NCBI RefSeq assembly: GCF_014639275.1
Contig: NZ_BMFW01000014.1
Location: 1-64,000, forward strand
Source: Arthrobacter liuii
Lineage (GTDB): Bacteria; Actinomycetota; Actinomycetes; Actinomycetales; Micrococcaceae
Direction: 5' to 3'
DNA length: 64,000 nt
In this document: positions 1-64,000 of the stretch, piece by piece
Numbering within the stretch: position 1 is the stretch's first letter
How the letters are laid out: each line of letters begins with the position of its first letter
Notes under the pieces: generated by a model
The model's database searches: none
The model's input: only the letters and a program-made list of their open reading frames with translations
What the model was told of the DNA's origin: nothing
Translations under genes and position numbers: made by a program

Positions 1-1
1 C

Positions 2-478
2 AACACCGGCTTCGAACAAGGAACCCTGGGCTACCCCACCTCAGCACAAACCTGCGACCTCACCAACGGCGGCTGCTACCAGAACTTCCAAAACGGGGCC
101 ATCATCTGGTCCCCCACCACCGGCGCCCAGGTAAGCCCTAACGGCCCCATCCGAACCAAGTGGGGCTCCATGGGCTACGAACTTAGTGAGTTGGGGTATC
201 CGACAGGCGGTGTGGTGTGCGGCATACGTGACGGGGGCTGCTATCAGAACTTCCAAGGAGGAGCAATGCTGTGGTCACAGTCGACGGGGGCCCAGCCAAG
301 CACGGGCCCAATCCGCGCAAAGTACGCGACCCTGGGCTACGAAAACAGTTTCCTTGGCTACCCCATCGCAGCAACCTCCTGCACATTGGCAGGTGGAGCG
401 TGCTACCAGAACTACCAGGGCGGGTCCATAACCTGGAGCCCCACAACGGGGACAAGCGTAAGCACTACGCGCCGGTAA
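2..478 (+). CDS. LGFP-repeat surface protein, 3' end only (partial)
   Basis: The frame is open from the first bases of the window to a TAA at 476-478, giving the last 158 residues of a longer protein. It consists of tandem LGFP-type repeats of 54-55 residues. Each has a GY-x-LGYP-like core followed by a C-Y-Q-N-(F/Y)-Q block, and the CYQN cysteine codons lie at 74, 239 and 401. LGFP repeats occur in secreted actinobacterial envelope proteins, often attached to hydrolase or esterase domains, and are thought to anchor them to the wall. The N-terminal domain lies outside the window, so the enzymatic role is unknown. It converges on rmlA and shares a long terminator hairpin with it. Confidence 0.85.
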   Translation, partial: NTGFEQGTLGYPTSAQTCDLTNGGCYQNFQNGAIIWSPTTGAQVSPNGPIRTKWGSMGYELSELGYPTGGVVCGIRDGGCYQNFQGGAMLWSQSTGAQPSTGPIRAKYATLGYENSFLGYPIAATSCTLAGGACYQNYQGGSITWSPTTGTSVSTTRR

Positions 479-524
479 TCCGCCTAGCGTCTGCAGAAGC
501 AAGAACCCGTCCCAGCGTCACCGA

Positions 525-583
525 TTAAGGTCATAAGAAAAAAGGTTGAAGCAGCGCTTCAACCTTTTTTCTTATGACCTTAA
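525..583. terminator. Bidirectional terminator, perfect 28-bp hairpin
   Basis: Positions 525-552 and 556-583 are perfect reverse complements of 28 bp around a 3-nt loop (AGC). The stem contains an A6/T6 stretch, so a U-tract is available in either direction. It lies between the convergent LGFP gene and rmlA and would end both transcripts. Confidence 0.9.
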
Positions 584-597
584 TTCTTCGAGAACTC

Positions 598-1464
598 CTA
601 CTTCTCAGCCAGCAGCTCCAGCAGGTAAGCCCCATAGCCGCTCTTGATCAAGGGCTCGGCCCGTTCCCGGAGCTCGTCGTCGGTCAGGAACCCGAGGCGC
701 CAAGAGATCTCTTCCGGGGCACCAATCTTCAGGCCCTGCCGGTTCTCGACGGTTCGAATGAAATTTGATGCGTCGTTCAGGTCATTAAAAGTGCCGGTAT
801 CAAGCCATGCGGTTCCGCGCGGCAGTATCTCCACCTGCAGCTTTTCGGCCTCAAGGTAAACCCGGTTGACGTCGGTGATTTCAAGCTCCCCACGGGCAGA
901 AGGCTTCAAATTCTTGGCGATATCAACTACATCATTGTCATAGAAATAAAGCCCCGGAACGGCGTAATGACTCTTCGGAGCCACAGGCTTCTCCTCCAGT
1001 GAGAGCGCTTTGCCGTTATCGTCGAACTCAACCACACCGTAGGCGGAGGGATCCTTGACCCAGTACCCAAAGACAGCACCGCCGTCGATGGTCTTGAACC
1101 GGCGCAACTGGGTTCCCATGCCTTGCCCATAGAAGATATTGTCGCCCAGAACCAATGCAACGCTGTCGTCGCCAATGTGGTCGGCACCGAGCACGAACGC
1201 CTGGGCCAACCCATCCGGCGAAGGCTGCTGCTTGTAGGTTATGGACACGCCAAAGCGGGAACCATCTCCCAGCAAGCGTTCAAACTGCTCCGCGTCGTGC
1301 GGTGTGGTAATGATGAGGATGTCCCGTATACCGGCAAGGATCAACGTCGAGAGCGGATAGTAAATCATTGGCTTGTCGTAGACTGGTACCAACTGCTTGC
1401 TGACACCCAGCGTGATGGGATGAAGCCTGGAGCCGGTTCCGCCGGCAAGTATTATTCCGCGCAT
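598..1464 (-). CDS. rmlA: Glucose-1-phosphate thymidylyltransferase
   Basis: Catalyses dTTP + glucose-1-phosphate to dTDP-glucose, the first step of dTDP-L-rhamnose synthesis in the cytoplasm. The 288-residue length is normal for the family. The nucleotidyltransferase signature [11 protein letters not shown] lies at about residues 6-16, with the conserved [11 protein letters not shown] segment at 23-33. The start is an ATG preceded by a purine-rich stretch. It diverges from rmlB-rmlCD across only 55 bp, so the complete pathway (RmlA, B and fused CD) is encoded here. Identification is secure; homologues acting on other sugars exist, but the context favours rhamnose. Confidence 0.95.
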
Positions 1465-1505
1465 GCCCCCATCTTTCCCTTCGCTTAGGGCAGCAGCAAA
1501 TCCGG

Positions 1506-1511
1506 TAGTCT
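1506..1511 (+). promoter_or_regulatory. Candidate -10 element of rmlB (possibly leaderless)
   Basis: TAGTCT fits the actinobacterial TANNNT -10 pattern and ends 8 nt before the rmlB ATG, so the transcript could begin at or next to the start codon. An AGGGA lies 4 nt before the ATG, so a very short leader is also possible. No clear -35 is seen. Confidence 0.45.
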
Positions 1512-1513
1512 AG

Positions 1514-2518
<1,005 letters not shown>

Positions 2519-2521
2519 TCC

Positions 2522-3946
2522 ATGTCACTGGAGTTCTCAAAAAAGCTTGCCGGCCACGAAACTCCCATTCCCGGCGTCGTCCTCTATGACCTTCCGGTCC
2601 ACGGTGACAACCGGGGCTGGTTCAAGGAGAACTGGCAGCGGGAAAAAATGGTGGCCCTCGGGCTGCCGGATTTTCGGCCCGTCCAGAACAACATTTCCTA
2701 CAACGAAAAGGCAGGAACCACCCGCGGTATCCACGCCGAGCCGTGGGACAAGTTCATCTCGGTGGCCACGGGCCGCATCTTTGGAGCCTGGGTCGATCTT
2801 CGTGAAGGGCCCTCGTTTGGCGCCGTGTTCACGGCTGAACTTGACGCCAGCCAGGCCATTTTCATCCCGCGTGGCGTCGGCAATGCCTTCCAGACCCTGG
2901 AAGACAACACGGCGTACACCTACCTCGTGAACGACCACTGGTCCGCCGATGCCCAGGGACAATACACTTTCCTGAACCTTGCCGACGAGACGTCTGCCAT
3001 CAAGTGGCCAATCCCGCTCGACCGGGCCGAACTATCCGACAAGGACAGGGCCCACCCGCGGATGGCCGACGTCGCGTCGATGCCGGCGAAGAAGATTCTG
3101 GTTGTCGGCGCAGATGGGCAGTTGGGCAAGGCGCTGCGCGCACAATACGACGGCGACACTACCGTTGAGTTCGCCGGACGCGGTGAGTTTGACCTCACCA
3201 ACGCGGACGCCTTCGCGAACCGGAACTGGAAGAATTACTCCACCATCGTCAACGCCGCCGCATACACCGCCGTGGACGCTGCCGAATCCGAGGAAGGCCG
3301 GGCTGCGGCATGGGCCATCAACGTCACTGCGCTAGCCAAGCTGGCCCGCACCGCCGTCGCGCAAGACCTGACCTTGGTGCACGTCTCCTCGGACTATGTC
3401 TTCGACGGAAGCCGCGAAGACCACGATGAGGACGAACCACTCACTCCCCTGGGCGTCTATGGTCAAACAAAGGCGGCCGGCGACGCAGTGGTCAGTGTTG
3501 TTCCGCGCCATTACATCGTCCGGACCAGCTGGGTTATCGGTGAAGGCAACAACTTTGTCCGCACCATGGCTAAACTGGCCCGCAACGGCGTCAAACCCTC
3601 GGTCGTCAACGACCAAATGGGCAGACTGAGTTTCACGGAAGACATAGCAGCCTTTATCAGGCACCTGCTTGAGGGGCGCGCCGATTACGGAACGTACAAC
3701 TTCAGCAATGACGGGCCGGCGAAGAGCTGGGCGGATATTGCTGGAGACGTCTACGAGCACTCAGGAGCAGCCCGCGGTGATGTCACCGGCATCACAACCG
3801 CCGAATACTTCAAGGACAAAGCAGCCGCTCCCCGGCCGCTTCTGAGCGCCCTCAACCTGGCTAAGGCACGCTCAACGGGTTTCGACGTAGCCGACGCGGG
3901 CGAGCGGCTGGCAACATACCTCAAGTTGGAAAACGATAAGGCATGA
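2522..3946 (+). CDS. Fused dTDP-4-dehydrorhamnose 3,5-epimerase / reductase (RmlC-RmlD)
   Basis: A bifunctional protein of 474 residues. Residues 1 to about 185 form an RmlC cupin epimerase with the catalytic RGIH71 motif. From about residue 190 a complete RmlD reductase follows: NAD(P)-binding GADGQLG at 196-202, VSSDYVFDG near 288-296 and the SDR Y313-G-Q-T-K317 motif. It therefore completes the last two steps to dTDP-L-rhamnose in one polypeptide. The linker (about residues 175-190) is short and I see no frameshift, so the fusion looks genuine. Similar fusions are known in some other Actinobacteria. The stop overlaps the next start as ATGA. Confidence 0.93.
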   Translation: MSLEFSKKLAGHETPIPGVVLYDLPVHGDNRGWFKENWQREKMVALGLPDFRPVQNNISYNEKAGTTRGIHAEPWDKFISVATGRIFGAWVDLREGPSFGAVFTAELDASQAIFIPRGVGNAFQTLEDNTAYTYLVNDHWSADAQGQYTFLNLADETSAIKWPIPLDRAELSDKDRAHPRMADVASMPAKKILVVGADGQLGKALRAQYDGDTTVEFAGRGEFDLTNADAFANRNWKNYSTIVNAAAYTAVDAAESEEGRAAAWAINVTALAKLARTAVAQDLTLVHVSSDYVFDGSREDHDEDEPLTPLGVYGQTKAAGDAVVSVVPRHYIVRTSWVIGEGNNFVRTMAKLARNGVKPSVVNDQMGRLSFTEDIAAFIRHLLEGRADYGTYNFSNDGPAKSWADIAGDVYEHSGAARGDVTGITTAEYFKDKAAAPRPLLSALNLAKARSTGFDVADAGERLATYLKLENDKA

Positions 3947-4674
3947 CACCGGCAGAGCAGGCACAGCGCACACTGGTCATCATGCCGGCGTGGAACGAAT
4001 CAGAGGCTATCGGCAACACCATCCGGGAGGTCTTTGAGTTCGGACCCGCCTGTGATGTCCTGGTTGTGGACGATGGTTCCCGCGACAACACGGCACAGGT
4101 GGCCCGCGACGCAGGCGCGCTGGTTGTACAGCTCCCCTTCAATATGGGGGTTGGTGGGGCCATGCGGACCGGATTCAAGTACGCGAAGATGCACGGGTAT
4201 CACCAAGTCATCCAGGTCGACTCGGATGGACAACACGATCCGAGGGATATCAAGGCCGTCCTTGACGGTCTTCAAGACGCTGACATCGTTATCGGTGCAC
4301 GCTTCGCAGACAAAGGTAACTACACGGTCCACGGCCCTCGTAAATGGGCCATGAATGTCCTCGCGTGGACCATATCGAAGATTGCCGGGACACAGCTCAC
4401 GGATGTAACTTCGGGTTTCCGCGCTGCCAACGCGAAGACAATCAGGCAATATGTGGACCATTACCCGGCCGAGTACCTTGGCGATACCATCGATTCGCTT
4501 GTAGTTGCGATCCGGTCCGGCTGCACGGTGCGCCAGGTTGGAGTCTCCATGAGGGAAAGGCAGGGTGGAACGCCAAGCCATGACCCGGTTAAGGCTGCAA
4601 TCTATTTGGGCAGGTCAGCTTTTGCCCTTCTCTTCGCCCTGACACGCAAGAAGAACATACCGTCATCCAACTAG
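3943..4674 (+). CDS. Family-2 glycosyltransferase, polyprenyl-phosphate/DPM1-like
   Basis: A 243-residue GT-A protein resembling dolichyl/polyprenyl-phosphate sugar transferases. It has MPAWNE at 14-19, VVDDGSRDNT at 41-50 and a metal-binding DSDGQHDP at 93-100. There is no C-terminal membrane domain, which fits a soluble or peripheral enzyme working with a membrane partner. Its start overlaps the rmlCD stop (ATGA) and a DUF2304 gene follows after 8 nt. GT2-DUF2304 pairs are recurrent in polysaccharide loci, and the neighbour probably supplies the membrane anchor. The donor sugar cannot be read from the sequence. Confidence 0.85.
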   Translation: MTPAEQAQRTLVIMPAWNESEAIGNTIREVFEFGPACDVLVVDDGSRDNTAQVARDAGALVVQLPFNMGVGGAMRTGFKYAKMHGYHQVIQVDSDGQHDPRDIKAVLDGLQDADIVIGARFADKGNYTVHGPRKWAMNVLAWTISKIAGTQLTDVTSGFRAANAKTIRQYVDHYPAEYLGDTIDSLVVAIRSGCTVRQVGVSMRERQGGTPSHDPVKAAIYLGRSAFALLFALTRKKNIPSSN

Positions 4675-4682
4675 GAGTTCAC

Positions 4683-5093
4683 ATGGCCACCCTCGTTGGC
4701 TTTATCTTTGTGCTGGTCATTCTGCTCATCATCTTTGAGATGCTTCGCCGGCGGCACCTGCGGGAAAAGTATGCTGTGCTGTGGATCATCATCGGCATCG
4801 GAGTGCTGGTCCTCGTTGCCTTCCCGCAGCTGCTGTTCTGGGCCAGTGGAGTGCTTGGCGTACGGGTACCTTCCAACCTGCTGTTTGCGATGGCGCTTCT
4901 GCTGCTCGTCTTGGTCTGCCTTCACCTGTCCTTCGAGCAGTCCCAGGCAGAGGACGAAATTCGTGTCCTGGCTGAGGAAGTGGGGATTCTCCGCCTCAAG
5001 GTGCAGGAGTTGGAGACGCGCGGGACGCGGGACGAATCAGGACACAGCAGCGATGCTCGCGGCGGGGGGAAACCGCCCGAAACGAATCTTTAA
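4683..5093 (+). CDS. DUF2304 membrane protein
   Basis: A 136-residue protein with three predicted membrane segments (about 4-22, 30-50 and 65-84). A charged, heptad-like coiled coil follows at about 85-115, and the tail is hydrophilic. This matches DUF2304, a small protein usually encoded next to a DPM1-like family-2 glycosyltransferase, as here. Its biochemical role is not established; anchoring or regulating the upstream transferase is an inference. It is the last gene of the rmlB operon, followed immediately by a terminator. Confidence 0.82.
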   Translation: MATLVGFIFVLVILLIIFEMLRRRHLREKYAVLWIIIGIGVLVLVAFPQLLFWASGVLGVRVPSNLLFAMALLLLVLVCLHLSFEQSQAEDEIRVLAEEVGILRLKVQELETRGTRDESGHSSDARGGGKPPETNL

Positions 5094-5098
5094 AAAGA

Positions 5099-5136
5099 CC
5101 AAGGGGGCTTCCGGCTTCGGCCGGAAGCCCCCTTGG
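5099..5136. terminator. Intrinsic terminator, 17-bp stem with TTCG loop
   Basis: A perfect stem closed by a TTCG tetraloop (5116-5119), with arms 5099-5115 and 5120-5136. It lies between the convergent DUF2304 gene and the following minus-strand glycosyltransferase. An A-tract precedes it on the plus strand, which would be the U-tract for minus-strand transcripts. Confidence 0.88.
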
Positions 5137-5151
5137 TGTAGCTGGAGCCTG

Positions 5152-6033
5152 CTAGGAAACGACGTGCTTCAGCAGCCGGGGCAGCGAATCCGTTTTCCCG
5201 ATAGCTAGTGAGCGGGCCACCAGGGTGGCAGCGTTGAGGCGGGACGTTGTATGGAAAGCTGCCGCGCGAGCCGTTCGTTGCCAGCCAAGCTCGCGAAAGC
5301 GGCGCGCCTGAACCTCGAAGAAAACCCGTTCCTCGTCAAAGCGCCGCCCGTCGAGAGCTTTCACCGATGAGTCTGACGCGGAATGGCGCCGGTAGAGGAA
5401 TGCGAGGGTTGGGTCCACTACCATCGATCCGTTTTCGGCGGCAATGTCCAGCAGCAGGGCAAGATCCTGCACGACATGGAGCCCTTCCGTGAAGCCGATG
5501 CGCCGAATGACGTCCGTCCGCCAAGCGAGGGACGGGAAGTACGCCCAGTCCGCCCGCACCAGGCTGGTTGCCATCTGTTCGCCCTGCAGGAGGACGGCTT
5601 CTTTGGTGTTTGGCGCGTAGACCTTTTTTACGATGTCGACCAGAGGGGAGCATGCCCGTCCCCTCTCATCAATAACCTGTACCCCGGGCTGGACCACACT
5701 GGCCTGCGGAAAGGTCTCGAACGCCTTGGACACGACGGCGAGATAGTTCGGCAGCATGATGTCGTCAGCGCCCATGACCACGACGATGGGAGCTTCAGCC
5801 AATTCAAGCGCCTTGCGGTAATTGGCGTTGGCGCCGAGGTTCGTTTCGTTCTTCTGGTACGTCACCCGGGGGTCAGTGATGGATTCGAACCACCGCTGCG
5901 GTTCCGGGCTCGGAAACCCGTCATCCACCACGATTAGGCGCCACTCCTCGAACTGCTGGCTCATGACACTTTGAGCCGCAAGTTTCATCAGGTCGACATC
6001 CCCGTAGTAGGGCAGCAATACGTCAATGGCCAT
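5152..6033 (-). CDS. Family-2 glycosyltransferase
   Basis: A GT-A fold transferase of 293 residues. The N-terminus has LLPYYGD and VVDDGFPS, the nucleotide-binding region of GT2 enzymes. A GADD segment at about residues 88-91 takes the place of the DXD metal site. I chose the ATG at 6033, which has AAAAGGA about 12 nt upstream, over a TTG at 6087 that would add 18 lysine-rich residues. It lies downstream of and in line with the GtrA gene. Donor and acceptor are unknown; envelope glycan assembly is inferred from location. Confidence 0.82.
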   Translation of the reverse strand: MAIDVLLPYYGDVDLMKLAAQSVMSQQFEEWRLIVVDDGFPSPEPQRWFESITDPRVTYQKNETNLGANANYRKALELAEAPIVVVMGADDIMLPNYLAVVSKAFETFPQASVVQPGVQVIDERGRACSPLVDIVKKVYAPNTKEAVLLQGEQMATSLVRADWAYFPSLAWRTDVIRRIGFTEGLHVVQDLALLLDIAAENGSMVVDPTLAFLYRRHSASDSSVKALDGRRFDEERVFFEVQARRFRELGWQRTARAAAFHTTSRLNAATLVARSLAIGKTDSLPRLLKHVVS

Positions 6034-6122
6034 GTGCCAGGTATGTCCTTTTCTTTTCTTCCGGCGGATATCCGCCGGTGGCTTCAACTGTTGGGAGCCA
6101 GGTTGCAGCGGTTACGGAGCGG

Positions 6123-6641
6123 TTATTCCTTGCCCTCCGCCGTTACGGGCTCTGCATGCTCCGCATCTTTTTCGGGCTCGTGCCTGAAGATCCACACCTT
6201 GTAGAGCCAGAAGTTCCATGCTGTGGTCAAGACCGTCGCGAACGCCTTGCCGATCCCGTAGGAGATCCCCCAAGCATCGAAAACGTTGACGATGACGTCG
6301 ATAGCCACAATGTTGAACACCACGAGCGCGAGGTATTTGAGCAGGCTCACGTGGCTCCGGTTTCGGGCACGGAACGTAAAGGACCGTTGGAGCGCAAAGT
6401 TGAAAACCAGGCTGGCGATGAACGCGATCGGTGTAGCTATCCAGAGGCCCACTCCGAAGACTTCATGCAAAAGCGTCAGCAGAGCAAGGTCGACGGCAAA
6501 GGAGGCACCTCCGACCAACAGGAACTTGATCAGATGGCTGCGCTCAACGATGAGGAGGATCCTGGATGCGAGTTTCTGTGCTCGATGCCGCAATGCCCGT
6601 GCACTGTTTGTTGTCTGCAAGCCACTCCCAGTCGTGTCCAC
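6123..6641 (-). CDS. GtrA-family membrane protein
   Basis: A 172-residue protein with four hydrophobic segments beginning at KFLLVGGASFAVDLALL (about residue 39), the typical GtrA/PF04138 opening. GtrA-like proteins are associated with movement of polyprenyl-linked sugars across the membrane or with their use. The start is a GTG at 6641 without a convincing ribosome site, and an in-frame TTG seven codons later is an alternative. It forms a two-gene unit with the downstream glycosyltransferase, fitting a lipid-linked sugar pathway. Confidence 0.82.
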   Translation of the reverse strand: MDTTGSGLQTTNSARALRHRAQKLASRILLIVERSHLIKFLLVGGASFAVDLALLTLLHEVFGVGLWIATPIAFIASLVFNFALQRSFTFRARNRSHVSLLKYLALVVFNIVAIDVIVNVFDAWGISYGIGKAFATVLTTAWNFWLYKVWIFRHEPEKDAEHAEPVTAEGKE

Positions 6642-7031
6642 CCGCGCAAGTTGCAGTCGGGCTCAAGCCATCATACCGGGTGGGCGGGGAAGGATTATTA
6701 ACGGCGTATATGTTGCACAGTGGACGTTCGGGCTGCTGGGCGCCGTCGAGTCTGCCCAAGGGCTTGACGTTATACTGGCGTTGCTGCTGCTTGGATTGCG
6801 TCTACGCAGGCCAAGCGGGTGCAGTTCCAAGCTGAAAGCTTTCAGAAGGCCGCCACACATCGCCTGTGGTTCTCAGCAGGAAGCCATAAACTATCCACTT
6901 GCCTTCACTTGGTGCCGGGCTGCGTTCCGTGGAACGGCGAAGACTGCCTCCAAGTAGGAGGCTGTCTGCCTGGCGTCACGGCCGCCTAATGGCTTGGGGA
7001 GAAAAGTCGTTAGGCAAGAAGGAAGATCATA
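6642..7031. other. 390-bp divergent intergenic region
   Basis: This gap separates the minus-strand GtrA gene from the plus-strand 651-residue membrane protein. No protein-like frame is convincing. TATACT at 6771-6776 is a reasonable plus-strand -10 without a good -35; TTGACG at 6764 is too close to serve it. Small hairpins at 6924-6935 and 6946-6962 have only 5-6 bp stems. AAGGAAG around 7018-7024 is the ribosome site for the TTG start at 7032. Confidence 0.5.
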
Positions 7032-8987
7032 TTGTCACCCCAGATACTGTCCAAACTAAAAAGCCTCATCTTGCCTGTTTGGCGTTGGGTATCCGTTTCT
7101 GACCGCATGGCACGTATCGTCGTCATTGCCCTCTACGTTCTCGTGGTCCTCACCGGTGCCACGACTTCCTCTATTGGAGTGGGAGAACTCCGGCAGGATC
7201 CGGCGAGTCCGGAGGGTTCCCAGCTCGGAACCAGCTCGCTGATCCGCTCAGACGAGTACAACGCCTTTTCACCCATCGCGATCTCGATCATGGCCACGGG
7301 GGCCGCTCCAACCACAAGTTACCTTGCCGCGCCAGCCGATGTCGTGCACCGGTATCCCACCGGGGGATTCTTCGAAACATTCGTTTATTTTGACTCGACA
7401 ATGCTTCGATCGGCCGCAATTTTTCCAGACGAGATGGTTTTCGCAGCCCACTGGTGGCTGCCTGCTGTCCTGCTCTTCCTTTTTCTCCCGAAATGGTTCG
7501 AGCAAGTGGGCGCATCCCGGAAGATGGGGTGGCTGGCCGCATTCCTCATAGCACTATCTCCAGCAGCATCGTGGTGGACGATGATGCCGATCCAGCTCAT
7601 CGCCTACACAATTGCGGGATCGAGTCTCCTCCTGTCCGCCTACAGCGGTTTCGAGGCGCGGCGATGGCTGGGACCGATTGTCCAGTCAGTAATTGGCGGG
7701 ATCCTCCTTGCCGGGGTTCCAAGCTTCTACATTCCCTGGTCTTTAGTACTGGGATTGCCTGTTCTCGCAGCAACAGTGCTGTGGATTCTCACCCGGCAAG
7801 AGAAGTGGCTGCCGAAGATTAAAGCTCTTGGCTTCACCGCCGGGGTAGCTCTGATCTTCGGGGTCGGCACGCTACTCGAGAACCGTGCAGGCATAAACGC
7901 CCTCCTGAACACTGTGTACCCGGGGTCGAGACGATCCACAGGAGAAGCCCAACCAGTTGGATTACTTTTTGGTGCCCCCTCACTCGGCGAACTTAGGGAT
8001 GCCATCCCTGTGGGCAGCAACCAGAGCGAGATGTCAACGGCGTTTACCATCACATTTGTCTGGGCGATGCTTATCTGGATAGCCCTCTCCTCCGTGAGTC
8101 GGTGGCGGGAGAACGTGGTGGCTCTGGTACTTGGTGTCTCTGGCGGCGTATGGCTCCTCTGGTCCATTTTCAATTTCGGGCCCGTCGGCACGCAGATCCC
8201 GTTGCTTAACTATGTTCAGCCGGCCAGGGCTGCCCAGGTAAGCGGAATTATCGGCACCCTATTGGTAGCGGTCCTCTTGTCTCGTCTTCCGCGGACTCCT
8301 CGCTGGCGACTGCCTGTTGCGGCAGCCCTGACCACAGGTGCAGTAACTGCCTATGCCGGTTCCCAGCTTCAACTCACCTATCTTCCGACCATGTCGAGAA
8401 AAGAGATCCTTCTCGCCGGTCTTGGCGTGGCCGTAGTGGTGCTCATTGTCACCCGCTTCCCCCGATCTGTGTTCGCCATCGGGCTTGGAGCTGTGCTTGC
8501 GGCGATCCCGGTCTATGGCTCCAATCCCCTGCTGTTCGGGCTGGGTGACCTCCGCACGTCGCCAACAGCTTCATACTTCTACTCCCAGGGCAAGGCCAGC
8601 CGTGATGCGGGAACGCTCTGGGCTACCGACAGGTCTGCTGTGGACACGCTGCTGCTCGCCAATGGCGTCCCGTCACTTACCGGAGTTCAGCGCTCTGGCC
8701 CGGACGAAAGTAAGTGGGCAGTCCTTGACCCCGAGCAACGCTTTGCCAACGACTGGAACCGAGGGGGCGGATTCATTCAATTTGCCTGGACTCCGGGAGC
8801 ACCAAAGACCTTCTCCAATAACGGTGGGGACCGGACAATCGTGCACATTGACCCCTGCGATCTAAAAAAGGCGTTTCCCGCTCTGACCCACATCACGGCC
8901 TCGGGAGAGCTAGCCGCTTCCTGCCTCCGCTTGGAGCAGGAGTTGACATGGTCGGGACAAAAGACGCTGGTTTACAGCGTCTCCTGA
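7032..8987 (+). CDS. Large polytopic membrane protein, function unknown
   Basis: A 651-residue integral membrane protein with a first membrane segment at about residues 27-47. A long extracytoplasmic loop containing SDEYNAFSP follows, then roughly ten further hydrophobic segments to about residue 500. A soluble C-terminal domain ends the protein. Topology and the acidic motif in the first loop resemble GT-C-type or YfhO/DUF7657-like membrane proteins of polysaccharide loci, but I cannot name the family with certainty. The start is TTG with AAGGAAG 8-9 nt upstream. It may be a lipid-linked-sugar-dependent transferase; this is inference from architecture and location. Confidence 0.72.
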   Translation: MSPQILSKLKSLILPVWRWVSVSDRMARIVVIALYVLVVLTGATTSSIGVGELRQDPASPEGSQLGTSSLIRSDEYNAFSPIAISIMATGAAPTTSYLAAPADVVHRYPTGGFFETFVYFDSTMLRSAAIFPDEMVFAAHWWLPAVLLFLFLPKWFEQVGASRKMGWLAAFLIALSPAASWWTMMPIQLIAYTIAGSSLLLSAYSGFEARRWLGPIVQSVIGGILLAGVPSFYIPWSLVLGLPVLAATVLWILTRQEKWLPKIKALGFTAGVALIFGVGTLLENRAGINALLNTVYPGSRRSTGEAQPVGLLFGAPSLGELRDAIPVGSNQSEMSTAFTITFVWAMLIWIALSSVSRWRENVVALVLGVSGGVWLLWSIFNFGPVGTQIPLLNYVQPARAAQVSGIIGTLLVAVLLSRLPRTPRWRLPVAAALTTGAVTAYAGSQLQLTYLPTMSRKEILLAGLGVAVVVLIVTRFPRSVFAIGLGAVLAAIPVYGSNPLLFGLGDLRTSPTASYFYSQGKASRDAGTLWATDRSAVDTLLLANGVPSLTGVQRSGPDESKWAVLDPEQRFANDWNRGGGFIQFAWTPGAPKTFSNNGGDRTIVHIDPCDLKKAFPALTHITASGELAASCLRLEQELTWSGQKTLVYSVS

Positions 8988-9001
8988 TCAAAGGAGTGCG
9001 A

Positions 9002-9028
9002 ATGGAGGGCCGTACCCGCCAACGATAG
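9002..9028 (+). CDS. Possible 8-codon leader peptide
   Basis: An ATG at 9002 is preceded at ideal spacing by AAAGGAG (8990-8996) and opens a frame reading MEGRTRQR before TAG at 9026. It begins 14 nt after the upstream stop and lies 75 nt before the next glycosyltransferase. A Shine-Dalgarno this strong in front of so short a frame is notable, but coding cannot be shown from one sequence. The TAG also lies within TAGACT (9026-9031), a possible -10. Confidence 0.25.
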   Translation: MEGRTRQR

Positions 9029-9031
9029 ACT
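9026..9031 (+). promoter_or_regulatory. Candidate -10 element (TAGACT)
   Basis: TAGACT fits the actinobacterial TANNNT -10 consensus and lies 72 nt upstream of the GTG start of the glycosyltransferase at 9104. No recognisable -35 is present, so support is modest. Confidence 0.3.
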
Positions 9032-9103
9032 GGGGCGTGCTGCCTGACAGTCCCCTCGCATGCGGGTCGGTCAATCCGGATAAGCGAAAAGGAACAGTGA
9101 GAC

Positions 9104-10033
9104 GTGACGCGCCAGAGTGACGCCCAAGTGGTGGCCATTATTTCCGCATTCCATCCGCCGGAGGACCTACCGGAGCGAGTCCTGCAGCTCAATAAGCAGG
9201 TGGCGCAGACCGTGGTGGTGGACGACGGTTCCGACGTCGATCGCTCCAGCACTGTTTTGCAGGAGCTCGAGGTCATGGGCTGCACCGTAATCCGTATGCC
9301 AGAGAATTCGGGCATAGCCGCAGCACTCAACGCCGGCATCAACCTGGCGCTCGAGAAATGGTCTCCTGACTTTGTGGTGACCTTGGACCAGGATTCCGCC
9401 CTCGACCCAGGCTACATAGCTGCGGCACTGGAAACCCTCGCTGACGCAAAGGCCAGGGGAATCCAGCCCGGGCTCATCAGCGCCCAATCGCACAACGAAC
9501 TTAATGTTCCCCTGCTCAGCCGCAAGGCAGAGTTTCCCGAGGCCTTCGACCCCCTGCAGTCAGGTGCCCTGATTCCGGTCTCCACGCTCAAGGCCGTTGG
9601 CATGATGGACGAAAGGCTTTTTATCGACTGCGTGGACTCGGAGTTCAATCTCCGCGTTCGCTCACATGGACTTGCAACCCTGATTGGAAAGGGCTGCAAC
9701 ATGACCCATTCTCTGGGGCACGCGCAGCCAATGATGCTTTTCGGATGGCATGTCACAGTCCTGGGCACCAAACGGCATGTCCACTCGCACGCTCCGTTCC
9801 GCGTGTACTACATAACCCGAAACAGCATCTACTTGTGGCGCCAATACGGGGCACGCTTTCCGGGCTGGCTCGTTCGCCGGCTCCGCTTCCAATTGGAAAG
9901 CGATATCTTCAGGCTCCTGTATGGCGCCAACCGCAAAGGGCAGGTGCATGCGTTGGCACGGGGTTGCTGGGATGGGTGGACCGGGCGGCTTGGGAAAATC
10001 GACCCTGCACTGCAGAGGCGGATCAGCTCATGA
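9104..10033 (+). CDS. Family-2 glycosyltransferase, rhamnosyltransferase-like
   Basis: A 309-residue GT2 enzyme with VVVDDGSD at 37-44, a metal site LDQDS around 94-98 and the segment FIDCVDSEFNLRV. This last resembles the FIDxVDxE(W/F)CLR signature of bacterial rhamnosyltransferases. The start is GTG with AAAAGGAA about 10 nt upstream. It is first of three translationally coupled glycosyltransferases (ATGA overlap with the next). With dTDP-rhamnose genes nearby, rhamnose transfer is the favoured but unproved activity. Confidence 0.85.
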   Translation: MTRQSDAQVVAIISAFHPPEDLPERVLQLNKQVAQTVVVDDGSDVDRSSTVLQELEVMGCTVIRMPENSGIAAALNAGINLALEKWSPDFVVTLDQDSALDPGYIAAALETLADAKARGIQPGLISAQSHNELNVPLLSRKAEFPEAFDPLQSGALIPVSTLKAVGMMDERLFIDCVDSEFNLRVRSHGLATLIGKGCNMTHSLGHAQPMMLFGWHVTVLGTKRHVHSHAPFRVYYITRNSIYLWRQYGARFPGWLVRRLRFQLESDIFRLLYGANRKGQVHALARGCWDGWTGRLGKIDPALQRRISS

Positions 10034-10773
10034 GCACAGCTGAAAACGTCAGGGTATCCGTTTGCATGGCAACCTATAACGGCGAGGATTACGTAGCGGA
10101 ACAGATCGCGTCCATTCTCGACCAACTCGCCGCGAACGATGAGCTGATCATCGTCGATGATGCCTCGAAGGACGCAACGACCGACGTGGTCCGCAGCATC
10201 GATGACCCACGCATCAATTTCCTTCCGAGCCGCGAAAACCGTGGCTACGTGGCCAGCTTTGAGAAAGCCATCGCGGCCAGCAGGGGCGCGTACATCATGC
10301 TCTCGGACCAAGACGACGTCTGGCTCCCGGGGCGGTTGGACAATCTCCTCAAGTCCTTGCAGGCGAAGGCGTTCGCGGCAAGCAACTTCACCGTATTTGG
10401 TGGCGCGGCCAACAAACTGCAGAAAGTGCAACTTAGGGAAGCCGACAGCGGAAGGTGGATTGCGAACCTCGTTACCACTTGGATTGGCATACGACCCTAC
10501 TACGGCTGCACCATGGCCTTCCGCTCCGACGCGAAAAAGCTCATTTTGCCTTTCCCATCCTTTTTGACGGAAACCCACGACCAGTGGATAGCCATTGTGG
10601 CGAACCTCAACCGGGAGATGGCCCACGTGGAACCGGCCACGGTGGCTCGCCGATTGCACGAACAAAACACGACCCCCAAATCGCGGCGGCCAATCTCCGT
10701 TATTGTCCGGGCCAGGATCATGCTGCTCCGCGCCTTCAGCGTTGCTCTTAGCAGAAAGCTGCGCGCCCGATGA
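10030..10773 (+). CDS. Family-2 glycosyltransferase
   Basis: A 247-residue GT2 enzyme. It opens with VSVCMATYNG (9-18), then IIVDDASKD (40-48) and LSDQDDVW (91-98), the last being the nucleotide/metal-binding motif. The ATG overlaps the preceding stop as ATGA; longer in-frame readings starting near 9745 run through the previous gene and are not credible. This motif combination is common in rhamnan and O-antigen rhamnosyltransferases. It also overlaps the next gene by ATGA, making a coupled three-enzyme set. Confidence 0.87.
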   Translation: MSTAENVRVSVCMATYNGEDYVAEQIASILDQLAANDELIIVDDASKDATTDVVRSIDDPRINFLPSRENRGYVASFEKAIAASRGAYIMLSDQDDVWLPGRLDNLLKSLQAKAFAASNFTVFGGAANKLQKVQLREADSGRWIANLVTTWIGIRPYYGCTMAFRSDAKKLILPFPSFLTETHDQWIAIVANLNREMAHVEPATVARRLHEQNTTPKSRRPISVIVRARIMLLRAFSVALSRKLRAR

Positions 10774-11819
10774 CCGGTAAACCTCCCCTGCCTTCCGTAC
10801 CGGCGGGTCATTCCTTCGCCGGTTCTTACGGAGCCGTGGCCTTGGCCGCCTACGAGCCGGAGGAAACTATGTTCGCGCGCCAACTTCTGTCCATCCAGGC
10901 CCAAACCCACAAAGAGTTCGTATGCCTCATCTCTGCTGACGGCAACTACGGGCGCGTTCAGGACATCGTGAAGCGCACCTGCGGCGACGATGACCGCTTC
11001 CGCGTGCTCGGCTACGACACCAGGGTTGGTTTCCATCACAATTTTGAGCGCGCTCTGGAAGCGGTGCCCTCCGAGGCCCGCTGGGTTGCCCTCAGCGACC
11101 AGGATGACTATTGGTATCCGCAAAAGCTCTCCAAGTTGCTCCCGTACCTGGATGATGCTGCGCTTGTAACCTGTCAGGCGCGCGTGGTGTCGCCGGAAAC
11201 TTCGATGACAGACTCTGATCCGAGCCAAGGCAAGCTGACCGACCGAAAAAATGTGGGCGCAGCCGACCTCTTCGCCAACAACCAGGTAACAGGTTCGCTG
11301 TGCGCGTTCCGACGTGAAGTCCTGGAACTGGCGCTGCCCTTTCCGTCGCTGGCCGCACCCTCCCAGTACCACGATCATTGGCTCGCTCTTTGCGCCGTGG
11401 CTGGGAACGGCGTCAGGATCGAAGACTTCGTGCTCCAGGACTACATCCAACACGGTGGCAACGTGGTAGGGGAATCAAGCCAGAGCCTCGTCGGCTCGGT
11501 TCGCAACACCTTCCGGTTCGTCCGCCGCTACGAAGGCAACGTCTCGGCCCGAAGTATCTGCAGGATCATCTACAAGACGGGGCTGGGCTGGCGGACACTG
11601 ATGGCCCGTACGCTTCTGCAACGTCTTAGGTCTGCGGTCCAGCCGGCCCCCACGGATCTACAGGGTGCACTGGAAGCTTATGCCAATCCCAAGACCACGC
11701 AGCTCATCCAGCTCTTGGCGGGCGGCTGGCGGCGACGGAACGTACCCGTGATGCGGGTCCTGGAAATCCTGCTCGGGATTGCCACTAAACCGTTCAGCGG
11801 CCGCGACATCCTGAAGTGA
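10770..11819 (+). CDS. Family-2 glycosyltransferase
   Basis: A 349-residue GT2-type enzyme with an AAYEPEETMFARQLLSI opening from about residue 27 and a LSDQDDYW motif at 108-115 like its upstream neighbour. It diverges in the first nucleotide-binding strand (LISADGN in place of VVDDxS). A C-terminal extension of roughly 100 basic residues is present. Start by ATGA overlap. It ends the three-gene transferase operon and is followed by a strong terminator. It probably adds one sugar of the repeat unit; specificity is unknown. Confidence 0.83.
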   Translation: MTGKPPLPSVPAGHSFAGSYGAVALAAYEPEETMFARQLLSIQAQTHKEFVCLISADGNYGRVQDIVKRTCGDDDRFRVLGYDTRVGFHHNFERALEAVPSEARWVALSDQDDYWYPQKLSKLLPYLDDAALVTCQARVVSPETSMTDSDPSQGKLTDRKNVGAADLFANNQVTGSLCAFRREVLELALPFPSLAAPSQYHDHWLALCAVAGNGVRIEDFVLQDYIQHGGNVVGESSQSLVGSVRNTFRFVRRYEGNVSARSICRIIYKTGLGWRTLMARTLLQRLRSAVQPAPTDLQGALEAYANPKTTQLIQLLAGGWRRRNVPVMRVLEILLGIATKPFSGRDILK

Positions 11820-11827
11820 TTCCCTGT

Positions 11828-11856
11828 GCGGAGCGGGGCCTAGGGCCCCGCTCCGC
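11828..11856. terminator. Terminator hairpin, 13-bp GC-rich stem
   Basis: Arms 11828-11840 and 11844-11856 pair perfectly around a TAG loop between two convergent glycosyltransferase genes. There is no long U-tract, but the stem is very stable and well placed for both transcripts. Confidence 0.78.
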
Positions 11857-11875
11857 GCAGGCGGGCCGGCGGAGT

Positions 11876-12790
11876 TCAGCAGTTGATGAGCTTCCTGGCG
11901 TCAGGGCTCAGGGTGGCCAGCAGTTCTCCAGGCATCTGCCGGGTGGGCTTGGTAAAGAACCCCTGAGCGTACCCTCTTGCGACGGCAACGAGCCAGTCCT
12001 TCTTGCTGCGGGCGGCGATGCCCTGTTGCAGGGAGTGTTGGATCACCAGCAGGACGTCGAACACATTGGTGCCCAGTGGAAAGCCCCGTTCCCTGATGTA
12101 CCAAAGACTGTTTCTGACGTGGAAGAACAGCCGCGAGCCCATGTCTTCACCAATACCTTTGGCAACAGGGTGGTTGACCTGGCTTTCCTTGACCGTCATA
12201 GCGAAGCCCATTTTGGAGAGCCGGTGGGTGTATTCGGAGTCGTCAATCCAGATGAAAAAGTCCTTGAACGGCAGGTGGGTCGTAGCGGCAACCTGGAGGT
12301 TGATCAGCACGCCCACGAAGGTGGCAGCGTCGATAGCTATGCCTCCGAGTTCGCTGGCCCGGACTTGTTTGTGCGCGTCCCGGCTCACGACCGGCGGGTT
12401 CCTCGGGTTAAAGGCACCCCGGCCGGCGGTGACAAGGGAAGCCAGGAAGGCGGGGCGCGGCGTAATGGCCTCGAATTTCGCCATGAGCGGCTCCAGCGCG
12501 TCCAGTTCAGGTTCGGCATCGTCATCCATGAGCCACGCGGCATCATGCCCGTGGGCAAGGGCGATCTCCACCCCCCAGGCAAACCCCCCCGCTCCCCCAA
12601 GGTTGGCACCCGTCTCGAACATCGTGACACCAGGGTGGGAGTCACGGATGTACTGTGCGCTGCCGTCCGTCGATCCATTCTCAATGACGATGATTTCCTC
12701 GAGCGGCATCGTCTGCTGCTCAAGGGCTGCCAGGCATTTCTTGAGGTAGTCAAGACGGTTATAGGAGACAACGACAGCAGCTACGGACAT
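11876..12790 (-). CDS. glfT1: GlfT1-like galactofuranosyltransferase
   Basis: A 304-residue GT2 enzyme with VVVSYNR at 6-12, IENGSTDG at 37-44, the triple-aspartate site MDDDAEP at 88-94, and FIWIDDSEYTHR at 179-190. The DDD and WIDDxE pair is the hallmark of actinobacterial galactofuranosyltransferases. Length and motifs match mycobacterial GlfT1 (Rv3782), which adds the first galactofuranose units to the rhamnose-GlcNAc linker. Here it stands alone on the minus strand, divergent from the flippase, near glf-glfT2-wzm-wzt. The assignment is by motif and context; another WbbL-like activity is possible. Confidence 0.75.
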   Translation of the reverse strand: MSVAAVVVSYNRLDYLKKCLAALEQQTMPLEEIIVIENGSTDGSAQYIRDSHPGVTMFETGANLGGAGGFAWGVEIALAHGHDAAWLMDDDAEPELDALEPLMAKFEAITPRPAFLASLVTAGRGAFNPRNPPVVSRDAHKQVRASELGGIAIDAATFVGVLINLQVAATTHLPFKDFFIWIDDSEYTHRLSKMGFAMTVKESQVNHPVAKGIGEDMGSRLFFHVRNSLWYIRERGFPLGTNVFDVLLVIQHSLQQGIAARSKKDWLVAVARGYAQGFFTKPTRQMPGELLATLSPDARKLINC

Positions 12791-12854
12791 TAAATTTCCT
12801 GACTTTTTGGATCAACTTCCCGGTACATCGTAGTCGACCGTGCGGACAATCCCC

Positions 12855-12882
12855 TTGTCCGGGGCAGCTCGGCAGCTACTCT
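12855..12882 (+). promoter_or_regulatory. Candidate sigma-70-type promoter of the flippase gene
   Basis: TTGTCC (12855-12860) and TACTCT (12877-12882) are separated by 16 nt, a reasonable -35/-10 pair. They lie about 56 nt before the ATG at 12938 in the divergent region between the glfT1-like gene and the flippase. GAAGGAA supplies the ribosome site. Confidence 0.5.
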
Positions 12883-12937
12883 AAGCTGGTTACTTTGGCC
12901 CCTAACGCTTCACAGGCACGTTGAAGGAACAGAACCG

Positions 12938-14161
12938 ATGAAAGCAATTGCCGCAGCGCTGGCCAGGTTGTCGAAGTTCGCCCTGACAGTCGGCCTGGGC
13001 ACAGTCGTCGGACTGGTAGCCATTCCAATCATCACGAACGTCGTAGGCTCGGGGCTGTGGGCAATCCTTGCGCTGGTTCAATCAATGGCAACCCTGTTTG
13101 GCGTCGTGGTCGCCTTCGGTTGGGGGACGGTAGGACCATCAATGGTCGCGACTCTGCGGGCGGAAAAGCGTCCCCAGCTATTCGCCGACTCACTCATAAC
13201 GCGCTCCTACCTGTACCTGCTGACCGCGCCAATCATGGGGTTAGTCATGATGGCACTGCAGCCAGCACACGCCGCCTTCGTTTTCCTGGCCTCATTGACC
13301 TATTTGCTCCCCTTCCTCGGGGCCTCCTGGTACTTTATTGGCGAGGCAAAGCCCACCCGGCTGTTCCTGGCGGATGCGATCCCGCAACTGGCCGGCACCG
13401 TCACGGGTCTTTTCGTTCTCACGTATACACGTGACCTGACGTACATGGTGCTGACGCAACTGCTTTTCGGCCTGTTTGCCGTGGCCCTCAGCGCAGTATT
13501 AGTCCTTCGTTCGGCGTCGTCAACGCTGACATGGGACTTCTCCATACGGGGATCCTGGTCGCGGATGCAGCTGCAAAGGCACGGCGTAATCACCGCTGCA
13601 ACTGGAAGTCTCTACGTAAACCTGCCGATACTGGCCGTCACCGTCCTGATTCCTTCGCATCTGGATGTGTACGCCTTTGCTGACCGGCTTTTCCGATACG
13701 GCGCCGTGGCATTCTCCCCGGTTCTGCAGTTCATCCAGGGCTGGATTCCCGAAGGTGGCCTCAAGGACCAAAAGCACCGGATCCGTCGCGCAGCCCAGGC
13801 AGCTCCGCTGCTCGGCGTCGCCGGCGGGCTTGCTCTTGCTCTCCTGGGACCCTTTGCAGCCCAGGTGCTTGTCAAGGACCCCATCCCATTCGGCAGCAGC
13901 CTCAGCATACCTATCGGGGTTGCCTTTGCCGCCGTGGCCCTGTCCCAGGTGTTGGGTCTGGCGTGCCTCGTCGCCATTGGCCAGGCGCGGGAGCTGGCCA
14001 GGTCAACACTGATTGGGGCCGTGGCAGGCGCTCCCATGATCGTTGTCGGGGCGGTCAGCCTCGGTGTGGTGGGCGTCGCCTGGGCAGTTGCCATATCCGA
14101 AGCACTTGTTGCCGGCTACCAACTTCTGGTTTTGCGGCGCCACATGAGTAAACGGGCTTGA
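12938..14161 (+). CDS. Wzx-like polysaccharide flippase
   Basis: A 407-residue membrane protein of about 11-12 hydrophobic segments with the MOP-superfamily layout of oligosaccharide flippases. The N-terminus (KFALTVGLGTVVGLVAIPII) is the usual first helix. It would translocate an undecaprenyl- or decaprenyl-linked oligosaccharide across the cytoplasmic membrane. It is a single plus-strand gene between minus-strand genes. The locus also carries an ABC exporter, so two lipid-linked glycans, or two modes of export, may be served. No wzy polymerase is clearly recognisable, although the large unknown membrane proteins are candidates. Confidence 0.82.
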   Translation: MKAIAAALARLSKFALTVGLGTVVGLVAIPIITNVVGSGLWAILALVQSMATLFGVVVAFGWGTVGPSMVATLRAEKRPQLFADSLITRSYLYLLTAPIMGLVMMALQPAHAAFVFLASLTYLLPFLGASWYFIGEAKPTRLFLADAIPQLAGTVTGLFVLTYTRDLTYMVLTQLLFGLFAVALSAVLVLRSASSTLTWDFSIRGSWSRMQLQRHGVITAATGSLYVNLPILAVTVLIPSHLDVYAFADRLFRYGAVAFSPVLQFIQGWIPEGGLKDQKHRIRRAAQAAPLLGVAGGLALALLGPFAAQVLVKDPIPFGSSLSIPIGVAFAAVALSQVLGLACLVAIGQARELARSTLIGAVAGAPMIVVGAVSLGVVGVAWAVAISEALVAGYQLLVLRRHMSKRA

Positions 14162-14226
14162 GTCAGCGGGCCCTGTCCCCACGCCTGACAAGCAAAGGGC
14201 CATTTAGCCCGAAGCAAATCCGACAA

Positions 14227-16245
14227 TTACGGGGCGGGACACAGATCGAGCCTGTATAGCTTCGCTTCCCCCTGCGAATCTTCCAGCGTGGCCATACCTG
14301 CGGCTATGAGTGCATCCAGTCCTTTGTAACCGCTGTCCCTGCCATGCACCTCGCGGTGCCCGAAGTCGAGGATGTACTCGATCTTAAGGCTCTCTACGGC
14401 CGGGCAGACGGTCGGGTCGTCCTTGGTAGGAAGAGGACCATTGAGCAACGGGACCGCGCCTTGGGGGACAGCGCTAAGGATATGCAGTTGGACCAGCTTG
14501 CGGTCAGCAAAGGCATAGGCGAGGGAGCTGCCATTCCAAGGATTGCCAACCATTAAGGCGTCCTTGGGCACTTCTCCGGGCAGGCGCTTGATAAGGGCCA
14601 TCTCGTCACTCGATATCAGCGGAGAATTATCTGCCAACCGATAAGACCCTGCCATGGATGCCTGCGCCTGGGCGACGTTTCCGCGTTGGGTGGCCGCTGC
14701 CATGGCGAGGATCATGATAATCCCCGCCGCGGCGACGAGACCCGCAGGCCCAAGCACTCGGCTCTTGGAAGCCCGCTCAGCCAACTGGGAGGGCTTACCC
14801 CGATTGAAGTGACCGGCACCCGCCACCAGGGCGGAGAAGACCCATGTCCATACTTCGACGGCGCCCCTGCAGGCAAGCGGAATTGTCACCAAGGGCAGGA
14901 GAGCTGCAAGGCGGGGCGGGTCGTTGTACCAGATACCGGTGAGAGTCAGCCGGAAGTCGTCAGCAGGGAAAGAACTGACCACGACGAAGAGTCCCGCTGC
15001 GACCAAATACATTCCCAGTAACCACAGCTGTCGCTTGGAACGGAGGATCACATAGATGCCAAGGAGCGTCAGGGCCATGACTGCCCACGCAACAGGGCGT
15101 CCAATGGCGGAACTGGCAATCAGTTCCCCAATGGCCTGCCCCGTCGTCTCCACCGGAGGCCAGAAGGCGGCCTCGGCCGGCGGACGTACCAGGTCCCAGA
15201 AGAGGCGGATCAGCACGACGGCGGCAATAAAGAGCAGACCCAGGGTGGCCGAAGCTACAACGCGTCTCCGTCCTGTCCTGGACCTGATCGTGTCCGCGCA
15301 GATACGGACATACACGTAAATGGCGGCAGGCAGCATCAGGGCCAGCCAGGCCATGGCGGCGCTGGGATGGGCAAGGGCCATCCCAGGAAGGACGGCGAGC
15401 AAGACAAGCAGGCTCATGATCCTGGAACCGTGCGAGACGGCGGACAGGCCAAGCGCGTCCAGACCTATTGCCAAAACAAGTGGCAGGAGTGCTAGAGCGA
15501 GGAAGTTCGGGTAAAGGACTCCGAAGTCCAGCAGCGAAATGGGGAACGCACCAAAGGCAGCTGACAAGATGCCTGCGGTGATGCTCACCGCCGGACGGCG
15601 TCCCCATAGTGTTTGCGCAAGGTAGATGCACCCGATTGGCCACACCAGGGCGGCAACTACGATATTGACGGCATTCACGGAGGACGTGATTTCCCACCCA
15701 CCGGCACTGACAAGTAGTGACACGAGGTCGTGCCACGCGGCAGGATAGGAGCCCGCACCCGTCATGGCATTGAGTGTGAGGGACGAACCGGAACCAGTGT
15801 CGAGAATGTAACGGACAGCGTTGAGGTGGAAAACGTTGTCGAAGGTCTGCGAGAACGACTCGGGCGATCCGATGGCGTTCACGAGCCGGCGCCCGACCAG
15901 GACTGCCGCCAAGAGTGTTGCCGCCAGGGAGGCCGCCATCCAATGGCGCGGTTCGGCCTCGTGGTCCGTTGCTGCCGGCGCCTTCCTCCTGGAGAGAAAA
16001 ACGGAAGCAGCAAGAGCCACTACGGCCATTCCGATGGTTACCGCAACGACCGGCAGCAATGACCAGACGACACCGGCGAAAGGTGCGGCGATGGCGGCAA
16101 CGGCGATGACCGAGACACTTATCCCCGGTGCCACCGCGACCGCCCGACGCAAGCCAAGCCGCGCGGCAAGGCCGACGGCAAGTCCCGGAATGAACAGCAG
16201 AACCACTGCGAGGAGAAACTGCGGTACTGCATCAAACCAGGACAA
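14227..16245 (-). CDS. DUF6541-like polytopic membrane protein
   Basis: A 672-residue integral membrane protein with about a dozen membrane segments and a soluble C-terminal third. The N-terminal stretch SWFDAVPQFLLAVVLLFIPG matches the usual opening of the DUF6541 family in actinobacterial envelope loci. I therefore prefer the TTG at 16245, preceded by GGAGG at 4 nt, over a GTG at 16332 that would add 29 non-hydrophobic residues. A GT-C-type glycosyltransferase or polymerase role is plausible but undemonstrated. It follows wzm-wzt in the same direction and may belong to the same transcript. Confidence 0.75.
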   Translation of the reverse strand: MSWFDAVPQFLLAVVLLFIPGLAVGLAARLGLRRAVAVAPGISVSVIAVAAIAAPFAGVVWSLLPVVAVTIGMAVVALAASVFLSRRKAPAATDHEAEPRHWMAASLAATLLAAVLVGRRLVNAIGSPESFSQTFDNVFHLNAVRYILDTGSGSSLTLNAMTGAGSYPAAWHDLVSLLVSAGGWEITSSVNAVNIVVAALVWPIGCIYLAQTLWGRRPAVSITAGILSAAFGAFPISLLDFGVLYPNFLALALLPLVLAIGLDALGLSAVSHGSRIMSLLVLLAVLPGMALAHPSAAMAWLALMLPAAIYVYVRICADTIRSRTGRRRVVASATLGLLFIAAVVLIRLFWDLVRPPAEAAFWPPVETTGQAIGELIASSAIGRPVAWAVMALTLLGIYVILRSKRQLWLLGMYLVAAGLFVVVSSFPADDFRLTLTGIWYNDPPRLAALLPLVTIPLACRGAVEVWTWVFSALVAGAGHFNRGKPSQLAERASKSRVLGPAGLVAAAGIIMILAMAAATQRGNVAQAQASMAGSYRLADNSPLISSDEMALIKRLPGEVPKDALMVGNPWNGSSLAYAFADRKLVQLHILSAVPQGAVPLLNGPLPTKDDPTVCPAVESLKIEYILDFGHREVHGRDSGYKGLDALIAAGMATLEDSQGEAKLYRLDLCPAP

Positions 16246-16351
16246 GAATCCTCCGATAAGTTGTCGGCACGCCAGCCGAAGCGGCACGCCGTACCGCTGA
16301 TGGTCAATCAAAAATTGGACGCAGCCGTTCACCTGCTGCGGATGACGCCCG

Positions 16352-17077
16352 TCAGGCCCTCAAAATCGAGACGGCCTCATGGATGGGTCCATCGAATTTC
16401 ACGTTACCGTGCTCCATCAGAATTCCCCGGTCACATATGCGCGAAACGAGGTCCAGGTCATGGCTAACCACGACCAAGGTTTTCCCGTCCCGCGCAAGCT
16501 CTTGGATTTTGTCAATGCACTTGCGTTGGAAGGGCTCGTCACCAACAGCAAGAATCTCGTCAATAAGGAAAACCTCAGGGTCTGTGTGAACAGCAACGGA
16601 AAATGCAAGGCGTAGATACATTCCGGAGGAGTAGAACTTAACCTCTGTATCAATAAATTGGCCAATTTCCGAAAACTCGACGATATCGTCAAATTTGTCA
16701 TTAATTTGCTGCTCGGTCATCCCTAAAATGGCGCCGTTGAGGAAGACGTTGTCGCGTCCGGAAAGATCCGGGTGGAAGCCGGCGCCCACTTCGATAAGCC
16801 CGGCAACTCTTCCCCGAGTCTTCACCGTTCCAGTATCGGGAAGCATCACACCAGAAATATGCTTGAGGAGGGTGGACTTGCCCGAACCGTTGAGTCCCAG
16901 CAGTGCGACTGTTTCGCCGGCGTCAATCTCTACAGAGACGTTTTTCAAGGCATGAAACTTTTCCGACAGGTCGCCTTTGCGTCCCTTGGCAAGCCACACT
17001 ACGGCCTCTTTCAGTGACCGGGTGTGGCGGAGCACGAACTGTTTGCTGATATCGGAAACTTCTATCGCCGTTACCAC
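16352..17077 (-). CDS. wzt: Polysaccharide ABC exporter, ATP-binding subunit (Wzt/RfbE-like)
   Basis: A 241-residue ATPase with Walker A GLNGSGKST at 61-69, the polysaccharide-exporter variant signature YSSGM at 149-153 in place of LSGGQ, Walker B FLIDE at 170-174 and the switch histidine at about 206. It is short and lacks the C-terminal carbohydrate-binding domain of some Wzt proteins, as do mycobacterial Rv3781 and TagH-like enzymes. The GTG start directly abuts the permease stop, with AGGAG inside the end of the permease gene. Role: powers export of a lipid-linked glycan, here probably galactan. Confidence 0.9.
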   Translation of the reverse strand: MVTAIEVSDISKQFVLRHTRSLKEAVVWLAKGRKGDLSEKFHALKNVSVEIDAGETVALLGLNGSGKSTLLKHISGVMLPDTGTVKTRGRVAGLIEVGAGFHPDLSGRDNVFLNGAILGMTEQQINDKFDDIVEFSEIGQFIDTEVKFYSSGMYLRLAFSVAVHTDPEVFLIDEILAVGDEPFQRKCIDKIQELARDGKTLVVVSHDLDLVSRICDRGILMEHGNVKFDGPIHEAVSILRA

Positions 17078-17955
17078 TTAGAGCTCCTGTGCAAAACGGC
17101 CCTCAAGGCGCCGAAACGTGTATTGACCCAAAAGAAGAATGACCACAGCAACTACGAGGCCGACAGGCAGCCACAGACTAAAAAGATTGGGCGGCATGGC
17201 CGCGGAACCGTCTGTCGTCGGAAACCAAAACGCGTAGTGGAATAACTCCACCCCGATGGTGATCGGGTTTGCCTGGTACACGGCAAAAGCCGCGGTTCCA
17301 AGCTTCTGCTCCACCATTGACCACGCGTACATGACAGGAGAAGCCCACGTCGCGATCATTAGCAGCATGTCTACGAGATTCTCTGAATCCCGGAAGTACA
17401 CGTTGGCCGACCCGAACAACAGACCGAGGCCAGTTGCGAGCAGGGCAACGATGACAAAACCTGCCACGGCAGCAAGCAATTGCAACGGGTTGGGATGCCA
17501 TCCGGCCAAGACACAACCGCCGACAAGAACCACGAGCTGTGGGAAAAAGTGAACGGCGGATACCCAAACGGACGCCACCGGAAACAATTCGCGAGGAAGG
17601 TAGATCTTCTTTATAAGGTTACCGTTCATCACAATGGACCGTGCTGCGTTACCCAACGCCTCTGAAAAGAAATTGATCAGGACTATGCCGGAGAAGAGGT
17701 AGACGGCGTAATTTGCCAGCCCGTCTGGATTTTTCGGGCTCCGCTCCAACCCAAGGAAGATTCCCAGGGCAACATAGAAAACTATGAATTGGACCCCGGG
17801 CTTTACATAGGACCAAAGGAGACCAAGAACAGAACCCCGGTAGCGGACTTTCAGTTCTTTCCGAACCAGCAACTTAAGTAGGAAGCTGGATTGCTTGAGG
17901 TCCCGCAGTCCACCGCCGAGGCCTGGCGTGGTCAATTCACTGGTCGAAATTACAC

Positions 17956-17959
<4 letters not shown>
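17078..17959 (-). CDS. wzm: Polysaccharide ABC exporter, permease subunit (Wzm/RfbD-like)
   Basis: A 293-residue ABC-2 type permease with six hydrophobic segments and the cytoplasmic N-terminal amphipathic region KLLVRKELKVRYRGSVLG typical of Wzm/TagG proteins. Its GTG start overlaps the glfT2 stop (GTGA) and its stop abuts the ATPase start, so glf-glfT2-wzm-wzt is one coupled operon. In mycobacteria the equivalent Rv3783/Rv3781 pair is linked to arabinogalactan export. Confidence 0.9.
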
Positions 17960-21245
<3,286 letters not shown>

Positions 21246-21283
21246 TCAGCCTCCCCCCTGTGATCCGCCCCACAGTGCGACTG

Positions 21284-21868
21284 TCAAACTTCCCTCAGGG
21301 CCCCGTCCCGCTCGATGTATGCATCCCGGGTGCCCGGGCAGACCCACTGCCCGTCTTCCTGCACCAGCGGCCGGCCGGCTCTGCCTACCCAGCCGATACG
21401 CCGCGCCGGAACCCCTGCGACGAGCGCGAAGTCCGGAACGTCCTTGGTGACGACGGCGCCCGCAGCCACCATCGCCCACGCGCCGATGGTAACGGGCGCA
21501 ATACAGACCGCACGGGCTCCGACGGCAGCTCCTTGCCTTATGGTGACACCCACTTTGTCCCAGTCATCCTCTGTCTTTAAGCCCCCCTCGGGAGTCACGG
21601 CACGGGGGAAGACGTCGTTGGTGAGCACCACTGCGGGGCCGATGAAGACCCCTGCCTCCAACACTGCCGGTTCGTAAACCAGCGCATAGTTTTGCACCTT
21701 GCAGTTCTCCCCCAGAACAACTCCAGGGCCGATGTAGGCTCCGCGCCCGATGACACAGTTCTCCCCCAGGCTGGCCGCCTCCCTGATCTGCGCGAGATGC
21801 CACACTTTGCTGCCTGCCCCGATGTGGGCCCGGGCGTCAACGTCTGCGCTGTCGGCAATGATGCTCAA
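21284..21868 (-). CDS. Left-handed beta-helix acetyltransferase, WbpD/WlbB-like
   Basis: A 194-residue protein built from hexapeptide repeats (about residues 10-150), with the segment GVFIGPAVVLTNDVFPRA characteristic of sugar N-acetyltransferases of the WbpD/WlbB type. Those enzymes acetylate a 3-amino group of UDP-amino sugars. The start is TTG at 21868 with AAAGGAG 5 nt upstream; longer readings to 22027 add unconserved sequence. It lies upstream of glf on the same strand with a gap of about 125 bp. The aminotransferase and oxidase that normally make its substrate are not in the window, so the exact substrate is open. Confidence 0.78.
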   Translation of the reverse strand: MSIIADSADVDARAHIGAGSKVWHLAQIREAASLGENCVIGRGAYIGPGVVLGENCKVQNYALVYEPAVLEAGVFIGPAVVLTNDVFPRAVTPEGGLKTEDDWDKVGVTIRQGAAVGARAVCIAPVTIGAWAMVAAGAVVTKDVPDFALVAGVPARRIGWVGRAGRPLVQEDGQWVCPGTRDAYIERDGALREV

Positions 21869-22047
21869 AAGAACTCCTTTGGAGTTTTCGGACCGCCTGC
21901 CGAGGTCCGGGTGTAGCGATCCTAACCGAGCTCCCGCCGTCCAGGCAGCCATCCCGCCACCCGTTTTGCACATAGGGGTCGAAGCGTATGCCGCGGGCTG
22001 CCTGCTGTGGCTAACGTCTGGGTACATGCACGAAGGATCTGTAACCC

Positions 22048-25000
22048 ATGACTCTTAATTGCACCTTGGTTGCCGGCCCGGGGTCATCCCGTCACCAGCC
22101 ACCCGTGGAACTATCCATTGACGCTCCGGCCGGCGCGGCAGGCCATGTCATTCACCAGCAGTTGATGGAAAAGTTTGGCGCCGGCGAGGTCACCGTGGAC
22201 GGGCAGAATCTGCGTTCCTTGGTCCTCGGGGTACCGCCGCTCGTGGACGCGGCGGTTCTTGTCGACGGCGGCGCCGCGCCTTCGAGCAGGCGGCCAAGGG
22301 GTCCACGGGCCGAGGATGCTGCGGCTCCCCTGACCCTGGCCATCCACAGCGGAGCCGCAGCGGGAACGGTGATCCCGCTGCGGCGCGGCAGTTACAGCAT
22401 TGGCCGAAGCGGGACACGGATTGTCATCCCGGACCCGGAGCTCTCCCGCGAACATGCACGGGTTGTTGTCACGGACACAGACATCCTCCTTATCGATCTG
22501 GACAGTGCCAACGGCACGTATGTTGACGGTGAAAGAATCAGGAACGCCGTCATCTCCACGGATTCCAGCTTCAGGTGCGGGCAGTCAAACATGTCTCTGC
22601 TGATTCCGGATGCATTGTCGGGTGTGCTTGAAGACGCCGGTAGGTCAGTAGCCGAACCCCTGCTGGTGGTGGGCCGGCTCGAGGCGGGCAACCGGGCGGT
22701 ACTCGTCCTGACCGCGATTCTCCCATTGTTGATGGGGGTGGTCCTGGCAGTCGCCACGGGAATGTGGATGTTCCTGGCCTTCTCGGGGGCGTCTTCGCTC
22801 TCTGTCCTGGTTCCTGCCCTCGCCGGACGGCGTCAGCGGCGTGACCTCGCCGCTGCCGTGAAAACCGCCGTCCAAAAGGACAGGGAACGACGACGGCGGT
22901 GCGCCCCGTCACTCGCTTTCGTTGCGCTGGCGGCGCAACGAGGCAGCAGGACGCCCGTTTCCGGCCCCGGGACGGACGGCGTGTGGCTGCGGCTGGGCGA
23001 GGCAGAACAGCCAGCGAATGTACGGATTGAGCCAGTGGGCACAGGCGCCCCCGTTCCAGCGGCAGGTATCGTTCCCCTCCTGCTTGAGCCGGGCAGACCA
23101 ATCACCCGCATCAGTGGGTCACCGACTGCGCTCGACGGCGCCATCCGGTCCCTGCTGATGCAGCTGGCAGGCTACCCCTGCGCCGGGACCACGCAGGTGC
23201 TCGTCCATGGGCATGCAGCGGATTTACCCCTTGCCGCGAGGTACCTTCCCCGGGTGACGCTTACGGCAACAACCCCTGCGGCCATCCAGGCGGTAAGCAG
23301 CCCGCATCCCTTCGGCTGCGAGCGCGGAGTGCTCTTGATCCGGGGAAAACACCCAGTGGCAGCGGGCGAACTATCCGTTTGTGAAGCAGCCATGGAACGC
23401 GGGTGGCAAATCCTGCTCTTCCTGCCGGAAGGAGCGGGGGCGTTGGCACCGGACGTATATCTGTCCGAGAACCGATCCGTCCGGCGGGAAAACCTCACGG
23501 AGACGCCTTTTGTCCCGGACCTGGTGCCGGAGGACGTTTTCAGCACGTTCTGTCGGCGCGCTGCCGGCGCAGGGCAGAAGCAAGAGGGGCAAGCCCGGAC
23601 TGTCCCTGCTACCTGCACCCTCTACGAGGTCCTTCCGCTTACGCTGGCGGCTACCACTGAGCGCTGGGAGTCCAGCGCGCGGAATGAAGGACTCGCAGTA
23701 CCGCTGGGACGGAGTGCCTCGGGAACGAAGACGATGGACCTGCAGGCAGATGGGCCGCACCTGCTCGTGGCGGGAACCACCGGCTCAGGGAAGTCGGAGC
23801 TGCTCCGGAGCCTCACACTTGCACTGGCCCTGAGCTATCCGCCGGAGCGGGTCAACTTCCTTTTCATCGACTTCAAAGGCGGGTCTGGCCTGGGGCCGCT
23901 CAGCGGACTAGTTCATTGCGTGGGACTGCAGACTGACCTTTCCGCGTCCGAAATGGAGAGGACGCTGACGTCGCTTCGCGCCGAAGTGCGGCTTCGTGAA
24001 GAGTGCCTCGCTGCTGCCCGTGTCCCGGACATCGCTGCGTACCGCTCCACACGGGCGGCCAAGGACTTTGTCCTCCCCAGCCTGGTCATCGTCATCGACG
24101 AGTTCAGGATGCTGGTTGACGATGCACCGGAGGTACTCCGTGAGTTGCTGCGGATAGCCTCGATCGGACGGTCGCTGGGCATCCACCTCATCATGGCAAC
24201 GCAGCGACCGCAGGGAGCATTGACGGCCGATATCCGCGCAAACGTCACCTCGAGCATCGCCCTTCGGGTCCAGTCCGACATGGAGTCAACCGACATCATC
24301 AATTCAAAGGCCGCGGCCGCCATCAGCGTTGACGCGCCCGGCCGGGCATTCCTGGCGCGCGGGACGGAAGCTGCGGAGGAATTCCAGGCCGCATCCCTTG
24401 GGCTCCTCCCGGCAGGGAGGCATCCGCCCGCGGTGACGGTCCAAACGGCCCTGGCCCATCTTTGCTCCGAATCAACGGACGACGCCGGCGGGGCACCCTC
24501 GGCAGGAACCCCCGCCCAGGCAGTGGAACCGCTGGCAGCCATGGTGAGGAGCCTGTGCGCTGCGCAGCAGAAGGAGGTTCCCAGGAGGCCTGTCGCCCCT
24601 CCCCTTCCGGACGAACTGAGCGAACCCGCCCCGGATAAGCAGCGGGCATCCAGCGCGGCGACCCCCGGCTCCTGCTATATCGAACCGGTGAACTCCGAAG
24701 GCCACATCCGTGTCGGCGTGTTGGACGTGCCGGAAAAGCAACGGGTGGAGCCACTGGTCTGGAGCCCAGCCCACCACGGTCACGCAGCGTTCATTGGCAG
24801 TCCTTTATCCGGCGCCGGAGCGGCTCTGGAGCTGGCCGTCCACAAGCTCATGGCCCGTTCCGACGAAGCGCACCTTTACATCCTTGACGCACAGGGCAGT
24901 TTCCTCCCGCTGGCCAGCGAATCCCGGACGGGTGCCCACGCCGGACTGAGCGACCTGCGGCGGGGAGTGCGCGTCCTGGAACGGCTTGTCCGGGAACTGG

Positions 25001-26136
25001 GGCTGCGGCTCAGCCAACCAGCCTCCCACCAGGTACCACTCGTCCTCATCATCTCCGGCTGGGGATCCTGGGTATCGGCTTTCCGGTCGGGACCACTTGC
25101 GTGGGCTGAGGATCTGGTTCAGGACCTCGTCCGCGATGGCGCCAGGGCCGGGATCACGATGCTGATCTTCGGGGAGCGCGAGCTGGTCACCGCCAGGTTC
25201 TTTGGTGCCCTCCCCAACCGTTTCTACTTTCCAGCCACGTCCACCGAGGAGAGCCGCGCCATGTGGCCCAGGTTGCCGTCGGTCACGGCGGTCATAGGGA
25301 GGGCCGTAGCCTTCGGCCCAGTGGCAAACGGAGGCCCGGCCATCTGCCAGTTCTACCGCAGCCCTGGCCCGCACCTGGTTGACCGGAGCGGCGCAGGACA
25401 CCCCACTGCCATATCGCCTCCGTTCCGGGTGGAACCCCTCCCGGCGAAAATCACAGTCCGGCAAGTCCAGGAGTTGATGGCGACGGCGGAATTACAGCCT
25501 CCATCACTGCAGTTCCCGGCAGGCAAGGAGCCCGCGGGCGGGACACTCCATTCCGGCCCGCGGGGAACGGCAGGGCGGCAGCGCGACGTCGTCCTGGGAG
25601 TAGCAGGCGACGAGCCGGCTGCAGCCGGCCTGCGTATACCCGGCGGCGGAGTTACTGCAATTCTTGGCAACCCCGGAAGCGGCAAGAGCAATACCCTGCA
25701 CGCGCTTTATTCACTCAACCCTGCACAACCCTGGTTCACCTGTCCCGTGCAGTCGGAGGCCGCGGGAGACGTTTGGAAGGACCTGCTGGAGCAGGCAGAA
25801 GGAGGCCGGCTGCCCCCGGAGACCGTGCTGCTGGTTGATGACATCGATCTGCTCGCCCCGCAGGCGGTCAGGGCCCTGGACCAGTTGAATGCTTTGGGCC
25901 ACTCACTGATCGTCACTGCTGCTTACAGCCCTGTGCTTTTCCAGCGCGCCCCACTGATCATGAATGCAAGGGCCGCGGGCGCCGGGCTTCTGCTGGCCCC
26001 ACGCTCCATGGCTGACGGCGACCTGTTCGGCGTCAGGTTTGAAATTGAAGCCGACGCTCCGCCGGGGCGCGGTGTCCTCATCTCAGCCGGGCGCTCCTGC
26101 CCCCTTCAGGTGGCATGGGCGAGCGCAATAGGGTGA
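22048..26136 (+). CDS. FHA-domain FtsK/SpoIIIE-type ATPase, EssC/EccC-like
   Basis: A 1362-residue protein. An N-terminal region is followed by an FHA domain (about 95-190; GRSGTR at 119-124, SREH at 133-136, NGT at 155-157) that should bind phosphothreonine. Two membrane segments lie at about 216-260, then three FtsK-like ATPase modules. Module 1 is intact (Walker A GTTGSGKS at 576-583, Walker B VIDE at 682-685). Module 2 is degenerate (GSPLSGAG near 917). Module 3 has an intact Walker A (GNPGSGKS, 1207-1214) and LLVDD. This is the architecture of type VII secretion motor ATPases. No WXG100 or other T7SS gene lies nearby, so it is an orphan here. Confidence 0.85.
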   Translation: MTLNCTLVAGPGSSRHQPPVELSIDAPAGAAGHVIHQQLMEKFGAGEVTVDGQNLRSLVLGVPPLVDAAVLVDGGAAPSSRRPRGPRAEDAAAPLTLAIHSGAAAGTVIPLRRGSYSIGRSGTRIVIPDPELSREHARVVVTDTDILLIDLDSANGTYVDGERIRNAVISTDSSFRCGQSNMSLLIPDALSGVLEDAGRSVAEPLLVVGRLEAGNRAVLVLTAILPLLMGVVLAVATGMWMFLAFSGASSLSVLVPALAGRRQRRDLAAAVKTAVQKDRERRRRCAPSLAFVALAAQRGSRTPVSGPGTDGVWLRLGEAEQPANVRIEPVGTGAPVPAAGIVPLLLEPGRPITRISGSPTALDGAIRSLLMQLAGYPCAGTTQVLVHGHAADLPLAARYLPRVTLTATTPAAIQAVSSPHPFGCERGVLLIRGKHPVAAGELSVCEAAMERGWQILLFLPEGAGALAPDVYLSENRSVRRENLTETPFVPDLVPEDVFSTFCRRAAGAGQKQEGQARTVPATCTLYEVLPLTLAATTERWESSARNEGLAVPLGRSASGTKTMDLQADGPHLLVAGTTGSGKSELLRSLTLALALSYPPERVNFLFIDFKGGSGLGPLSGLVHCVGLQTDLSASEMERTLTSLRAEVRLREECLAAARVPDIAAYRSTRAAKDFVLPSLVIVIDEFRMLVDDAPEVLRELLRIASIGRSLGIHLIMATQRPQGALTADIRANVTSSIALRVQSDMESTDIINSKAAAAISVDAPGRAFLARGTEAAEEFQAASLGLLPAGRHPPAVTVQTALAHLCSESTDDAGGAPSAGTPAQAVEPLAAMVRSLCAAQQKEVPRRPVAPPLPDELSEPAPDKQRASSAATPGSCYIEPVNSEGHIRVGVLDVPEKQRVEPLVWSPAHHGHAAFIGSPLSGAGAALELAVHKLMARSDEAHLYILDAQGSFLPLASESRTGAHAGLSDLRRGVRVLERLVRELGLRLSQPASHQVPLVLIISGWGSWVSAFRSGPLAWAEDLVQDLVRDGARAGITMLIFGERELVTARFFGALPNRFYFPATSTEESRAMWPRLPSVTAVIGRAVAFGPVANGGPAICQFYRSPGPHLVDRSGAGHPTAISPPFRVEPLPAKITVRQVQELMATAELQPPSLQFPAGKEPAGGTLHSGPRGTAGRQRDVVLGVAGDEPAAAGLRIPGGGVTAILGNPGSGKSNTLHALYSLNPAQPWFTCPVQSEAAGDVWKDLLEQAEGGRLPPETVLLVDDIDLLAPQAVRALDQLNALGHSLIVTAAYSPVLFQRAPLIMNARAAGAGLLLAPRSMADGDLFGVRFEIEADAPPGRGVLISAGRSCPLQVAWASAIG

Positions 26137-26215
26137 GGCTGTCCGGTCCTCACGGCGTAGAGCGGACCCGGGTTAGGCGGACCAGGAGTGCGCGGCAAAG
26201 GCGTCCGGCAGCAGG

Positions 26216-26704
26216 TCAAAGGGCAGGAGGCGCGCTACCTGTGCGGGAGGCGTGGTTGATCACCTTGTTGGAGAACAGAAGCACGATGGCGATGGCTGCG
26301 GGAACCACCATTGCCAGGCCGGCAAGGACCAGGCCGCTGGTTATGGCAGGTACCCCTATGGTCAGGATGAACAATTGAGCCACCAATGCAGCCGCCCTGG
26401 TCCACCGGTATCCCCGGTAGAGGAAGACTGCCACCGCGTAAAGCCACGCCGAAAAAGCCAGCAGCAGGCCCAGCGTGAAGACGGCACCCCAAAAGGACAG
26501 CACGGGGCTGCCGCTGAGCAACTCGTACGCATACCACCCCGCCGCCGCCACAAGGGCTGTTGCTTCGGCGCCCGCAACAACCGCCACCACAGTGGCGGCC
26601 GCAGGCACAGGACCTGGCCGCCCAGCGGCTGCGCGGCCAGCTCCGCCGCTGGGGTCGTCCGGAGAAGATGGGGTACCTGCAGCGTTTACCGGGGGTCTTG
26701 ACAC
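26216..26704 (-). CDS. Small four-helix membrane protein, unknown function
   Basis: A 162-residue protein with an alanine/proline-rich N-terminus (about 1-38) and four hydrophobic segments to residue 150. The start is GTG with AGGG upstream. I do not recognise a family. It converges with the large FtsK-like ATPase and there is no clear terminator between them. Confidence 0.65.
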   Translation of the reverse strand: MSRPPVNAAGTPSSPDDPSGGAGRAAAGRPGPVPAAATVVAVVAGAEATALVAAAGWYAYELLSGSPVLSFWGAVFTLGLLLAFSAWLYAVAVFLYRGYRWTRAAALVAQLFILTIGVPAITSGLVLAGLAMVVPAAIAIVLLFSNKVINHASRTGSAPPAL

Positions 26705-26846
26705 ACTGGCACCCTACCGGACATAGTCGGACACTGGTGAGGGCCGGAGCCGCCACTGTGATGCATCGCTCAGCTTTCGGGGGATATCAAGCGTTATTAC
26801 CCCTTGTTTACACAGCGTTAACATGACAGGCTTGACGCAGATGACC

Positions 26847-26870
26847 AAGGGGGCCCAGGCGGGCCCCTTT
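26847..26870 (+). terminator. Orphan terminator-like hairpin upstream of whiB1
   Basis: A G-rich 10-bp stem with one G-U pair (arms 26847-26856 and 26861-26870, loop AGGC) followed by a pyrimidine-rich tract. No gene on the plus strand ends just before it. It may protect whiB1 from upstream transcription, or lie in the whiB1 leader. Confidence 0.5.
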
Positions 26871-26884
26871 CCTTTGTAGCCACT

Positions 26885-26900
26885 AGTGAATAATTTCACA
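26885..26900. promoter_or_regulatory. CRP/GlxR-like site before whiB1
   Basis: AGTGAATAATTTCACA differs from the CRP consensus TGTGA-N6-TCACA at one of ten conserved positions. It ends 16 nt before the whiB1 start, a position suited to repression or start-proximal control. Mycobacterial whiB1 is a known CRP target, which makes the match more credible. Confidence 0.5.
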
Positions 26901-26916
26901 AAGGCACTTCCCAGAA

Positions 26917-27183
26917 ATGGAGCAACTGATCAGCATGGATTGGCGTAACCGCGCAGCGTGCCTCGACAAGGACCCGGAACTGTTCTTTCCCGTCGGGAAT
27001 ACAGGACCGGCACTCCTGCAGATCGAGGAAGCCAAAAGCGTCTGCCGCCGGTGCCCTGTTGTCGACACCTGCTTGCAGTGGGCCCTTGAGTCCGGACAGG
27101 ACGCGGGGGTCTGGGGCGGCATGAGCGAAGACGAGCGCCGCGCCCTCAAACGGCGCGCTGCCCGCGCACGCCGCGCCTCCTAG
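26917..27183 (+). CDS. whiB1: WhiB-family iron-sulfur regulator, WhiB1-like
   Basis: An 88-residue Wbl protein. Four cysteines (C15, C43, C46, C52) bind a [4Fe-4S] cluster, a GVWGG turn lies at 64-68 and a basic C-terminal tail follows. The DPELFFPVGNTGPA segment and the size are those of WhiB1. A second ATG at 26935 would remove six residues and would start like mycobacterial WhiB1; both starts have similar weak ribosome sites. It is convergent with pdtaS, the same neighbourhood as mycobacterial Rv3219-Rv3220c. WhiB1 acts through contact with the main sigma factor and responds to nitric oxide. Confidence 0.92.
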   Translation: MEQLISMDWRNRAACLDKDPELFFPVGNTGPALLQIEEAKSVCRRCPVVDTCLQWALESGQDAGVWGGMSEDERRALKRRAARARRAS

Positions 27184-27233
27184 GAGAGCCCGCCACCGGC
27201 GGGCCGTGACCACAGGACCACGAAACCGGAACT

Positions 27234-27276
27234 AGAGGCCCGGGGACCATCCAGACTGGATTGTCCCCGGGCCTCT
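27234..27276. terminator. Terminator between convergent whiB1 and pdtaS
   Basis: Perfect 14-bp arms at 27234-27247 and 27263-27276 with partial pairing inside the loop. A second small hairpin (7-bp arms, 27188-27204) follows directly after the whiB1 stop. Together they would end both transcripts. Confidence 0.78.
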
Positions 27277-27325
27277 ACTTGTTCCAAGCCCAGTCCGGGC
27301 CACGCCAATTTTCGGCCGGAACGCC

Positions 27326-28792
27326 CTATTTGCCGGCCAGGCTGAGCCGGATCTTGACCTCGGTCCCGCCGCCCTCGCGGCGCTCCCACGTGATGGTTCC
27401 GCCCAGTTCGCTGGTGACCAGCGTCCGGACAATCTGCAGTCCGAGCCCCTCAACGTGTGGGGTCTGTGGGAGCCCTACGCCGTCGTCGGCAATGGTCACC
27501 GTCAACTCTTCGCCGTCGTCGCCTTCGGATCGGTCAGCAACAAGCCAGACGGTTCCCGCCCTCCCCTCAAGGCCATGCTCAACGGCGTTGGTGACCAGCT
27601 CGTTGATCACCAAGGCAAGCGGCGTGGCGAGATCGCTGGGGAGCTCGCCGAACGTGCCGGAGCGTTCGGTCCTGACCTGTTGCGAGGGCGAAGCCACTTC
27701 AGCAGACAGCCGGAACTGGCGCCCGATCAGCTCGTCAAAATCAACGCTTTGCGTCAAGCCCTGCGACAACGTTTCGTGGACCAGTGCAATGGTGGCCACG
27801 CGCCGCATCGCCTGCTCCAGGCCCTGCTTTGCCTCATCGCTCACCATCCGCCTGGACTGCATGCGCAGCAGGGCGGCCACGGTCTGGAGATTGTTCTTGA
27901 CCCGGTGGTGGATTTCGCGGATGGTGGCATCCTTGGTCACCAGCTCCATCTCGCGCCGGCGCAGCTCCGAGACGTCACGGCAGAGAACCAGAGCACCGAA
28001 GCGCTGCTGCTCGTCCCGGAGCGGGATGGCCCGCAGGGACAGGCTGACCCCTCTGGACTCAATCTCGCTGCGCCACGGCATGCGGCCGGTAACGACCAGC
28101 GGCAGCGTCTCATCAACAAGCCGGCGGTCCTTGAGCAGGCCGGCGGTGACTTCAGCGAGAGAGCGTCCTTCCAGCGATTCGCCGTCACCCAGGCGCCGGA
28201 AGGCCGAAACTCCATTGGGGCTCGCGTACTGCACAACGCCATCAGCATCCAGCCTGATCAGGCCGTCCCCCACGCGGGGGGCGCCCCGGCGGGAGCCTGT
28301 GGGCGAGGCGAAGTCCGGCCACAGCCCCAGCGTGCCCATCCGCAGCAGGTCGTACGCGCACTGGCGGTAGGTCAATTCCAGCCGGGAAGGCATCCGTGAG
28401 CTGGAAAGGTCCATGTGGGTGGTGACCACCGCAAGGGTCCGGCCGTTGCGGACCATGGGGACCGCCTCTACCCGCAGTGCCATTTCACTGTTCCAGTTCG
28501 TCTCGCTGGAGCGCTCAATGGACCGGCTGTTCCATGCCTTGCCCACAAGGGGCTGCAGGTCGGACCGGATTCCTTCACCCACGAAGTCGCTGTGGAACGC
28601 CGTGTGCGTGGTGGACGGGCGAACGTGTGCCAGGGCGATGTAGCCAAGCTCCGGGTGGGGGAACCAGAGCGCCAGGTCGGCGAACGCCAGGTCCGCCACC
28701 ATCTGCCAGTCCCCCACCAGGAGGTGCAGCCATTCGGCATCGCCCGGCCCGAAATCAGCATGTTCCCTGATGGGGTCCGTAAAGATTGCCAC
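27326..28792 (-). CDS. pdtaS: Sensor histidine kinase, PdtaS-like
   Basis: A 488-residue soluble kinase without membrane segments. Order: N-terminal GAF-like domain (about 1-155), PAS domain (about 170-280), HisKA_2 phosphoacceptor region with IHHRVKNN at 294-301, and a C-terminal HATPase domain with NELVTNAVEHG and ADDGVGLP. Length and layout match mycobacterial PdtaS (Rv3220c), whose partner PdtaR is an RNA-binding ANTAR antiterminator. No response regulator is adjacent here. The GTG start has GGAGG 4 nt upstream. Signals in mycobacteria include metals and nitric oxide; whether that applies here is unknown. Confidence 0.9.
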   Translation of the reverse strand: MAIFTDPIREHADFGPGDAEWLHLLVGDWQMVADLAFADLALWFPHPELGYIALAHVRPSTTHTAFHSDFVGEGIRSDLQPLVGKAWNSRSIERSSETNWNSEMALRVEAVPMVRNGRTLAVVTTHMDLSSSRMPSRLELTYRQCAYDLLRMGTLGLWPDFASPTGSRRGAPRVGDGLIRLDADGVVQYASPNGVSAFRRLGDGESLEGRSLAEVTAGLLKDRRLVDETLPLVVTGRMPWRSEIESRGVSLSLRAIPLRDEQQRFGALVLCRDVSELRRREMELVTKDATIREIHHRVKNNLQTVAALLRMQSRRMVSDEAKQGLEQAMRRVATIALVHETLSQGLTQSVDFDELIGRQFRLSAEVASPSQQVRTERSGTFGELPSDLATPLALVINELVTNAVEHGLEGRAGTVWLVADRSEGDDGEELTVTIADDGVGLPQTPHVEGLGLQIVRTLVTSELGGTITWERREGGGTEVKIRLSLAGK

Positions 28793-28819
28793 TGCACCTC
28801 CATTTGCGGCGCCGCATTG

Positions 28820-31800
28820 CTAGCGCCGGACGATTGACCTCAAGAGCCTCAATGCTACCGACAGCGAGGCCATGTCGTCGGCCTCCAGTGCGTTCACCTC
28901 ATCGAACATGCTCTTTGCCCTGCCCAACTGCTCGGCATTTTGTGCCTCCCAGTCCTTGAGCCGCGCGTCGGGTGAGTCGCCGGGAGACGTGGCGTCCAGC
29001 ACCGCCGTCGTCATATCCGACACGGTCGAGTAGAGATCGTCGCGCAAGGCGGCCCGTGCCAGCGCCTGCCACCGGTCCTGCCGGGGCAGGCTGCTGATCC
29101 GCTCCAGCAGCGAGTCCGCATGGAAGCGGTTGAACACGGTGTAATAGACGGCAGCGATCTCCTCGACCGGGTCCTTGCGCGACCGGGCGATCTTGGCGAT
29201 GTCCAGCAGCACGAAGCTCTCGAACAACTCGGCCCAGCGCAGGGCAAGGCCTTCCGGGAGTTCCCACTCACGGCCCTTCGCCAGCCACGCCGCCACCCGC
29301 TCATGGTCATCGCCCCGCAGGAAGTCCAGAAGCCGGGCGCGCATCGGATCCATGAGCGGTTTGAACTCAGCCACCACATCAGCGATGGGACGTGAAACGC
29401 TTTCCTGGCTGAGCAGCCAGCGGACTGCCCGGTCGAGGATCCGGCGGATGTCCAGGTGCACCGTGCTCCAGTGCTCCGTCGGGAAGGCGGCGGGCAGGCT
29501 GTTCAGCTCCGCCACCATCGCATCCAGCTCATACACCTCGCGCAGCGCTACGAACGCCTTGGCGACTGCCACTTCGCTCGCCGACGTTTCCTCCATGACA
29601 CGGAAGGCGAAAGTGATGCCCCCAACGTTGATCATGTCGTTGGCCACCACCGTGGCGATGATCTCGCGGCGCAAGGGGTGGCTGTCCAGCTCAGCGTCAA
29701 ACCGTTCGCGCAGCTGATGTGGGAAATAGGAGCGCAGCGTCTGCCGGAACCAGGGGTCCTCGGCCAGCTCGCTGTCCCTCAGGGCCGACGCCAGTTCGAT
29801 CTTGGCGTAGGCGGCCAGAACCGACAGTTCCGGCGACGTCAGGCCCTGCCCCTGCTGCAGCCGCTCCCGCAGGGTTTCGGTGGTGGGCAGGGCCTCCAGG
29901 TCCCGCTTGAGGTCGGCGCTCTTCTCCAGCCAGTCCATGAGGCGTTCATAGCTGGGACTCCACTCCGCCACCCGGGTCCGGTCGTTCAGCAGGAGGATGT
30001 TCTGGTCGATGTTGTCTTCGAGGACCAGCCGGCCAACCTCATCGGTCATCGATGCCAGGAAATCGGCACGTTCCCCAACAGGCAGCTTGCCGGCGGCGAC
30101 CATCCGGTCAACGAAAATCTTGATGTTGACCTCATGGTCGGAGCAGTCCACGCCGGCGGAGTTGTCGATCGCGTCCGTGTTGAGGATGACGCCCTGGAGC
30201 GCTGCCTCAATGCGGCCGCGCTGGGTCATTCCCAGGTTCCCGCCCTCGCCCACCACCTTGACCCGCAGGTCCCCGCCGTTGACGCGGATCGCATCGTTGG
30301 CTTTGTCCCCGACAGAGGCGTTGGACTCGGAGCCCGCCTTGACGTAGGTCCCGATGCCGCCGTTGTAGAGCAGGTCTGCAGGTGCCAGCAGGATGGCACG
30401 CAGGAGCTCGGGAGGGCTGAGTTCGGTGGTTTCCGCAGGGAGTCCCAGGGCGGCCCGCACCTGGGCGGACACGGGGATGGACTTGGCCTGCCGGCGGAAG
30501 ACCCCGCCGCCTTCGCTGATCAGCGACTTGTCGTAGTCGTCCCACGAGGACCTGGGCAGCTCGAAGAGCCTCTGCCGCTCGACAAACGACGATTCTTCGT
30601 CGGGATTGGGGTCCAGGAAGACGTGCCGGTGGTCGAATGCGGCGAGCAGCCGGATGTGCCTGGACAGGAGCATTCCGTTGCCGAACACGTCGCCGGACAT
30701 GTCCCCCACGCCCACTACGGTGAAGGGCTCCGTCTGCGTATCCAGGTCCAGCTCGCTGAAGTGCCGCTTCACCGATTCCCAGGCACCCCGTGCGGTGATG
30801 CCCATTGCCTTGTGGTCATAACCCACGGAGCCGCCGGAGGCGAAAGCGTCGCCCAGCCAGAAGCCATACTCCGCAGAGAGGCTGTTGGCGATGTCGGAAA
30901 AAGTAGCCGTTCCCTTGTCAGCGGCGACCACCAAGTAGGAGTCGTCGTCGTCATGCCTGACAACGTTCGACGGCGGCACGAGCCGCTCGCCGTCGCCTTC
31001 TGTGAGGAGGTTGTCAGTAAGATCCAGCAGCCCCCGGATGAACGTCTTGTAGCTTTCGACGCCCTCGGCCATCCAGGCTGCGCGGTCGGTGGAGGGATCC
31101 GGAAGCTGCTTGGCAAAGAATCCGCCCTTTGCGCCGGTGGGAACGATGACGGCGTTCTTGACCGTCTGTGCCTTCACCAGGCCCAGGACCTCGGTCCGGA
31201 AATCCTCCCGCCGGTCAGACCAGCGCAGGCCACCGCGGGCCACCTTGCCGAACCGAAGGTGGACACCCTCAACCCGTGGGGCATAGACCCAAATCTCGAA
31301 CATGGGCCGCGGGAACGGCAGTCCTTCGATCTGTGCCGGATCCAGTTTGAAGCTCAGGTGCGGCTTGTCCTGGTAGAAGTTGGTGCGAAGGGTGGCCTCA
31401 ATGAGGTTGGCGAATGTGCGCAGCACGCGGTCGGCGTCGAGCGTGGCAACCTTCTCGATCGAAGCTGCCAGTTCCTGCCGCACGAACGCCTGGGCCTCGG
31501 CGCGTCCGCCGTCGCTGATGGACGGATCAAAGCGGGCCGCGAAGAGCGCACTCAATCCCCTGGTTACGTCGGGGTTGGCAAGGAGCGTGTCCGCCATGAA
31601 ACCGAAGGAACTGCTGTTGCCCATTTGGCGCATGTACCGGGCGTAGGCGCGCAGCACCGTGATCTGCCGCCACTGCAGGCCCTCCCGCAGCACCAGCCGG
31701 TCAAAATTGTCCGATTCCGCAGCGCCGGTGACAGCCGCTCCAAACGAATCGGCCAGAAGCCCACCCGTGGACACGGGGTCCACTCCCGCCGGGTACTTCA

Positions 31801-33673
31801 GCCCCAGGTCGTACAGGAAGAAGTCCCTGTGGTCCGCCGTTTCGATCTCAAACGGGCGTTCGTCCAGGACCTCAAGTCCGAGGTTATGGAAGTACGGCAG
31901 GATCTGGCTCAGGCTCTTGGGTTCGAGCATGTAGAGCTTGACCCTGGCATCCTCCTCCAAGGTGGCGCCGGCGCCTTCGGGAAGGTAAACGTGAACGCCG
32001 GGCCGCTCCTGCCGGCCGACGGTGTCCCGTTCTGCGGCAGCCCCGTACTTTTCGAACCGGGCAATGTCCTCAAGCGCGTCCTCAACTTCGTAGTCCACCC
32101 GGTAGCTGGCAGGGAACGCCTCGGCCCAAATGGCGGCGAGTTCCTTGGCCTCGGCCGCGTCCCGGCCCTCGCGCAGGACTTCCGCGATGCCTTCACTCCA
32201 GGACCTCGCCGCGCGGACCAGCCGCTTTTCCAGTTCGTCGCTGTTGACATGGCTGACGTCGGAGTCCTTGGGCAGCCGGATGCGGAAGAACAAACGGGCA
32301 AGCGCCGACTCGGTCATGCGGGCTTCGTAATCGATCGAAACTGCCTGGAACGTTTCCCGCAGTTCCTGTTCGATGCGGAGCCTGACGTTTGTGGTGTAGC
32401 GGTCGCGGGGCAGATAGACGACTGCGGACATGAAACGCCCGTAAATGTCGGGCCTCAGGAACAGCCTGGTGCGCCGCCGCTCCTGCAGCTTCTGGATTCC
32501 GAGCGCGGTTGCGGCAAGGTCGGGAACTTCGATCTGGAAGAGTTCGTCGCGGGGGTAGGTCTCCAGGATCCCCAGGAGGTCCTTGCCCGAGTGGGAGTCC
32601 GGCGGGAAGCCTGCGTTCTGCAGCACGGCGTACACCTTCTCCCGGACAATGGGAATGTCGCGGACGGAGCCGGCGTAAGCGCTGGTGGCAAAGAGTCCAA
32701 TGAAGCGGCGCTCGCCGTTGACATTGCCCGCGGCGTCGAAGCTTTTGATGCCGATATAGTCCAGGTAGGCCGAGCGGTGCACCGTGGAACGTGAGTTGGC
32801 CTTGGTGATGACGAGGGCACGCTTTTCCCGCGCCTTCTTGCGGCCGGTGTCGGTAAGGTGCTGGATGTGCGGGGAGTCGGCGGCGGCGCGCAGCAGCCCG
32901 AGGCCGCTGTCTTCGCGCAGTTCAAGGACGTCTTCGCCGTCGACATTGAGCAGGTCGTACTCACGGTAGCCGAGGAACGTGAAGTTCCCGTCGTCAAGCC
33001 ACCGCAGGAGGTCCTTGGCCTGCCGGAGTTCGGCAATCTGCGCGGAGTTGGCCACCCGGTCCAGGCTTTCGGCGATCTCCAACGCTTTTTGCCGCATCCT
33101 GGGCCAGTCCTCGACGGCGGCACGGACGTCGTTCAGCACGCGGGTCAGCCCGGCGAGCAGGGATGCCTTCGCTTCGTCGGAGATGCGGTGGATTTCGACG
33201 GCGATCCACGACTCCATGTGCGAGGCGTTTTCACCCTGGGCGATGAGGTGGGAGAGGCTGGGCATTGCCGCAGTGTCGCCGCTGGAAATGCCCAGGTGCG
33301 CCGGAACCCTGTTGACCTTGACGAGTTCACCGGTGTCCCGGTTCCTGGTGGCTACGAACAGCGGGTGGACAACGAATCGGATGGCCGCGTGCTGCCGGAC
33401 GAGTTCCGCGTTCACGGAGTCGACGAGGAACGGCATGTCGTCGGTGACGACGAAGATGACGCTGCTGTCCTCTTCGTCCACGATCGAGATCTTTGCCTGT
33501 CCGGGCTGTCGTATGGATGCTGCCCGGCGGTGTTCCCCGGCCCGGGCCTCCAGGACATCGCGTGGGTAGCTTCGGGCATCCTCCTCAGCCAGGTGCTGGT
33601 AGTAGTCCCCCATGAAACCTTCAAGACCTTCAATAGAGAGGGGCTGGTCCTCCACACTGGATCCAGACGACAT
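28820..33673 (-). CDS. gdh: NAD-specific glutamate dehydrogenase, large (180-kDa) type
   Basis: A 1617-residue enzyme converting glutamate to 2-oxoglutarate and ammonia with NAD. The long N-terminal regulatory region (about 1-700) contains ACT-like segments. The catalytic core follows, with VARGGLRWSDRREDF, VPTGAKGGFF and the NAD-binding stretch around VVGEGGNLG. A helical C-terminal domain ends the protein. Length matches the mycobacterial homologue (about 1600 residues). I chose the ATG at 33673, with GGAGG 8 nt upstream, over a GTG at 33706. It lies 27 bp upstream of pdtaS on the same strand, so the two may be co-transcribed. Confidence 0.95.
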   Translation of the reverse strand: MSSGSSVEDQPLSIEGLEGFMGDYYQHLAEEDARSYPRDVLEARAGEHRRAASIRQPGQAKISIVDEEDSSVIFVVTDDMPFLVDSVNAELVRQHAAIRFVVHPLFVATRNRDTGELVKVNRVPAHLGISSGDTAAMPSLSHLIAQGENASHMESWIAVEIHRISDEAKASLLAGLTRVLNDVRAAVEDWPRMRQKALEIAESLDRVANSAQIAELRQAKDLLRWLDDGNFTFLGYREYDLLNVDGEDVLELREDSGLGLLRAAADSPHIQHLTDTGRKKAREKRALVITKANSRSTVHRSAYLDYIGIKSFDAAGNVNGERRFIGLFATSAYAGSVRDIPIVREKVYAVLQNAGFPPDSHSGKDLLGILETYPRDELFQIEVPDLAATALGIQKLQERRRTRLFLRPDIYGRFMSAVVYLPRDRYTTNVRLRIEQELRETFQAVSIDYEARMTESALARLFFRIRLPKDSDVSHVNSDELEKRLVRAARSWSEGIAEVLREGRDAAEAKELAAIWAEAFPASYRVDYEVEDALEDIARFEKYGAAAERDTVGRQERPGVHVYLPEGAGATLEEDARVKLYMLEPKSLSQILPYFHNLGLEVLDERPFEIETADHRDFFLYDLGLKYPAGVDPVSTGGLLADSFGAAVTGAAESDNFDRLVLREGLQWRQITVLRAYARYMRQMGNSSSFGFMADTLLANPDVTRGLSALFAARFDPSISDGGRAEAQAFVRQELAASIEKVATLDADRVLRTFANLIEATLRTNFYQDKPHLSFKLDPAQIEGLPFPRPMFEIWVYAPRVEGVHLRFGKVARGGLRWSDRREDFRTEVLGLVKAQTVKNAVIVPTGAKGGFFAKQLPDPSTDRAAWMAEGVESYKTFIRGLLDLTDNLLTEGDGERLVPPSNVVRHDDDDSYLVVAADKGTATFSDIANSLSAEYGFWLGDAFASGGSVGYDHKAMGITARGAWESVKRHFSELDLDTQTEPFTVVGVGDMSGDVFGNGMLLSRHIRLLAAFDHRHVFLDPNPDEESSFVERQRLFELPRSSWDDYDKSLISEGGGVFRRQAKSIPVSAQVRAALGLPAETTELSPPELLRAILLAPADLLYNGGIGTYVKAGSESNASVGDKANDAIRVNGGDLRVKVVGEGGNLGMTQRGRIEAALQGVILNTDAIDNSAGVDCSDHEVNIKIFVDRMVAAGKLPVGERADFLASMTDEVGRLVLEDNIDQNILLLNDRTRVAEWSPSYERLMDWLEKSADLKRDLEALPTTETLRERLQQGQGLTSPELSVLAAYAKIELASALRDSELAEDPWFRQTLRSYFPHQLRERFDAELDSHPLRREIIATVVANDMINVGGITFAFRVMEETSASEVAVAKAFVALREVYELDAMVAELNSLPAAFPTEHWSTVHLDIRRILDRAVRWLLSQESVSRPIADVVAEFKPLMDPMRARLLDFLRGDDHERVAAWLAKGREWELPEGLALRWAELFESFVLLDIAKIARSRKDPVEEIAAVYYTVFNRFHADSLLERISSLPRQDRWQALARAALRDDLYSTVSDMTTAVLDATSPGDSPDARLKDWEAQNAEQLGRAKSMFDEVNALEADDMASLSVALRLLRSIVRR

Positions 33674-33728
33674 CGACAACGCCTCCATCAGAGATATTCG
33701 CCGCACCTTTGCAGCTCTTATGGCGAGC

Positions 33729-35033
33729 CTAGTCCTTTGCCCTTCGCCGTGGTGTGGAAGAAAATACAGAGGATCTCAGTTTGCGCTGGTCGGGTGCACA
33801 AACCAGGTCGCGGATCGCCCGCCGCAGCGCCGACTCAGGCGCAGCCTCGAGCAGCAGCGATCCGGCCAGGAGTGCAGCGTCGGCAGCAGCTGGGTCATAG
33901 GGCAGGAACGTCTTGAGCCCGGAAGCGGGGCCATACCTTTCCCACGCATCCCGCAGTTGGCGCTCAGGGGCCCTTCCCACGGATGAGGAACGCACCTTGT
34001 TCATGACGACAGTGGGCGTCGACTGCGGGACTGCGCCTTCCAGCTCGGCAAGCGCACGCACCATCCGGGGCACACCGACCGGATCGGCAGCGCCCACGGC
34101 ATAGACCGTATCCGCCAGTTCCAGCGGACGCAGTGTCGCCGCGTTCCGCCGCGGAGCCACGGTGTCGAAGCTCAGTTCCTCATCCGCCTCAAGGCAAAAA
34201 CCGGTGTCCACCACCACAACGTCGGCAATCTGCCGCGCCCGCTCAAGGACCAGCCCAACGGCAGTGGCACGGAGCTCGGTCCATCGATCTGCGCGGGTTA
34301 TGCCCGTCAGCACCCGGAAGGTACCGGACGCCGTGGCGACAGTGGCGGCCACCTTCCGGAGGGCGTCCGCGTCCAGGAGACCCTGGTCAGCAAGCCTGCA
34401 TGCCTGCGCCAGGCCGGCCGACTCGTCCAGGAGACCCAATACTGCGGCGATGCTGGCGCCATACGTGTCGGCGTCTACCAGCAAAACATCCCGGCCATCG
34501 GAGGCCATCTCCCCCGCAATATTCACCGCGATTGTTGTCCTCCCGGGGGACCCCGCCGGACCCCAGACAACGATAAGCTCTCCGGTTGGGTCAGCCTCCG
34601 CCTCAGGTTCCGGTTGCACGGGATCCGTGGTCAGAGCAGCCCCGGTGTCAGCGGGCGCGCTCAGGTTGGCCGGACGGACCGCGCCGGTCAGCTGTGCCAC
34701 CGCGTCGGCAATCCTGTCAGACAGCTCCGCCGACTCAACCCCCGTCAAGGCAGAGGCGACACGTATTTTGCGCAGCCTGGCTGCCTCCTCTGCGCTGTCC
34801 GTCAGGGCGATGATTGCCACCCCAACTGCTCCCAGGCGGTCGACGAGGGAAGCAGTTAACCCCTCGGACCCTTCGGCCACCACGGCCGCCCTCGCCAGTC
34901 CGCTCTGGCAGGCCGCGAGAAGCTCCGGAAGTTCAGCACACCGTCGAACCACCGTGACCGGACCGTGCAGACGTTCAAGGCCGCCCACCAGGTCCTCGCG
35001 GCTCTGGCCCACGGTGACGACCGGGATACTCAT
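33729..35033 (-). CDS. MinD/CpaE-like P-loop protein with degenerate Walker A
   Basis: A 434-residue protein. Residues 1-115 look like a receiver-type or CpaE N-terminal domain, and a proline/acid-rich linker follows (about 118-150). Then comes a MinD/ParA-type ATPase domain. Its P-loop reads GPAGSPGRTT at 158-167: both lysines of the deviant KGGxGKTT motif are replaced (A160 and R165). The LLVDADTYGAS segment is kept at 184-194. CpaE proteins position Flp/Tad pilus machinery. The ATG at 35033 overlaps the SAF gene stop (ATGA). No CpaF or TadBC genes are in the window, so a pilus role is uncertain. Confidence 0.78.
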   Translation of the reverse strand: MSIPVVTVGQSREDLVGGLERLHGPVTVVRRCAELPELLAACQSGLARAAVVAEGSEGLTASLVDRLGAVGVAIIALTDSAEEAARLRKIRVASALTGVESAELSDRIADAVAQLTGAVRPANLSAPADTGAALTTDPVQPEPEAEADPTGELIVVWGPAGSPGRTTIAVNIAGEMASDGRDVLLVDADTYGASIAAVLGLLDESAGLAQACRLADQGLLDADALRKVAATVATASGTFRVLTGITRADRWTELRATAVGLVLERARQIADVVVVDTGFCLEADEELSFDTVAPRRNAATLRPLELADTVYAVGAADPVGVPRMVRALAELEGAVPQSTPTVVMNKVRSSSVGRAPERQLRDAWERYGPASGLKTFLPYDPAAADAALLAGSLLLEAAPESALRRAIRDLVCAPDQRKLRSSVFSSTPRRRAKD

Positions 35034-35671
35034 CGTGCGCCGCCCGGATTCCACACCACGGATATCTTCGCCTCATTGGCCTGGGCACCCAGCAACGCGG
35101 GCATCTGCTTGTCCTCCACAAGTACCATCAGCACAGTGGTCTTTGACGATCCAAGGGCGGTGGACCCGGTGGTGACCTCTGCAATTTCCGCTCCGGGAAG
35201 GATGAGCTTCGGCTCGCTGAATCCGTTCTTTGCATCCGGCTGGGCCACCCAGACGTCCACCCGGGCACCGGCGACTGCCTGCGACGGCAAGGTCTGCCCG
35301 GTACTGAGGGCTACAGGCTTCCGGTCCAACTGGTCCACCTCACCAAGGCTTGCCCTGGGAACCAACTGGTCCTTTGCGATCCTTTGCATGGCGACAACAT
35401 CCTGGGGCAACCCGGCCTCCACGGTGATGTAGTGCTGCTCGGTGTCGCCCAGCCGGACCTTGGCGCGGACCACGTTCTCCAGCGTCAGGCGCTCACCAAC
35501 AGCAATGCCGTCCCGTGCCGCATATACCTCGGTGGTACGGTCCGCACTGCCGACAAGAAAGGTGACACCCGCGACGGATACCAGGACGAGGAGAACGCCT
35601 ACCAGCAGCCGCGGGTCCTTCCACGATGGACGTTTCAGCCGTGGTGCACTGGCACTTGAATCAGGAACCAT
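35030..35671 (-). CDS. SAF-domain membrane-anchored protein (CpaB-like)
   Basis: A 213-residue protein with one N-terminal membrane segment (about 22-40), an SAF domain (about 48-110) and a beta-rich C-terminal domain. This is the layout of CpaB/RcpC proteins that work in Flp pilus assembly, but shorter. The ATG is preceded by a strong GGGGGAG. It is translationally coupled to the MinD/CpaE-like gene and divergent from the small HTH gene, sharing its phased-repeat intergenic region. Confidence 0.8.
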   Translation of the reverse strand: MVPDSSASAPRLKRPSWKDPRLLVGVLLVLVSVAGVTFLVGSADRTTEVYAARDGIAVGERLTLENVVRAKVRLGDTEQHYITVEAGLPQDVVAMQRIAKDQLVPRASLGEVDQLDRKPVALSTGQTLPSQAVAGARVDVWVAQPDAKNGFSEPKLILPGAEIAEVTTGSTALGSSKTTVLMVLVEDKQMPALLGAQANEAKISVVWNPGGAR

Positions 35672-35760
35672 ACCGTTCTCCCCCTAGGTATACCGGACCT
35701 GTCCGCTGTGGCCGGACTCCTCATTGTTACCGCAAGGCCCCGCGAACAAAAGTCATTTAT

Positions 35761-35820
35761 CCAAACGTGGGCAATCTGTGGAAAACGGGCACAAACTGCG
35801 CCATGTGATGGCAAAATGGT
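35761..35820 (+). repeat. Six 10-bp-phased CAAAC-like repeats before the HTH gene
   Basis: Cut into successive 10-base blocks from 35761, the sequence places CAAAC, CAATC, AAAAC, CAAAC, CATGT and CAAAA at the same offset (starting 35762, 35772, 35782, 35792, 35802, 35812). Four of six units match CAAAC with at most one change and one is clearly degenerate. The array ends just before the ATG at 35824. A small GCCAT-GTG-ATGGC palindrome (35800-35812) overlaps it. Confidence 0.6.
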
Positions 35821-35823
35821 TTT

Positions 35824-36039
35824 ATGCCAAGGTTCCTCACTCTCGCGGACGTCGCTGAGCAGCTCCAAATCAACTCCCCTGCCGCGTACGCCTTGGTCCG
35901 CAGCGGTGAGCTGAAGGCCATCCAAGTGGGCGGCCGCGGGCAATGGCGTGTTGAAGAGAAGATGCTGGAGCAGTACATCGAGGAACGCTATGCCGAAGCC
36001 AGCCGCGTGATCCAGGAATCACGCTCCAAGTCCGTTTGA
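35824..36039 (+). CDS. Small MerR/excisionase-like HTH DNA-binding protein
   Basis: A 71-residue protein that is essentially one winged helix-turn-helix of the excisionase/BldC (HTH_17) type. LTLADVAEQLQI and SPAAYALVRSGELKAIQVG form the helices, GQWRV follows as the wing, and a short acidic/basic tail completes it. Such proteins bind DNA and often self-associate. No clear Shine-Dalgarno precedes the ATG. It stands between the SAF/CpaE-like pair and the LysM/DUF6459 genes. Its upstream region carries phased CAAAC repeats also found before the LysM gene, so autoregulation and control of that gene are plausible. Confidence 0.82.
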   Translation: MPRFLTLADVAEQLQINSPAAYALVRSGELKAIQVGGRGQWRVEEKMLEQYIEERYAEASRVIQESRSKSV

Positions 36040-36044
36040 CGCTG

Positions 36045-36614
36045 TTAGGTTCCGCCGGCTTTGTGCGACCTGATCAGCGCCAGCGCAGAGAACGGGATGG
36101 CTGAAACCTGGCCAACGCTTTGGCTCCTCCGCACCTCGCCGGGAACAACAGCAGCCAGGTCAATATAGTCCCTGCCAACACGGTCGATGACGCCGACCAA
36201 GCGTGCCGTTCCGGTTCGGCCGCCGATCGTCACCGAGAGCTCGGCCCGGTCGCGGGCGAGGCCCCTCAGGGCATGGGAAAGTCCGATGGACCGGCGGACC
36301 ACTGAATTCTCGGCCCACGCATGCCTGCCCAGGCCGACGTAGCGTGCAACGGCCGTATAAGGAATAAGCACCTGGTGCCGATCTTCGTCCAGGACCAGCG
36401 CATCAGCTCCTGCGTGCGTCAGTTCCCCGTGCGCTGATTCGCCGCACAGGAGGTGGACGCCGATCCGGTATCCGACGACGGCGCGAAGCCTGTGTTCGAG
36501 CGGCAGGTTCACCATCTCGACCCGTGTCCGCTCATTGACCTCGGTGTTTAAGGCCAGCCGGTCGGCCTCCGCGAGTTGGCTTTCCATGTCGTTGAAGAGT
36601 GCATCCCAGCGCAT
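36045..36614 (-). CDS. Conserved actinobacterial protein, unknown function
   Basis: A 189-residue soluble protein with no membrane segment or signal. The N-terminal part (about 1-35) is helical. The rest is predominantly beta-like, with repeated short strands in GRTGTARLVGVIDRVG and DYIDLAAVV, suggesting an Sm- or barrel-like fold. I do not recognise a named family with certainty. It converges on the HTH gene, with 5 bp between stops, and diverges from the LysM gene across the second phased-repeat array. Confidence 0.7.
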   Translation of the reverse strand: MRWDALFNDMESQLAEADRLALNTEVNERTRVEMVNLPLEHRLRAVVGYRIGVHLLCGESAHGELTHAGADALVLDEDRHQVLIPYTAVARYVGLGRHAWAENSVVRRSIGLSHALRGLARDRAELSVTIGGRTGTARLVGVIDRVGRDYIDLAAVVPGEVRRSQSVGQVSAIPFSALALIRSHKAGGT

Positions 36615-36697
36615 TCCGCAAGCGTAGGGTTCCTTGTCCGGCCCGTCAACGCGCCATCTTTTTCATTCCAACGTCTGGACAAACGACCGAAGAGCAG

Positions 36698-36744
36698 TTC
36701 AAATTGATTCAATACGCATCAAACCGCATCAAACAACATCAAAG
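36698..36744 (+). repeat. Five 10-bp-phased TCAAA repeats before the LysM gene
   Basis: The tetramer TCAA occurs at 36699, 36709, 36719, 36729 and 36739, exactly 10 bp apart. Extended units read TTCAAAT, TTCAATA, ATCAAAC, ATCAAAC and ATCAAAG. The last unit touches the AAAGGTGG ribosome site of the LysM gene. This array resembles the one before the small HTH gene (shared core CAAAC). Confidence 0.75.
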
Positions 36745-36752
36745 GTGGCATA

Positions 36753-37640
36753 ATGAGATACTCCGGCGAGAAGCAATGGGCCGATGCCGCCATGGTGCTG
36801 GCCTTGCTGGTGCTTGGCATCTTGCTCACCCTGCTCGGAGCGGGCCTGATGGCACAGTGGCAGGAGTCAGCTGCCCGTCACCAGGACTCCTCGGTAGAGG
36901 CCATCCTGGCGGCGGTCGCGACGGCAGCCGGCACCGGCCTTCTGCTCTGGTGGGTTCTTTCCTTCCTGGGCGCGGGAGCGTCCGTCCTCTTGGATCGCGT
37001 GGGACGGCGCCGGGCTGCGTCGGCCGCACGAAGGCTCTCACCGGCGTTCATGCAGCGGGCGGTGGTTGCGGCACTTTCGATACAGCTGGTCACAGGGGCC
37101 GCGGCAAATGCCGTGATGCCCGCGCCCGGACCAGAGTGGACGCCAACCCAGGGGCATTCCTCGTCGGCTCCGTCCTTCCCAGCCACTCCCGACGACGCTC
37201 CGACGCCCTACGCGACCGAAACTCGACGCGGCATGCAGGTGCCACGCCAACTGGTTCCGGCCGAAGAACCATCAGCCAGCCGTGTTGGCCCGTCGCCGGC
37301 CTGGAGCCCCACCACCCAGCCATCCGCCACGGCGCTCAATCCCGGATGGCAGCCTGCTGGCCTTGTGGTGGAGCCCGGCCTGCTGGCCGCACCGGGAACC
37401 AGGGCCATGGCCGGTCCGCAGCAGGTTACCCCGGCAAAGGGCAGCCAAGCAGGGGCAGTGACCGTACTCGCTGGCGACACGCTGTGGGACATCGTATCGG
37501 CCCACTTGGGGCCGGAAGCATCGGACGTGGACATAGCCCTCGAATGGCCGCGGTGGTATGCAGCGAACCGCGAACTGATCGGCGGGAGCCCAGATGTCCT
37601 GCTTCCGGGCCAGATCCTCCAGGCACCCACAGCACCCTAG
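36753..37640 (+). CDS. Membrane-anchored LysM-domain protein
   Basis: A 295-residue protein with three hydrophobic segments (about 13-33, 49-73 and 100-120). A long proline/serine/alanine-rich extracytoplasmic linker follows (about 122-235), then a C-terminal LysM domain (about 238-292) with AGDTLWDIVSAHLGP and LLPGQILQAP. It should bind peptidoglycan N-acetylglucosamine from a membrane anchor. The ATG has AAAGGTGG upstream. The promoter region contains phased TCAAA repeats. It is followed 167 bp later by the DUF6459 gene on the same strand. Confidence 0.85.
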   Translation: MRYSGEKQWADAAMVLALLVLGILLTLLGAGLMAQWQESAARHQDSSVEAILAAVATAAGTGLLLWWVLSFLGAGASVLLDRVGRRRAASAARRLSPAFMQRAVVAALSIQLVTGAAANAVMPAPGPEWTPTQGHSSSAPSFPATPDDAPTPYATETRRGMQVPRQLVPAEEPSASRVGPSPAWSPTTQPSATALNPGWQPAGLVVEPGLLAAPGTRAMAGPQQVTPAKGSQAGAVTVLAGDTLWDIVSAHLGPEASDVDIALEWPRWYAANRELIGGSPDVLLPGQILQAPTAP

Positions 37641-37807
37641 CTGCCGTCGTTTGCTTGCCGGACCGTCCATCCGGTCCTGCTCACCCGCACGCCCAACCGA
37701 AATCCCAGCCCACTGATGGGCCACCACACCGGACCTGCCCGATCAGGTTGTCCAAAGTGCCCGGCCTGCCCATAAGACCACCAGCCATTCGAAGCAAGGG
37801 GAACCCA

Positions 37808-38308
37808 ATGACCGCAGTGACACCTATCCGGGCCGTCGAAGGGCCGGCTGCCGATACCAGGAACGGCGGGAGGGCGCTCGGGCAGACCCCGTCAGCGACA
37901 ACGCCGTCGACGCCCGCGGGGTACTCTGCCGGCCCACCCTCCCTGCGACCGGTGGATGAGGCCGCGGAAGTCAGGGCCATCACCCGCGGGACTGTGCAGG
38001 CTTCCATGGAGGTCCTCGCCGGAATCCGTCCCATCCACCAGTTGGCACGGCGCTTGGATCCACGGTGCCTGGCGGCGCTGCAGCACCGGGCAGCGCTGAT
38101 CAGGCGCGAGCTTACGAGGACGGGCAATCCTGCATTGGCCCGGCTGCATCGGAATTCGATGGTCCGCTCCGTACGGGTATGTGAGGTGGCCGACGGAATC
38201 TATGAGGCCAGCGCAGTGGTGGTGGATGATGTACGGGCTCGTGCCGTTGCCGTCCGTCTTGAGCACAGCAAGCAGGTCTGGCGGATAGTTGAACTGGTCA
38301 TCGGCTGA
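37808..38308 (+). CDS. DUF6459 (Rv3235-like) protein
   Basis: A 166-residue protein with a disordered, alanine/proline-rich N-terminus (about 1-55). A conserved C-terminal domain contains RLDPRCLAALQHRAAL, RSVRVCEVADGIYEASAVV and KQVWRIVELVIG. This matches the actinobacterial DUF6459 family, which includes mycobacterial Rv3235 near secA1; its function is unknown. I start it at the ATG at 37808, preceded by AAGGGGAA. The much longer same-frame reading from 36599 runs out of frame across the LysM gene. A palindromic terminator separates it from secA. Confidence 0.82.
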   Translation: MTAVTPIRAVEGPAADTRNGGRALGQTPSATTPSTPAGYSAGPPSLRPVDEAAEVRAITRGTVQASMEVLAGIRPIHQLARRLDPRCLAALQHRAALIRRELTRTGNPALARLHRNSMVRSVRVCEVADGIYEASAVVVDDVRARAVAVRLEHSKQVWRIVELVIG

Positions 38309-38357
38309 CCCTTTGGAAATGCCGGTGCGGGCGAAAGATACAAACGTAGCGCAATGC

Positions 38358-38395
38358 GAAACAGGGCAGGGACGGATCCGTCCCTGCCCTGTTTC
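38358..38395. terminator. Bidirectional terminator, perfect 19-bp palindrome
   Basis: Bases 38358-38376 and 38377-38395 are perfect reverse complements with no separate loop; in RNA the central bases would form the loop. It lies between the convergent DUF6459 and secA genes, with AAAC/GTTT at the base giving short U-runs on both strands. Confidence 0.85.
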
Positions 38396-38427
38396 ACCGC
38401 CGCTGGCGGCCGTTCACAGTCGTGCTG

Positions 38428-41169
38428 CTACCGCTTCTTCTTCTTTGCAGGACGTTTGGCCGCATCCTGGGCAGCTGCCTTCGCAGGGTTGCCGGAGCGT
38501 CCGCCTCCCGACCGGGTTTCCACCCGGGTCTGGGTTCCACCGCTCTCACTGGGAGCCGTATACTGCAGCTGCGCCGGCCTCTCGGGGGCTTCAAGTCCAG
38601 CGGCGTGAACCTGCGGGTCCACGTGCTCGGTGTGGCCGCCGGCAGCATCCGGCACCACGACGTCCTGGGCCGGGGTTACCTCCACCTCGAGGTTGAAGAG
38701 GAACCCGACGCTTTCCTCCCGGATGGCTTCCATCATGCTTTGGAACATGGCGAAACCTTCGCGTTGGTACTCCACCAGAGGATCGCGCTGTGCCATTGCG
38801 CGCAGGCCAATGCCCTCCTTGAGGTAATCCATCTCGTAGAGGTGTTCCTGCCACTTGCGGCCGATGACGGAAAGGACCACACGGCGCTCGAGCTCCCGCA
38901 TGCTCTCGGAACCGATTACCTCCTCACGGGCCTGGTACACCAAGCGGGCGTCGGAGAGAATTTCCTCCTTCAGCAGTTCCACCGTAACCTTGGACTTGCC
39001 GCCCGCCTCGTCGATGATGTCTTCGGCCGTCACGCTGACAGGGTAAAGCGTCTTGAGGTTTGTCCACAGCTGGTGGAAGTCCCAGTCGTCGCCGTTCCCT
39101 TCTGCGGTTGCGGCGTCAATCAGCGCCGTGATGGTGTCCTCCACGAAGAACTGCACCTTCTCGTGGAGGTCGTCGCCTTCAAGGATGCGCCGGCGGTCAC
39201 TATAGATCGCTTCGCGCTGGCGGTTGAGGACGTCGTCGTACTTCAGGACATTCTTGCGCTGCTCGGCGTTTCGGCCTTCCACCTGTCCCTGGGCGGAGGC
39301 GATGGCCCGCGACACAAGCTTTGATTCCAGCGCGACGTCGTCCGGGACGGAGCTGTTCATCAGCCGTTCCGCGGCTCCCGAGTTGAAGAGCCGCATAAGG
39401 TCATCCGTGAGCGACAGGTAGAACCGGGATTCGCCAGGGTCGCCCTGGCGTCCAGACCGGCCGCGGAGCTGGTTGTCGATGCGGCGTGACTCGTGGCGTT
39501 CGGTGCCCAGGACGTAGAGGCCACCGAAGTCCAGGACTTCCTCGTGTTCATCCTTCACGGACTGTTTGGCTGCTTCGAGCGCCGCGGGCCAGGCGGCTTC
39601 GTACTGTTCGGAGTTTTCCTCCGGATCCAGTCCGCGCTTGGCGAGTTCAGCGACTGCCGTGAACTCGGCATTGCCGCCCAGCATGATGTCAGTGCCGCGG
39701 CCGGCCATGTTGGTGGCCACGGTGACAGCGCCCTTCCGGCCCGCCTGGGCAACGATGGCAGCTTCCCGGGCATGGTTCTTGGCGTTTAGGACCTCGTGGC
39801 GGATGCCTTCCTTGGCGAGCAGCTTGGACAGGTACTCGCTCTTCTCCACGCTGGTGGTGCCCACGAGGACGGGCTGGCCTTTTTCGTGCCGTTCGGCGAT
39901 ATCGCGCACCACGGCGTCGAACTTCACAACCTCGTTCTTGAACACGAGGTCCGACTGGTCGATCCGCTGCATGTCCCGGTTGGTGGGGATGGCCACGACG
40001 CCCAGCTTGTAGGTGCTCATGAACTCGGCGGCCTCGGTCTCGGCGGTACCGGTCATTCCGGAAAGCTTGCCGTACATGCGGAAGTAGTTCTGCAGCGTCA
40101 CGGTGGCCAGGGTCTGGTTTTCCGCCTTGATCTCGACGCTTTCCTTGGCCTCGATCGCCTGGTGCATGCCTTCGTTATAGCGCCGGCCCGCCAGGATGCG
40201 GCCGGTGTGCTCGTCAACGATCAGCACTTCGCCGTCCAGGATGACGTAGTCCTTGTCCCGTTTGAACAGTTCCTTGGCCTTGATGGCATTGTTCAGGAAC
40301 CCGATCAGCGGGGTGTTCGCGGATTCGTACAGGTTGGAGATGCCAAGGTAGTCCTCGACCTTTTCGATCCCGCTCTCCAGCACGCCCACCGTGCGCTTCT
40401 TTTCGTCGACCTCGTAGTCCTTCTCGGGCTGCAGCCGGAGCACCACTTTGGCGAATTCGCTGTACCAGCGGTTGGTGTCCCCCTGCGCCGGGCCGGAGAT
40501 GATCAGCGGGGTGCGCGCCTCATCGATAAGGATGGAGTCAACTTCGTCGACGATGGCAAAGTGATGGCCGCGCTGGACCAGTTCGGTCCGGTCCCAGGCC
40601 ATGTTGTCGCGCAGGTAGTCGAACCCAAACTCGTTGTTGGTTCCGTAAGTGATGTCCGCGGCATACTGCTGGCGGCGCACGGCCGGATCCTGGTTTGCGA
40701 GGATGACGCCGCTGGTCAGGCCAAGGAAGCGGTAGACGCGGCCCATGAGCTCGGACTGGTATTCGGCCAGGTAGTCGTTGACGGTGACCACGTGGACGCC
40801 CTTGCCGGTGAGGGCATTCAGGTAGGCGGGAGCGGTCGCCACCAGGGTCTTGCCTTCACCGGTTTTCATTTCAGCGATGTTGCCCAGGTGCAGCGCGGCG
40901 CCGCCCATCAGCTGGACGTCGAAGTGGCGCATCCCCAAGGTGCGGGAGGAAGCTTCGCGCACGGCGGCGAAGGCCTCCGGAAGCAGGTCGTCGAGCTTTT
41001 CGCCGTCCCCGTGGCGTTCGCGGAGGCGGTCGGTCTCCTCACGCAGCTCGGCGTCGGTAAAGGTCTTGAATGAATCTTCGAGGGCGTTGATTGAATCGGC
41101 ATAGTTCCGCAGCTGCCGGAGTGTTTTCTTGTCACCCGTGCGGAGAATTTTTTCGATAAGTGATGCCAC
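38428..41169 (-). CDS. secA: Preprotein translocase motor ATPase SecA
   Basis: A 913-residue ATPase that drives export through SecYEG. Present in order: Q-motif region, Walker A (MKTGEGKT), the DEAD-box variant VDEVDS, the preprotein-binding region, the second nucleotide-binding fold with [10 protein letters not shown] and NMAGRGTDI, and [13 protein letters not shown]. The C-terminus ends in a lysine-rich tail (PAKKKKR) with no cysteine metal-binding motif. The GTG at 41169 has GGGAG 9 nt upstream; an upstream reading to 41349 is unconserved. Followed upstream by hpf, comF and the mtr genes, as in mycobacteria around secA1. Confidence 0.97.
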
Positions 41170-41212
41170 GTGAAGATGCTCCCAGTCTGAACCGCCGAAT
41201 TCTGGCGTGTTC

Positions 41213-41218
41213 AGTCTA
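41213..41218 (-). promoter_or_regulatory. Candidate -10 element of secA
   Basis: On the minus strand this reads TAGACT, a good actinobacterial -10, 44 nt upstream of the secA GTG. The upstream CAACGG at a 16-nt spacing is only a weak -35. Confidence 0.4.
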
Positions 41219-41267
41219 CGGGAGAGACACGCGGCCGTTGCCCCTTTTCCCTGAGAGCGGATCCTCC

Positions 41268-42479
41268 TCAAAGGCGTGACAGCTCCCGCCCCAGCCCCGC
41301 AGCGAGGTCCCCTGCCGGCCCCACTTCCACATCTGGCAGGCCCAGCCATTGGCCCATCAGCTTCAGCTCGGAAGCGAGTTCGACCGCGGTATCCGCCGGT
41401 GCGTCCGGCTCGGCAAAGGCGGATCTCACCAGCAGCCGGCCACCGGTCCGGTCCGCCTTCAAGTCAACGCGGGCAACGATCCTGTCCCGCAGCAGGAAAG
41501 GCAGGACGTAGTAGCCGTAACGCCGTTTAGGCTCCGGGGTGTAGATCTCGATCCTGTAGTGGAAGCCGAACAGTTCCCACAGGCGCCGGCGTTCAAAGAC
41601 CAGGGAATCGAACGGGCTCAACAGCGCTCGGCCGGTGGCACGCCGTGGGAGTGCCGCTTCGACGTGCCGGAAGACCTCCCGCCCCCATCCCGACACACTG
41701 ACGGGTTCCAACCTGCCTTGCTCCACCAGGTGCTCAACGGCCAGCGCAGTTGCCTTGACGGGAGTCCGGAAGTAGTCGGCGAAGCAGCGGATGCTTCCAA
41801 TCCCGTGCGCCTGGGCGGCCGCGTCTGTCAGCCGGTGGAGCGCAGTTGTGGAATCCATTTCCCGTCCCGCCGGGGCCGGGTACGGGAGCACCTTGGAGGT
41901 CAGCGTGTACCTGCGCTCGAATTGGCCGGTCCTAGAGGCCGCCGACACCAGCCCTTCTTCGAAGAGGTGTTCCAGGACCCGTTTCACGGCGTTCCAGTTC
42001 CACCCCCAGTTGGCCGTCTGCTTTTCCTCGACATGGCCAAGCCGGGCAGTGAGCTCCGTGGCCGTCATCGGCCTGGCCCGGGCGAGGACCGCCAGGATCC
42101 TGGCCGCCACGTCATTGCGCAGTTCGGGGTCCAGTCGGGAAGCGCCCACCCAGGCCCGCTTTTGCCACAGAAGCAGGTCCTGGTAATGCTCGGGCCGGAT
42201 GTAGCTGGCTTCGTGCGCCCAGTACTCCAGCATGCGGCGGGGGTGGCTGCCGGACATGCGCTGCAGGATGTCCCGGTCGTAATCGCCAAGGCGTGAATAG
42301 AAGGGCAGGAAGTGGCTTCGGACCAGGACGTTCACGGAATCGATCTGGACGAGCTGGAGACGGGCAAAAGTACGGCCCACCGCCCGTGCTGTCACGGGGC
42401 CGGTGGGCCGTCCTTTGTGGAGTCCCTGCGCTGCCAGTGCGACCCGCCGTGCCTGGTCGAGGCTCAGCGTTGCCGGCAA
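41268..42479 (-). CDS. YcaQ-like winged-helix protein (crosslink-repair glycosylase family)
   Basis: A 403-residue protein of the HTH_42/YcaQ family. The [21 protein letters not shown] segment near residue 48 and [10 protein letters not shown] near 85 are typical and correspond to the catalytic QxD and WxHxAS regions of AlkZ/YcaQ-type DNA glycosylases. Members unhook interstrand crosslinks or excise alkylated bases. The start is TTG with AGAGGA 6 nt upstream. Substrate is unknown; the motif match supports a repair role. It lies upstream of secA on the same strand. Confidence 0.85.
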
Positions 42480-42512
42480 GTCAGTCCTCTCAGGTGTTGG
42501 TTTGTTCCTGCT

Positions 42513-43238
42513 CTAGGCGTTGGCGGCCGCGTCGTCGGAGCGGTAGGCAAGAACTTTCTCCTCCACGACGGTGTCCCCCGGCTCGCATTCGTGGTCCAGG
42601 GTGATGACGCCGTAGGTCCAGCCGCGGCGGCGATAGACGACGGACGGCGTGTTGGTCGCCTTGTCCACGAAGAGGTAGAAGTCGTGTCCGACGAGCTCCA
42701 TATTGTCTACGGCATCGTCGAGGGAGAGGGACGCAGCGGGAAAGACCTTGCGCCGGATCAGCACCGGCGACTTTCCGGCCGGGATGTCGTTGTCCACATC
42801 GTAAGGCGATTTTTCTTCCGGGGCCTGCGCGCTTTCGCTGCGGTGGTTGGCCTCAAGGTACAGCGGTTCGTGGGCGCTGGCTGGTTCGAGTGAGGCAGTC
42901 GCCTCGCGGACAGCCTTGGGCGTGTGGCGTCCGTGGTGGACCTTCTTGCGGTCCTTGGCCCGCCGGAGCCGTTCAAGCAGTTTGTTGTAAGCGAGGTCAA
43001 AGGCGGCAAATTTGTCTGCGGCGCTCGCTTCGGCACGGATTACGGGTCCCCGGCCCAGGACGGTCACCTCAACTGTCAACTGGTCGCCGGTTTGCCGGGC
43101 ATTGGTCTCCTTGGAGACTTTGGCGTCAACCCGCTGGACCTTGTCGCCCAGCGATTCGATCTTTGCGATCTTCTCCCCGGCGTATTCGCGGAACCGGTCT
43201 GAAACTGTCAGATTTCGTCCGCTGATCATAAACTCCAT
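42513..43238 (-). CDS. hpf: Ribosome hibernation-promoting factor, long form
   Basis: A 241-residue protein. An N-terminal S30AE domain (about 1-105; ISGRNLTVSDRFREYAGEKI) binds the 30S subunit. A lysine-rich linker (KDRKKVHHGRH) and a C-terminal dimerisation domain (about 170-230) follow, which allow formation of 100S ribosomes. The ATG at 43238 has GGAGG 5 nt upstream; the longer reading to 43277 lacks support. The same gene lies between secA1 and comF in mycobacteria (Rv3241c). Confidence 0.93.
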   Translation of the reverse strand: MEFMISGRNLTVSDRFREYAGEKIAKIESLGDKVQRVDAKVSKETNARQTGDQLTVEVTVLGRGPVIRAEASAADKFAAFDLAYNKLLERLRRAKDRKKVHHGRHTPKAVREATASLEPASAHEPLYLEANHRSESAQAPEEKSPYDVDNDIPAGKSPVLIRRKVFPAASLSLDDAVDNMELVGHDFYLFVDKATNTPSVVYRRRGWTYGVITLDHECEPGDTVVEEKVLAYRSDDAAANA

Positions 43239-43382
43239 GGTGCCCTCCAAATGACTTCGGTGACACGACGGCGGCACTTCCCTGGGCCGGGCTGTCTGAC
43301 AGTCGAGCCCCTCTCCGAGCCGCCATCGAAAGGTACATTCTGTTCTTGGTACCCACCACCGACGTTAGTTCATAGCCACCTG

Positions 43383-44270
43383 TTATTCATCCTTTCCCGG
43401 TTTATTTTTTTCTAAGTCATGATCACTTCCATGAGTTGGAGAGGCGGGGGCTCCGGGGCCCCCGGCAGCGGGTGGGCGTGTCGCCGCAAGCACGACGGCG
43501 CCCCTCACCTGGGCGCCGGCCAGGTGCAGTGCACGGGCTGCCTCCCCAATGGTGTAGCCGGTTGTCAGGACGTCGTCAATGATGATGCAGGCCCGGCCTG
43601 CGACCTTTGCCCGGGCCCCGGATTTGACCTGCATGGATCCCCGGACGCGCTGAGAGCGGGCTCCCCTGCCCAGGCCTTTCTGGCCACCCGGGCCGTTGTG
43701 CCCCAGCAGCGGGCCGGGCGCGGAAGTCTTGGCCAGAACATCCGCAACCGTGAGGCCCTGAAGCTGCGGTGCCGCCTCTTTCAGGAGCACGTGGACCGGG
43801 CTGAACCCCCGGTTCACGTAGGCCGCTGTGCTGGTTGGTACCGGGATCAGCAGGATCCCGGTACCCTCATGGGCTGCTGCCCTGACAGCTGCCCCCAGTG
43901 CGCGGCCCAGGCTCCTGCCGAGCTGATGCTGGCCGTGTCGCTTGAACGACAACAAGCCCTGCGCCAGCTCGTCGCGGTACACCCCGGCTGCCACAACGGG
44001 CAGCATGACGGTTCCGGCCACATCCATCAGGGCCGGGGCTCCGCTTTCCGCCCTGAAGGGTCGCCTGGTGAGGTGGCGGATGCGGCTGCCGCAGGATGGG
44101 CACAGGGTCCGGTCTTCCGCTCCGCAGCAGATGCAATCCACCGGCACCGCCAAGGCGAGAAGGTCGCCCGCGGCGCCGGCCAACCAGTCAATAAGGCGCA
44201 GGAGGGCGGCGGCGTGTTCAGCCCGATGCAGCGCCGCCCGGGGCGGGGGCGGTTGAAGATCCGGGTCCAT
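43383..44270 (-). CDS. comF: ComF-family phosphoribosyltransferase-like protein
   Basis: A 295-residue protein with an N-terminal zinc ribbon (CICC and CPSC) and a C-terminal PRTase domain holding the PRPP loop CIIIDDVLTTGYTI. ComF proteins take part in DNA uptake in competent bacteria, but in most actinobacteria the function is unproved. Start chosen at the ATG 44270 with GGGAG 9 nt upstream; readings to 44360 add low-complexity residues. Located between hpf and lpqB as in mycobacteria. Confidence 0.85.
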   Translation of the reverse strand: MDPDLQPPPPRAALHRAEHAAALLRLIDWLAGAAGDLLALAVPVDCICCGAEDRTLCPSCGSRIRHLTRRPFRAESGAPALMDVAGTVMLPVVAAGVYRDELAQGLLSFKRHGQHQLGRSLGRALGAAVRAAAHEGTGILLIPVPTSTAAYVNRGFSPVHVLLKEAAPQLQGLTVADVLAKTSAPGPLLGHNGPGGQKGLGRGARSQRVRGSMQVKSGARAKVAGRACIIIDDVLTTGYTIGEAARALHLAGAQVRGAVVLAATRPPAAGGPGAPASPTHGSDHDLEKNKPGKDE

Positions 44271-44376
44271 TCCCCGGCTCTCCCGATGGCCCCAACCACC
44301 AGCAGCGTTTCCGTGTGATAAACCTTTCACAGTCCCACTATCACTCAGCCCCGGCGGCACCTGCAGGTCGGATCGG

Positions 44377-44392
44377 GGCTATGTGGATAGCC
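44377..44392 (-). terminator. Weak hairpin after lpqB
   Basis: A 6-bp stem (44377-44382 with 44387-44392, loop GTGG) lies 5 nt past the lpqB stop. The stem is short and no U-tract follows, so it is only a possible terminator. Confidence 0.3.
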
Positions 44393-44396
44393 GGGG

Positions 44397-46112
44397 TCAG
44401 CCCGGGAACGCAGGATCGATGGGGCCCTTGATTTGGGGGGACCAGCCGTTGCCGAGTCGCTGGAAGATGCCCTCGCCCGACTGGACGTAGATGTCGTCCG
44501 CACCATTTCCGGCGCTGATGGCGACCAGGCCCGGCCAGGGAGCCAACTGCTGCGGTTGCCCGGATGTGAGGGACAGCAGTTCCGGCGTGACATTCGCAGC
44601 GGCCGCCCCCTTCATGACGGCAACGGTGGTGCCGTTCACCCAGACCCCCTGATCGGGATCGCCCGCAGTCACCAGGGTGATGGGCGGGGTCAGTTCGCGC
44701 GGCGTGCCGTCACCGGCACGGATGACACCCGTCACCTGTACCTTGGACTTCCCGTTCTGTTCGGATATGACCAGGGCGCGCACACCGTCGCGTGAAATGC
44801 GGAATTCCTTCACCGTGCGCCCGGCCAGCCACGCGGGTGCCAGGTTCACGGACGGGACAGGTGCGCCCTCCGCCACCCCTGTGGGGTGGAACGCCGCCAC
44901 TTCGGTGGAACCGGTGGCACCGGGCCCGGCCGTCCACACCCAGTCGTTGGCACTGAAGGAGGGCCCGCTGAGGGTGCTTCTGGTGGTCAGGGCGCGGGCG
45001 GGCTGCCCGGGACTGATGCTGTACAGGGTGGTACGGCCCTCATTGAGGAACGCGGCAGTCTGCGACACCGGCGATTCCGCGGGGTACCGGGGGTTGAGCG
45101 CGGAGACCGACTGCATATCCGGCAGCGGGGAGACGCGGTTGTTTTCATAGCGCACCAGTTCGTTGCCGCTGACGGCGATCTGGCGCGACGGCACGGTTTT
45201 GTCCAACACCGGAGGAAGAACGGACCCGTTGTCCTCCACCCGGACCAGGTCCTGGTTGGCGCGCAGTTCAACATTGACCACATCCGGCTGGCTGCGGAAT
45301 GTCAGGGTCAGCTGCATCTGCATGCGGAGCCGGTCCTCCGAGGATGTTTCGGTCAGCTCCTTTGCCGTCAGATCCACCTGCGCGGCCCCGGATACCACCG
45401 GCACGGATTCGCGGGCCAGCTTGATCCCGGAGGGGAAAGCGCTGACGACGGCGCCGCGCAGGTAGGGAGCGGGGCCGGCCAGCAGCGCGCTGGTCATGGC
45501 TTTGACGGTCTTGTTCTTCAGGAACCACCGGACGTCGGGGATGGCGTACGTGAAGGTGGGGTCGTAGAAGTAGATGGGGTAGGCGCCGTAGATTACCTTG
45601 AACGTTTCCTCCGCGATGGCGGTCCCGTCCGGGATGGCGGAGATCCTCCACTCCCCGTCCACCTGAGTCAGGGTAACGGGAATCCGTTCCACTGTTCCCG
45701 GTGGCGACTGGGTGGCGATGCCGTCCGCGTCCACGGTGTAGGAGACATCCAGCTCATAGTTGAAGACGTTGTCTGTGCCGGTGGGGACAACACGGGCCTC
45801 CCTGTACACCAGAGAGCGCTTGTCCGGTTTCCAGGACACGGCCGATGCCTGCGTCAGGTACTGGCGGGCCACCGCGTAGTCGTCTTCATAGCCGCTGCCT
45901 GCCCGGTAGAAGTAATCGATGATGGTCTCAGGTGACGCACCTGGCTGCGGTGCTGCCGGAAGAAACACGGGTGCGCTGACGTTGCCGGCGCTGCTTTCGC
46001 TGCTTTTGCCCACCGGGCCGGATGTGGGGATCCGGGCGCAGCCCGACAGGAAGACGATCAGCAGTGCAAGCAGTGCCGCGGGGTACTTGGCGTGGCGCAC
46101 ATCGGCCCTCAT
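44397..46112 (-). CDS. lpqB: Lipoprotein LpqB (MtrAB partner)
   Basis: A 571-residue lipoprotein. The signal peptide is residues 1-24, with the lipobox L22-S-G-C25. A GerMN-like domain is followed by a beta-propeller-like C-terminal region. LpqB modulates the MtrB sensor kinase in actinobacteria. The ATG at 46112 overlaps the mtrB stop (ATGA) and has GAGGAG 5 nt upstream. A longer frame to 46328 runs inside mtrB and is rejected. Confidence 0.95.
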
Positions 46113-48040
46113 GGTTTCTCCTCGGGCGCACGCACCGGAGCAGGCTTGGCCGCACCAGTCTCCAGCAGCAGCATGTTTTTGTGGTCCTGTTCTGCCGGAA
46201 TGCTCCCCGGGGCCCCCTGGATGGTGGAATCCTTGGGTTCCAGCTGCACGGGCGAGTCCGTGATTTCGCCATCCTTGCGCAACGGAAGGGTCAGGCGAAA
46301 GTTGGCGCCGTCGCCTTTCCTGCCCCACGCCTGCAGCCAGCCGTGGTGCAGCTTTGTATCCTCCATGGCGATGGACAGCCCCAGGCCGCTGCCTCCCGTG
46401 GTGCGTGCGCGGGCAGGATCGGCGCGCCAGAACCTGTCAAAGACACGGGCAGCCTGTGCCTGGTCCATTCCAATCCCGTGGTCCCGGACAGCAACGCCCG
46501 CGGCCGTTCCATTTGCCGCGACCGTGACCGTCACCGGTTTGCCCTCACCGTGCTCCACTGCGTTCAGGATCAGGTTCCGCAGAATCCTGTCAATCCTCCG
46601 GGCATCCATTTCCACGATCAGGGCACCTTCCGGGGCCGTGTAAATGATCTCGGAGCCGTACTCCGCGGCCACCGGCGCCGCACCTTCGATGGCGTGGGCG
46701 ATCACCTGGAGGAGGTCCTCGGGCTCTGCATCCAGCACTGCCACGCCTGCATCGAACCGGCTAATTTCGAGCAGGTCGGAGAGGAGGGACTGGAACCGCT
46801 CCACCTGGTTGTACAGCAGCTCTGCAGACCGCTTGTTGATGGGGTCGAAGTCGTCACGGGCCTCATACAGCACCTCTGCTGCCATGCGGACCGTGGTCAG
46901 CGGCGTCCGCAGCTCGTGCGAGACGTCGGAGACAAAGCGTTGCTGCATCTGCGAGAGCGTGGCCAGTTTGGTGATCTGCTCCTGGAGGCTGGCGGCCATG
47001 TGGTTGAAGGAGGCGCCAAGGCGGGCCACTTCGTCCTCACCCCTTACCACCATGCGTTCCTGCAGCTGCCCGGCCGCCAGCTTCTCCGACACCATGGCGG
47101 CGTGGCTCACCGGGCTCACCACGTTGCGGGTCACGTACCAGGCCACGGCACCGATCAGGAGGACCAGCACTGCGCCGCCCGCCCACAGGACACTCTGGAT
47201 CTCATTCAGCGTCTGCTGCGCTGAGTTCAGGTCATAGATCAGGTACAGCTCGTAGACGGTGCCGTTGAAGGTCACTTTGTTTCCGACGGCGATACCCGGC
47301 CGGTCCTCGGTGCCTACGGGAATAACGGTGGAGGCCCAGTACTGGTCCTTCCCCGACTGCTGGACGGCCTTGCGCAGCTCAGGGGGAATGACACTGACCG
47401 TCAACTGGTCGGAGGCCCGCGATTCCACCCAGCGGTTCCGGGGCTTGGTCTGCTCCGGCATGGCCTCGAAGACATAACGGCGCTGGATCACGGAGCCGCG
47501 GCCCTCCACCGCGTTCAGGGTGTCGTAGACCAGGGTGATGACGCTGGACTGGTCGGTGACCTGGGCGCCGTCGAACGTCTCCTGGACCTGCTTGACGTTG
47601 TAGCGGGTCTCCGACTCCGCCTGCGTCAGCCGCTCCTGGAACAGGTTGTGGGCTATCTGGTTGGACAGGTAGGCGCCGACGACAGCGAACGAGGTGACGG
47701 CAAGCATCAAAGTGGTGAGGACGGTACGGAACTGCAGGGACCGTCGCCAGCGCTGCTGCAGCGCCCGGCCAAGGTACCTCAGGCCCGGAAGGAACCGGCG
47801 GACACCCGTCCGGACGAGCCTGGCCACGCGCAACGCCACGATCAGGGCACGCCGCTGCCAGATCCGTGCCCGGAAAGCCATGTGCCGAAGACCGGGAGTC
47901 GCAGGGTTGCCAGTACCGGACCCGCCCTGGGCGGTGCTGTCCTGGCTCAGGCTGGTTTCCGCGGTGTGCGGGGTTGCGCGCTGATCCGGTTCACCGTCCT
48001 GCGCGGCGGGTTCAGACCCCTGCTTTGTAGCCGACACCAC
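46109..48040 (-). CDS. mtrB: Sensor histidine kinase MtrB
   Basis: A 643-residue membrane kinase. A basic cytoplasmic N-terminus is followed by TM1 (about 106-126), an extracytoplasmic sensor domain (127-284), TM2 (about 285-303) and a HAMP domain (304-356). The HisKA domain carries H375 in SHELRTP, and the HATPase domain has [10 protein letters not shown] and DHGIGMD. It phosphorylates MtrA and controls cell-wall and division genes. The GTG start overlaps mtrA by 29 nt. Confidence 0.95.
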
Positions 48041-48686
48041 GCACCGTCAATACAACTTCCGGAGCTTCCGGGTCCTGCTCGATCTTGGACCGCAGGCGCT
48101 GGACGTGGACGTTGACCAGACGGGTGTCGGCGGCGTGGCGGTAGCCCCAGACCTGCTCCAGCAGCAGTTCCCGGGTGAAAACCTGCCACGGCTTGCGCGC
48201 CAGCGCCACCAGCAGGTCGAACTCCAGCGGTGTCAGGGAGATCCGCTCACTGCCCCTGCTGACGGTGTGCCCGGCGACGTCGATGGTGATGTCAGCGATG
48301 CGAAGGGTTTCGGGGGCCTTCTGGTCCCCGGGACGAAGGCGGGCGCGGACGCGTGCAACAAGTTCGGCAGGCTTGAACGGTTTTGGCACATAGTCGTCGG
48401 CACCGGATTCCAGTCCGCGGACCACGTCGGAGGTATCGGACTTGGCAGTCAGCATGACGATGGGCACGTCGGACTCGCCGCGGACCTGCCGGCAGACCTC
48501 GATGCCATCCATGCCGGGAAGCATGAGGTCGAGCAGGACCAGATCCGGGCGCGATGACCGGAAAACGTCGAGGGCCTGGGCGCCATCGGCACAAAAGACC
48601 GGCTCGAAGCCGTCATTACGGAGGACAATTCCAATCATCTCGGCCAGCGCTTCGTCATCATCTACCACCAGAATGCGTGCCTTCAT
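48012..48686 (-). CDS. mtrA: Response regulator MtrA
   Basis: A 224-residue OmpR/PhoB-type regulator. The receiver domain has acidic pocket D9-D11 and phosphoacceptor D53 in LLDLMLPG. The C-terminal winged helix ends in DTRLVNVHVQRLRSKIE. The ATG at 48686 with AAGGGAA 9 nt upstream is chosen over the reading to 48740. First gene of mtrA-mtrB-lpqB. Confidence 0.96.
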   Translation of the reverse strand: MKARILVVDDDEALAEMIGIVLRNDGFEPVFCADGAQALDVFRSSRPDLVLLDLMLPGMDGIEVCRQVRGESDVPIVMLTAKSDTSDVVRGLESGADDYVPKPFKPAELVARVRARLRPGDQKAPETLRIADITIDVAGHTVSRGSERISLTPLEFDLLVALARKPWQVFTRELLLEQVWGYRHAADTRLVNVHVQRLRSKIEQDPEAPEVVLTVRGVGYKAGV

Positions 48687-48769
48687 AGCTATATATTCCC
48701 TTATCGGGATGGGTTTGTCCTGTTGAGCGGCTTCCGGCATGGCGGGCCACTAGGCCGTCCGACGCCGGA

Positions 48770-48777
48770 ACTATAGT
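48770..48777. promoter_or_regulatory. Palindromic ACTATAGT, possible divergent -10
   Basis: TATAGT reads as a good -10 on both strands because ACTATAGT is self-complementary. It lies between divergent mtrA and the GPDP-membrane operon. No convincing -35 is seen on either side. Confidence 0.3.
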
Positions 48778-48862
48778 CTTGGGGTCATGTCCTGCGTTGC
48801 CAGTGCGCGCTTTTTGGCGAACGGCGCGCGGGGCAGGCGGACTGATATGGGGGAGGAAATCA

Positions 48863-50179
48863 GTGTCACCACAGGAGTCAGGTCCCGGGGATCCCACGCA
48901 GGGGTGGCCGGGCGATGGACACGACGACGGCGGGTCCGCCCCGGCGGGTGGCCGCGGCACGGTGCCGCCTGCTTGGGAGCAGCCGTGGGCACCCCCGCAG
49001 CAGCCGCAGTGGCAACCGCGTCCCGGACAGTACCCGAACGGCGACCAGTATCCCAACCCCCAGTACCCCGGCGGCACTTACCCCGGCGCTTCCTACGGTG
49101 CCTCCCCCTATGGCCAGCCCCGCTACGCAGCCCCGCCCAAACCGGGCATCATTCCGTTGCGCCCACTGATGTTCGGGGAGGTCCTGGACGGTTCCTTCCA
49201 GGCCATCAGGCGCAACGGCAAGGCGATGCTCGGCGCCGGCGTCCTGGCACAGTCGCTGTCGGCCATCCTCGCGGCAGTGCTCACAGGGGTGCTCGCCACC
49301 TCGTCCGGGTCCATCGAAACCTGGGCGGAGACGGCGAGCAGCGGGGACATCGCCTCCCTGGGGATCGGGCTGATGGCCAGCTTTGCCCTGCTGTCCATCC
49401 TGTCGGTGTTCATGTCCGCTGTCCTCCAAGGCGCCATGGTGGTCCCCGTGGCCCGCTCCGTCCTGAACCGGCCCACCGGCTTCCGCCGGATGCTGTCGCT
49501 GGCGCGGCCAAGGATCGGAGCGCTGATCAGGCTCGCGGCGCTGCTCGTTGCCGCAGCACTGGCCGCGGTGATGCTTTTCTTCGTACTCATCGTGCTCCTG
49601 TTCTCCAACGTCCGCGGCACCGCCGCACTGCTGGTCATCCCCCTAATGATGGGCTTCGGCGCCGCATTCCTCTGGGTGGCGATCAAGCTCATGGTGGCCC
49701 CTGCCGCCGTCGTCATCGAAGAACTGGGCGCCTTTGCCGGGCTCCGCCGCTCCTGGGAACTGACCCGGGCCAATTGGTGGCGCATCCTTGGCATCACCCT
49801 GCTGGTGGGGATCCTGGTGGCTGTCATCACCCAGGTAGTCCTGATCCCTGCAGGCATCCTGCCCAGGGTCCTGTCGGACGTTGTGTCACCGCACGGCGGC
49901 AGTGGACGGGATGCGGGGCTGGCCGTAGCCATAGGCATCATCACCGCGGTAGTCGGAGCCCTTGTGGGCGCGGTTGGCTACGCCTTCCAGACCTCTGTCA
50001 TGGCGCTGCTTTATATGGACCTGCGGATGCGCAGGGACGGACTGGACATCGCCCTCCTGCGCCAGCTGGAGACCGGCGCTGATCCTGACGGCATCCCGGG
50101 CAGGGGCATCCAGGGTGCAGGCAGCACCCCCTACCCCGGATACGGAACGGCGCCGGGGGCATGGCCGTATGGCCGCTGA
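48863..50179 (+). CDS. GPDP-membrane-domain protein
   Basis: A 438-residue membrane protein with a low-complexity, proline/glutamine/tyrosine-rich N-terminus (about 1-95) followed by six or seven membrane segments. The segment PLRPLMFGEVLDGSFQAIRRN starts the conserved region of the glycerophosphoryl diester phosphodiesterase membrane domain family. No catalytic phosphodiesterase domain is present. The GTG at 48863 has GGAGG 6 nt upstream. It starts an operon with DUF4129, DUF4350, MoxR and DUF58 genes, all overlapping. Confidence 0.82.
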   Translation: MSPQESGPGDPTQGWPGDGHDDGGSAPAGGRGTVPPAWEQPWAPPQQPQWQPRPGQYPNGDQYPNPQYPGGTYPGASYGASPYGQPRYAAPPKPGIIPLRPLMFGEVLDGSFQAIRRNGKAMLGAGVLAQSLSAILAAVLTGVLATSSGSIETWAETASSGDIASLGIGLMASFALLSILSVFMSAVLQGAMVVPVARSVLNRPTGFRRMLSLARPRIGALIRLAALLVAAALAAVMLFFVLIVLLFSNVRGTAALLVIPLMMGFGAAFLWVAIKLMVAPAAVVIEELGAFAGLRRSWELTRANWWRILGITLLVGILVAVITQVVLIPAGILPRVLSDVVSPHGGSGRDAGLAVAIGIITAVVGALVGAVGYAFQTSVMALLYMDLRMRRDGLDIALLRQLETGADPDGIPGRGIQGAGSTPYPGYGTAPGAWPYGR

Positions 50180-50807
50180 ACCCCCGGTGCTGCCCGGCGC
50201 GGACCAGGCCCGGCGTTGGGCGGCGGAGGAGCTGGCCAAACCCGAGTACCGTGAGGCCGCCCCATCCTGGCTGGACACCCTCTGGCGGAACTTCCTGGAC
50301 TGGCTGCAGTCCCTGGACGCCTCCCCCGCGGGCAATGCGCCGGTACCGAGCCTAGTCATAGTCCTCGTCATTGCCGCCATCATCGCAGCCGCAGTCATCC
50401 TTGCCCGCCCCCGCCTGAACGCCCGGGCCCGGCAGGCAAGCGACGTGTTCGAAAGGGAAACCATCCTCGCGGCCGCGGACTACCGGGACCGCGCGGAAGC
50501 GGCGGCCGCGGCCGGAAAGTGGGGGGACGCCGTCGTCGACCGCTTCCGCGCGGTGGTCCGCAGCGCTGAGGGCCGCACCATCCTTGACCCGCAGCCGGGC
50601 CGGACAGCGGACGAGGCAGCGCAGGCATTGTCCGTGCCTTTCAACATGGAATCGCGGCGACTGGCCCGCGCGGCGGCCACCTTTGACGCCATCCGCTACG
50701 GGAACAGGGCAGCAGGGAGCGCGGATTACCAGGAAATGGCGGGGCTTGATGCCACGCTGGACGCCATGCGGCCGGCCCCCGCCCGCAGCACGGCGCCGCT
50801 GCCATGA
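50169..50807 (+). CDS. DUF4129-domain membrane protein
   Basis: A 212-residue protein with one membrane segment (about 60-80) and a C-terminal cytoplasmic DUF4129-like helical domain (about 90-190). This domain is common in actinobacterial MoxR-DUF58 operons. The ATG at 50169 overlaps the previous gene by 11 bp and the TGA overlaps the next ATG. Function unknown; it is probably part of a membrane complex with its operon partners. Confidence 0.82.
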   Translation: MAAEPPVLPGADQARRWAAEELAKPEYREAAPSWLDTLWRNFLDWLQSLDASPAGNAPVPSLVIVLVIAAIIAAAVILARPRLNARARQASDVFERETILAAADYRDRAEAAAAAGKWGDAVVDRFRAVVRSAEGRTILDPQPGRTADEAAQALSVPFNMESRRLARAAATFDAIRYGNRAAGSADYQEMAGLDATLDAMRPAPARSTAPLP

Positions 50808-51940
50808 CCGGGTTCCCCACCGCCGGCACGGAGCAGCGAAGCCCCGCACAAGAGCCGGCGCCGGCCATCGGACCCGCGCCGGCAGGATGGAAGTTCCTGG
50901 GCGGCACATTGATGGGCTGGCTGCGGCGGCACCGTGGCCTGACCGCAGCTGCAGTGGTTGTCGCAGCCGCGCTGGCGCTGGTCATCGGTACGCAACTCGC
51001 TCCCAAGGGCGACACCGTTCCCCTCTCCGTCCACAATGCCGGTCCGCAGGGGGCCAAGGCATTGGGTGAAATCCTCGGCCGGCACGGAGTTTCCGTCCAC
51101 ACCCCGGACCGGTTCGAAGCCGCGCTGGACGACCTGCGCTCCGGCACCTCCCCCACGCTCCTGCTCTACGACAGGAACGGCATCCTGGGCGGGCCGCAGC
51201 TGGCCGGCCTGATGGCGGCCGCTGACCGCGTGGTGGTGGTCTCCCCCAGGCTGGAAACCCTCTCCGCCCTTGACAGCAGCATCCACCAGGCTGGCGTCGT
51301 TCCCGACGGCTTTCCGGTCCTGGACCCCGGCTGTGCCCAGCCGGACGCGGAAGGAGCGGGACAGGTCACTGGCAAAGGGGGATTTGTGTACGACGGCGGC
51401 ACCTCCTGCTACCGCGCAGCAGGAACCGCCGGGATGCTTGCCGTCAGCCGTGACGGCCGGCTGGCTGTGTTGGGCAGCACGGCAGTCCTGGGCAACTACA
51501 AACTGGATGAACTGGGAAACGCCGGCCTGGCTATCAGGATGCTTGGCGCGTCGCCGGACCTTGTCTGGTACCTGCCCTCGCTTGAGGACGCAGCAGCAAG
51601 CGGTTCCGGGAAAACCCTCGACGACCTTGCACCGGACTGGGCCCGCTTCCTGGGCCCCTGGCTGCTCCTGGTGGCGCTGGCTGCCGTGGTGTGGCGGGGC
51701 CGCCGCCATGGCCCGCTGGTATTCGAGCCGTTGCCGGTAGTGGTCAAGGCTGTGGAGACGGCCGAGGGACGCGCCCGTCTCTACCAGGACTCGCGTGCCA
51801 TCGGCCAGGCCCGGGACAACCTGCGGGCCGGGCTGCTGGTAGAAGGCTCCGGCTGGGCCCCGGCGCCACCGCCGAGGACACGATTGCGGCCGCAGCCCGG
51901 CTGCTCGGCAGGGATCCCGCCGACGTCCGTGCGCTCCTGA
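50804..51940 (+). CDS. DUF4350 membrane protein, frameshifted C-terminus
   Basis: Read as it stands, a 378-residue protein with a membrane segment at about 45-63, an extracytoplasmic domain (about 70-280) resembling DUF4350, and a second membrane segment near 290-306. The natural sequence breaks off after RDNLRAGLL (codon ending 51838). The frame then reads through a proline/arginine-rich stretch to a TGA at 51938-51940. The expected continuation lies in another frame from about 51841 to 52023, so one base appears missing near 51838-51841. It is either a sequencing error or a real indel removing about 60 cytoplasmic residues. Confidence 0.82.
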   Translation: MTGFPTAGTEQRSPAQEPAPAIGPAPAGWKFLGGTLMGWLRRHRGLTAAAVVVAAALALVIGTQLAPKGDTVPLSVHNAGPQGAKALGEILGRHGVSVHTPDRFEAALDDLRSGTSPTLLLYDRNGILGGPQLAGLMAAADRVVVVSPRLETLSALDSSIHQAGVVPDGFPVLDPGCAQPDAEGAGQVTGKGGFVYDGGTSCYRAAGTAGMLAVSRDGRLAVLGSTAVLGNYKLDELGNAGLAIRMLGASPDLVWYLPSLEDAAASGSGKTLDDLAPDWARFLGPWLLLVALAAVVWRGRRHGPLVFEPLPVVVKAVETAEGRARLYQDSRAIGQARDNLRAGLLVEGSGWAPAPPPRTRLRPQPGCSAGIPPTSVRS

Positions 51941-52023
51941 ACGAACAGCCCAAAACCGAAGCCCGCCTGGTGGCCTGGTCCCAGGCCCTGGACAAACTGG
52001 AAAAAGAGGTCGTGACCCGATGA
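51841..52023 (+). pseudogene. Displaced 3' end of the DUF4350 gene
   Basis: This frame encodes RLRLGPGATAEDTIAAAARL and a conserved-looking helical tail ending LEKEVVTR. It is the expected C-terminus of the DUF4350 protein, but sits in a different frame from the upstream part. Its TGA (52021-52023) overlaps the moxR ATG, the same coupling seen at the other junctions of the operon. This shows it is the ancestral end of the gene. Confidence 0.75.
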
Positions 52024-53033
52024 GTGAACAGAGCAGTGGCCCTGGGGTCCTTAACCCGATGGACTCCAACAGTCCCCTGGATGACGACGGCGCACGGCAG
52101 GCCCTGCTTGCCGTCCGCCGCGAGGTGGCAAAGGCGGTGGTGGGACAGGACGCCACCGTCACGGGCCTCCTGATTGCCCTGCTTTCACAAGGGCATGTGC
52201 TGCTGGAAGGCGTCCCCGGCGTTGCCAAGACCCTGCTGGTCCGGGCACTGTCCTCCGCACTGAGCCTGGACACCAAGCGGATGCAGTTCACCCCCGACCT
52301 CATGCCGGGCGACGTCACCGGCTCGCTGGTCTACGACTCGCACACTTCCGGGTTCAGCTTCCGGGAAGGACCGGTCTTCACCAACCTCCTGTTGGCCGAC
52401 GAGATCAACCGGACCCCTCCAAAGACCCAGGCGTCACTCCTGGAGGCCATGGAAGAGCGGCAAGTGTCCGTGGACGGGGTATCCAGGCAACTGCCCGCGC
52501 CGTTCCTGGTGGCGGCTACCCAGAATCCGGTGGAGTACGAAGGGACCTATCCCCTGCCCGAGGCACAGCTGGACCGGTTCCTGCTCAAGCTGACCATGCC
52601 GCTGCCCGAGCGCCGGGACGAAATTGAGGTGATCCGCCGCCACGCGGCCGGGTTCGATCCCCGGGACCTGGCAGCAGCCGGCGTCCGCGCCGTTGCCGGC
52701 GCCGAGGACCTGGACCGGGCCCGGGAAGCAGTGACCCGGGTGGCGGTGGAACCGGAAATCATTGGCTACATCGTTGACCTGGTGCGCGCCACCCGGGCAG
52801 CCCCTTCATTCCAGCTTGGCGTCTCACCGCGCGGCGCCACGGCCCTGCTGAATACCTCCAGGTCCTGGGCGTGGCTCTCGGGCCGCCCTTTTGTCACCCC
52901 TGACGACGTCAAGGTGCTGGCCCTGCCCTGCCTGCGGCACCGGGTGGCGCTGCAGCCTGAAGCCCAGATGGACGGGGTCCGGGTGGACGATGTCCTGGGC
53001 GGCATCCTGGCGTCCGTCCCCGTTCCGCGCTGA
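52020..53033 (+). CDS. MoxR-family AAA+ ATPase
   Basis: A 337-residue AAA_3 ATPase with Walker A GVPGVAKT at 64-71, Walker B LLLADEINR near 120-128, and sensor and lid regions ending in the AAA_lid_2 domain. MoxR proteins act as chaperone-like ATPases in assembly of partner proteins, usually DUF58/VWA proteins encoded next door, as here. It overlaps the DUF58 start (TGATG). Confidence 0.92.
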   Translation: MSEQSSGPGVLNPMDSNSPLDDDGARQALLAVRREVAKAVVGQDATVTGLLIALLSQGHVLLEGVPGVAKTLLVRALSSALSLDTKRMQFTPDLMPGDVTGSLVYDSHTSGFSFREGPVFTNLLLADEINRTPPKTQASLLEAMEERQVSVDGVSRQLPAPFLVAATQNPVEYEGTYPLPEAQLDRFLLKLTMPLPERRDEIEVIRRHAAGFDPRDLAAAGVRAVAGAEDLDRAREAVTRVAVEPEIIGYIVDLVRATRAAPSFQLGVSPRGATALLNTSRSWAWLSGRPFVTPDDVKVLALPCLRHRVALQPEAQMDGVRVDDVLGGILASVPVPR

Positions 53034-54325
53034 TGGCCGTCTCGGGGCGCTTCGTGGCGGTGGTGCTGCTGGGCCTGGTGCCAGTGCTGGTGTTTCCGGG
53101 ATGGCCGACCGTACTGGTTACCGCCGCTTTACTCATGGCCCTGCTGGGCGCAGACCTGCTCTTTGCCGGATCCCTTCGGCAGGTCACTGTGGTGCGTGCG
53201 GAACCGGCGAACGTGGCGCTCAATAACGCGGCGGAGGCCATGCTCACTGTCCGCAACGGTGGTACCCGTCTGCTCCGTGGATCCTTGAGGGATGGATGGC
53301 AGCCCTCGGCCGGGGCGCAGAATCCCGTCCAGGATGTTGACGTCCCGGCCGGCGAGAGCAGGCGGTTCGGGGTCAGGCTCCGGCCGGTCCGGCGGGGAGA
53401 CCTCGCTGCACCACACGTGACGATCCGCTCCTTTGGTCCACTCGGCCTGGCAGCCCGCCAGCGGACCATCCCGTGCCCCGGTTCGGTGCGGGTGCTGCCG
53501 CCCTTCCATTCCCGGCGACACCTGCCGTCAAAGCTGCGGAAGCTGCGCGAACTCGACGGGAAGGCCGCCGTCCAGGTCCGTGGCGCCGGCACCGAGTTCG
53601 ATTCCCTGCGGGACTATGTCCGCGGTGACGACGTGCGGTCCATCGACTGGCGCGCAACGGCGCGGCGCTCCGCCGTCGTGGTCCGGACCTGGCGTCCGGA
53701 ACGGGACCGGCGGGTGGTGATGGTCCTCGATACGTCCCGCACCTCCGCGGCGAGGATCGGCGACGAAACCCGCCTGGACACGGGGATCGAGGCTGCGCTG
53801 CTGTTGGGCATCCTGGCCGAACGGGGTGGCGACCGGGTGGACTTCGTGGCCTTCGACCGAAGGACGCGGGCGCGGGCCGCTTCCGCCGGCCAGGGCAATA
53901 TCCTGGGCCGGCTGGTCCAGGCCATGGCTCCCCTCGAGGCCGAGCTGATCGAGATGGACTGGCCCGCCCTCCCGGCGCAGGTCCGCTCCGTTTCGGCGCA
54001 CCGGTCCCTCGTGGTGCTGCTGACGTCGCTGGACAGCGGGGCGCCGGAGGAGGGCCTGCTGCCCGTGGCGGAACGGCTGGCCAGCCAGCACGTCGTGGTG
54101 GTGGCGGCCGTCCGCGACCCCCAGCTGGGCGACATGCTCCGGGACCGCCACGATGCCACCGGAGTGTTCCGCGCGGCTGCGGCTGAACGCGCCCTCCTGC
54201 AGCGTGCGGCGGTCACTGCCGAGCTGCGCCGCTACGGAGTGGAGGTGGTGGACGCTGAGCCCCTTGAGCTGCCGCCCCGGCTCGCGGACATGTACATCCG
54301 GCTCAAGGCTGCCGGTAGATTGTGA
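53033..54325 (+). CDS. DUF58-domain protein (VWA-like, membrane)
   Basis: A 430-residue protein with two N-terminal membrane segments (about 5-45), an extracytoplasmic beta domain, and a DUF58/VWA-like cytoplasmic domain from about 190. The hallmark motif GTEFDSLRDYVRGDDVRSIDW is followed by VLDTSRTS (a MIDAS-like start). It is the usual partner of MoxR. The system is widespread and its role, possibly in envelope protein maturation, is not settled. Its start overlaps moxR by TGATG. Confidence 0.9.
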   Translation: MAVSGRFVAVVLLGLVPVLVFPGWPTVLVTAALLMALLGADLLFAGSLRQVTVVRAEPANVALNNAAEAMLTVRNGGTRLLRGSLRDGWQPSAGAQNPVQDVDVPAGESRRFGVRLRPVRRGDLAAPHVTIRSFGPLGLAARQRTIPCPGSVRVLPPFHSRRHLPSKLRKLRELDGKAAVQVRGAGTEFDSLRDYVRGDDVRSIDWRATARRSAVVVRTWRPERDRRVVMVLDTSRTSAARIGDETRLDTGIEAALLLGILAERGGDRVDFVAFDRRTRARAASAGQGNILGRLVQAMAPLEAELIEMDWPALPAQVRSVSAHRSLVVLLTSLDSGAPEEGLLPVAERLASQHVVVVAAVRDPQLGDMLRDRHDATGVFRAAAAERALLQRAAVTAELRRYGVEVVDAEPLELPPRLADMYIRLKAAGRL

Positions 54326-54371
54326 ACCCGGAAGCAGTCAGCGCCGCCACAGGCAACAGGAGGTCCACTTC

Positions 54372-55103
54372 ATGAGCGTCCCGATCTACCAGCAGGCCCT
54401 TGGCCCCGGGTTCCTGCGGCTGCAGCCCGAACTCCAGGAGTACTTTTCGCTGGCGCCGGGATCCGGACAGTACGGCGTGGGGGAAGGAACGTTCGACGTC
54501 GTGGGGTGCCGCCAGCAGTGGCTGCGGCCTCTGCTGCGGCTCACCGGAGGCGAAGAGGCTTTCTTCCCCGAGTACGGCGAGAACATCCCGTTCCGGATCG
54601 AAAACCACGCCCACCAGGATCCGTTCGGCCGGTCCAGCCTCACCGCCCGTCGCGAGATCCGCTTCCCGGAGCGCAGCCGGCTGTTCCAGGACACCACCAG
54701 CGCCACCACCCGTGGCGGTTCCACCCAGCTGGTGGACTACGTGGGACGGTACCGGCGCCTGGTGACGGACCTGAACCTGGACGTCACCGCTGAAGGAAGG
54801 CTGCGCGGCGTATCGGAGGCGTCGCGGCTCTTCCTGGGCCCCCTCCGGGTGCCGCTTCCGGCAGCCCTGGACGCCAAGGCCTACGCCGAACAGTGGTGGG
54901 ACCCAGCCGAAGGCAGCAACGGACGGCACCGCATCCAGGTGAAGGTCATCCAGCCGCAGATCGGGCTGGTCCTGGTGTACGCGGGGGCCTTCGACTACCG
55001 GCTGCGCCCCTACAGCGGCGGTAGTTCCGCCCAGAGCGGTAGTTCCGCCCAGAGCTTCCTTCCCCGCTACGCTCAACCCGACCGCTGGGAGAACAGGGTT
55101 TAG
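54372..55103 (+). CDS. DUF4166-domain protein
   Basis: A 243-residue soluble protein matching DUF4166: an N-terminal LGPGFLRLQPELQEYF segment, a central RIENHAH region and a terminal GLVLVYAGAFDYRLRPY strand. Function is unknown. The ATG at 54372 has AGGAGG 8 nt upstream; the longer reading to 54153 lies within the DUF58 gene. The C-terminal tail contains an exact 18-bp tandem duplication encoding GSSAQS twice, beyond the conserved domain. It converges on the MetE-like gene with only 3 bp between stop codons. Confidence 0.82.
   Translation: MSVPIYQQALGPGFLRLQPELQEYFSLAPGSGQYGVGEGTFDVVGCRQQWLRPLLRLTGGEEAFFPEYGENIPFRIENHAHQDPFGRSSLTARREIRFPERSRLFQDTTSATTRGGSTQLVDYVGRYRRLVTDLNLDVTAEGRLRGVSEASRLFLGPLRVPLPAALDAKAYAEQWWDPAEGSNGRHRIQVKVIQPQIGLVLVYAGAFDYRLRPYSGGSSAQSGSSAQSFLPRYAQPDRWENRV
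55018..55053 (+). repeat. Exact 18-bp tandem duplication in the DUF4166 gene
   Basis: The unit GCGGTAGTTCCGCCCAGA occurs twice head to tail (55018-55035, 55036-55053). It is in frame and adds six residues (GSSAQS) near the C-terminus. Being identical, it is probably a recent replication-slippage event. Confidence 0.9.
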
Positions 55104-55106
55104 CGG

Positions 55107-56192
55107 CTACCCCAGCGCCTGCTGGTTCAGGCCGTCGGCCACCTGGGTCAGCCTGCCCAGGACAGCGGTGGCCTGCGCGGGGGTGCAACCGGCCAGTCCT
55201 GCTGAGGGGGCCACCCGGACGGCGCCGAGCAGCGAAGGCGGCAGGCCCAGCTGGCGCCAGGGACGCCACACGGACTCCACGCAATCGGCAACCCTGGGCA
55301 GCGGGCCGCCTGAGGGAACGTTGAGGGCACCGGCCCAGAACTGTTTTCCAGCCTCGACGGCTCCTGCCACCTGCTCCCACTGGCGGTTGGTCAACGCCTT
55401 CAACGGCAAGGCAATGCCGTCCGCCCCTGCAGCCAGGGCCAGCTCGATCGGGGCCTCTATTTCGGGGAACGCCACCACAACCTCAGTTGCACCGGCTTCC
55501 CGCAGGGCGTCCAGGACCAGGCGCCATGCCTCACGGGCTTCTGATACCGCCACTGCGCGGAGGGTGCGGTAACCGCTCGCTGTGGGTATGGTTCCGCCGA
55601 GCACAGCTGCGACGGCAGGCTCATCCACCTGCACCACCAGGCGGGCGCCCGGAACGGCCGCGGCCGCACGGTTGAGATAGCCGCCCACGCCAGCGGCGAG
55701 GGAGGCGGTCAGGTCCCGGCGGGCGCCGTAGTCCAGCAGGACCCGCTCCCCGTTGTGCAGATGCAGCCCGGCGGCAAGGCTGAGCGGTCCCACCAGCTGC
55801 ACCTTGAGTCCACCGGCCGATACGTCTTCTGCCCCGGCCACATCGGCAAGGACATTCAAATCGGTGGAGAGTGCTGCCGCTGCGCGCCGCATGTCCTTGC
55901 CGGGCCTGTCCACCAGCCGCCACCCGTGGGGCTGGACGTCCACGGCAAGTTCCTCCAGGAGGGAGGCCGTGCGCCCCAGGGCGTCGGAACCAACGCCGCG
56001 GTCCGGCAGTTCAGCCAGGAAGGGAAGGTGCGGGCTGCCGAGTTCGCCGCGGATGATCCGGGCGGCTTCGAGCGGATCATCACCTGGCCACGGACCCAGG
56101 GCGGTGGCTGTGACTTCCTTGGCTGTGGCTTCGTTGGAAGGGGCAGCGGCCGGAACCGGGCCGGACCCCGGTTGGTGCTGTTCCCGGCTCAC
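55107..56192 (-). CDS. Short MetE-like protein (methionine synthase II family)
   Basis: A 361-residue TIM-barrel protein resembling the C-terminal half of cobalamin-independent methionine synthase; VVQVDEPAVAA is the typical strand. It is about half the length of full MetE. I do not see the HxC zinc pair of MetE. One cysteine near the end (GLAGCTPAQA) lies roughly where the last zinc ligand would be. It may use another methyl donor or have lost the reaction. The GTG start overlaps the chorismate mutase stop (GTGA). Confidence 0.75.
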   Translation of the reverse strand: MSREQHQPGSGPVPAAAPSNEATAKEVTATALGPWPGDDPLEAARIIRGELGSPHLPFLAELPDRGVGSDALGRTASLLEELAVDVQPHGWRLVDRPGKDMRRAAAALSTDLNVLADVAGAEDVSAGGLKVQLVGPLSLAAGLHLHNGERVLLDYGARRDLTASLAAGVGGYLNRAAAAVPGARLVVQVDEPAVAAVLGGTIPTASGYRTLRAVAVSEAREAWRLVLDALREAGATEVVVAFPEIEAPIELALAAGADGIALPLKALTNRQWEQVAGAVEAGKQFWAGALNVPSGGPLPRVADCVESVWRPWRQLGLPPSLLGAVRVAPSAGLAGCTPAQATAVLGRLTQVADGLNQQALG

Positions 56193-56596
56193 GCCAGCGC
56201 GGAGGTCTGCGGCTGCTGGCCGGACGCAGCCTGGTGGTCCTCCGCGATGGCCTCGTGGTGGCGGATCACCTCACCGATGATGAAGTTGAGGAATTTCTCC
56301 GCGAACGCCGGATCGAGGTGGGCGTCCTCGGCAAGGCGGCGCAGCCGGGCGATCTGGGCGGCTTCGCGTCCGGGGTCGCCGGCAGGCAGCCGGTGGGCTG
56401 CCTTCAGGAAGCCCACCTTTTGCGTGGCCTTGAAGCGCTCGGCAAGGAGGTACACCAGGGTGGCGTCGATGTTGTCGATGCTGGAACGGATCGACAACAG
56501 TTCAGCCATCACCGAATCGTCCACGTGGCCTGCAAGCGAGCTGGCGGATGGATCGAAATCGTCGGAGCCAGGAGAGCTGGGGGTGTGCTGCGTCAT
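56189..56596 (-). CDS. Chorismate mutase, AroQ type
   Basis: A 135-residue all-helical protein with RSSIDNIDATLVYLLAERF and KVGFLK, the AroQ active-site helix pair, followed by FLNFIIGEVIRHHE. It converts chorismate to prephenate for phenylalanine and tyrosine synthesis. The first 30 residues are disordered. It is translationally coupled to the MetE-like gene and separated from the ABC transporter operon by a terminator. Confidence 0.9.
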   Translation of the reverse strand: MTQHTPSSPGSDDFDPSASSLAGHVDDSVMAELLSIRSSIDNIDATLVYLLAERFKATQKVGFLKAAHRLPAGDPGREAAQIARLRRLAEDAHLDPAFAEKFLNFIIGEVIRHHEAIAEDHQAASGQQPQTSALA

Positions 56597-56640
56597 GGCT
56601 CCAGTCTATGGGAGCCGATGGAATCAACGCGGGTGTGAAG

Positions 56641-56671
56641 CGCCGGTGCCGGCTGTCTGACGGCACCGGCG
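56641..56671 (-). terminator. Terminator after the peptide transporter operon
   Basis: Perfect 11-bp GC-rich arms (56641-56651 and 56661-56671) lie 26 bp past the dppDF stop and upstream of the chorismate mutase start. Confidence 0.75.
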
Positions 56672-56696
56672 CTGTCCGCTGCGGGATCCTGCCGGG

Positions 56697-58412
56697 TCAG
56701 ATGCCCAGGAGCGCCCGGTGCTCCTCCCGGCGTTTGGCCTGTTCGGCAGGGTCCGGCACTGGCAGGGAGGCGATCAGCCGGCGCGTGTAGTCATGCTGGG
56801 GGTTGCCCATGACCTGGCTGCCGATCCCCTGCTCCACCAGTTTGCCCTTGTACAGCACGCCCACCCAGGAGGACAGGATGTCCACCACCGCCAGGTCGTG
56901 GCTGATGAAGAGGCAGCCAAAGCCGAACTCTTCCTGGATGTCCCTGAACAGCTCCAGGACCTTCGCCTGCACCGAAACGTCGAGGGCCGACGTCGGCTCA
57001 TCCGCTATCAGCAGCCGGGGATTCAGGCTCAGGGCCCGCGCCAGCGATGCCCGCTGCCGCTGGCCGCCGGATAGTTCATGGGGGTACCGTCCCGCATACG
57101 ACGCCGGCAGCTGGACTGATTCCAACAGCTCACCGACGCGCTTGCGCGCCTGGGCATCGCTGGGCCGGGTGTGGATGAGCATGGGTTCAGCGATGCACTC
57201 CCCAATGGTCAGCTGCGGGTTGAACGAGGCGGCCGGGTCCTGGAACACAAACCCGATGTCCTTGCGGAGCGGCTTGAAGGAGCGTTCGCGAAGGTTCAGC
57301 ATCTCGTAGCCCAGCACCTTGAGGCTGCCGCCGGTGGTCCTGTTGAGCCCGGCGATGGCACGGCCGATGGTCGTTTTCCCGGATCCCGATTCCCCCACCA
57401 GGCCAAACACCTCACCCCTGGACAGGGTGAAGCTGACCCCGTCCACGGCTTTGAAGGCGGGCGTCCCCAGCCGTCCCGGATACTCGATCTCCAGGTTGTT
57501 GGCAGCCACCAGGACTTCCTCATCCTGGTGGCGTCGTTCGGTAAGTCCCGCCGACGCCGAGTTGCGGCCCAGGTGCGGCACGGCGGCCAGGAGGTTGCGG
57601 GTGTAGTCCTGGCGGGGTTCAGCGAACAGCGTCTTCGCCGGAGCTTCCTCAACGATGTCGCCCTGGTACATGACCACCACGCGGTCTGCCAGGTCCGCCA
57701 CCACGCCCATATTGTGCGTGATGAGCACGATTGACGTGCCGTACTTGTCCCGGAGGTCCCGGAGGAGCTCCAGGATTTCCGCCTGTACGGTGACGTCCAG
57801 GGCCGTGGTGGGTTCATCCGCCACGATGAGGCCGGGATTCAGGGCGAGGGCGGCTGCGATCACCACGCGTTGCTTCTGGCCGCCCGAAAATTGGTGCGGG
57901 TAGTAGTTGACGCGGTGTTCGGGGTCCGGAATGCCCACTTTCCCAAGCGCCTCGATGGCCCGGGCCTTGGCTTCCTTTGCGGTTACGCGGCCTCTGCCGT
58001 TCGCTCCGGCGTGGGCGCGGATGCCCTCGGCGATCTGCCACCCGACAGTGAACACGGGGTTCAAGGCGGTGGACGGCTCCTGGAACACCATGGCGACATC
58101 CCGGCCGCGGATCTGGCGCAGCTGGCCCGGATTGAGGCTGATGACATTGGCCCCGTTGATCAGCACCGCGCCTGAACTCGTGGCAGTTTCCGGGAGCAGG
58201 CCCAGGATCGTCTTGGCGGTGACCGTCTTGCCCGAGCCGGACTCCCCCACGATGGCCAGCACCTCGCCGGTCTTGACGTCAAGGCTTACGTCCTTGACGG
58301 CGCGGACGTCGCCGCCGTCTGTGGCGAAGGTGACCTGCAGGTGGTCGATGTCGAGGACGGTTTTACGGTCCTTGTCCTGGTGGTCCGAAACTGAACCTGG
58401 GTTTTCTGTCAC
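56697..58412 (-). CDS. Peptide ABC transporter ATPase, fused DppD-DppF type
   Basis: A 571-residue protein with two complete ABC domains. The first (about 18-270) has Walker A GESGSGKT and signature FSGGQKQR. The second (about 300-560) has GESGSGKT and LSGGQRQR. Each ends with the oligopeptide-transporter C-terminal extension. It replaces separate DppD and DppF subunits. The GTG start overlaps the permease stop (GTGA). It energises uptake of di- or oligopeptides; substrate specificity cannot be read here. Confidence 0.93.
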   Translation of the reverse strand: MTENPGSVSDHQDKDRKTVLDIDHLQVTFATDGGDVRAVKDVSLDVKTGEVLAIVGESGSGKTVTAKTILGLLPETATSSGAVLINGANVISLNPGQLRQIRGRDVAMVFQEPSTALNPVFTVGWQIAEGIRAHAGANGRGRVTAKEAKARAIEALGKVGIPDPEHRVNYYPHQFSGGQKQRVVIAAALALNPGLIVADEPTTALDVTVQAEILELLRDLRDKYGTSIVLITHNMGVVADLADRVVVMYQGDIVEEAPAKTLFAEPRQDYTRNLLAAVPHLGRNSASAGLTERRHQDEEVLVAANNLEIEYPGRLGTPAFKAVDGVSFTLSRGEVFGLVGESGSGKTTIGRAIAGLNRTTGGSLKVLGYEMLNLRERSFKPLRKDIGFVFQDPAASFNPQLTIGECIAEPMLIHTRPSDAQARKRVGELLESVQLPASYAGRYPHELSGGQRQRASLARALSLNPRLLIADEPTSALDVSVQAKVLELFRDIQEEFGFGCLFISHDLAVVDILSSWVGVLYKGKLVEQGIGSQVMGNPQHDYTRRLIASLPVPDPAEQAKRREEHRALLGI

Positions 58413-59446
58413 GGGTTGCTCAATTCTGTTTCAGTGCCGGGTCCATCAGCGGCGGGTTCAGTGGCAGCGGGTCCGGCAGGGACCGCCTTGCGGCTGGTCC
58501 GCCTGCGCCCGCGGAGGCGCGGATCATTCAGGTCGTTGATGCTTTCGCCTACCAGCGTCAGCCCGAGGACTGTCCACACGATGGCGAGGCCCGGGAACAG
58601 CCCGGTCCACCAGATCCCAGAGGTGACGTCTGCGAGCGCCTTGTTCAGGTCGAAACCCCATTCCGCGGCTGAACTCGGCTCGATGCCGAAGCCCAGGAAG
58701 CCCAACCCCGCCAGCGTCAGGATGGCCTCCGACGCGTTAAGGGTGAAAATCAGCGGGAGGGTGCGGGTGGCGTTGCGGAAGATGTGACGGCTCATGATCC
58801 GGACATTGGATGCGCCCACTACCTTGGCCGACTCAACGAAGGGTTCTGCCTTGAGCCTTATGGTCTCGGCCCTGATCACGCGGAAGTACTGCGGGATGAA
58901 CACCACAGTGATGGAGGCGGCGGCGGCCAGGATCCCGCCCAGCAGGCTGGACTGGCCACCGCTGATGACGATGGCAATGACAATGGCCAGCAACAGCGAG
59001 GGGAACGCGTAGATCGCATCTGCCACCACTACCAGGACGCGGTCCAGCCACCCGCCGATGTACCCACTGACCAGGCCGAGGATAACGCCTGCGAAGATGG
59101 AGAGGACTACTGCCACGATGATGACCATCAGTGCCGTCTGGGTTCCCCAGATCACGCGTGACAGGACGTCGTAGCCGCCCACGGTGGTGCCCAGGAGGTG
59201 CTTGCCGCCGGGGGCCTGCTGGGTGGGGAAACTGCCGTCGGCGTCCGACAGTTGCGCGAAGCCGTAGGGGGCCAGCAGCGGTGCGGCCAGCGCCGTCAGC
59301 AGGAAGATGCCGGTCAGGACCAGGCCCACCACCAGCATGAAGCGCTGGAGGCCGACGCTTTTGTTGAAGTGGGAGACAACCGGCAGCCGCCGGACGAAGG
59401 AGGCCCGCGGATTGGTGACGGGTTCCAGGGTGGTTTCGGCGGTCAT
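58409..59446 (-). CDS. Peptide ABC transporter permease (DppC-like)
   Basis: A 345-residue inner-membrane protein with an N-terminal OppC domain and about six membrane segments. The EAA loop region (RNATRTLPLIFTLNASEAIL) contacts the ATPase. A disordered proline/alanine tail ends the protein. It lies 1 bp after dppB and overlaps the ATPase start. Confidence 0.92.
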   Translation of the reverse strand: MTAETTLEPVTNPRASFVRRLPVVSHFNKSVGLQRFMLVVGLVLTGIFLLTALAAPLLAPYGFAQLSDADGSFPTQQAPGGKHLLGTTVGGYDVLSRVIWGTQTALMVIIVAVVLSIFAGVILGLVSGYIGGWLDRVLVVVADAIYAFPSLLLAIVIAIVISGGQSSLLGGILAAAASITVVFIPQYFRVIRAETIRLKAEPFVESAKVVGASNVRIMSRHIFRNATRTLPLIFTLNASEAILTLAGLGFLGFGIEPSSAAEWGFDLNKALADVTSGIWWTGLFPGLAIVWTVLGLTLVGESINDLNDPRLRGRRRTSRKAVPAGPAATEPAADGPGTETELSNP

Positions 59447-59447
59447 G

Positions 59448-60539
59448 TCAGTACCTCACGCGGGGGTCGATCAGCGCGGCGATGATGTCCACGATGAAGT
59501 TGGTGACGGCGACGATGACGGCCAGGAGCACCACAATGCCCTGGACGGCCACGAAGTCGCGCGCCGTGAGGTAATTGGCCAACTGGAACCCCAGGCCTTT
59601 CCATTCGAAGGTTGTTTCAGTGAGCACGGCACCGCCGAGGAGCACCGCGATCTGCAAACCCATGACCGTGATGATGGGGATCAGTGCAGGCTTGTAGGCG
59701 TGCTTGGTGACCAGCCGGAATTCGCTGACGCCCCGCGAGCGCCCGGCCTCGACGTAATCCTTGCCCAGGGTGCCGATGACGTTGGTCCGGACCAGCCGGA
59801 GGAAGACTCCCGCCGTCAGCAGGCCCAGGGTCACTGCGGGAAGGACAGCGTGGGACATGACATCGCTGAACGCTGCGGTGTTGCCGCTGCGCAGGGCGTC
59901 CAGCCAGTAGATGCCGGTGGGTGCCTCAAGCGCGGTGAGGGACAGTTCGGTCCTGGTTCCGGCGCGGCCGGCTACTGGAAGCCAGCCCAGCCACACCGAG
60001 AACACCAGTTTCATTAGCATGCCCGCGAAGAACACCGGGGTGGCATAGAACAGTATGGCCAGGATCCGGAGCACGGCATCCGGCAGGTGGTCGCGCCGGT
60101 GGGCGGCGATCATCCCCAGCGGTATCCCCACCAGCAGTGCGACGATGAGGGCATTGATGGCCAGCTCCAGTGTGGCGGCCCCATATGTGGTGAGCATCTC
60201 GATGACCTTGCGGTTGTCCGAGAGGGTGGTGCCGAAGTTGCCTGTGGCCAGTTGGCCCAGGTATTCGAAGTACTGCACGAGCAGCGGCCGGTCGTAGCCG
60301 GCGGCGTGGATCCGTTCCTGCAGCTGATCCGGGGGAAGCCTGCCGCCCATGGCGGCTGTAATGGGGTCGCCCGTGACCCGCATGAGGAAGAACACCATGG
60401 TGACGAGGATGAGGATGGTGGGGAAGATCAGCAGGAAGCGGACCAGGATGTACTGGCCCAGCCCTCCGCCTGCCTGCTTTTTCGTGGGTGGAAGGAGTGC
60501 GTCCGCGTCACTGGGTGGCGCGTCAATCAAAGTTGTCAT
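59448..60539 (-). CDS. Peptide ABC transporter permease (DppB-like)
   Basis: A 363-residue permease with the DppB/OppB N-terminal RFLLIFPTILILVTMVFF helix, a large extracytoplasmic loop (about 60-120) and the EAA motif around YVEAGRSRGVSEFRLV. First gene after the terminator-like hairpin that follows the substrate-binding protein gene. Confidence 0.92.
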   Translation of the reverse strand: MTTLIDAPPSDADALLPPTKKQAGGGLGQYILVRFLLIFPTILILVTMVFFLMRVTGDPITAAMGGRLPPDQLQERIHAAGYDRPLLVQYFEYLGQLATGNFGTTLSDNRKVIEMLTTYGAATLELAINALIVALLVGIPLGMIAAHRRDHLPDAVLRILAILFYATPVFFAGMLMKLVFSVWLGWLPVAGRAGTRTELSLTALEAPTGIYWLDALRSGNTAAFSDVMSHAVLPAVTLGLLTAGVFLRLVRTNVIGTLGKDYVEAGRSRGVSEFRLVTKHAYKPALIPIITVMGLQIAVLLGGAVLTETTFEWKGLGFQLANYLTARDFVAVQGIVVLLAVIVAVTNFIVDIIAALIDPRVRY

Positions 60540-60602
60540 CGGTACCTGGATTCGTGGTGACCGGGAGCCAGCAGTCCCCTCGGTGCTGGCTGATGACCGG
60601 CA

Positions 60603-60635
60603 AAAGGCGGGACACCGTTGCGGCGTCCCGCCTTT
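60603..60635 (-). terminator. Hairpin between the SBP and permease genes
   Basis: Perfect 11-bp arms (60603-60613 and 60625-60635) lie 32 bp past the stop of the substrate-binding lipoprotein and 64 bp before the permease start. Partial termination or 3'-end stabilisation here would make the binding protein more abundant than the membrane subunits, as in other transporters. Confidence 0.7.
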
Positions 60636-60666
60636 GGCCTGTCAGAGCCCGATGGGGGTGGAGTGC

Positions 60667-62307
60667 TTACTTGGACAGGACGCCAAGGCGTGTCTTGAAG
60701 GACGGGTCAAGGGTCTTTTCGACACCCTTGACGTCCTTCCCTGCCACCAGCAGCTGTGAGCCCTGGAGGAGCGGCAACGTGGAGAGGTCCTTCGCAACAG
60801 CAGTCTGGACGTCGCCGATCAGCTTCTGGCGTTCGGTCTTGTCCGGGGTGGTGAGCTGCTTCTGGACCAGGTCCGTGACGGTCGGGTTCTCGTAGTGGTT
60901 CTTCAAGAAGTTGCCGGGGATGAAGAACGGCGTGAGGTAGTTGTCTGCGTCCGAGTAGTCCGGGAACCAGCCCAGCTGGTACACGGGGTAGGCGTCGGCA
61001 GTCCGGGCCTTGGAGTAGGTTACCCATTCGGTGGACTGCAGGTCCACGGTAAACAGGCCCGACTTCTCCAGCTGTTCCTTGACCATGGCGTATTCGTCAC
61101 CGGAGGACTTGCCGTAGTGGTCGGGGTTGTACTGCAGCTTCACCTTGACCGGGCCGGTGACTCCGGCGTCTGCCAGGACCTTCTTGGCCTTGTCCAGGCT
61201 TGGCTTGCCGCTGCCGTCGCCGTACATCTCCTTCATGGGCTGGGTTGCACCCGGCAGGCCGTCCGCGACCACGGAGTACGCGGGGACGTAGGTGCCCTTG
61301 TATACCTGGTCGGAGATGGCCTGGCGGTCCACGATGTCAGCCATGGCCTGGCGCACCGCCAGGGCCTTGGCGGGGTTGGCTTCCGGCGTCTTGGCGCCGA
61401 AGGGCATGGTGTCGAAGTTGAAGACGATGTACCGGAGCTCGCCGCCCGGGCCCTTGTAGACCTTGACCTTGGAGTCCTTGCCCAGGTCGGCGGCGTCCGT
61501 GGCGGTCAGGCTGCGGCCGGCAACGTCGATGTTGCCGCCCTGGACGTCCAGCTTCAGGTTGTTGGAGTCCGCGTAGTACTTGATGACGGCGCTGTCATTG
61601 GCAGGCTTGCCCAGCAGTCCTTTGTAGTCCGGGTTGCTCTTGAGGCTGACTAGTTCGTTCTTCTTGTAGGAATCGATGGTGTACGGGCCTGCGAAGGGCT
61701 TGGCGGCGACGATATCTTCATCGCTCATCACTTTGTCGGCCGGGAAGACTTCCTCGTCAACGATGGGACCGGTGTTGGTGCCCAGGACGCTGGGGAACAC
61801 CTGGTCATTGGCGGCCTTGAGGGTGAACACCACCGTAGTGTCGTCCTTGGCCTCAACCGACTTGAGGTTGGACAGCAGGGACGCGGGGCCGTTGGGGTCA
61901 TCGATCTTCACCACGCGGTCGTAGGAGAATTTCACGTCCGAGGCGGTCAGCGCATGGCCGTTGGCAAACTTCAGGTTGGGCTTCAGCTTCACCGTGAACT
62001 CGGTGGGTGCAGTGAAGGAAGCGGACTCCGCAATGTCCGGGCTGACCTCGGCAGAACCCGGCTTGGAGTTCATCAGGAAGGGATAGACCTGGTTCATGAC
62101 CAGGAAGGAGCCTGCGTCGTAGGAGCCGGCGGGGTCGAGGGTGACGACCTTGTCCGTGGTTCCGAAAGTGATGGCACCGCCACCGGCGCTGCCGCCGCTG
62201 GACGTTCCGCCTCCGCCGCCCGAGGGCCCGGTGCAGGCTGTCAGGGCCAGGGCGGAGATGCCTGCCAGCGCGATGGCGCGGTGCAGGGCCTGTGTGCTCT
62301 TGATCAT
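60667..62307 (-). CDS. Peptide ABC transporter substrate-binding lipoprotein (DppA/OppA-like)
   Basis: A 546-residue SBP_bac_5 protein. Signal peptide with lipobox L22-T-A-C25, then a glycine/serine-rich tether (26-45) and the binding domains (KVVTLDPAGSYD onward). It captures peptides or similar solutes outside the membrane. I chose the ATG at 62307, which begins a proper lipoprotein signal; the reading to 62367 adds an arginine-rich prefix. First gene of the transporter operon; a CRP-like site lies about 120 bp upstream. Confidence 0.92.
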   Translation of the reverse strand: MIKSTQALHRAIALAGISALALTACTGPSGGGGGTSSGGSAGGGAITFGTTDKVVTLDPAGSYDAGSFLVMNQVYPFLMNSKPGSAEVSPDIAESASFTAPTEFTVKLKPNLKFANGHALTASDVKFSYDRVVKIDDPNGPASLLSNLKSVEAKDDTTVVFTLKAANDQVFPSVLGTNTGPIVDEEVFPADKVMSDEDIVAAKPFAGPYTIDSYKKNELVSLKSNPDYKGLLGKPANDSAVIKYYADSNNLKLDVQGGNIDVAGRSLTATDAADLGKDSKVKVYKGPGGELRYIVFNFDTMPFGAKTPEANPAKALAVRQAMADIVDRQAISDQVYKGTYVPAYSVVADGLPGATQPMKEMYGDGSGKPSLDKAKKVLADAGVTGPVKVKLQYNPDHYGKSSGDEYAMVKEQLEKSGLFTVDLQSTEWVTYSKARTADAYPVYQLGWFPDYSDADNYLTPFFIPGNFLKNHYENPTVTDLVQKQLTTPDKTERQKLIGDVQTAVAKDLSTLPLLQGSQLLVAGKDVKGVEKTLDPSFKTRLGVLSK

Positions 62308-62426
62308 CTGTGAACTTTCTGTCCGATGAGTACGCGCGCGCCGAGGACATGGGTGTGCCCCTGCCACGGCGCGCAGTGCTGATCCCTAGATTCAATCAGA
62401 GAGCGGGCACTCAGGACGGCCAATCC

Positions 62427-62442
62427 TGTGAGTTGAAACACA
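62427..62442. promoter_or_regulatory. CRP/GlxR-like site upstream of the peptide transporter
   Basis: TGTGAGTTGAAACACA matches TGTGA-N6-TCACA at nine of ten positions. It is in the intergenic region 120 bp upstream of the substrate-binding protein start, where catabolite control of peptide uptake would make sense. One-mismatch matches also arise by chance. Confidence 0.4.
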
Positions 62443-62514
62443 AAATTTATCTCGTCGATATCAACGGCCGGAAGACCAGGCCGGCGGGGGCAGGCTTCCG
62501 GGCACAGCAAGTCA

Positions 62515-62538
62515 CCGTCCCGGCAGCGGCCGGGACGG
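62515..62538 (-). terminator. Terminator of mnmA
   Basis: Perfect 10-bp GC-rich arms (62515-62524 and 62529-62538) around AGCG, 20 bp past the mnmA stop. No U-tract follows. Confidence 0.65.
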
Positions 62539-62557
62539 CTGTCCTGGATTCAGTGGG

Positions 62558-63691
62558 CTACAGCGCGGCCCGCTGGAGTGAGCGGGCGGCGTCTATGGTG
62601 GCCTGGCCGAGCACCCGGCTGCCCTGGTAGAGCACCACCGTCTGCCCCGGAGCCACACCGCGCAGTGGAGTCACCAAACGGACCACCAGTTGGGGTCCGG
62701 CTGCGCCTCCGGTGGCGGGCTCCAGTAGGGCGGTGGCCGGGACCGGGTCCCCGTGCGCCCGGACCTGCGCATAGCAGTCGAACTCCGCACCGGTTTCAAC
62801 TTCGGCGATGGGAAGGCCTGCCCAGGACACCTTGATGCCGCGGATCTCGTCGATAGCCAGCAGCGCCTCTGGACCCACCACCACCTTGTTTTCCTTGGGC
62901 CGGATCTCAAGGACAAAGCGGGGCTTGCCGTCAGCAGCAGGTGTGCCGAGCTTGAGTCCGCGCCGCTGGCCGACGGTGAAGGCGTTGGCGCCCGGGTGTT
63001 CCCCCACTTTAGCGCCGGTCTCGTCCACGATGTCGCCGCTGGTCATGTCGATTTTTTCGGCAAGCCAGCCCGCCGTGTCGCCGTCGGGAATGAAGCAGAT
63101 GTCATGGCTGTCCGGCTTGTTGGCGACGGACAGGCCCCGCCGCTCCGCTTCGGCGCGCACCTCGGCCTTGGACGGGGTATCTGCCAGCGGAAACATGGAG
63201 TGCTTGAGCTGTTCATGGGTGAGGACGCCCAGGACGTAGCTTTGGTCCTTGGCCCAGTCGGCTGCCCGGTGCAGTTCCCGGTTGCCGTCAGCGTCTTCGA
63301 TCACCTTGGCGTAGTGCCCGGTGCAGACGGCGTCGAAGCCCAGGGCAATCGCCTTTTCGAGCAGGGCGGCGAACTTGATGCGTTCGTTGCAGCGCATGCA
63401 GGGGTTGGGCGTCCTGCCCGCAGCGTATTCGTCGATGAAGTCCTGGACGACGTCTTCCTTGAAGCGCTCGGAGAAATCCCACACGTAGTAGGGAATGCCC
63501 AGGATGTCGCAGGCCCGCCAGGCGTCCCGCGAGTCTTCGATGGTGCAGCAGCCGCGGCTACCAGTGCGCAGGGTGCCCGGCATGCGCGAAAGGGCCAGGT
63601 GGACGCCGACGACGTCGTGCCCGGCCTCGACTGCGCGGGCGGCGGCAACGGCGGAGTCGACTCCGCCGCTCATGGCTGCTAGTACTCGCAT
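62558..63691 (-). CDS. mnmA: tRNA-specific 2-thiouridylase MnmA
   Basis: A 377-residue enzyme that thiolates U34 of tRNAs for Lys, Glu and Gln. It has an N-terminal PP-loop SGGVDS (residues 8-13), [10 protein letters not shown] with the first catalytic cysteine, GHYAKV, and the second cysteine in [12 protein letters not shown]-terminal beta domain follows. The ATG at 63691 is the conserved start; the reading to 63772 is unconserved. A NifS-like cysteine desulfurase, the sulfur donor, is encoded immediately upstream on the same strand. Confidence 0.96.
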
Positions 63692-63842
63692 GCTGGCTTT
63701 CTGTTGGGGGATACTTGCTTTCCGGGGCCGTGCTGGATGCACCGGCGGTGGAAACGATCTTTGCCTATCCATTCTACGGTGGGAGGCAAATCAGCCGGCG
63801 GCTGCACAGTGGGCCGCAGCGCGGAGTACGTCCAGTGCCCGC

Positions 63843-63870
63843 TTAAACGCCGCGGATTAAACGCCGCGGA
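63843..63870. repeat. Exact 14-bp tandem repeat at the desulfurase stop codon
   Basis: TTAAACGCCGCGGA occurs twice head to tail (63843-63856, 63857-63870). On the minus strand each copy carries a TAA, so the cysteine desulfurase stop is duplicated. Probably a slippage product. Confidence 0.85.
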
Positions 63871-64000
63871 CGGCGCGCCGCGCCACGGTGCCCGCGGTCT
63901 GGATCGAGGACTCGTGCCCGGCCATGCCTGCCTGGCGCGCCCGTGAATAAGCTTCGGGCAGTGCCGCAAGGAGGGTGTCGACGTCGGCCTCAGTGGATGC
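63857..64000 (-). CDS. Cysteine desulfurase (NifS/IscS type), 3' end only (partial)
   Basis: The minus strand is open from the window edge to a TAA at 63857-63859, giving 47 residues: STEADVDTLLAALPEA, a helical segment, then AGTVARRAVRGV. This is the usual C-terminal end of NifS/IscS-type desulfurases (the T-E-xDVD-x-LL-xALP pattern). The PLP lysine and catalytic cysteine lie outside the window. It precedes mnmA, to which it would supply persulfide sulfur. Confidence 0.8.
   Translation of the reverse strand, partial: ASTEADVDTLLAALPEAYSRARQAGMAGHESSIQTAGTVARRAVRGV

Follow-up and report, generated by a model that had tools for sequence, protein, structure and literature searches.

The question raised by this locus is whether a small helix-turn-helix (HTH) protein lines up along two arrays of short repeats that flank its gene, and which of the neighbouring genes would be controlled in that way. 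In the analysed stretch of Arthrobacter liuii DNA (the window, 64,000 nucleotides from a genome of 4.8 Mb), the HTH gene (35824..36039, + strand, encoding a single winged-helix protein of 71 amino acids) lies between a divergent gene for a SAF/FlgA-like protein (35030..35671, - strand) and g189 (36045..36614, - strand, encoding a predicted tandem Sm-like protein of 189 amino acids), which is itself divergent from lysM (36753..37640, + strand, encoding a LysM-type protein of 295 amino acids). A gene for a CpaE-like ATPase was found behind the SAF gene and one for SecA beyond lysM. The SAF/FlgA-like protein was assigned from synteny and a match to TIGR03170 below its cut-off (E 0.0035), and had no match in Pfam. 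The g189 protein of the window, also placed by synteny, had no Pfam match at E 0.1, and 18 relatives showed only scattered weak matches. The lysM product of the window, likewise placed by synteny, matched LysM weakly and below the cut-offs (PF01476, E 0.1; NCBIfam PRK11198, E 1.2e-4); the syntenic products of two loci from the order (L362 and L363) matched PF01476 above the cut-off (E 1.2e-7 and 2.4e-9, respectively).

The nearest named relatives of the HTH protein were found in Pseudarthrobacter and Arthrobacter, and a match to it was present in 388 of the 395 genomes of the family (f1, which we took to be the Micrococcaceae). Of the 110 family loci that we oriented, 76 belong to the genus of the window (the genus loci); a match to the SAF protein was found in all 110, to g189 in 109 and to the LysM-type protein in 100 (plain tblastn). 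The gene order of the HTH neighbourhood was maintained in the loci of the family, the order and the class.

All repeat coordinates given in the first-pass annotation proved correct when the sequence was rechecked. Upstream of the HTH gene, CAAAC (35762), CAATC (35772), AAAAC (35782), CAAAC (35792), CATGT (35802) and CAAAA (35812) follow each other at 10-bp steps (array 1), and upstream of lysM five TCAA(A) units start at 36699, 36709, 36719, 36729 and 36739 (array 2, 36699..36744, + strand), the last three of which, (CA)TCAAAC-like, form the conserved core. With CAAAC at a 10-bp step as the scoring pattern, array 1 reached 24/30 and array 2 reached 21/25, scores that were unmatched elsewhere on both strands of the window, except that the six-unit score was also reached by array 2 when counted from 36680. 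Neither score was reached in any of 60 simulated 64-kb sequences (one strand, first-order Markov). When the 10-bp self-match was taken without a motif, array 2 was the best of the window (27/40) and array 1 was unremarkable (18/40). A chance origin of the arrays was ruled out by the simulation together with the conservation described below.

Array 2 was found conserved far beyond the genus. In 109 family loci, pairs of TCAAA were spaced 10 bp apart in 153 cases, 20 bp in 87, 30 bp in 40 and 40 bp in 29, the next spacing occurring 5 times; base shuffles of the same loci gave a mean of 0.04 pairs at 10 bp. A CAAA pair at 10 bp was present in 104 of these loci and a CAAA triple in 79, and the longer TCAAA was found as a pair in 94 and as a triple in 53. 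In the profile of the 76 genus loci, for which each sequence was anchored on its own best match and which is thus biased towards the motif, three consecutive TCAAA units reached 1.1-2.0 bits per column and the CA preceding the second and third units 1.2-1.8 bits, against 0.3-0.8 bits for the other spacer bases. The profile also showed moderate conservation of TGGACAAA, located at a further CAAAC (36680..36684, + strand) that is in phase with array 2.

The 10-bp step extends to more distant relatives, where the loci are the top-scoring HTH matches and not a random sample. All 20 order loci, which come from eight other families, carried a YAAA pair at 10 bp before the LysM gene (shuffle mean 0.07), as did 17 of the 23 class loci outside the order (shuffle mean 0.23), the remaining 6 of these 23 having no YAAA pair at 10 bp. 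Beyond the order the unit often read GCAAAC or GTAAAC, for instance in GCAAACGCAAGCAAACGA, and the 10-bp step was unchanged. A lack of conservation in close relatives, which the first-pass annotation had named as grounds for refutation, was clearly contradicted by array 2, whose 10-bp step is kept through the family, the order and the class. In two relatives (L101 and L103) additional TCAAA-type units at 10-bp steps were seen near the start codon of g189, immediately to its right, three of them in L101, besides the array of the LysM gene.

We found such repeats to be nearly restricted to this one locus. The exact pair TCAAAC-N4-TCAAA has three occurrences in the home genome: two overlapping ones in array 2 and a third, elsewhere, within what reads by eye as a coding frame. 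Pairs with at most one mismatch occur at 20 places, versus 13 for the reversed control, so that matches with one mismatch represent background. Across the family, the exact triple was found at 99 places in 91 of the 395 genomes and the reversed pattern at 5 places. Among the matches listed, 66 of 69 places were within 1.5 kb of the HTH gene. With respect to the other 30 places we inspected 20 regions (23 places), 14 of which held the HTH gene, 5 held SAF, g189 and LysM genes without the HTH gene and 1 held none of these; the place in genome G190 was inspected separately (L353). In the order, CAAACNNCATCAAAC was found at 41 places in 39 of the 149 genomes (2 places for the reversed pattern): 30 within 2 kb of the HTH gene, one beside g189 (G532), 7 in family f6 away from the HTH gene and 3 elsewhere. 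Read by eye, the f6 place L366 belongs to the terminal part of a coding frame. L365 is a site of two units at another position in one genome, and further places were a second one in G476 and one in G446. A large regulon of sites of the array 2 type is disfavoured, as the home genome has one exact pair outside array 2, a coding match, and the scans of the family and the order lead mainly to the locus of the HTH gene and lysM.

The position of array 2 relative to the putative lysM promoter suggests what the array may do. A -35-like TGGACA (36676..36681, + strand), moderately conserved in the genus and overlapped by the CAAAC at 36680, precedes by 17 bp a -10-like TCAAAT (36699..36704, + strand) whose position is that of unit 1 of array 2. 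A promoter was recognised in 46 genus loci, and in 32 of these the first paired unit begins 14 bases after the -10; in 6 of 9 class loci it begins 2 or 12 bases after it; the pattern search recognised no -35/-10 pair in the 20 order loci. In the window, units 3-5 lie after the putative transcription start and reach the ribosome site. Since the array is mostly at or downstream of this start, a block to RNA polymerase would fit the sequence better than activation, and since it overlaps the start and the leader, repression of lysM is the likely effect. Array 2 is very probably a switch site for lysM, its probable target. The first-pass annotation had allowed for control of all four genes around the two arrays, a scope that has to be narrowed: a conserved array was found only at the promoter of lysM and, within the genus, at that of the HTH gene.

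The HTH protein matched PF12728 (HTH_17; E 1.7e-12, 47.8 bits, cut-off 27) and TIGR01764 (excise; E 2.3e-8, 34.3 bits, cut-off 28.8). Its AlphaFold2 model (mean pLDDT 90) has a long C-terminal helix (residues 45-70). A Foldseek search with this model gave Pukovnik Xis and BldC as the closest structures, but with E above 0.001. With VIA-align, the model was matched to a phage-packaging-related protein (6hn7, Z 8.8), to BldC (6ama, Z 8.4, 2.0 A over 54 residues; 6amk, Z 8.0, rmsd 1.1 A over 51 residues) and to Pukovnik Xis (Z 7.7), with the GIsul2 excisionase, RdfS and lambda Xis lower. On the level of sequence, phmmer gave no match in the PDB at E of at most 1, and a profile search of the PDB returned only Pukovnik Xis (E 0.24). 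The HTH protein is thus predicted to fold like BldC and Xis, which are filament-forming winged helices.

Three further matches to the HTH protein are present in the home genome, one of them BldC-like. In a tree, the BldC-like rows, including this home-genome copy, were split off at 100/99 support, where the short alignment and the long branches were flagged. The HTH protein as an orthologue of BldC was ruled out by this separate clade. The analogy with BldC drawn in the first-pass annotation accordingly stands for the fold and for the motif shared by two promoters in the genus; it does not extend to membership of the BldC group, in view of the different clade and of a 10-bp YAAAC repeat versus a 9-bp AATTXXXX(C) repeat.

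We compared the presence of array 2 with that of its neighbours. In three genomes of family f19 the HTH protein has diverged and g189 is present, and no pair was found in 260 bp; in genome G536, where g189 is followed by a gene that by eye resembles an ABC transporter and not LysM, there was no pair either. Judged from these genomes, the array seems to follow lysM. In genome G542 (family f30) SAF, g189 and a two-unit array were kept and the best HTH match reached only E 3.5e-7. Five genera of the family (g11, g17, g20, g22 and g23) have no HTH gene between SAF and g189 and keep the array of lysM. The best HTH copies of these genera are located elsewhere and have diverged, and no pair was present in the 200 bp upstream of them (9 loci); judged from the tree, these displaced copies may or may not be orthologues. 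The binder in array-bearing genomes without a local HTH gene could be a diverged or missed HTH protein, or another protein. The HTH match was missing or weak in 11 family genomes, 10 of which also had no SAF and g189, so that co-loss fails to single out the HTH protein as the binder and had to be given up as a proof of that role.

Genome G353, in which an element interrupts the HTH gene, retains three CAAA units at 10-bp steps. The element (L164, 1525-6891), of about 5.4 kb, lies behind approximately codon 39 of the HTH gene. By eye it comprises two genes of the tyrosine-recombinase type and a small third one, a trio that is presumably Tn554-like. It also brings its own HTH reading frame at one end, with 60% identity to the interrupted gene.

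Array 1 had been described in the first-pass annotation as six successive units; as equal, conserved units this holds for a part of it. Units 1-4 (35762..35796, + strand; CAAAC, CAATC, AAAAC and CAAAC) are conserved in the genus: counted from the first base of TGTGGATAAC, unit-like letters were found at -15 in 66, at -5 in 56, at +5 in 69 and at +15 in 40 of the 76 genus loci, the +5 unit being part of a DnaA-box-like site itself. Unit 5 (CATGT) was a poorly conserved repeat in these 76 loci. The sixth unit, CAAAAT (35812..35817, + strand), was offset from the box by +34 in 44 and by +35 in 29 of the 76 loci, and because its spacing from the array differs by one base between loci it looks like a -10 element, probably that of the HTH gene, and not like a phase-locked unit. 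It ends six bases before the ATG, and the HTH mRNA would therefore probably be leaderless. To the left of array 1 (35740-35760 and the same region in relatives), a conserved GAACAAAAGTCA block and an ATTGTTAC block were seen by eye that resemble the -35 and -10 of the divergent SAF gene.

The DnaA-box-like site (35777..35785, - strand; TGTGGAAAA in the window, read as TTTTCCACA on the - strand) lies within array 1, and the TGTGGATAAC columns were the best conserved block of this array in the 76 genus loci. TGTGGATAA was perfect in 72 of these loci and the form TGTGGA[ACT]AA was present in all 76. TGTGGATAA is the reverse complement of the DnaA box TTATCCACA; within 4.3 kb surrounding dnaA, the home genome has three copies of this nonamer. 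The site thus has the nonamer TTATCCACA or a close variant of it, and the window copy is a variant. A perfect box (TTATCCACA or TTGTCCACA) was found within 150 bp upstream of the HTH gene in 73 of 76 genus loci, 22 of 34 other family loci, 8 of 20 order loci, 7 of 26 class loci and 2 of 9 loci with a displaced HTH gene. In 150 bp of the gap between g189 and the LysM gene, which served as the control, the counts were 0 of 76 (genus), 4 of 33 (other family), 3 of 20 (order) and 2 of 23 (class). Outside the family the excess of boxes is small, since the order and class counts come near those of this gap. The YAAA pair was found upstream of the HTH gene in 1 of 20 order and 0 of 23 class loci. Array 1, being hardly seen outside the family, looks from its distribution like a family-level addition around the DnaA-box-like site and array 2 like the older element. 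In two class loci (L333 and L343) we noticed by eye CAACC units upstream of the HTH gene that run at 10-bp steps into a CATACT- or GATACT-like -10 and that are missed by the YAAA count.

It could be argued that array 1 is mainly a DnaA site with promoter elements and that it resembles array 2 partly by coincidence. This explanation concerns array 1 only and is compatible with the main reading of array 2 as an operator. It is suggested by the conservation of the TGTGGATAAC block and the enrichment of the box over the g189-LysM gap, and by the CAAAC-type units that flank the box, which are weaker and hardly seen beyond the family. On the other hand, the four positions with unit-like letters (-15, -5, +5 and +15) are spaced by exactly 10 bp, and some family members (L026, L101, L102 and L128) have TCAAAC-like units in the position of array 1. 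From the sequence comparison we consider this explanation of array 1 a serious possibility that falls short of an even chance.

For array 2 itself, the alternatives concern the binder, the molecule on which the repeats act and the need for a binder at all. Array 2 might be a true phased operator of another regulator, such as an orthologue of BldC, another small HTH protein or a response regulator that binds direct repeats, with the HTH protein acting elsewhere. The array persists in the five genera whose HTH gene is no longer at the locus and in G542, which has no clear HTH protein; this would agree with another binder, as would the three other HTH matches of the home genome, including the BldC-like one. 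However, the array unit recurs in the promoter of the HTH gene itself (in the genus), the array is gone in the three f19 genomes where the HTH protein has diverged, and the BldC repeat (PMC5859096) is a 9-bp AATTXXXX(C) and not a 10-bp YAAAC, which makes another binder rather unlikely in our view. Alternatively, the repeats could act in RNA, with CAUCAAAC repeats in the lysM leader bound by a protein such as the g189 product. Units 3-5 are indeed downstream of the putative start and reach the ribosome site, and g189, present in the family, order and class loci, gave a model (mean pLDDT 77) that looks like a tandem Sm-like barrel protein, closest to ORF137 of Pyrobaculum spherical virus (Z 12.3 over 109 residues), with Hfq structures at about Z 7. 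Nevertheless, the exact 10-base step points to the DNA helix, the array of class loci may begin 2 bases after the -10 and would then be partly untranscribed, array 1 is upstream of the putative HTH start and the f19 genomes have g189 and no array; an action in RNA seems very unlikely. AAA tracts at a 10-bp step are the classical arrangement for intrinsic curvature, so the repeats could also be A-tracts in phase whose effect is to bend or open the DNA of the promoter, without a dedicated binder. Tracts of three bases bend weakly, however, and the flanking T, C and CA are conserved nearly as strongly as the A's in the genus profile. Moreover, the motif is confined to one strand (the 109 family loci hold 11 TTTGA and 8 GTTTG, none of them paired 5-45 bases apart), and we regard curvature as a most improbable explanation.

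The reading that we prefer is that array 2 is a helically phased direct-repeat operator with one YAAAC unit per turn, at and just downstream of the -10 of lysM. Each 10-bp unit would take up one protomer of the 71-amino-acid HTH protein; the protomers would share one orientation and stack head to tail into a short filament, as with BldC and Xis-type proteins; this row would repress lysM by blocking RNA polymerase. The array-type unit in the HTH gene's own promoter (in the genus) suggests autoregulation, possibly with an input of DnaA. Taking sequence, structural model and analogy together, we consider this combined reading moderately probable, somewhat better than even. A more far-reaching scheme would be a class-wide module in which DnaA acts at the box of the HTH promoter, the HTH filament silences the LysM gene and replication is coupled to the cell wall, with the Sm-like protein as an additional partner, perhaps at the RNA level; this scheme is speculative and we think it distinctly unlikely to hold as a whole.

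Operators for head-to-tail filaments of winged-helix proteins are known in few cases, and the consensus is loose for BldC and reportedly absent for RdfS. Text searches of open-licence PMC papers returned no description of the array 2 operator. Array 2 has an exact 10-bp step, with nearly all of its exact matches at one locus; it is maintained through the class, and its motif drifts between lineages while the step stays fixed, which makes the filament model directly testable through the number and the phase of the units. With lysM as a probable cell-wall-binding gene, the locus of these soil actinobacteria is a good test bed for small proteins that line up along DNA. It also gives the conserved group of genes for the SAF, HTH, Sm-like and LysM proteins a first functional lead, and the DnaA-box-like site raises the question of a replication-linked control of a wall protein.

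The relation of the HTH protein to known systems can be described as follows. BldC of Streptomyces binds head to tail on 9-bp direct repeats, AATTXXXX(C), at sites that vary in length, tolerate departures from the consensus and serve a regulon (PMC5859096). The HTH protein resembles it in being a single winged helix without a partner domain and in having a putative operator of direct repeats in one direction, and differs in that its putative array is a 10-bp YAAAC repeat with nearly all exact matches at one locus beside the HTH gene. With RdfS, Pukovnik Xis and lambda Xis it has the fold group in common, and RdfS covers 10 bp per molecule (PMC11963761). Those proteins serve a recombinase, whereas no integrase was found among the five HTH neighbours scanned (SAF-like, CpaE-like, g189, LysM-type and SecA), and the authors did not find a consensus motif for RdfS (PMC11963761), whereas the motif at the HTH locus is well defined. 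Within the HTH_17/excisionase family (PF12728, TIGR01764), of which the HTH protein scores above the curated cut-offs and of which the name is silent on targets, it belongs to a subgroup that in Actinomycetes is embedded in a conserved chromosomal gene order. Outside oriC, DnaA boxes are known for example from B. subtilis, where DnaA acts as a transcription factor (PMC4447404), and TTATCCACA in the HTH promoter, present in the window as the variant TTTTCCACA, is a candidate site of this kind. By analogy, the HTH protein most probably works on DNA like BldC or Xis without being BldC.
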